A DNA stretch of 17,749 nucleotides. It comes from Brucellaceae bacterium. Lineage in GTDB: Bacteria > Pseudomonadota > Alphaproteobacteria > Rhizobiales > Rhizobiaceae. Position numbers and translations under genes: made by a program. Below the pieces are notes generated by a model. That model saw only the letters and a program-made list of their open reading frames with translations. It was not told the DNA's origin and made no database searches. Where the stretch lies: the NCBI GenBank assembly GCA_031253705.1, contig JAIRVW010000159.1, positions 1 through 17,749 of the forward strand, read 5' to 3'. Below, piece after piece: positions 1 through 17,749 of this stretch. The stretch's first letter is position 1. Each line of letters opens with the position of its first letter.

Positions 1-171
1 ATAGGGAATAACGCTGGAGCGTTCGATCAGTCCGGCATAACCATAGCTTGTCCCCTCACCCGGATCTTTTTTATCCACCAGACAAACTGCATGGCCGCGC
101 GCCTGTAAATGAAGGGCAGTGCTGACACCGATAATGCCTGCACCCAGAATGAGTGTATCGAATTTACGCAT
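1..171 (-). CDS. FAD-dependent amino-acid oxidase/dehydrogenase (DadA-like), N-terminal fragment
   Basis: Only the first 57 codons lie in the window; the gene runs off the left edge. The protein starts MRKFDTLILGAGIIGVSTAL, a textbook FAD-binding Rossmann fold (GxGxxG at residues 10-15). An acidic/basic strand end (LVDKKDPGEGTS, about residues 31-42) follows, as in D-amino-acid dehydrogenase, glycine oxidase and sarcosine oxidase (DAO family). These flavoenzymes oxidise amino acids to imino or oxo acids. The ATG was chosen because the Rossmann strand begins three residues after it; no clear Shine-Dalgarno sequence is visible. It follows a binding-protein gene and a saccharopine-dehydrogenase-like gene on the same strand, which suggests amino-acid catabolism. 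A strong hairpin lies between it and the binding protein, so it may have its own promoter or depend on read-through. The substrate cannot be told from this fragment. Confidence 0.8.
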   Translation of the reverse strand, partial: MRKFDTLILGAGIIGVSTALHLQARGHAVCLVDKKDPGEGTSYGYAGLIERSSVIPY

Positions 172-265
172 GTGATGGCCGGAAAATGCGGGTCATGAAC
201 TACAGGTCGAAGAGTGCGGCCGGCAGCTTTGCCTCGGACTGACAGAAAATACAGGGTTCAAGAGA

Positions 266-293
266 AATGAGCGCGCAAGATTGCGCGCTCATT
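266..293 (-). terminator. Hairpin terminator after the binding-protein gene
   Basis: A perfect 13-bp inverted repeat has arms AATGAGCGCGCAA and TTGCGCGCTCATT separated by GA, so the real loop is a few bases larger. It lies 24 bp past the stop of the minus-strand binding-protein gene. On that strand it is followed by TTCTCTT, a T-rich but interrupted tract. It is probably a factor-independent or attenuating terminator between the binding-protein gene and the oxidase. Confidence 0.6.
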
Positions 294-317
294 AAACGGT
301 TATAACAGCCGTTAAGA

Positions 318-1079
318 TCAATAAATATCGAAGTCGAAATACTTCTTCATGATCTTGGCATAGGTGCCGTTTGCACGGATATCATCAATTGCCTTATTAA
401 ACTGGGCTTTCAGATCGTCATTGCCTTTTTTAAGGGCAATACCGGTTTCCGTCTGGGTGCCCGGCACATCTTCCAGAATATGACAGCAACTGCCGGCTTC
501 GGTTTTCAGCCAGTCAACCACAGGGAACTTGTCCGAAATCATCGCATCAAGACGGCCGGTTTTCAGATCGGCATTGGCTTCATCAGCGCTGACATAGAGT
601 TTAACATCCGCACCAGCTTTAGCCAAAACATCTTCCGCATAAATGGCCTGTGTTGTGCCGCCCTGCGCGCCGATTGTTTTGCCGGCGAAGCTTTCAGGTT
701 TTACATCTTTAATCGGGCTGTCTTTAGCCACAGCAACCGCAAGCGGTGTGGAATAATATTTATTGGTGAAGTCGATCTGTTTCAGACGTTCTTCGGTAAT
801 GCTCATGGATGCGATCACCGCATCGAATTTATTGGCCTGCAGTCCCGGAATCATACCGTCCCAGTCATTGGCCACGATGGTGCATTTTGCTTTCATTTCT
901 TCGCAAAGTGCATTGGCGATTTCAACGTCAAAACCCTTCAGCGTGCCGTCGGCGTCAACATAGTTGAACGGAGGATAAGCACCTTCGGTGGCAATGCGGA
1001 TTTCTTTCCAGTCTTTTGCACCCGCTGAAGTCGCGATTGCAGCCAGTACCAGACCGGCAAATAATACAGATTTACGCAT
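318..1079 (-). CDS. Amino-acid ABC transporter periplasmic substrate-binding protein (ArgT/HisJ type)
   Basis: The 253-residue precursor has a signal peptide (MRKSVLFAGLVLAAIATSAGA, likely cut after residue 21), so it acts in the periplasm. The mature part has the SBP_bac_3 signature: ATEGAYPPFNY (30-40), GFDVEIANALCEEM (49-62), the hinge-region DAVIASMSITEERLKQIDF (86-104) and AQGGTTQA (138-145). Cys59 and Cys66 sit like the disulfide of HisJ and LAO proteins; a Cys-Cys pair is at 198-199. This family binds lysine, arginine, ornithine or histidine and delivers them to an ABC permease. No permease or ATPase gene is in the window, so it either works with a transporter encoded elsewhere or with genes beyond the left edge. 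GGGAGG sits 4-5 bases before the ATG. The neighbouring lysine-dehydrogenase-like enzyme favours a basic amino acid as ligand; this is inference. Confidence 0.9.
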   Translation of the reverse strand: MRKSVLFAGLVLAAIATSAGAKDWKEIRIATEGAYPPFNYVDADGTLKGFDVEIANALCEEMKAKCTIVANDWDGMIPGLQANKFDAVIASMSITEERLKQIDFTNKYYSTPLAVAVAKDSPIKDVKPESFAGKTIGAQGGTTQAIYAEDVLAKAGADVKLYVSADEANADLKTGRLDAMISDKFPVVDWLKTEAGSCCHILEDVPGTQTETGIALKKGNDDLKAQFNKAIDDIRANGTYAKIMKKYFDFDIY

Positions 1080-1131
1080 AGTTTCCTCCCAGTGTACAAA
1101 TCTGATATTTCAGGCTGGCAGCTAAACAGAA

Positions 1132-1163
1132 AAACGGGGCAAAGGAAAGCCCCTGCCCCGTTT
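1132..1163 (-). terminator. Rho-independent terminator after the saccharopine-dehydrogenase-like gene
   Basis: The inverted repeat has arms AAACGGGGCA (1132-1141) and TGCCCCGTTT (1154-1163) with a 12-base loop. Read on the minus strand, the hairpin is followed directly by TTTTTCTGTTT. It lies 65 bp after the stop of the dehydrogenase and about 50 bp before the binding-protein start. The two genes are therefore probably not simply co-transcribed, or the binding protein is expressed by partial read-through. Confidence 0.75.
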
Positions 1164-1227
1164 CTCATTGCATCATGATATTCCGTTTATGCATCACCTC
1201 AGGCAATGCCGGCATATCTTAAAGTAA

Positions 1228-2301
1228 TTATGCGTAAACTTGACCGAAGCGGTTTGCGAGGAACTTATCCAGCGCAATGTCTTCCTGCTTCATGAAGCCC
1301 TGTGCAGGGATGCTGCCGTCAGCAAGCATATCAACAACAGCGCAGATTGCGGAAGCTGTGGTGACCTGAATACCGGTCATTTCCAGGCCGCCCTGAGTCT
1401 GGTTGTAGACTTTGTTTGCATAAGTTTCCTGAGTCAGGCGACCATCCTTGTAACCGGTTACGGTTACGAAGATTACGATAACGTCCTGCTGAGTGCCAGG
1501 AACTGCGGTTTCAAGGATATCCTTGAATACATCGCGGCGGTGACGCAGGCCCAGATCGTTGAGCAGGGTCTTGAAGATATCGCAATGGCCCGGATAACGG
1601 ATGGTGCGGTAGTTCAGGGTGCGAACTTTACCTTCGAGGGTTTCTGCCAGAGTGCCGAGACCGCCGGAAGTGTTGAAAGCTTCGTACTGAACGCCTTCGA
1701 GCGAGAATTCTTCGCGCTCTTCCATAGCAGGAACGAGTGTCAGCTTGCCGTTTACGATGGCTTCACATGGCTCGATATATTCGTTGATAACGCCGTCCGT
1801 GCTCCATGTCAGGTTATAGGTGATGGAGTTGGTCGGGAACTGTGGCAGAGCGCCGACGCGCATGCCGATGGATTCCAGCTTGTCGAATTTCTTGGCCAGA
1901 TCGTAAGCAACGATCGAGATGAAGCCAGGAGCCAGACCGCACTGTGGAATGAAAGCGGTTTTAGCGGTTTTAGCCAGTTCTTTAACGTGACGGGTGCTTG
2001 CAACGTCTTCGGTCAGATCCAGATAGTGAACGCCGGCTTTAGCAGCAGCGTCAGCAATGCGGATTGTCATCTGGTAAGGAGCAGCGCTGAGAACAGCAAA
2101 TTTACCGGCCAGAACAGCTTCGAGTGCAGCGGCGTCAGCAATATCAACAACCTTGGTTGTGATGTTCTTTTTGCCGGCCAGAGCTTTCAGCTGCTCTTCT
2201 GCACGGTCTGTTACAGTTACATTATAATCACCGGTGTTACCCAGCAGCTGTGCAATTGTTACACCGATCTTACCGGCACCAACGACGACGACGTCTTTCA
2301 T
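1228..2301 (-). CDS. Saccharopine dehydrogenase family oxidoreductase, probably lysine-6-dehydrogenase-like
   Basis: The protein has 357 residues from the chosen ATG. An upstream in-frame GTG at 2319 would add six residues, but AAAGGG sits 6 bases before the ATG and the NAD-binding strand begins at its third residue. The Rossmann motif is VVVGAGKIG (residues 5-13). The middle carries LDLTEDVASTRHV followed by a CGLAPGF segment, characteristic of the saccharopine dehydrogenase/homospermidine synthase/LysDH superfamily. The length fits single-domain lysine 6-dehydrogenases, which oxidise lysine to allysine (then piperideine-6-carboxylate), better than bifunctional LKR-SDH. The divergent Lrp-type regulator and the nearby basic-amino-acid-type binding protein and FAD oxidase support an amino-acid catabolic role. 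A saccharopine dehydrogenase or an opine/other imino-acid reductase remains possible. Confidence 0.8.
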   Translation of the reverse strand: MKDVVVVGAGKIGVTIAQLLGNTGDYNVTVTDRAEEQLKALAGKKNITTKVVDIADAAALEAVLAGKFAVLSAAPYQMTIRIADAAAKAGVHYLDLTEDVASTRHVKELAKTAKTAFIPQCGLAPGFISIVAYDLAKKFDKLESIGMRVGALPQFPTNSITYNLTWSTDGVINEYIEPCEAIVNGKLTLVPAMEEREEFSLEGVQYEAFNTSGGLGTLAETLEGKVRTLNYRTIRYPGHCDIFKTLLNDLGLRHRRDVFKDILETAVPGTQQDVIVIFVTVTGYKDGRLTQETYANKVYNQTQGGLEMTGIQVTTASAICAVVDMLADGSIPAQGFMKQEDIALDKFLANRFGQVYA

Positions 2302-2385
2302 GTCTGACCCTTTATTCACTGCTATATGTGTTTCACTTGTCCGCCGGTTCAGTATGACTACCGGCTAAGATAAATGTAACACTTT

Positions 2386-2402
2386 AATAATATTGTATTA
2401 TT
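2386..2402. promoter_or_regulatory. AT-rich palindrome, possible Lrp-type operator
   Basis: AATAATA-TTG-TATTATT is a perfect 7-bp inverted repeat in the 229-bp divergent region between the dehydrogenase and the Lrp/AsnC regulator, about 85 bp upstream of the dehydrogenase start. Lrp-family proteins bind AT-rich dyads near the divergent target they control. Assignment to this regulator is inference. A second, weaker dyad (CCGGT...ACCGG, about 2344-2364) lies closer to the dehydrogenase. Confidence 0.35.
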
Positions 2403-2530
2403 TTCCGGATGTGTTGAATCACGTCCAAAAGATGATGGCATAGAGTCGCAGAATTTTCGTCAAAAAGAAGTATCTAGAATGACGGAATGACGCTATATAT
2501 TTGAACGAAGTGACGTTAACGAGGTTCAAA

Positions 2531-2959
2531 ATGACGACGAAAGCCGATATGGCCCTGATTGCTCTTTTACGCGAGAATGCCCGGGCATCGACGGCAACAC
2601 TGGCCAGACGTCTCGGCGTATCCCGTACCACTGTTCAAAGCCGCATCGACCGTTTGGAAAAGCGCGGTATTATCACCGGCTATACTGTCAAATTATCATC
2701 CGAACATGAAAGCCATCTGGTGCGCGCGCATGTGCTGGTGACAGCGCTGCCGAAATTCTCGCCAAAAGTGGAAATCGGTCTCAAGACCATGCTGGCCGTA
2801 CGCTCGGTACATTCCATCAGCGGCAATTTTGATATGATTGTTATTGTCGAAGCACCGTCGATCGGTGAACTGGACAGCGTGCTTGATCAGATCGGCGCGC
2901 TTGAAGGCGTGGAACGCACCATGTCGTCCATCATTCTGTCCACACGCATTGAGCGCTGA
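2531..2959 (+). CDS. Lrp/AsnC family transcriptional regulator
   Basis: The 142-residue protein has the normal length of a single-effector Lrp/AsnC regulator. The N-terminal winged helix covers about residues 5-55: MALIALLRENARAS, then the helix-turn-helix LARRLGVSRTTVQSRIDRLEKRGII. The RAM (AsnC_trans_reg) effector and oligomerisation domain follows, from about 65 to 140, including VRSVHSISGNFDMIVIVEA with the Gly-Asn/Asp pattern of the ligand loop. The ATG at 2531 was chosen because GAGG (2521-2524) is 6 bases upstream; an in-frame TTG at 2501 would add ten residues. It is transcribed away from the dehydrogenase gene. In this family that layout usually means it activates or represses the divergent catabolic gene in response to its amino-acid substrate; the specific substrate is not visible. 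Confidence 0.92.
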   Translation: MTTKADMALIALLRENARASTATLARRLGVSRTTVQSRIDRLEKRGIITGYTVKLSSEHESHLVRAHVLVTALPKFSPKVEIGLKTMLAVRSVHSISGNFDMIVIVEAPSIGELDSVLDQIGALEGVERTMSSIILSTRIER

Positions 2960-3278
2960 TTTCTTTGCTATGCATAAATAATCTGAAAATCGCAGGTCAG
3001 GTTTGCATCTGATCTGCCTGCCTTTGCATGCGGCCTCTGCAAAAATGCAGGTCTCATCCGGATTTGAGGGTGATTGTGGCCGCTTCAGGGCTTCGCTGAG
3101 CGCTTTTCCGGCAATTTTTCTACTTAAAATGATGATTATGACAATTTAATGCCTGACGGAGCGTTTTCCCAATCCGAATAAGCAACGCTGCTATGCAAAT
3201 TTGTCTCTGCTCATTTCAGATCGTTCGGGCTATATACAACTCAACAAACAACGACATAAAATTTTCTAGGTGAGAAAC
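2960..3278. other. 319-bp intergenic region between the Lrp gene and the DUF1127 gene
   Basis: No coding frame is convincing. A 9-bp hairpin with one G-T pair (GCAGGTCAG at 2992-3000, CTGATCTGC at 3009-3017) lies 32 bp after the Lrp stop and may end that transcript, although no T-run follows. A smaller hairpin, CTGCA-AAAA-TGCAG, is at 3037-3050. TATATA at 3231-3236 is a possible -10 element for the DUF1127-small-RNA transcript. I could not find a confident -35 element, either of housekeeping type or of the RpoH type that drives the related Rhodobacter locus. Confidence 0.4.
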
Positions 3279-3425
3279 ATGAACCTGATCCGCTCTTACA
3301 ACAACTGGCGCCGTTACCGCAGCACAGTAAACGAACTGAACCGCCTCTCAACTCGCGAACTGAACGATCTCGGCATCCTGCCTGCAGAAATTCCGTTTGT
3401 AGCTCGCAAGGCAGCTCAGCGCTAA
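3279..3425 (+). CDS. DUF1127 small protein (YjiS/CcaF1-like)
   Basis: This is a 48-residue, strongly basic protein: MNLIRSYNNWRRYRSTVNEL continuing to a LSTRELNDLGILPAEIP core. The pattern Trp-Arg-Arg, then L-x-x-L-(S/D)-x-R-E-L-x-D-(L/I)-G-I/L, is the DUF1127 signature. AGGTGAG lies 5 bases before the ATG. In Rhodobacter sphaeroides a DUF1127 protein (CcaF1) is encoded just upstream of the CcsR small RNAs and acts as an RNA-binding factor in their maturation; small DUF1127 proteins in Agrobacterium affect phosphate and carbon metabolism. Here three CCTCC-loop hairpins start 16 bases after the stop codon, so the same relation is likely: one stress-induced transcript carrying both the protein and the small RNAs. 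The family is certain; the RNA-binding role is by analogy. Confidence 0.93.
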   Translation: MNLIRSYNNWRRYRSTVNELNRLSTRELNDLGILPAEIPFVARKAAQR

Positions 3426-3440
3426 TAGAATTCCCGAGAT

Positions 3441-3564
3441 ATCAAACCTGAGCCTCCCTCCTCCTCCCAACTCAGGTTTGATCGAAGACCGGTCTCCCTC
3501 CTCCCAACCGGTCATTCATTGTAACGCCCGATGCTCCTCCCAGCGTCGGGCGTTTACTTTTTTT
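3441..3564 (+). ncRNA. Array of three CCUCC-loop hairpins (CcsR/'cuckoo' small-RNA type)
   Basis: Three consecutive stem-loops lie right behind the DUF1127 gene. Hairpin 1: perfect 12-bp stem ATCAAACCTGAG/CTCAGGTTTGAT (3441-3452, 3471-3482), loop CCTCCCTCCTCCTCCCAA. Hairpin 2: 7-bp stem GACCGGT/ACCGGTC (3487-3493, 3507-3513), loop CTCCCTCCTCCCA. Hairpin 3: AACGCCCGA/TCGGGCGTT (3523-3531, 3546-3554), extended inward by a G-T pair and two G-C pairs, loop TCCTCCCA, then seven T. The stems share no sequence, whereas all loops carry TCCTCCCA. That contrast is the hallmark of the alphaproteobacterial cuckoo RNAs, whose loops act as anti-Shine-Dalgarno baits. In Rhodobacter these RNAs are co-transcribed with a DUF1127 gene under RpoH control and released by processing. 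The assignment rests on motif and context, not on a covariance-model search. Confidence 0.8.
3523..3564 (+). terminator. Terminator formed by the third small-RNA hairpin
   Basis: The third hairpin (3523-3531 with 3546-3554, inner pairs to 3534/3543) is GC-rich and is followed after TAC by TTTTTTT (3558-3564). This makes it a good rho-independent terminator for the DUF1127-small-RNA unit. The convergent DsrE gene stops at 3592, 28 bases away; read on its strand the same hairpin lacks a T-tract, so termination is mainly for the plus strand. Confidence 0.75.
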
Positions 3565-3591
3565 GTAAAATGCATAATCAGAAAAACATCT

Positions 3592-4026
3592 TTAAAAATG
3601 GATGTAGGCAAAGCCCTGCATTTGCAGATGCGCAAGTTCTGCAACACCGCTCGGCACAATATCCCGTTCTGAAACGCCGCAAAGATCATCCACGCTCAGA
3701 TTACGTGCCCGCATCGTATTGGCACAGACGAGAAAGCGAACGCCCTGTTCACGTAAAGCGTCATAACGGGTTCTCAGCGCCTCGTCATTTTCAACAATCG
3801 CAAACAAATCCAGCCCCGCCGCATGGCTGACAACATGGATTGTAAAATCCGGTTTTGATTCACATCCCGCAGATAATGCCTGCACATGATTGCTCAGGGA
3901 TGCCAGAAGCGCCGCCATATAGGCTTTTGTTTTGGGCGCAGACGCATTTATATATGCGCCGTTATTATGATAAACGACCCGCTGTTCCGTGGTCTGATAG
4001 CGATTTTGCGTCAGCGGGTCATTCAT
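3592..4026 (-). CDS. DsrE family protein
   Basis: This is a 144-residue soluble protein without a signal peptide. The first part, VVYHNNGAYINASAPKTKAYMAALLASLSNHVQAL, followed by FTIHVVSHAAGLDLFAIVEN, forms the Rossmann-like DsrE/DsrF fold. The end has the highly conserved GVRFLVCANTMRARNLS and DIVPSGVAELAHLQMQGFAYI segments typical of stand-alone DsrE-like proteins. The cysteine in FLVCANTM (about residue 102) is at the position used for sulfur or persulfide transfer in active DsrE/TusD proteins, so a thiol or sulfur-handling role is plausible but unproven. GGAG is 9 bases before the ATG. It sits 37 bp downstream of the L,D-transpeptidase gene on the same strand and may be co-transcribed with it. 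The proximity to dsbD and a DsbA-like gene makes a shared thiol theme possible. Confidence 0.8.
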   Translation of the reverse strand: MNDPLTQNRYQTTEQRVVYHNNGAYINASAPKTKAYMAALLASLSNHVQALSAGCESKPDFTIHVVSHAAGLDLFAIVENDEALRTRYDALREQGVRFLVCANTMRARNLSVDDLCGVSERDIVPSGVAELAHLQMQGFAYIHF

Positions 4027-4063
4027 GTTTTTATGCTCCGGTTAAAATGTATCCCGTAACACT

Positions 4064-4729
4064 TTAAAGAACGACGACTTTCGAGCCATTCGGAATACGG
4101 GTGTAAAGATCGATCACGTCCTGATTCATCATGCGGATACAGCCGGAAGACATAGCCTGACCGATCGTCCATGGCTCATTGGTGCCGTGAATACGGTATA
4201 ATGTGTCTTTGCCGTCTTTAAAGAGATAGAAAGCACGCGCACCCAGAGGATTCTTTTCGCCGCCTTCCATACCATTGGCCAGCGGCTCATAAAGATCAGG
4301 ATTACGACGGATCATGTCCGGTGTCGGACGCCAGCTCGGCCATTCGCGTTTATAGGCAATATTGGCGTTTCCGGTAAATTCCAGTCCGGCTTTGCCCACA
4401 CCCACGCCGTAACGCAGGGCTTTGCCGCCTTCCTGCACCAGATAAAGATATTTATTCTGCGGGTCGATGACCACAGTGCCCGGTGCTTCAACGGTCTGAT
4501 AATCAACCAGCTGACGCATATATTGCGGCTTCAGATGTTTCAGAGAGACTGCAGGCACGTTGAATTTTTCGCCCTCAACAGCTGCATAACGTGCAGCATC
4601 GGCCGGATGCACTTTCGGCGCGGTATCTTCTGCTACCGGCTGACCGGTTGTGGAACAAGCGGCCAGTAAAAGCGGCAGCGCGAGTGCCGCCAGAAATCCG
4701 CGCATGGAAGAAGCAGAATAAGTTTGCAT
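4064..4729 (-). CDS. L,D-transpeptidase lipoprotein (YkuD family)
   Basis: The 221-residue precursor carries a lipoprotein signal: positively charged start, LAALALPLLLAAC, with the lipobox LAAC and Cys25 as the lipidated residue. The YkuD domain spans about residues 80-221. It contains TVVIDPQNKYLYLVQ, REWPSWRPTP, NPLGARAFYLF, the catalytic His181 in RIHGTNEPW and the catalytic Cys197 in SSGCIRMMNQDV. Such enzymes cross-link peptidoglycan 3-3 or attach outer-membrane proteins such as beta-barrel proteins to peptidoglycan, as reported in Brucella and other Hyphomicrobiales. An in-frame ATG at 4852 would add 41 residues before the signal peptide, so the ATG at 4729 was chosen; the ATG at 4705 also fits. 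The gene lies 190 bp from the DsbA-like gene, with a terminator between them. Confidence 0.92.
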   Translation of the reverse strand: MQTYSASSMRGFLAALALPLLLAACSTTGQPVAEDTAPKVHPADAARYAAVEGEKFNVPAVSLKHLKPQYMRQLVDYQTVEAPGTVVIDPQNKYLYLVQEGGKALRYGVGVGKAGLEFTGNANIAYKREWPSWRPTPDMIRRNPDLYEPLANGMEGGEKNPLGARAFYLFKDGKDTLYRIHGTNEPWTIGQAMSSGCIRMMNQDVIDLYTRIPNGSKVVVL

Positions 4730-4869
4730 GAATATGATCTCATTTCCTGAGGGAAAGGGAGCGCACATATTCAGACAAACCGGCTGCTCAGAGCATAATG
4801 CGGCATGAAACTTCAGGTGCGCGGTGTTTCTGCAATGCTTATAACTTACCAAATGGTAAAAATTCCAGA

Positions 4870-4908
4870 GCCGTTTCAGAAAAAATACTCCGTCATTTCT
4901 GAAACGGC
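4870..4908 (-). terminator. Terminator after the DsbA-like gene
   Basis: A perfect 13-bp inverted repeat, GCCGTTTCAGAAA (4870-4882) and TTTCTGAAACGGC (4896-4908), with a 13-base loop, begins 10 bp past the stop of the minus-strand DsbA-like gene. On that strand the stem is followed by TCTGGAATTTTT, so the T-tract is slightly displaced. It probably ends the dsbD-dsbA transcript and separates it from the L,D-transpeptidase. Confidence 0.7.
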
Positions 4909-4918
4909 ATCACCGGAT

Positions 4919-5551
4919 TTATTTTGCAGCCTTCTCACGCGCACGCGCATCCGCCACGGCCATTTTGAAACCATTATAATCCAGCGCCATTGCACGGAAC
5001 GGACCGATCAAATGTGTCGGGGTACCTTCAACACCGATCGACTCTGCCTGTGACATCACCCGTTTCAGCTGAGAAGTGATTTTGTCGTTATTTTTGTTCA
5101 GATCAGCCTGCAGGCGCTGCATATCGATACCGGAAGCTTTGATCGCGTCCAGCATTGCCTTTTTCGGCACTCTGCCGCCCGGGATAGCCATCAGCGCTTT
5201 ATGCGCTGTTTCATATTTACCCTGATATTGCGCGGCCAATGCCAGCTGCGCCCCATAAACCGACGATTCCGTCAGGATCGGCCATTCTTTGTAAACCAGC
5301 CTGATATTGCCGTCTTCTTTCACGACCTTCGCCAGATCCACGCCGGATTTTTTGCAATAGGTGCAATTATAATCGGAGAACACAACAATCGTCAGATCAC
5401 CTTTCGGATTGCCGCCACCCGGTGCCTCAGGATCATAAAGAATGCCATTCACGTCGACATTTTGTGCAAAAGCCGTTTGTTGTGCGGTCAGAAGAAAAGA
5501 AGCACTCAGAGCCAGACCTGAGGACATCTGAAGAAACTGGCGGCGTTGCAT
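4919..5551 (-). CDS. DsbA/ScsC-like periplasmic thiol-disulfide protein
   Basis: The 210-residue precursor starts MQRRQFLQMSSGLALSAS and ends its signal at about AFA/Q (residue 29). The twin arginine followed by Q-F-L resembles a Tat signal, although Sec export is possible. The thioredoxin fold with helical insert shows VVFSDYNCTYCKKSG, giving an active site C63-T-Y-C66, and GVEGTPTHLIG with cis-Pro178. KEWPILTESSVYGA (88-101) is typical of the DsbA-family group that includes ScsC, BcfH and Com1-like proteins. AGGAGA lies 7 bases before the ATG. It follows dsbD by 55 bp on the same strand, matching ScsB-ScsC-type pairs in which the membrane reductase keeps the periplasmic partner reduced for disulfide isomerisation or copper tolerance. 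Oxidase versus isomerase cannot be decided from sequence alone. Confidence 0.88.
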   Translation of the reverse strand: MQRRQFLQMSSGLALSASFLLTAQQTAFAQNVDVNGILYDPEAPGGGNPKGDLTIVVFSDYNCTYCKKSGVDLAKVVKEDGNIRLVYKEWPILTESSVYGAQLALAAQYQGKYETAHKALMAIPGGRVPKKAMLDAIKASGIDMQRLQADLNKNNDKITSQLKRVMSQAESIGVEGTPTHLIGPFRAMALDYNGFKMAVADARAREKAAK

Positions 5552-5606
5552 TGAATTCTCCTGTCATGCAATCAATCAATAGGGGCGAGGGATAATACCG
5601 GAATGC

Positions 5607-7508
5607 TCAGAGGCCGAGCGCTTGCAGCCGGATATCCAGCTTGTCCGGTGTCAGCTCACCGATAATGCGGTTTTTTGACTGTTCTTTCGCTGTCTGCGAT
5701 TCAAGGAACATCAGCGTTGGTGGTCCCACCACGTTGAAACGCTGCATCAGATCGCGGCTGGCATCGTTATAATCCGTAATATCCGCTTTGATCAGCGTGA
5801 GATTGCCGAGCCTTGCGGCATATTCCGGCTGCTTCATCACTTTTTCATTGGTTTTACAGGTCGTGCACCAGTCTGCTGTGAAGTCCACCAGCACAGGTTT
5901 ACCGCTGGCAACGGCCTCATTCAGCGCCTGATCATATTCAGCAGATGTTTTTACCGTCTTCGCAGATTGCGCGATAGCGGTCTGTGCAACCTGCACATTA
6001 TTACCCTGCAGAAAAGCCAGAGGCTGCCACGGATCGGTCGAACCGCCTGCAAAACCGACCATCAGCAATGTACCGTAGATCAAAGCAGCAATACCGGTGG
6101 TTTTTTCCAGCCGCATCAGCACAGTGCTTTTGCTGCTCAGGCGATCAAAAACGCCGAGGAAAACACCGCAGGCCAGCGCTGTGAGTGCCAGCAGCAACAT
6201 CGCATTTTCATCGGACAACAGGCGCAGGATCATATAGATCGCCAGTCCCAGAAACACGACGCCGAAAATCTGTTTGATCGAATTGAGCCAAGGGCCCGAC
6301 TTCGGCAGGAATTTGGCGCCGAAAGTCCCGAAGATAATCAGCGGCACGCCCATGCCGAGACCGAGTGCAAACAGCGCGGATGCGCCGCGCACGGCGTCAC
6401 CGGTCTGCGCCACATAAAGCAGCGCGGCAGCAAGCGGCGGGGTAACACAAGGGCCGACAATCAGTGCCGAGCCAAAACCCAGCACCAGAGCACCGCTGAT
6501 CGCACCGCCCTTTGCCGAAGTGTTACGGCTGAAGAAATTTGTCCAGCTTTGCGGCATTTGCAGCTCGTAATAGCCGAACATTGAAAAAGCGAGCACGACA
6601 AAAATCAGCGCCATAAAACCAAGCGCATAAGGGGTTTGCAAGGCGGCCTGCAAATTATAGCCGGACCAGGAAGCAGCAAAGCCAAGCAGCGCATAGGCCG
6701 CAGCCATTGCCACCACATAAGCAGATGACAAGACAAAGCCGCGTCCTGATGAGAGCTTTTCACCGGATTTCGCCAGCATTCCGGTGAGAATCGGAATCAT
6801 CGGGAAAACGCAAGGCGTGAGCGCCAGCAACAGACCAAAACCGAAGAAACCGGCCAGCATCAGAGTAAAATTCGAGCCAAGCCATTCATTGACCTCATCC
6901 GCACTGACATCAGTGAAGCTGGCAACAAAACCTTTTTCCGCGCTTTTTTCCGCAGGCGCAGTGGTTTCCTGTGCAGGTGCAGAGTCATCAATCAGCGATA
7001 AATCAGGCGCAGCAAGTTCGGCCTGCGTCAACCCGCCCAATCCCAGTGCGACTTTTGAAATTTCCAGTGTCTGCAGATCGAGCGATTTTGTCACCGGCGG
7101 ATAGCAGATACTGTCTTCCTCGCAGCCCTGCCAGCGGATCAGCACATGACCGTCTTTCGGCAGAGCATTATCCGGCACCTGCGCAAAAGCACGGTTATAG
7201 AGCACTTCGGTGCGGCCGAAATTGATGTCTTCTTTGATAATGCCTTCGCTCACATCGGCGGGCAGAACAGTACCATCCGGTTTTTCAACCTGTATCTTCT
7301 CACGATAGATATAAATCTGCGGCGCAATATTCCATTGTAATTGCAGAGCGTTTTTGTCATCGCGCGAGACAATCAGCTGCATGACATCTTCAGCGCTGCG
7401 TACAGACTGCGCCTGCGCCTGACCATAAAATGACGGCGTGAAAACTGCAGATAAAATCAGGCCTAAAAAAAGCAGGCTAAAAAACTGTCTGGAAAAAGGT
7501 CGGCTCAT
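5607..7508 (-). CDS. dsbD: Thiol:disulfide interchange protein DsbD
   Basis: The 633-residue protein has all three DsbD modules. After a signal peptide (about residues 1-34) comes a periplasmic alpha domain with the cysteine pair C129/C135 in WQGCEEDSICYPPVT. The eight-helix membrane domain spans about 213-490 and contains the redox cysteines C233 (LTPCVFPMIP) and C354 (VGPCVTPPLA). The C-terminal thioredoxin domain holds W547-C-T-T-C551 (FTADWCTTCKTNE). DsbD moves electrons from cytoplasmic thioredoxin across the inner membrane to periplasmic partners such as DsbC, DsbG, CcmG or ScsC. All six catalytic cysteines are present, so it should be active. Only a weak GGGA precedes the ATG. The downstream DsbA/ScsC-like protein is its likely client. 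The gene is divergent from a two-component system and may be regulated by it. Confidence 0.95.
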   Translation of the reverse strand: MSRPFSRQFFSLLFLGLILSAVFTPSFYGQAQAQSVRSAEDVMQLIVSRDDKNALQLQWNIAPQIYIYREKIQVEKPDGTVLPADVSEGIIKEDINFGRTEVLYNRAFAQVPDNALPKDGHVLIRWQGCEEDSICYPPVTKSLDLQTLEISKVALGLGGLTQAELAAPDLSLIDDSAPAQETTAPAEKSAEKGFVASFTDVSADEVNEWLGSNFTLMLAGFFGFGLLLALTPCVFPMIPILTGMLAKSGEKLSSGRGFVLSSAYVVAMAAAYALLGFAASWSGYNLQAALQTPYALGFMALIFVVLAFSMFGYYELQMPQSWTNFFSRNTSAKGGAISGALVLGFGSALIVGPCVTPPLAAALLYVAQTGDAVRGASALFALGLGMGVPLIIFGTFGAKFLPKSGPWLNSIKQIFGVVFLGLAIYMILRLLSDENAMLLLALTALACGVFLGVFDRLSSKSTVLMRLEKTTGIAALIYGTLLMVGFAGGSTDPWQPLAFLQGNNVQVAQTAIAQSAKTVKTSAEYDQALNEAVASGKPVLVDFTADWCTTCKTNEKVMKQPEYAARLGNLTLIKADITDYNDASRDLMQRFNVVGPPTLMFLESQTAKEQSKNRIIGELTPDKLDIRLQALGL

Positions 7509-7613
7509 ATTATCCCGCGGATCTGAGAATTTTCATGCGATTATATAAAGAGACACCTTGCCTGTCGTGTCAGACAAGCAGCGGTCTGTGATAATGTCCA
7601 TACTATCTCATGA

Positions 7614-7631
7614 CCTTAAGTCAGCCTTAAG
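7614..7631. promoter_or_regulatory. CCTTAAG tandem repeat, possible response-regulator binding site
   Basis: CCTTAAG-TCAG-CCTTAAG is an exact 7-bp direct repeat with an 11-bp period, one DNA turn, which is the usual spacing of OmpR/PhoB-type response-regulator half-sites. It sits between the divergent dsbD gene (start 7508) and the response-regulator gene (start 7765). Because the repeat unit is nearly palindromic it can also be read as an inverted repeat, CCTTAAG...CTTAAGG. The link to this regulator is inference. Confidence 0.4.
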
Positions 7632-7764
7632 GCAACAAAGTCAATCTGACAGGGTATTGCCGCAAAATCTCTGCGGAACAGATTTCATGGTTAAAACCGC
7701 TATACCGCGCTTATATATAAAGACACATATATAAGAATACCGGAAGGCGGTTCAGGAGAAGATA

Positions 7765-8424
7765 ATGCGGGTTCTGGTGGTTGAAGATGATCCGGTGCTG
7801 TCCAACGGCCTGAAAGTCGGGCTGGGACTGGCCGGTGCGACCGTTGATCAGGTGGCCACCTGCGCCGATGCACTCGCCGCGCTGGCCTCTTCCAGCTTTG
7901 ACGCCGTAGTGCTGGATCTGATGCTGCCGGATGGTTCCGGTCTTGATGTGCTGAAAACCATGCGCTCTGACAAAGATCAGACCCCTGTTTTGCTGCTGAC
8001 GGCACTGGACGAAACCGCAGACCGTATCACCGGCCTCGACAGCGGTGCCGATGATTATATGGGCAAGCCCTTTGACCTCGATGAACTGGCGGCTCGGGTT
8101 CGTGCCATTGCACGCCGTGGCGCAGGTCGCGCCCGCTCGACAATGATCGCCGGAGATGTGGAGCTTGATCCTTCAAGCCTCAATGCCAAGGTCAAAGGCG
8201 AAAGAGTGCCGCTGTCACGCCGCGAATTTGCGGTGCTTTCCGCGCTGATGGAAAGACCAGGCATTATCCGCTCCAAAAGTGATATTGAAGAAAGGCTCTA
8301 CGGCTGGCAGGAAGAAGTGGAAAGCAACACTGTCGAAGTGCATATCCATAATCTGCGCAATAAAGTCGGACGGGATGCGATTGAGACCGTGCGCGGCCTT
8401 GGCTACCGGATGCGGGTAAGCTGA
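7765..8424 (+). CDS. OmpR/PhoB-family response regulator (QseB/TctD-like)
   Basis: This is a 219-residue protein with a receiver domain (1-115) and a winged-helix DNA-binding domain (about 125-217). The receiver shows the acidic pocket E7-D8-D9, phosphoacceptor Asp51 in VVLDLMLPDGSG, Thr79 in LLLTALDE and Lys101 in GKPFDLDEL. The output domain has LSRREFAVLSALMERPG and the recognition region VEVHIHNLRNKVG ending in ETVRGLGYRM. AGGAGA is 5 bases before the ATG. Its TGA overlaps the kinase ATG by one base, so the pair is translationally coupled. Sequence style is nearest QseB, PmrA and TctD regulators. It is divergent from dsbD, which makes that redox operon a candidate target together with autoregulation. 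Confidence 0.95.
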   Translation: MRVLVVEDDPVLSNGLKVGLGLAGATVDQVATCADALAALASSSFDAVVLDLMLPDGSGLDVLKTMRSDKDQTPVLLLTALDETADRITGLDSGADDYMGKPFDLDELAARVRAIARRGAGRARSTMIAGDVELDPSSLNAKVKGERVPLSRREFAVLSALMERPGIIRSKSDIEERLYGWQEEVESNTVEVHIHNLRNKVGRDAIETVRGLGYRMRVS

Positions 8425-9746
8425 TGACATCACTGCATAAAAGACTGTTCATCATCCTTGTCACCGCCACCGGTATTATCTGGGCAAGCGCTGTCGCATG
8501 GACTTATTTCAACAGCCACAATGAGCTGGAAAAAGTGCTCGACACTCGTTTGCAGGAAGCGGCACGTATGGTGCATTCGCTGCTCAATAATTCAGAAGGC
8601 ATGAGCACCGGCAAAGCCATCAGCCTGCCCCATGAACACGGCAATTATGAACGCTATCTGTCCTGCCAGATCTGGTCGCTGGACGGAGAGCTTGTCGGCA
8701 GCTCAACCGGTGCGCCGGATATTAAAATCACCGGCAGCTCAACCGGTTTTTCCGATGAGCTGGTGCAAGGCGAAATGTGGCGCGTCTATACGATTATTGA
8801 TCCGGCAAAAAGTGTCCGTATCATTGTTGCTGATCGCTTGGCTCTGCGTGACCGGCTGGTGAGCGATCTGGTCAAAGGCCTGCTGGCGCCCGTTATTCTG
8901 ATTCTGCCATTGCTCGGATTGCTGATCTGGATCAGTCTCGGTCGCGGCCTGCGCCCCTTGCATGAACTGGCTGATAAAGTCCGGCAAAAAGATGCGGATG
9001 ACATGCGCCCGCTGCAGGCGGCTAATATCCCATCCGAGGTACAACCGCTTGCCGATGCGCTGAACGGGCTGTTTATCAAAGTGGAAGCCGCGCGCCGTCA
9101 TGAACGGGAAGTCACCGCTTTTGCCGCCCATGAATTGCGCACCCCCCTCGCCGGTCTGAAAACACAGGCGCAAATTGCACTGGCGGCCGCTGATCCGGCG
9201 ATTAAAGAAGGCGCATTACAACAAATCCTGCTGTCCGTTGACCGCACAACTCGTCTGGTGCGCCAGCTTCTGGCACTGGCGAAACTGGATGCTGATGCCT
9301 CACCGCTGGCCTCCGAACAGGTCAATCTTGGCCAGCTTGTTGAAGACGTCATCTCTCAGAATCCGGTAACAGGACGCAAAATAGACAACCGGATTGATCC
9401 GGCGCTTTATGAACAAATGATACAAACCGACCGGCATAGTCTGACGCTGATTCTGCGTAATATCTATGAAAATGCCACCCATTATTCGCCTCAGAATGAG
9501 GCGATCAGCTGGGAAAATCTGCAAAACGGCAAAGGCCTTCTGGTGCGCGATTGCGGTTCAGGCGTTGCGGAAGAGGAAGTTCCGTTGCTGACCACACGTT
9601 TTTATCGCGGCAGCAATAAAAGTCAGACCGGCACCGGTCTTGGACTGACAATCGTAGAAACAGCGGCCAGACGCCTTAGTATCAGCTTCAGCCTGCGCAA
9701 CCGCAAAGACCGCAGCGGCATGGAGGCAGAGCTACGCTGGGTGTGA
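8424..9746 (+). CDS. Sensor histidine kinase (QseC/TctE-like)
   Basis: The 440-residue inner-membrane kinase has transmembrane helices at about 8-29 and 151-172 bracketing a 120-residue periplasmic sensor that begins ELEKVLDTRLQEAARMVHSLL, like the 2CSK_N sensor of TctE and QseC. A HAMP-like linker follows (173-225). The dimerisation domain carries the phosphorylated His236 in FAAHELRTPLAG. The ATPase part has an N-box Asn350 (LRNIYENATHYS), G1 DCGSG (376-380) and G2 TGTGLGL (402-408). All catalytic motifs are intact. The start ATG overlaps the regulator's stop codon (TGATG). Within the sensor, residues 92-96 and 104-108 both read GSSTG because of a 16-bp exact DNA repeat. The signal sensed is unknown; envelope redox or metal stress is suggested only by the divergent dsbD. 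Confidence 0.94.
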   Translation: MTSLHKRLFIILVTATGIIWASAVAWTYFNSHNELEKVLDTRLQEAARMVHSLLNNSEGMSTGKAISLPHEHGNYERYLSCQIWSLDGELVGSSTGAPDIKITGSSTGFSDELVQGEMWRVYTIIDPAKSVRIIVADRLALRDRLVSDLVKGLLAPVILILPLLGLLIWISLGRGLRPLHELADKVRQKDADDMRPLQAANIPSEVQPLADALNGLFIKVEAARRHEREVTAFAAHELRTPLAGLKTQAQIALAAADPAIKEGALQQILLSVDRTTRLVRQLLALAKLDADASPLASEQVNLGQLVEDVISQNPVTGRKIDNRIDPALYEQMIQTDRHSLTLILRNIYENATHYSPQNEAISWENLQNGKGLLVRDCGSGVAEEEVPLLTTRFYRGSNKSQTGTGLGLTIVETAARRLSISFSLRNRKDRSGMEAELRWV

Positions 9747-9834
9747 CAGGTCAGAGAATATGACAACCAATAAATCCCTGTCATTGCTCAGTTTTTGTTC
9801 TGCAAATTCAATGCATGATGCATAAGCCGCACAA

Positions 9835-9854
9835 TGTGATCATTATTCATCACA
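9835..9854. promoter_or_regulatory. TGTGAT-N8-ATCACA palindrome, possible activator site
   Basis: A perfect 6-bp dyad, TGTGAT (9835-9840) and ATCACA (9849-9854), is centred about 62 bp upstream of the transcription start expected from the promoter at 9872. The half-site resembles CRP/FNR-family sites, but the spacer is 10 rather than 6 between TGTGA and TCACA, so a GntR-type or other dimeric regulator is equally possible. A shorter repeat, ATGCATGATGCAT, lies just upstream (9811-9823). Confidence 0.35.
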
Positions 9855-9871
9855 AATGATTATGCGCCTAG

Positions 9872-9900
9872 TTGACTAAGCTCAATTTTCAAACTGTATT
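9872..9900 (+). promoter_or_regulatory. Sigma70-type promoter for the ThDP-enzyme gene
   Basis: TTGACT (9872-9877) and TGTATT (9895-9900) are separated by exactly 17 bases, close to the housekeeping consensus. Transcription would start near 9907, giving an untranslated leader of about 190 nt before the ATG at 10100. Confidence 0.5.
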
Positions 9901-9906
9901 TCTGTG

Positions 9907-10099
9907 ATCTTATATCCGTGGGAGACGGATTAGGAGTAAGCCGCAAAAAACCGGAAAACGGTTCTTTGAGCACAGCTTACAAAACAAAACCGGAGCCACA
10001 AATGCTCCGGACGGCAGTTAACCGCAAACAAGGTAATCCGGGGGGATGCCGGTGCGGTTATCGTCACTGCAGGCGAACATTATTGAGGAAATGTCGGCT
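9907..10099 (+). promoter_or_regulatory. Structured 5' leader of the ThDP-enzyme gene (unrecognised)
   Basis: Several stems are packed into the leader. Stem A: ATCCGT/ACGGAT (9914-9919, 9925-9930) with loop GGGAG. Stem B: GTAAGC/GCTTAC (9936-9941, 9975-9980) enclosing AACCG-GAAAA-CGGTT (9949-9963). Stem C: CCGGAGC/GCTCCGG (9990-9996, 10004-10010) with loop CACAAAT. Stem D: TAACCGC/GCGGTTA (10019-10025, 10054-10060) enclosing ATCC-GGGG-GGAT. None is followed by a T-run, so they are not plain terminators. I found no THI-box, glycine, SAM or other riboswitch signature I know, and no branched-chain-rich leader peptide. It may be an attenuator, a riboswitch-like element or a translational control region. 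Confidence 0.4.
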
Positions 10100-11788
10100 A
10101 TGAATCATAAAAACAATCACCGGACGGGCGGAGAGATCCTGATTGATGCCCTGCGCATCAACGGCGTGGACAGAGCTTTCTGCGTACCGGGTGAAAGCTA
10201 TCTGGCAGCTCTGGATGCATTGCATGATGCAAAAGAGGATATTGAGCTGATTGTCTGCCGTCAGGAAGGCGGTGCAACCTATATGGCTGAGGCCTATGGC
10301 AAGCTCACCGGCAAGCCGGGTATTGCTTTTGTCACCCGCGGACCGGGTGCAACCAACGCATCTGTGGGTGTCCACACGGCATTTCAGGATTCAACCCCGA
10401 TGATCCTGTTTATCGGACAGGTTGCCAGCGATCAGGTTGAGCGCGAAGCCTTTCAGGAAGTGGATTACCGCCGTATGTTCGGCCAGATGGCCAAATGGGT
10501 TGTGCAGATTGATGATGTCGCCCGCATTCCGGAACTGGTCTCTCAGGCTTTCCACCGTGCGGTCAACGGCCGTCCGGGACCTGTTGTCGTCGCATTGCCG
10601 GAAGATATGCTGACTGCGCATGCCAGCGTCGCCGATGTACCGGCGCATAAAAAGGTCGAAATTTCTGCCGGTGCAGAGCAATTACAGGAACTGACTGACC
10701 TTCTGAAACAGGCAGAGCGCCCTGTAGTTATGCTCGGCGGCAGCGGCTGGAACAAGCAGGCTGTGGCCGATGCGGAAGCCTTCTGTGTTGCCAATAATCT
10801 GCCGGTTGCCACATCTTTCCGCTGTCAGGATCTGTATAATAATGCGCTGGCAAACTATGCCGGTGAACTCGGCACATCCGCCAGTCCGAAACTGATTCAG
10901 AGCATTAAAGACAGCGATCTGCTGCTGGTAATCGGTGCACGCATCGGTGAAATGACCAGTGCAGGCTATACAATGGTCAATATTCCTGTGCCGGAGCAGA
11001 AACTGGTTCATGTCCATAGCGGTGCAGAAGAACTCGGCCGCGTTTATTACCCGACCCTGCCGATCAATGCGACAATGGCGGCTTTTGCCAAGCAATTACG
11101 TGGTCTCGGCAAAATCGGTTCTAATAAATGGGCATCCTGGACGGCTGAACTGAACAAGAATTACAATGACAATCTGAAACATGCGCCAATTCCGGGCAAT
11201 GTACAGATGGGCGAAATCATGCAGTGGATGCGTGCAAATCTGCCTGAAGATACGATTATGACCACCGGTGCCGGTAATTACACCGCATGGCCGCATCGTT
11301 TCTACCAGTACAAGACCTTCCGCACGCAGCTCGGCGCCACCAACGGTTCCATGGGCTATGGCGTACCGGCAGCCATTGCTGCCAAGCTGACCGAGCGTGA
11401 CCGCACAGTTATCGCCTTTGCCGGTGACGGCTGCTTCCTGATGAATGGTCAGGAACTGGCAACCGCCATGCAATATGATGCACGTGTCGTGTTTATCGTC
11501 GTCAATAATGGCATGTATGGCACCATCCGCATGCATCAGGAACGCACCTATCCGGGTCGCGTTTCCGGTACTGCGCTGGCCAATCCGGATTTTGCAGCAC
11601 TCGCACAGGCCTATGGTCTGCACGGCGAAGTGGTTGCCAATACGGATGAATTTGTACCGGCTTTTGAACGCAGTGTTGCCTCCGGCAAACCGGCACTGAT
11701 CGAAATCCGCATTGATCAGGAAGCCATCACCCCGAAAATGAGCCTGAGCGCGATGCGTGAACAGGCACTGGCTGCCCAGAACAAGTAA
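10100..11788 (+). CDS. Thiamine-diphosphate enzyme, acetolactate-synthase large-subunit-like
   Basis: The 562-residue protein has the three-domain ThDP layout. The N-terminal Pyr domain has the catalytic Glu56 in VCRQEGGATYMAEAYG and GPGATNASVG (81-90). The central domain (about 190-330) has PVVMLGGSGW. The C-terminal PP domain has GDG at 442-444 and Asn-Asn at 469-470, the Mg/ThDP motif. The family includes acetolactate synthase, glyoxylate carboligase, benzoylformate decarboxylase and oxalyl-CoA decarboxylase, which make or break C-C bonds next to a carbonyl. No regulatory small subunit (ilvH) follows, so it is probably not the biosynthetic AHAS; its substrate is unknown. The ATG at 10100 is preferred because GAGGAA (10085-10090) is 9 bases upstream; the in-frame ATG at 10091 is only 2 bases from it. 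Confidence 0.85.
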   Translation: MNHKNNHRTGGEILIDALRINGVDRAFCVPGESYLAALDALHDAKEDIELIVCRQEGGATYMAEAYGKLTGKPGIAFVTRGPGATNASVGVHTAFQDSTPMILFIGQVASDQVEREAFQEVDYRRMFGQMAKWVVQIDDVARIPELVSQAFHRAVNGRPGPVVVALPEDMLTAHASVADVPAHKKVEISAGAEQLQELTDLLKQAERPVVMLGGSGWNKQAVADAEAFCVANNLPVATSFRCQDLYNNALANYAGELGTSASPKLIQSIKDSDLLLVIGARIGEMTSAGYTMVNIPVPEQKLVHVHSGAEELGRVYYPTLPINATMAAFAKQLRGLGKIGSNKWASWTAELNKNYNDNLKHAPIPGNVQMGEIMQWMRANLPEDTIMTTGAGNYTAWPHRFYQYKTFRTQLGATNGSMGYGVPAAIAAKLTERDRTVIAFAGDGCFLMNGQELATAMQYDARVVFIVVNNGMYGTIRMHQERTYPGRVSGTALANPDFAALAQAYGLHGEVVANTDEFVPAFERSVASGKPALIEIRIDQEAITPKMSLSAMREQALAAQNK

Positions 11789-11808
11789 AGGCTTCTCAGC
11801 TATGACAG

Positions 11809-11850
11809 AGCCCCCTGCCCTCTTCGGAAGAGGGCAGGGGGCTTTTTTTT
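11809..11850 (+). terminator. Strong rho-independent terminator
   Basis: A perfect 17-bp inverted repeat (11809-11825 and 11827-11843, AGCCCCCTGCCC...GGGCAGGGGGCT) closes over CTTCGGAAG and is followed by eight T (11843-11850). It starts 20 bp after the ThDP-enzyme stop. The convergent flavoprotein gene stops at 11853, directly next to the T-run, so the hairpin may also block read-through from the other side. Confidence 0.95.
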
Positions 11851-11852
11851 AA

Positions 11853-13889
11853 TCAGAGATCTTTGACCAGACGCAGCGCATCATAAATCGCTGCATGGGT
11901 ATTGCGGGCGGCAACAGCATCACCGATACGGAAAAGCTGATACTTCCCCTCCCCGTTTGTATTGATATTCTGTGCCTGCCCCGCGATCAGATCATCATAA
12001 TTGACCGCGCCGAGATTCTTGGACTGTGGTTTCAGGTCAAAATACAAATCATCCAGCGGCCGTGTGCCGTGATTAATCACAATCTGATCGTGATCCTGCT
12101 GCTTATCCACGCCGCCATAATCACTGCCGATATGTGCAGTAAGGCCATTGCCGTTACGCGTTACCCGGTCAAGCCGGTAAGTCACGGTGAAGGTGACACC
12201 GTCTTTCTGCAATGACCGCATATAAGGCACGAGATTCATTGCCATAATTTCAGGCGCGAAACTGCGGTCCGGTGTCATAACTTCCACTTTGGCACCGGCT
12301 TTGACCAGCACTTCTGCCGCCTGCAAGGCCGCGTGATCACCCGCATCGTCGAAAATCAGCACATTGCTGCCCGCTTTGACATCTCCGGAGAGAATATCCC
12401 ACGCGGAAACGACGAAATCATTGCCTTCCGGCAGCATTTCCGTATGTGGCAGACCGCCCGTGGCAATAATCACCACATCCGGATTTTCCGCATCAATTTC
12501 CGCCTGCTCCGCCCATGTATTGAAACGGAACTGCACGCCAAGGCGCTCGCATTGCGCCATGCGCCAGTCAATAATGCTGATCATTTCGCGGCGACGTGCG
12601 GATTGTGCCGTCAGCCGGATTTGTCCGCCAGCCCTGTCCGCAGCTTCAAACACCACGACATCATGGCCACGCTCACCAGCTACACGGGCAGCTTCCATTC
12701 CCGCAGGCCCTGCACCGACAATCACGATTTTCTTTTTCACCGGCGCTTTGCTGATACTGTGCGGCATGGTCAGTTCACGTCCCGTTGCCGGATTGTGAAT
12801 ACAATAAGCCGCGCCGCCCTGATAAATCCGGTCGAGACAATAATTCGCGCCGACACAAGGGCGGATATCATCTTCGCGCCCTTCAATAATTTTGCGCACA
12901 ATATGCGGATCGGTCATATGGGCGCGGGTCATACCCACCATATCCAGCTTACCGGAAGCAATCGCATGACGGGCGGTCGCCACATCAGGAATTTTGGCCG
13001 CATGGAAAGTCGGAAAATTAGTGGCCGCGCGGATCTCTCCGGCAAAGTCCAGATGCGGAGAACCGGCCATACCCTGAATCGGAATGAGATCGGTCATTGC
13101 AGGATCGGTATCAATATGGCCGCGCACAACATTCAGAAAATCAATCATGCCGCTGTCTTTAAGACGGCGGGAAATCTCGATCCCCTCCTCGACCCCGTGT
13201 CCGCCTTCCATCATTTCATCACCGGTATAACGTATGCCGACAATAAATTCTGATCCCACTCGCTTGCGAATTTCTGACAGCACATCAAAAGTAAAACGCA
13301 GACGATTATCCAGTGAACCGCCATAGGCATTATCAAGATCATTGGTCACCGGTGACCAGAACTGCTGAATCAGATGGCCATAGGCCTGCAGCTCAATGCC
13401 GTCGAGACCGGCTGCCTGCATACGTTCTGCCGCATCACCGAAATCCTTGATAATCCGCTCAATATCCCAATCTTCCAAACGCTTCGGGAAAGCGCGATGC
13501 GCTGCCTCTCTCTCATGAGACGAGGTGACAGCTGGCAACCAGTCCCCTTTATCCCATCTTGTACGGCGTCCGAGATGAGTGAGCTGGATCATCACCGCCG
13601 CACCATGCTCATGACATTCATCCGCCAGTGCTTTCATCCACGGCACAACTTCATCTTTATAAGCCAGCACATTATTGAAAACCGGCGGGCTGTCGCGTGA
13701 AACCGTGGCTGAACCCGCTGTCATTGTCAGCGCCACACCCGCCTTTGCCCGCTCCACATGATAGGCGCGATAAGCATCTTTCGGCATGCCATCCTCAGGA
13801 TAAGCAGGCTCATGGGATGTGGTGATAATACGATTACGTAATGTGAGATGTTTCAACTGATATGGCTGCAAAAGCGGATCATTATGCAT
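11853..13889 (-). CDS. NADH:flavin oxidoreductase of the dienoyl-CoA reductase/trimethylamine dehydrogenase type
   Basis: The 678-residue protein has an N-terminal old-yellow-enzyme FMN barrel (about 1-375). It shows LKHLTLRNRIITTSH, GAAVMIQLTHLGRR (96-109) and the signature QFWSPVTNDLDNAYGG plus SLDNRLRF. A dinucleotide-binding half follows, with IVIVGAGPAGMEAA (388-401) and the FAD-end VVFEAADRAGGQI. Relatives include 2,4-dienoyl-CoA reductase, trimethylamine dehydrogenase and the N-demethylases of dimethylglycine (DgcA) or stachydrine catabolism. The usual [4Fe-4S] pattern is C-x2-C-x3-C-x11/12-C; here C345, C351 and C363 are present but position 348 is Ala (CVGANYC). The TMADH-type cysteinyl-FMN residue is not apparent. 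AAGGGGAAAG precedes the ATG. It is divergent from a TetR regulator and probably controlled by it. An N-methylated amino-acid substrate is a guess. Confidence 0.85.
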   Translation of the reverse strand: MHNDPLLQPYQLKHLTLRNRIITTSHEPAYPEDGMPKDAYRAYHVERAKAGVALTMTAGSATVSRDSPPVFNNVLAYKDEVVPWMKALADECHEHGAAVMIQLTHLGRRTRWDKGDWLPAVTSSHEREAAHRAFPKRLEDWDIERIIKDFGDAAERMQAAGLDGIELQAYGHLIQQFWSPVTNDLDNAYGGSLDNRLRFTFDVLSEIRKRVGSEFIVGIRYTGDEMMEGGHGVEEGIEISRRLKDSGMIDFLNVVRGHIDTDPAMTDLIPIQGMAGSPHLDFAGEIRAATNFPTFHAAKIPDVATARHAIASGKLDMVGMTRAHMTDPHIVRKIIEGREDDIRPCVGANYCLDRIYQGGAAYCIHNPATGRELTMPHSISKAPVKKKIVIVGAGPAGMEAARVAGERGHDVVVFEAADRAGGQIRLTAQSARRREMISIIDWRMAQCERLGVQFRFNTWAEQAEIDAENPDVVIIATGGLPHTEMLPEGNDFVVSAWDILSGDVKAGSNVLIFDDAGDHAALQAAEVLVKAGAKVEVMTPDRSFAPEIMAMNLVPYMRSLQKDGVTFTVTYRLDRVTRNGNGLTAHIGSDYGGVDKQQDHDQIVINHGTRPLDDLYFDLKPQSKNLGAVNYDDLIAGQAQNINTNGEGKYQLFRIGDAVAARNTHAAIYDALRLVKDL

Positions 13890-13922
13890 TGTCTTTCCCC
13901 TTATTTTTGAGAAAGCCTATTT

Positions 13923-13967
13923 AAAATGTACACTACTGTCAATTTTATATACAGCAGTGTACATTTT
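13923..13967. promoter_or_regulatory. 45-bp inverted repeat, probable TetR operator
   Basis: The arms AAAATGTACACTACTGT (13923-13939) and ACAGCAGTGTACATTTT (13951-13967) match at 16 of 17 positions around an 11-base AT-rich spacer. The dyad lies in the 159-bp region between the divergent flavoprotein and TetR genes, starting 33 bp from the flavoprotein ATG. Each arm contains TGTACA, itself a small palindrome, so one arm may bind one dimer. Such a site is expected for a TetR-family repressor that controls its neighbour and itself. Confidence 0.65.
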
Positions 13968-14048
13968 ATCGCAGGTACAGTAATCTTACGACACATGCAG
14001 ATGATAAATACCTGATTAGTCTGGATATTATTCTGTGACGGAGGGCAG

Positions 14049-14687
14049 ATGACAACAATTGCTACGGACACAGACAGCGGCTGGCGTGGTTCGAAAGAAG
14101 TCTGGCTGGAGGCTGCCTATCAGTTGCTGATTGAAGGCGGCATCGACAATGTGCGGATTCTGACGCTGGCTAAAATGCTGAAACTGTCCCGTACCAGCTT
14201 CTACTGGTTCTTTAAAGACCGTGATGCTTTGCTTGATGCTCTGCTGATCCTCTGGCAGGAAAAGAACACCACAGCGCTCATTGGCCAGACACATGCGCAG
14301 GCCGCGAGCCTTGCCGAAGCAACACTCAATCTCTTTGACTGCTGGCTTGATAACAGGCTCTTCGACAGCGTGTTTGAACATGCTGTGCGCAGCTGGGGTG
14401 TTCAGTCATCTGTTGTTTCGCAGGCTTTGAGTGACGCCGATGCAATCCGACTTGAAAGCATCAAAACAATGTTCATCCGTCACGGCTCGGAGCCGCTGGT
14501 CGCCGATGTTCGTTCCCGTGCACTTTATCTCACCCAGATCGGCTATATCAGCATGAACACGCAGGAGGATGTGGCAACCCGAATGCTGCGCGTTCCGTCC
14601 TATGTTGCGATCTTCTCCGGCACCCTGCCCTCTGCGGACGAGCTCGAGCGTTTTCATCAGCGTCATTCCTACCGGCATCATCACTGA
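14049..14687 (+). CDS. TetR family transcriptional regulator
   Basis: The 212-residue protein has an N-terminal TetR helix-turn-helix at about residues 17-65. WLEAAYQLLIEGGIDNVRILTLAKMLKLSRTSFYWFFKDRDALLDALL shows the usual 'LA..L.vSR.sFY.FF.dr..Ll' recognition pattern. The C-terminal ligand-binding and dimerisation part is all-helical and unrecognised, with a His-rich tail. GGAGGG lies 3-4 bases before the ATG. It is transcribed divergently from the flavoprotein gene across a long inverted repeat that it probably binds. The inducer may be a substrate of the flavoprotein. YigZ follows after 110 bp and may be read from the same transcript; a 10-bp dyad (ACCGGCAATG at 14725-14734, CATTGCCGGT at 14759-14768) lies between them. 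Confidence 0.92.
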   Translation: MTTIATDTDSGWRGSKEVWLEAAYQLLIEGGIDNVRILTLAKMLKLSRTSFYWFFKDRDALLDALLILWQEKNTTALIGQTHAQAASLAEATLNLFDCWLDNRLFDSVFEHAVRSWGVQSSVVSQALSDADAIRLESIKTMFIRHGSEPLVADVRSRALYLTQIGYISMNTQEDVATRMLRVPSYVAIFSGTLPSADELERFHQRHSYRHHH

Positions 14688-14797
14688 CGTATTTGGCGCT
14701 ACAGATATTATCTGCTATCAGGTCACCGGCAATGTCGACCACAATCAAAAGAATGCGCCATTGCCGGTCAGCCTTCATCTGCAGAAATTGAGACGCC

Positions 14798-15400
14798 ATG
14801 TTTACGCTAGCAAAACGAGAAGTTTTTGAGCAGGAAATCAAACGGAGCCGTTTTCTTGCCATCGCCCTTCCCGTCGCGAATGAAGAAGCTGCCAAAGATT
14901 TTATCGCCCGCGAATCCTATAGCGATGCCAATCATAATTGCTGGGCATGGCGTATCGGGCAGAATTACCGTTTCAACGATGACGGCGAACCAAGCGGCAC
15001 CGCAGGCAAACCAATCCTGCAGGCAATTGACGGCCTGGAGCTCGACAATGTCGCGGTGCTCGTTACAAGATGGTTTGGCGGAACTTTGCTCGGCAGCGGC
15101 GGTCTGATCCGTGCCTATGGCGGCAGCGCCGCTTTATGTTTGCGTGCCGCTGAACTGATCGAACTCATTCCGACAGAGACAATCTACATTCGCGCCCATT
15201 TCTCCGAGCTGGCTCTGATCAAAGCTCGTCTCGCCGGTGTTGAACATCTGAGCCTTACTTCGGAAGAGTTTCACAATACCGGTGCGGATTTGCGTCTCGA
15301 AATTCCGGTTGAGCAAAAAGACACAGTGCTGCGGATGCTCACCGATATTACCGCAGGCCGCGTTCAGATTTCCGACAAGGCAGAAAATCTGAGCTTCTGA
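14798..15400 (+). CDS. YigZ/IMPACT family protein
   Basis: The 200-residue protein has two domains. The N-terminal IMPACT (UPF0029) domain covers about residues 1-120. It contains IKRSRFLAIALPV, ANHNCWAWRIG, the family signature DDGEPSGTAGKPIL (61-74) and VTRWFGGTLLGSGGLIRAYGG (89-109). The C-terminal DUF1949 ferredoxin-like domain covers about 135-195. Length and order match Escherichia coli YigZ and yeast/human IMPACT relatives. The biochemical role is not settled; a ribosome- or translation-associated regulator is suggested by the eukaryotic homologue. A weak GAG is 6 bases before the ATG. It is a housekeeping-type gene lying directly upstream of a parS site and repA, which supports the view that this replicon is a chromid or a stable part of the genome. 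Confidence 0.93.
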   Translation: MFTLAKREVFEQEIKRSRFLAIALPVANEEAAKDFIARESYSDANHNCWAWRIGQNYRFNDDGEPSGTAGKPILQAIDGLELDNVAVLVTRWFGGTLLGSGGLIRAYGGSAALCLRAAELIELIPTETIYIRAHFSELALIKARLAGVEHLSLTSEEFHNTGADLRLEIPVEQKDTVLRMLTDITAGRVQISDKAENLSF

Positions 15401-15885
15401 GCTTCTTGCTCTGGTTGACAGCTGTCAACCTCGCAACTTCTCCCCTGTACGATCTTAGCATCACGAGACAGCACTCTGCCATGCCACTCGCGCCATCTAT
15501 GCAAGACTCAACAGGTTCTGCTGCAGGGTAAATATTTGCCTGACCGTTTCGAATCTGAAACAACTGTAAAGCCTGTCAGGCCTCACAAGTAAGCACAGCT
15601 GTTAACCCTAACAATCAGAACACGCGGGTTGCAGAGTGGTTAATTCAAGTTAACTATAAATTATTTGACTTTTTATGCGGGATTTCCCAATCTTGTAACG
15701 AATTAATTCGAATATTCTCAAATTTTCCGTTACTCGTCAAAACTGCTGTTATTCGCGTTTTCCAGTGTTGTTTTAACCACTTGCGTTAACACATTAGTAA
15801 TTTTGTCCGAATCGTAGCATGCTAGGCAGATCATAAGCGGCGGAATGCGGATATTCGTAGCCACTGCGTATAAGGGTTAGATAAA
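15401..15885. other. 485-bp non-coding region upstream of repA
   Basis: It contains the parS palindrome at 15414-15429. It also has a nested dyad (GCCTGAC 15538-15544 with GTCAGGC 15575-15581, enclosing GTTTC/GAAAC at 15546-15561), an AT-rich stretch from about 15630 to 15740 with the palindrome CGAATTAATTCG (15699-15710), and a short dyad TAGCATGCTA (15815-15824) 60 bp before repA. A degenerate parS half-site (ACAGCTGTTAAC) is at 15595-15606. I see no credible gene; the repA promoter and RepA operator should lie here but could not be fixed. Confidence 0.5.
15414..15429. promoter_or_regulatory. parS: parS centromere site upstream of repA
   Basis: GTTGACAGCTGTCAAC is a perfect 16-bp palindrome, extended by one G/C pair on each side, that fits the repABC parS consensus GTTNNCNGCNGNNAAC. 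RepB binds such sites to mark the replicon for segregation by RepA. It starts 14 bp after the yigZ stop codon and 457 bp before repA. An identical copy lies inside repA. Confidence 0.9.
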
Positions 15886-17169
15886 TTGACAACAAATTGG
15901 GCAGATATAGTTGCTGATGCACAGCAGCATATGGCAGTGACAAATACAGTAGCTGCAGCACCGCTCGCCGCTGACCGGGCGATTGCTGCCGATGCGGAAC
16001 TTCTGTCCGCCCAGTTGCAGGCGATGCGCGAACGTTTGTTTGCCCCCGCCTCCAATAAAACCCTCCGTAAATTCAGCAGCAGTGAAGCTGCCAAGCTGAT
16101 CGGCGTTTCCGACAGCTATCTTCGCCAGCTCTCAATTGCCGGTGAAGGCCCGCAGCCTGAAACCAGCAATGGCGGCCGCAGACTCTATACGCTCGAAGAT
16201 ATCAACGCACTGCGCCATTTGCTAACAGAGCAGAACGGCAGCAAAAACCGCAACTATCTGCCATGGCGGGATGCGGAACGTGGCGAGCATTTGCAGATCA
16301 TCGCCGTCACCAATTTCAAAGGCGGCTCCGGCAAGACCACCACCACAACGCATCTCGCACAGCATCTCGCCTTGTCGGGTTTGCGGGTTCTGGCAGTTGA
16401 TCTCGATCCGCAAGCCTCTATGTCTGCGCTGTTCGGCTATCAGCCGGAACTGGACTTAAGCGGCAATGATACGCTTTATGGTGCAATCCGTTATGATGAA
16501 GCACAGCGCCCGCTGCGTGATATTATCCGCAAAACCTATTTTGACGGCCTTGATCTTATTCCGGGCAATCTGGAGCTGCAGGAGTTTGAACATACCACGC
16601 CTCGGGTGTTGGCTGAACGCCGCGGCCCTGCATCAGATATGTTCTTCACCCGCGTACAGGCTGCACTACAGTCGGTTGCCGATGATTATGATGTGGTTGT
16701 CATTGACTGCCCGCCGCAACTTGGCTTCCTCACCCTGTCCGCCCTTTGTGCAGCAACATCGGTGATTGTCACCGTGCATCCGCAGATGCTCGACGTTGCT
16801 TCGATGAGCCAGTTCTTGTTCATGACATCTGATTTGCTCTCCGTTGTTCGTGAAGCTGGCGGCACATTGAATTTCGACTTCCTGCGCTATCTGATTACCC
16901 GTTATGAACCAAATGACGGCCCGCAGGCACAGATCGCAGGCTTCCTGCGTGCACAATTCGGCGACCGCGTTCTGACAGCACCAATGGTCAAATCAACGGC
17001 TGTGTCTGACGCCGGTCTGACCAAACAAACGCTCTATGAAGTCGGTCGTGAAAATTTCAGCCGCGTTACCTATGACCGTGCGATGGAATCGTTGACAGCT
17101 GTCAACGGCGAGATTGAATCGCTGATCTATTCCGCCTGGAACCGTCCGGCGAGGGGAGGTAAGGCATGA
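15886..17169 (+). CDS. repA: Plasmid/chromid partition ATPase RepA (ParA family)
   Basis: The 427-residue protein from a TTG codon has AAGGG 9 bases upstream; the ATG at 15931 would give 412 residues and is the alternative. The N-terminal region has the RepA helix-turn-helix LRKFSSSEAAKLIGVSDSYLRQLS (60-83) and the wing GGRRLYTLEDINALR. The ParA ATPase part has a deviant Walker A KGGSGKTT (145-152), Walker A' AVDLDPQAS (170-178) and Walker B VVVIDCPPQLGFL. RepA works with RepB and parS to move sister replicons apart, and it also represses the repABC operon, with RepB as co-repressor. The gene's last part contains a perfect parS palindrome. Its TGA overlaps the repB ATG by 4 bases (ATGA), so the two are translationally coupled. 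RepC, the initiator, would be beyond the window. Confidence 0.96.
   Translation: MTTNWADIVADAQQHMAVTNTVAAAPLAADRAIAADAELLSAQLQAMRERLFAPASNKTLRKFSSSEAAKLIGVSDSYLRQLSIAGEGPQPETSNGGRRLYTLEDINALRHLLTEQNGSKNRNYLPWRDAERGEHLQIIAVTNFKGGSGKTTTTTHLAQHLALSGLRVLAVDLDPQASMSALFGYQPELDLSGNDTLYGAIRYDEAQRPLRDIIRKTYFDGLDLIPGNLELQEFEHTTPRVLAERRGPASDMFFTRVQAALQSVADDYDVVVIDCPPQLGFLTLSALCAATSVIVTVHPQMLDVASMSQFLFMTSDLLSVVREAGGTLNFDFLRYLITRYEPNDGPQAQIAGFLRAQFGDRVLTAPMVKSTAVSDAGLTKQTLYEVGRENFSRVTYDRAMESLTAVNGEIESLIYSAWNRPARGGKA
17091..17106. promoter_or_regulatory. parS: Second parS site, inside repA
   Basis: GTTGACAGCTGTCAAC occurs again, identical to the copy at 15414-15429, within the repA coding sequence, where it encodes part of Ser-Leu-Thr-Ala-Val-Asn. 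It is 75 bp before the repB start. Some repABC replicons carry parS sites in or between rep genes, so RepB binding here could affect repAB transcription as well as partition. Confidence 0.9.
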
Positions 17170-17749
17170 ATAGCTCAAGCCGTAAAAATCAGCTGAAAGC
17201 TTTATTCGGTGCTCCTTTGTCACCTGCAACGGAACCTGCAGCTCCGGAAGTGGCTGTAACCATTGCACCAGCAGAGGTTCCGGTCTCGGTACCGGAAAAG
17301 GCACCTGAACATCCTACCCGTTCACCGGCCAGCCGCTCCGGTGCCGTTAAAGCCATGGGCTTATCTCTGGCTGATATGTCCCGTGAGCTGGAAACAGCCA
17401 AACAACTTTCTGAAAGCCTTGCCAAAGGCGATCAGGTTGTTGAACTTGATGCTTCTCTCATCGACGGTTCTTTTGTTGAGGATCGCCTGACACGTCAGGA
17501 GACCGATGATCCGGAATTTCTGGCTCTGGTACAAAGCCTGCATCAGCATGGCCAGCAAGTGCCAATTCTGGTACGCCCGCATCCTGATCATGCAGGGCGT
17601 TTTCAGGCAGCCTATGGTCATCGCCGTATGCGTGCTGCAGCGCGTCTCGGATTGCCGGTTAAAGCGCTTATAAAGCCACTGACAGATGCAGAACTTGTTC
17701 TTGCTCAGGGTAAAGAAAACAGTGAGCGCCGTGATCTTTCTTTCATTGA
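17166..17749 (+). CDS. repB: Plasmid/chromid partition protein RepB (ParB family), partial
   Basis: The first 194 codons are in the window; the gene runs off the right edge without a stop. It begins MNSSSRKNQLKALFGAPLSP, the usual RepB start, followed by an Ala/Pro/Val-rich linker and the conserved SGAVKAMGLSLADMSREL segment (58-75). The ParB-like nuclease-fold domain spans about 90-190. It contains VVELDASLIDGSFVEDRL, GQQVPILVRPHPDHAGRFQ, the Arg-rich GHRRMRAA box (151-158) used in CTP binding and clamp formation, and LAQGKENSERRDLSFI. The helix-turn-helix that binds parS lies beyond the edge. GGGAGGT is 6 bases before the ATG, which overlaps the repA stop codon. It is the centromere-binding partner of RepA. 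Confidence 0.96.
   Translation, partial: MNSSSRKNQLKALFGAPLSPATEPAAPEVAVTIAPAEVPVSVPEKAPEHPTRSPASRSGAVKAMGLSLADMSRELETAKQLSESLAKGDQVVELDASLIDGSFVEDRLTRQETDDPEFLALVQSLHQHGQQVPILVRPHPDHAGRFQAAYGHRRMRAAARLGLPVKALIKPLTDAELVLAQGKENSERRDLSFI

What the first reader, a model, noticed from the sequence alone, without database searches (positions are those of the whole stretch)
3279..3564. DUF1127 gene followed by three TCCTCCCA-loop hairpins: a cuckoo/CcsR-type small-RNA locus
Seen: a 48-codon DUF1127 gene, then within 140 bases three stem-loops with unrelated stems but with TCCTCCCA in every loop, the last one ending in a T7 terminator. Known: CcsR1-4 in Rhodobacter sphaeroides have anti-SD-like CCUCCUCCC loops and lie downstream of the DUF1127 gene ccaF1 in a stress-induced transcript; cuckoo RNAs were predicted widely in Alphaproteobacteria. 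Inference: this is the same system with one motif loop per hairpin and three tandem copies, the first loop extended to CCTCCCTCCTCCTCCC. Such loci are usually missed by annotation.
Basis: partly seen in the sequence, partly recalled or inferred. Interest (0 to 1): 0.8.

Follow-up and report, generated by a model that had tools for sequence, protein, structure and literature searches.

The report
Small-protein gene with regulatory-RNA tail
A tiny bacterial gene is followed, apparently on the same transcript, by a three-hairpin regulatory RNA of a known family that mimics the ribosome's message-binding sequence; the kind is known, but its likely master switch links two stories that have been studied apart.

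Summary
Window 3279-3425 is a 48-codon DUF1127 gene; from 15 nt past its stop, 3441-3554 forms three stem-loops with an anti-Shine-Dalgarno (aSD) motif at every loop, the last a terminator. The kind is known. Rfam scores 3437-3558 as ar14 (75.1 bits, cut-off 58.8), the NfeR1 family; CcsR1 scores 12.3 (cut-off 65.3). DUF1127 genes beside such RNAs are in print as the 'CIN1 locus'. In the window plus 40 chosen relatives the stems covary: 21 of 30 pairs changed on both sides, 0 of 500 shuffles. Further result: the gene has a match (12 of 15) to the published VtlR/LsrB box upstream; 80 of 80 named relatives score 11 or more, against 12 of 80 control stretches. The genome has a LysR gene beside an AbcR-type RNA. 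Best reading: VtlR/LsrB drives one transcript that yields a DUF1127 protein and, from its 3' end, an aSD RNA silencing transporter mRNAs. Binding, expression, processing and targets are inferred.

The parts
3183..3197 (+). VtlR/LsrB-like box CAACGCTGCTATGCA
   Evidence: 12 of 15 matches to the published VtlR motif CAATGCAGCCATGCA (motif from PMC12595884 passages; sequence); one mismatch to GCAT-N3-TG-N3-T (box from PMC7486931 passages). At least 11 of 15 in 80 of 80 named loci, against 12 of 80 control stretches
3230..3235 (+). probable -10 element CTATAT of the shared promoter
   Evidence: NTATAT between -95 and -25 of the start codon in 76 of 80 named loci (CTATAT in 43), against 8 of 80 in a control stretch. 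The generic sigma-70 scan did not call it; it called one other site, 3233-3262, no more than chance (0.6 expected). Inferred
3279..3425 (+). 48-codon DUF1127 gene (ATG at 3279; SD-like TAGGTGAG at 3267-3274)
   Evidence: PF06568, 54.7 bits; 100% identical protein in six named loci, 75-90% (best segment) in the other 74 of the 80 kept
3437..3558 (+). ar14 (NfeR1-family) small RNA, as matched by Rfam RF02344
   Evidence: 75.1 bits, cut-off 58.8, model positions 1-123 of 123
3441..3482 (+). hairpin 1: 12-bp stem, 18-nt loop CCTCCCTCCTCCTCCCAA (3453-3470)
   Evidence: fold; 9 of the 10 pairs counted in alignment A1 changed on both sides
3487..3513 (+). hairpin 2: 7 unbroken pairs (10 with a bulge in the fold), loop CTCCCTCCTCCCA (3494-3506)
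   Evidence: fold; 5 of 9 counted pairs changed on both sides
3523..3554 (+). hairpin 3 / intrinsic terminator stem, loop CCTCCC (3536-3541)
   Evidence: fold, terminator scan; 7 of 11 counted pairs changed on both sides
3558..3564 (+). T7 tail of the terminator
   Evidence: sequence, terminator scan
1080..1091 (-). possible target site: TGGGAGGA Shine-Dalgarno of the ABC substrate-binding-protein gene 318-1079 (-)
   Evidence: perfect complement of TCCTCCCA, ATG 4 nt downstream; loop duplex -14.9 to -15.8 kcal/mol; NOT conserved in the two relatives read

Best explanation
The locus is one transcription unit with two products. A LysR-type activator of the VtlR/LsrB kind binds the box at 3183-3197 and drives transcription from a promoter at about 3230. 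The mRNA encodes a 48-aa DUF1127 protein and ends in an ar14/NfeR1-family RNA: three stem-loops, each showing an anti-Shine-Dalgarno loop, the last one being the terminator. As free RNA after cleavage, or as the tail of the mRNA, the loops pair in trans with GGGAGGA-type Shine-Dalgarno sites, chiefly of mRNAs for ABC-transporter binding proteins, and block translation; three redundant loops sit on interchangeable stems. Shown here by computation: the gene, the RNA family, the structure, its conservation, the linkage of aSD arrays to short DUF1127 genes, and the box-like sequence. Inferred: VtlR binding, co-transcription, processing, and the target set.
For: Rfam ar14 above cut-off, full length. 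Fold z -7.45. Covariation in the window plus 40 chosen relatives: 95.3% of cells paired against 37.5-48.7% for slid structures, 21 of 30 pairs changed on both sides against 9.1 in shuffles. Of 80 named loci picked by the protein alone, 79 have 2 or more aSD hairpins within 450 nt of the stop; the finder asks only for CCTCC, yet 191 of 266 loops hold CCTCCTCCC, 49 TCCTCCC, 19 CCTCCC, 7 neither. Of 95 DUF1127 genes (94 from other genera of the family, one the window genome's paralogue), 32 have such an array, against 0 of 285 shuffles and 0 of 95 opposite strands; all 32 are among the 65 short genes (53 aa or less), none among the 30 long ones. Only 15 nt separate the stop from hairpin 1. VtlR-motif score of 12 or more upstream: 17 of 32 genes with an array, 6 of 63 without (p 6e-6); among short genes 17 of 32 against 6 of 33 (p 0.004); thresholds 11 and 13 point the same way. 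A 13 of 15 box before the S. meliloti sRNA SmelA075; TGCA-N5-GCAT before the window genome's solo ar14 copy. LsrB activates NfeR1 (passages of PMC10746234); VtlR activates three DUF1127 genes in Brucella (passages of PMC12595884). LysR gene beside an ar15/AbcR RNA with a 12 of 15 box in this genome. TGGGAGGA-N3-9-ATG: 35 sites in three genomes against 3 for the reversed pattern; 7 of 16 distinct genes behind them encode substrate-binding proteins against 1 of 21 for AAAGGAGA sites (Fisher p 0.012).
Against: No expression data. The window's box is only 12 of 15, with one mismatch to GCAT-N3-TG-N3-T. The published motif came from such promoters (DUF1127 genes in Brucella, abcR1/atu1667 in Agrobacterium), so its presence in close relatives is partly circular. 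Six boxed DUF1127 genes have no array within 450 nt and 15 genes with an array lack a box of 12. Real downstream sequence reaches a box score of 12 in 2.1% and 11 in 11.6% of cases, more than shuffles do (0.4% and 6.1%). Genes are related and two pairs of neighbours share an array, so the p-values overstate independence. 10 of 93 ar14 hits lie before a DUF1127 gene and 41 of 93 stand alone, so linkage is not needed for function. The rows of A1 were chosen as three-hairpin loci, so its 41 of 41 CCTCC loops are partly selection, and column identity does not set loops apart from stems in hairpins 1 and 2. The only TGGGAGGA-ATG site in the window is not conserved. Whole-RNA duplex energy with that site was not better than shuffles (18 of 300 as good). 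The small TAGGAGGA control gave one substrate-binding protein among 2 genes of 60 aa or more, and counting one more in the control raises p to 0.024.
Confidence: 0.75

Rival explanations
1. The ar14 RNA is made from its own promoter, inside the DUF1127 gene, as NfeR1 is from its own promoter; adjacency reflects shared ancestry of a locus, not co-transcription.
For: 41 of 93 ar14 hits stand alone and 10 precede the DUF1127 gene; in S. meliloti Ak57 two ar14 copies lie 0.6-0.9 kb before the first of two DUF1127 genes; NfeR1 has its own sigma-70 promoter (passages of PMC10746234).
Against: The consensus scan found no promoter-like site inside the window's DUF1127 gene; the NfeR1 promoter CTTAGAC-N15-19-CTATAT is nowhere in the window without mismatch; the box and CTATAT lie before the gene, and the gap to the hairpins is 15 nt.
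Confidence: 0.15
2. A CcsR-type locus proper: several separate sRNAs cut out by RNase E with the help of the DUF1127 protein, under RpoH control.
For: Same order of parts; CcsR1-4 come from the ccaF1 3' UTR and need RNase E and CcaF1 (passages of PMC8625941, and PMC10253847).
Against: CcsR1 model 12.3 bits, cut-off 65.3; the ar14 model fits all three hairpins as one RNA; a VtlR-like box lies upstream. Processing with the help of the DUF1127 protein is not excluded.
Confidence: 0.07
3. The hairpins only end and protect the DUF1127 mRNA, or bind the mRNA's own start region, and have no trans role.
For: Hairpin 3 is a terminator; 3' hairpins often protect mRNAs (established knowledge).
Against: A plain terminator needs no aSD loop, yet 79 of 80 loci chosen by protein have two or more while the stems change; loop pairing with the gene's own start is weak (-6.2 to -6.8 against -14.9 to -15.8 kcal/mol for the transporter site); solo copies exist.
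Confidence: 0.03

Closest known systems
ar14 family (Rfam RF02344), founding member NfeR1 of Sinorhizobium meliloti
   Same: Three hairpins with CCUCCUCCC-type loops, variable stems; full-length model match. Fits the description in PMC10746234 (passages) closely.
   Different: NfeR1 has its own promoter; this copy sits 15 nt behind a DUF1127 stop codon. Loop 1 is extended to 18 nt; hairpin 3 has the motif one base short.
CIN1 locus / cuckoo RNA family (Reinkensmeier and Giegerich 2015; known to me from its citation in PMC10253847; the paper itself is not held)
   Same: Short DUF1127 gene with CcsR-like aSD RNAs beside it in alphaproteobacteria.
   Different: Nothing that I could establish; their thermodynamic matchers were not run here.
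CcsR1-4 / CcaF1 of Rhodobacter sphaeroides
   Same: DUF1127 gene followed by aSD-loop RNAs in its 3' UTR (passages).
   Different: Four separate sRNAs under RpoHI/HII; CcsR1 model score far below cut-off here.
VtlR/LsrB targets: three DUF1127 genes of Brucella, atu1667 of Agrobacterium, NfeR1 and AbcR1 of S. meliloti (passages)
   Same: Box of the same kind upstream; LysR gene beside an AbcR-type RNA in this genome.
   Different: The window's own box is 12 of 15; binding is untested.

Membership tests
ar14 / NfeR1 (RF02344) | covariance-model score at or above the gathering score | tested here: met
   75.1 against 58.8 bits, model 1-123 of 123
ar14 / NfeR1 (RF02344) | three hairpins, each with the aSD motif CCUCCUCCC unpaired | tested here: met
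   three hairpins; full nine-base motif in loops 1 and 2, eight bases (CUCCUCCC) at hairpin 3, where the loop proper is CCUCCC
ar14 / NfeR1 (RF02344) | stems vary with pairing kept | tested here: met
   21 of 30 pairs changed on both sides in the window plus 40 chosen loci, 0 of 500 shuffles
ar14 / NfeR1 (RF02344) | own promoter CTTAGAC-N17-CTATAT directly upstream (reported for NfeR1 homologues; not part of the Rfam definition, so not taken as defining) | tested here: not met
   no exact match with N15-19 in the window; no promoter-like site called between 3263 and 3437; a CTATAT lies before the DUF1127 gene instead
ar14 / NfeR1 (RF02344) | stable transcript that silences mRNAs through the loops | not testable with these tools
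   needs RNA and reporter work
CIN1 locus | short DUF1127 gene beside CcsR-like aSD hairpins | tested here: met
   two or more aSD hairpins in 79 of 80 named relatives
CIN1 locus | match to the published thermodynamic matchers | not tested
   paper not held
CcsR | CcsR1 model (RF02791) at or above the gathering score | tested here: not met
   12.3 against 65.3 bits
CcsR | RpoHI/RpoHII promoter | not tested
   no RpoH model was run; a VtlR-like box was found
CcsR | maturation by RNase E with the DUF1127 protein | not testable with these tools
   needs RNA work
VtlR/LsrB regulon | binding motif upstream of the promoter | tested here: inconclusive
   12 of 15 at 3183-3197, above the usual chance level, but one mismatch to GCAT-N3-TG-N3-T
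VtlR/LsrB regulon | regulator present, next to an AbcR RNA | tested here: met
   301-aa LysR protein beside an ar15 match on G000:C393; orthology to VtlR by position and size only
VtlR/LsrB regulon | protein binding and dependence in vivo | not testable with these tools
   needs EMSA and a deletion strain

The most novel reading that the evidence does not exclude
The 'small proteins' switched on by VtlR/LsrB in the Rhizobiales are in fact dual transcripts, protein plus aSD RNA. One LysR regulator then commands a whole set of aSD RNAs (AbcR, solo NfeR1-like, and the tails of DUF1127 mRNAs with 3 to about 10 loops), which would explain how a regulator with very few direct targets changes hundreds of genes, many of them transporters.
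Probability: 0.45. Interest if true: 0.6.

Novelty: new member of a known kind. Interest (0 to 1): 0.4.

Why it matters
The element itself is a further member of a described family. What could matter is the join. The Agrobacterium VtlR paper leaves open whether atu1667 acts as a protein or as an RNA (PMC7486931 passages), and in the passages I saw the NfeR1 paper treats the solo RNA and does not name DUF1127 (PMC10746234). In the held library, two searches combining LsrB/VtlR, DUF1127 and cuckoo/CcsR/NfeR1 or aSD terms listed 15 and 6 papers; by their term counts none holds a VtlR/LsrB term together with DUF1127 and one of those RNA terms. One of them (PMC12501420) does mention the sRNAs behind ccaF1 in other words, and LsrB in a reference title (passages). 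If the transcripts are dual, deletions of these 'small-protein genes' may have removed or left behind an RNA unnoticed, and phenotypes would need re-reading. That is directly testable.

Tried and rejected
Considered and dropped: CcsR membership; ar7, the next-best Rfam match (21.7 bits, cut-off 60); autoregulation by loop pairing with the gene's own start (weak); a conserved local target, since the TGGGAGGA leader at 1084-1091 is absent in P. algeriensis and in L039. Whole-RNA duplex energy was uninformative (18 of 300 shuffles as good). A search for the 16S 3' end with a pattern recalled from memory found nothing in two genomes, so the comparison with the ribosome's own aSD (-10.2 kcal/mol) rests on a recalled tail. 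The TAGGAGGA control pattern gave only 5 sites in three genomes, of which 2 open a frame of 60 aa or more, one being a substrate-binding protein; it was replaced by AAAGGAGA (61 sites, reversed pattern 17).

Rows left out: for the contingency table I fetched 80 stretches from the list holding 95 DUF1127 genes in 30 genomes; matches in the six same-genus genomes and the window's own gene were left out, as were at least seven weaker listed matches of the family and all that one search did not list. The 32 genes with an array lie in 29 stretches, and two pairs of neighbours share one array. One search used Infernal's stricter filters, so weak ar14 matches may be missing. Of 41 solo ar14 hits I looked upstream of 11, six of them from different genera. 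Of 35 TGGGAGGA sites 30 were given as loci; 8 of these open frames under 60 aa and were dropped, and 22 collapse to 16 genes by eye. Of 61 AAAGGAGA sites 30 were given, 4 dropped, 26 collapse to 21 genes. Alignment A1 is the window plus 40 of the 80 named loci, chosen by me as three-hairpin loci without most near-duplicates; in the window's own hairpin 1 (and L037, L039) the alignment register is off by a two-base length difference, so part of those cells count as unpaired.

Full report
What is there. Window 3279-3425 (+) is a 48-codon gene that matches DUF1127 (PF06568). Its stop is followed after 15 nt by three stem-loops at 3441-3482, 3487-3513 and 3523-3554, with a T7 run at 3558-3564. The fold is far better than chance (z -7.45, 0 of 200 shuffles), and the TCCTCCCA word is over-represented (4 in the window against 0.30 expected).

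What it is. Rfam matches 3437-3558 as ar14, RF02344, at 75.1 bits against a cut-off of 58.8, over all 123 model positions. In a permissive scan of 3200-3700 the CcsR1 family gets 12.3 bits (cut-off 65.3) and ar7 21.7 (cut-off 60). The ar14 family is described as three hairpins, each with an ultraconserved CCUCCUCCC aSD motif unpaired, on stems that differ highly (passages of PMC10746234). The founding member, NfeR1, occurs in six copies in S. meliloti (passages of PMC7143759). [quoted passage not shown] DUF1127 genes beside CcsR-like RNAs are in print as the CIN1 locus (passages of PMC10253847; the source paper is not held). So this is a new member of a known kind.

Where it comes from. The closest named relatives are Pseudochrobactrum: six loci have an identical DUF1127 protein, four of them titled Pseudochrobactrum, one Rhizobiales bacterium and one Bacillus subtilis. 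Four Pseudochrobactrum records in the plasmid collection carry it on replicons of 433-464 kb; in P. algeriensis the gene order is substrate-binding protein, saccharopine dehydrogenase, Lrp/AsnC, DUF1127, (ar14), DsrE, DsbA, DsbD. The window's genome is a 62% complete assembly of 454 contigs. It holds four ar14 matches: the window, a solo copy on C419 (76.4 bits) and two below the cut-off (42 and 30.5 bits) behind a second DUF1127 gene on C121.

Conservation. I looked past the stop codon of the DUF1127 gene in the 80 named loci that one search kept (of 191 relatives). 79 of 80 have two or more aSD hairpins within 450 nt: 5 have two, 46 three, 25 four, 1 five, 2 six; one has a single hairpin. 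The finder asks for CCTCC; 259 of 266 loops go further and hold CCTCCTCCC (191), TCCTCCC (49) or CCTCCC (19). For A1, the window plus 40 of these loci chosen as three-hairpin loci, 95.3% of cells pair, 21 of 30 pairs show a change on both sides and none of 500 shuffles reaches these values; slid structures pair 37.5-48.7% of cells. All 41 rows keep CCTCC in all three loops, which is partly a result of that choice. Column identity by itself does not set loops apart from stems in hairpins 1 and 2 (loop 0.79 against stem 0.79; 0.93 against 0.91), and only slightly in hairpin 3 (0.93 against 0.87). The argument therefore rests on covariation and on the repeated motif in an otherwise unselected set.

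Linkage beyond close relatives. In 37 family genomes (own and same genus included), 93 ar14 hits pass the cut-off; 42 lie within 700 nt behind a same-strand DUF1127 match, 10 lie before one, and 41 stand alone (the DUF1127 list was cut, so some solo hits may be linked). Of 95 DUF1127 genes fetched (94 outside the genus and the C121 paralogue), 32 have an array of two or more aSD hairpins; two pairs of neighbours share one. Letter-shuffled regions gave 0 of 285 and the opposite strand 0 of 95. All 32 are among the 65 short genes (53 aa or less), none among the 30 long ones. Two genes are followed by ten hairpins.

The switch. Upstream of the window's gene lies CAACGCTGCTATGCA (3183-3197), 12 of 15 to the VtlR motif printed for Brucella (PMC12595884 passages), then CTATAT at 3230. 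All 80 named loci score 11 or more, 79 of them at -91 to -131 from the start codon; control stretches reach 11 or more in 12 of 80. NTATAT follows at -95 to -25 in 76 of 80, against 8 of 80 in a control stretch. In the family set, a score of 12 or more goes with an array: 17 of 32 against 6 of 63 (p 6e-6), and among short genes 17 of 32 against 6 of 33 (p 0.004); thresholds 11 and 13 point the same way. Letter shuffles reach 12 in 0.4%, real downstream sequence in 2.1%. These rows are related, and the motif was drawn from genes of this type, so the strength is overstated. More independent is S. meliloti: there LsrB, the VtlR counterpart, activates NfeR1 through TGCA-N6-GCAT (PMC10746234 passages), and I find a 13 of 15 box about 45 nt before the start of SmelA075, a stress-induced processed aSD RNA. 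The solo copy on C419 has TGCA-N5-GCAT 67 nt before the ar14 match; TGCA-N4-6-GCAT turns up in 12 of 2200 shuffles. Of six solo loci from different genera, five have a box of 11 or more, one of these far off at -143; the sixth, L019, reaches 10 (11 of 41 solo hits were looked at). The genome has a 301-aa LysR gene beside an ar15/AbcR RNA with a 12 of 15 box, the neighbourhood described for VtlR and AbcR (passages).

Targets. TCCTCCC loops would pair with GGGAGGA. TGGGAGGA-N3-9-ATG occurs 35 times in three Pseudochrobactrum-type genomes, the reversed pattern 3 times. Among the 30 sites given as loci, those that open a frame of 60 aa or more belong to 16 distinct genes, of which 7 encode ABC substrate-binding proteins (Pfam); the AAAGGAGA control gives 1 of 21 (Fisher p 0.012). 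A smaller TAGGAGGA control gave 1 of 2. NfeR1's two validated targets also encode such proteins (PMC8844928 passages). One of the window genome's six sites is the gene at 318-1079 (-) in this very window, but the two relatives read have another leader there, so it is no conserved target. AbcR carries CUCCUCCC too, so target sets will overlap.

Mechanism, with likelihood. I hold at 0.75 that VtlR/LsrB drives one transcript giving a DUF1127 protein and an ar14 aSD RNA that represses transporter mRNAs in trans. Shown by computation: gene, RNA family, structure, conservation, linkage, box-like sequence. Inferred: binding, co-transcription, cleavage, targets. What the DUF1127 protein does is open: RNA binding is reported for CcaF1, binding to PhoR in Agrobacterium (PMC12501420 passages and abstract).

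Novelty. Element: a new member of a known kind. The join of the VtlR/LsrB story with DUF1127-linked aSD arrays was not found in the two library searches made for it, but the key 2015 and 2021 papers could not be read, so I do not claim priority.

Noticed in passing
L003/L126 (G000:C121, about 1380-2000 of the contig): The genome's second DUF1127 locus is followed by hairpins (five or six read by eye, four by the finder) whose loops have drifted (CCTCCTCCC, TTCCTCCC, TTCCCTA, CCCCCC and others); ar14 scores are only 42 and 30.5 bits. It looks like decay or re-targeting of a paralogue.
   Followed up: partly
L133 (G033:C45) and L153 (G026:C23): Arrays of ten aSD hairpins behind one DUF1127 gene; L110 and L113 have six, apparently a doubled triplet.
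   Followed up: no
window 4064-4852 (-): A YkuD L,D-transpeptidase gene lies between DsrE and DsbA here but gave no match in L034-L039 and is absent from that place in the P. algeriensis gene table.
   Followed up: partly
window 1080-1120 (-): The leader of the substrate-binding-protein gene, Shine-Dalgarno included, differs from that of L039 though the proteins are 94% identical.
   Followed up: partly
L259 (S. meliloti pSymA 1220634-1220648): A VtlR/LsrB-like box (13 of 15) stands before the stress-induced aSD RNA SmelA075.
   Followed up: partly
L035 and L058: Records titled Bacillus subtilis and Xylophilus hold Brucellaceae-type DUF1127-ar14 loci, so the records look mislabelled or contaminated.
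   Followed up: no
L261 (S. meliloti Ak57, record coordinates about 1819122-1819522): Two tandem ar14 copies precede two DUF1127 genes between tig and trmFO, the reverse order of the window's arrangement.
   Followed up: partly
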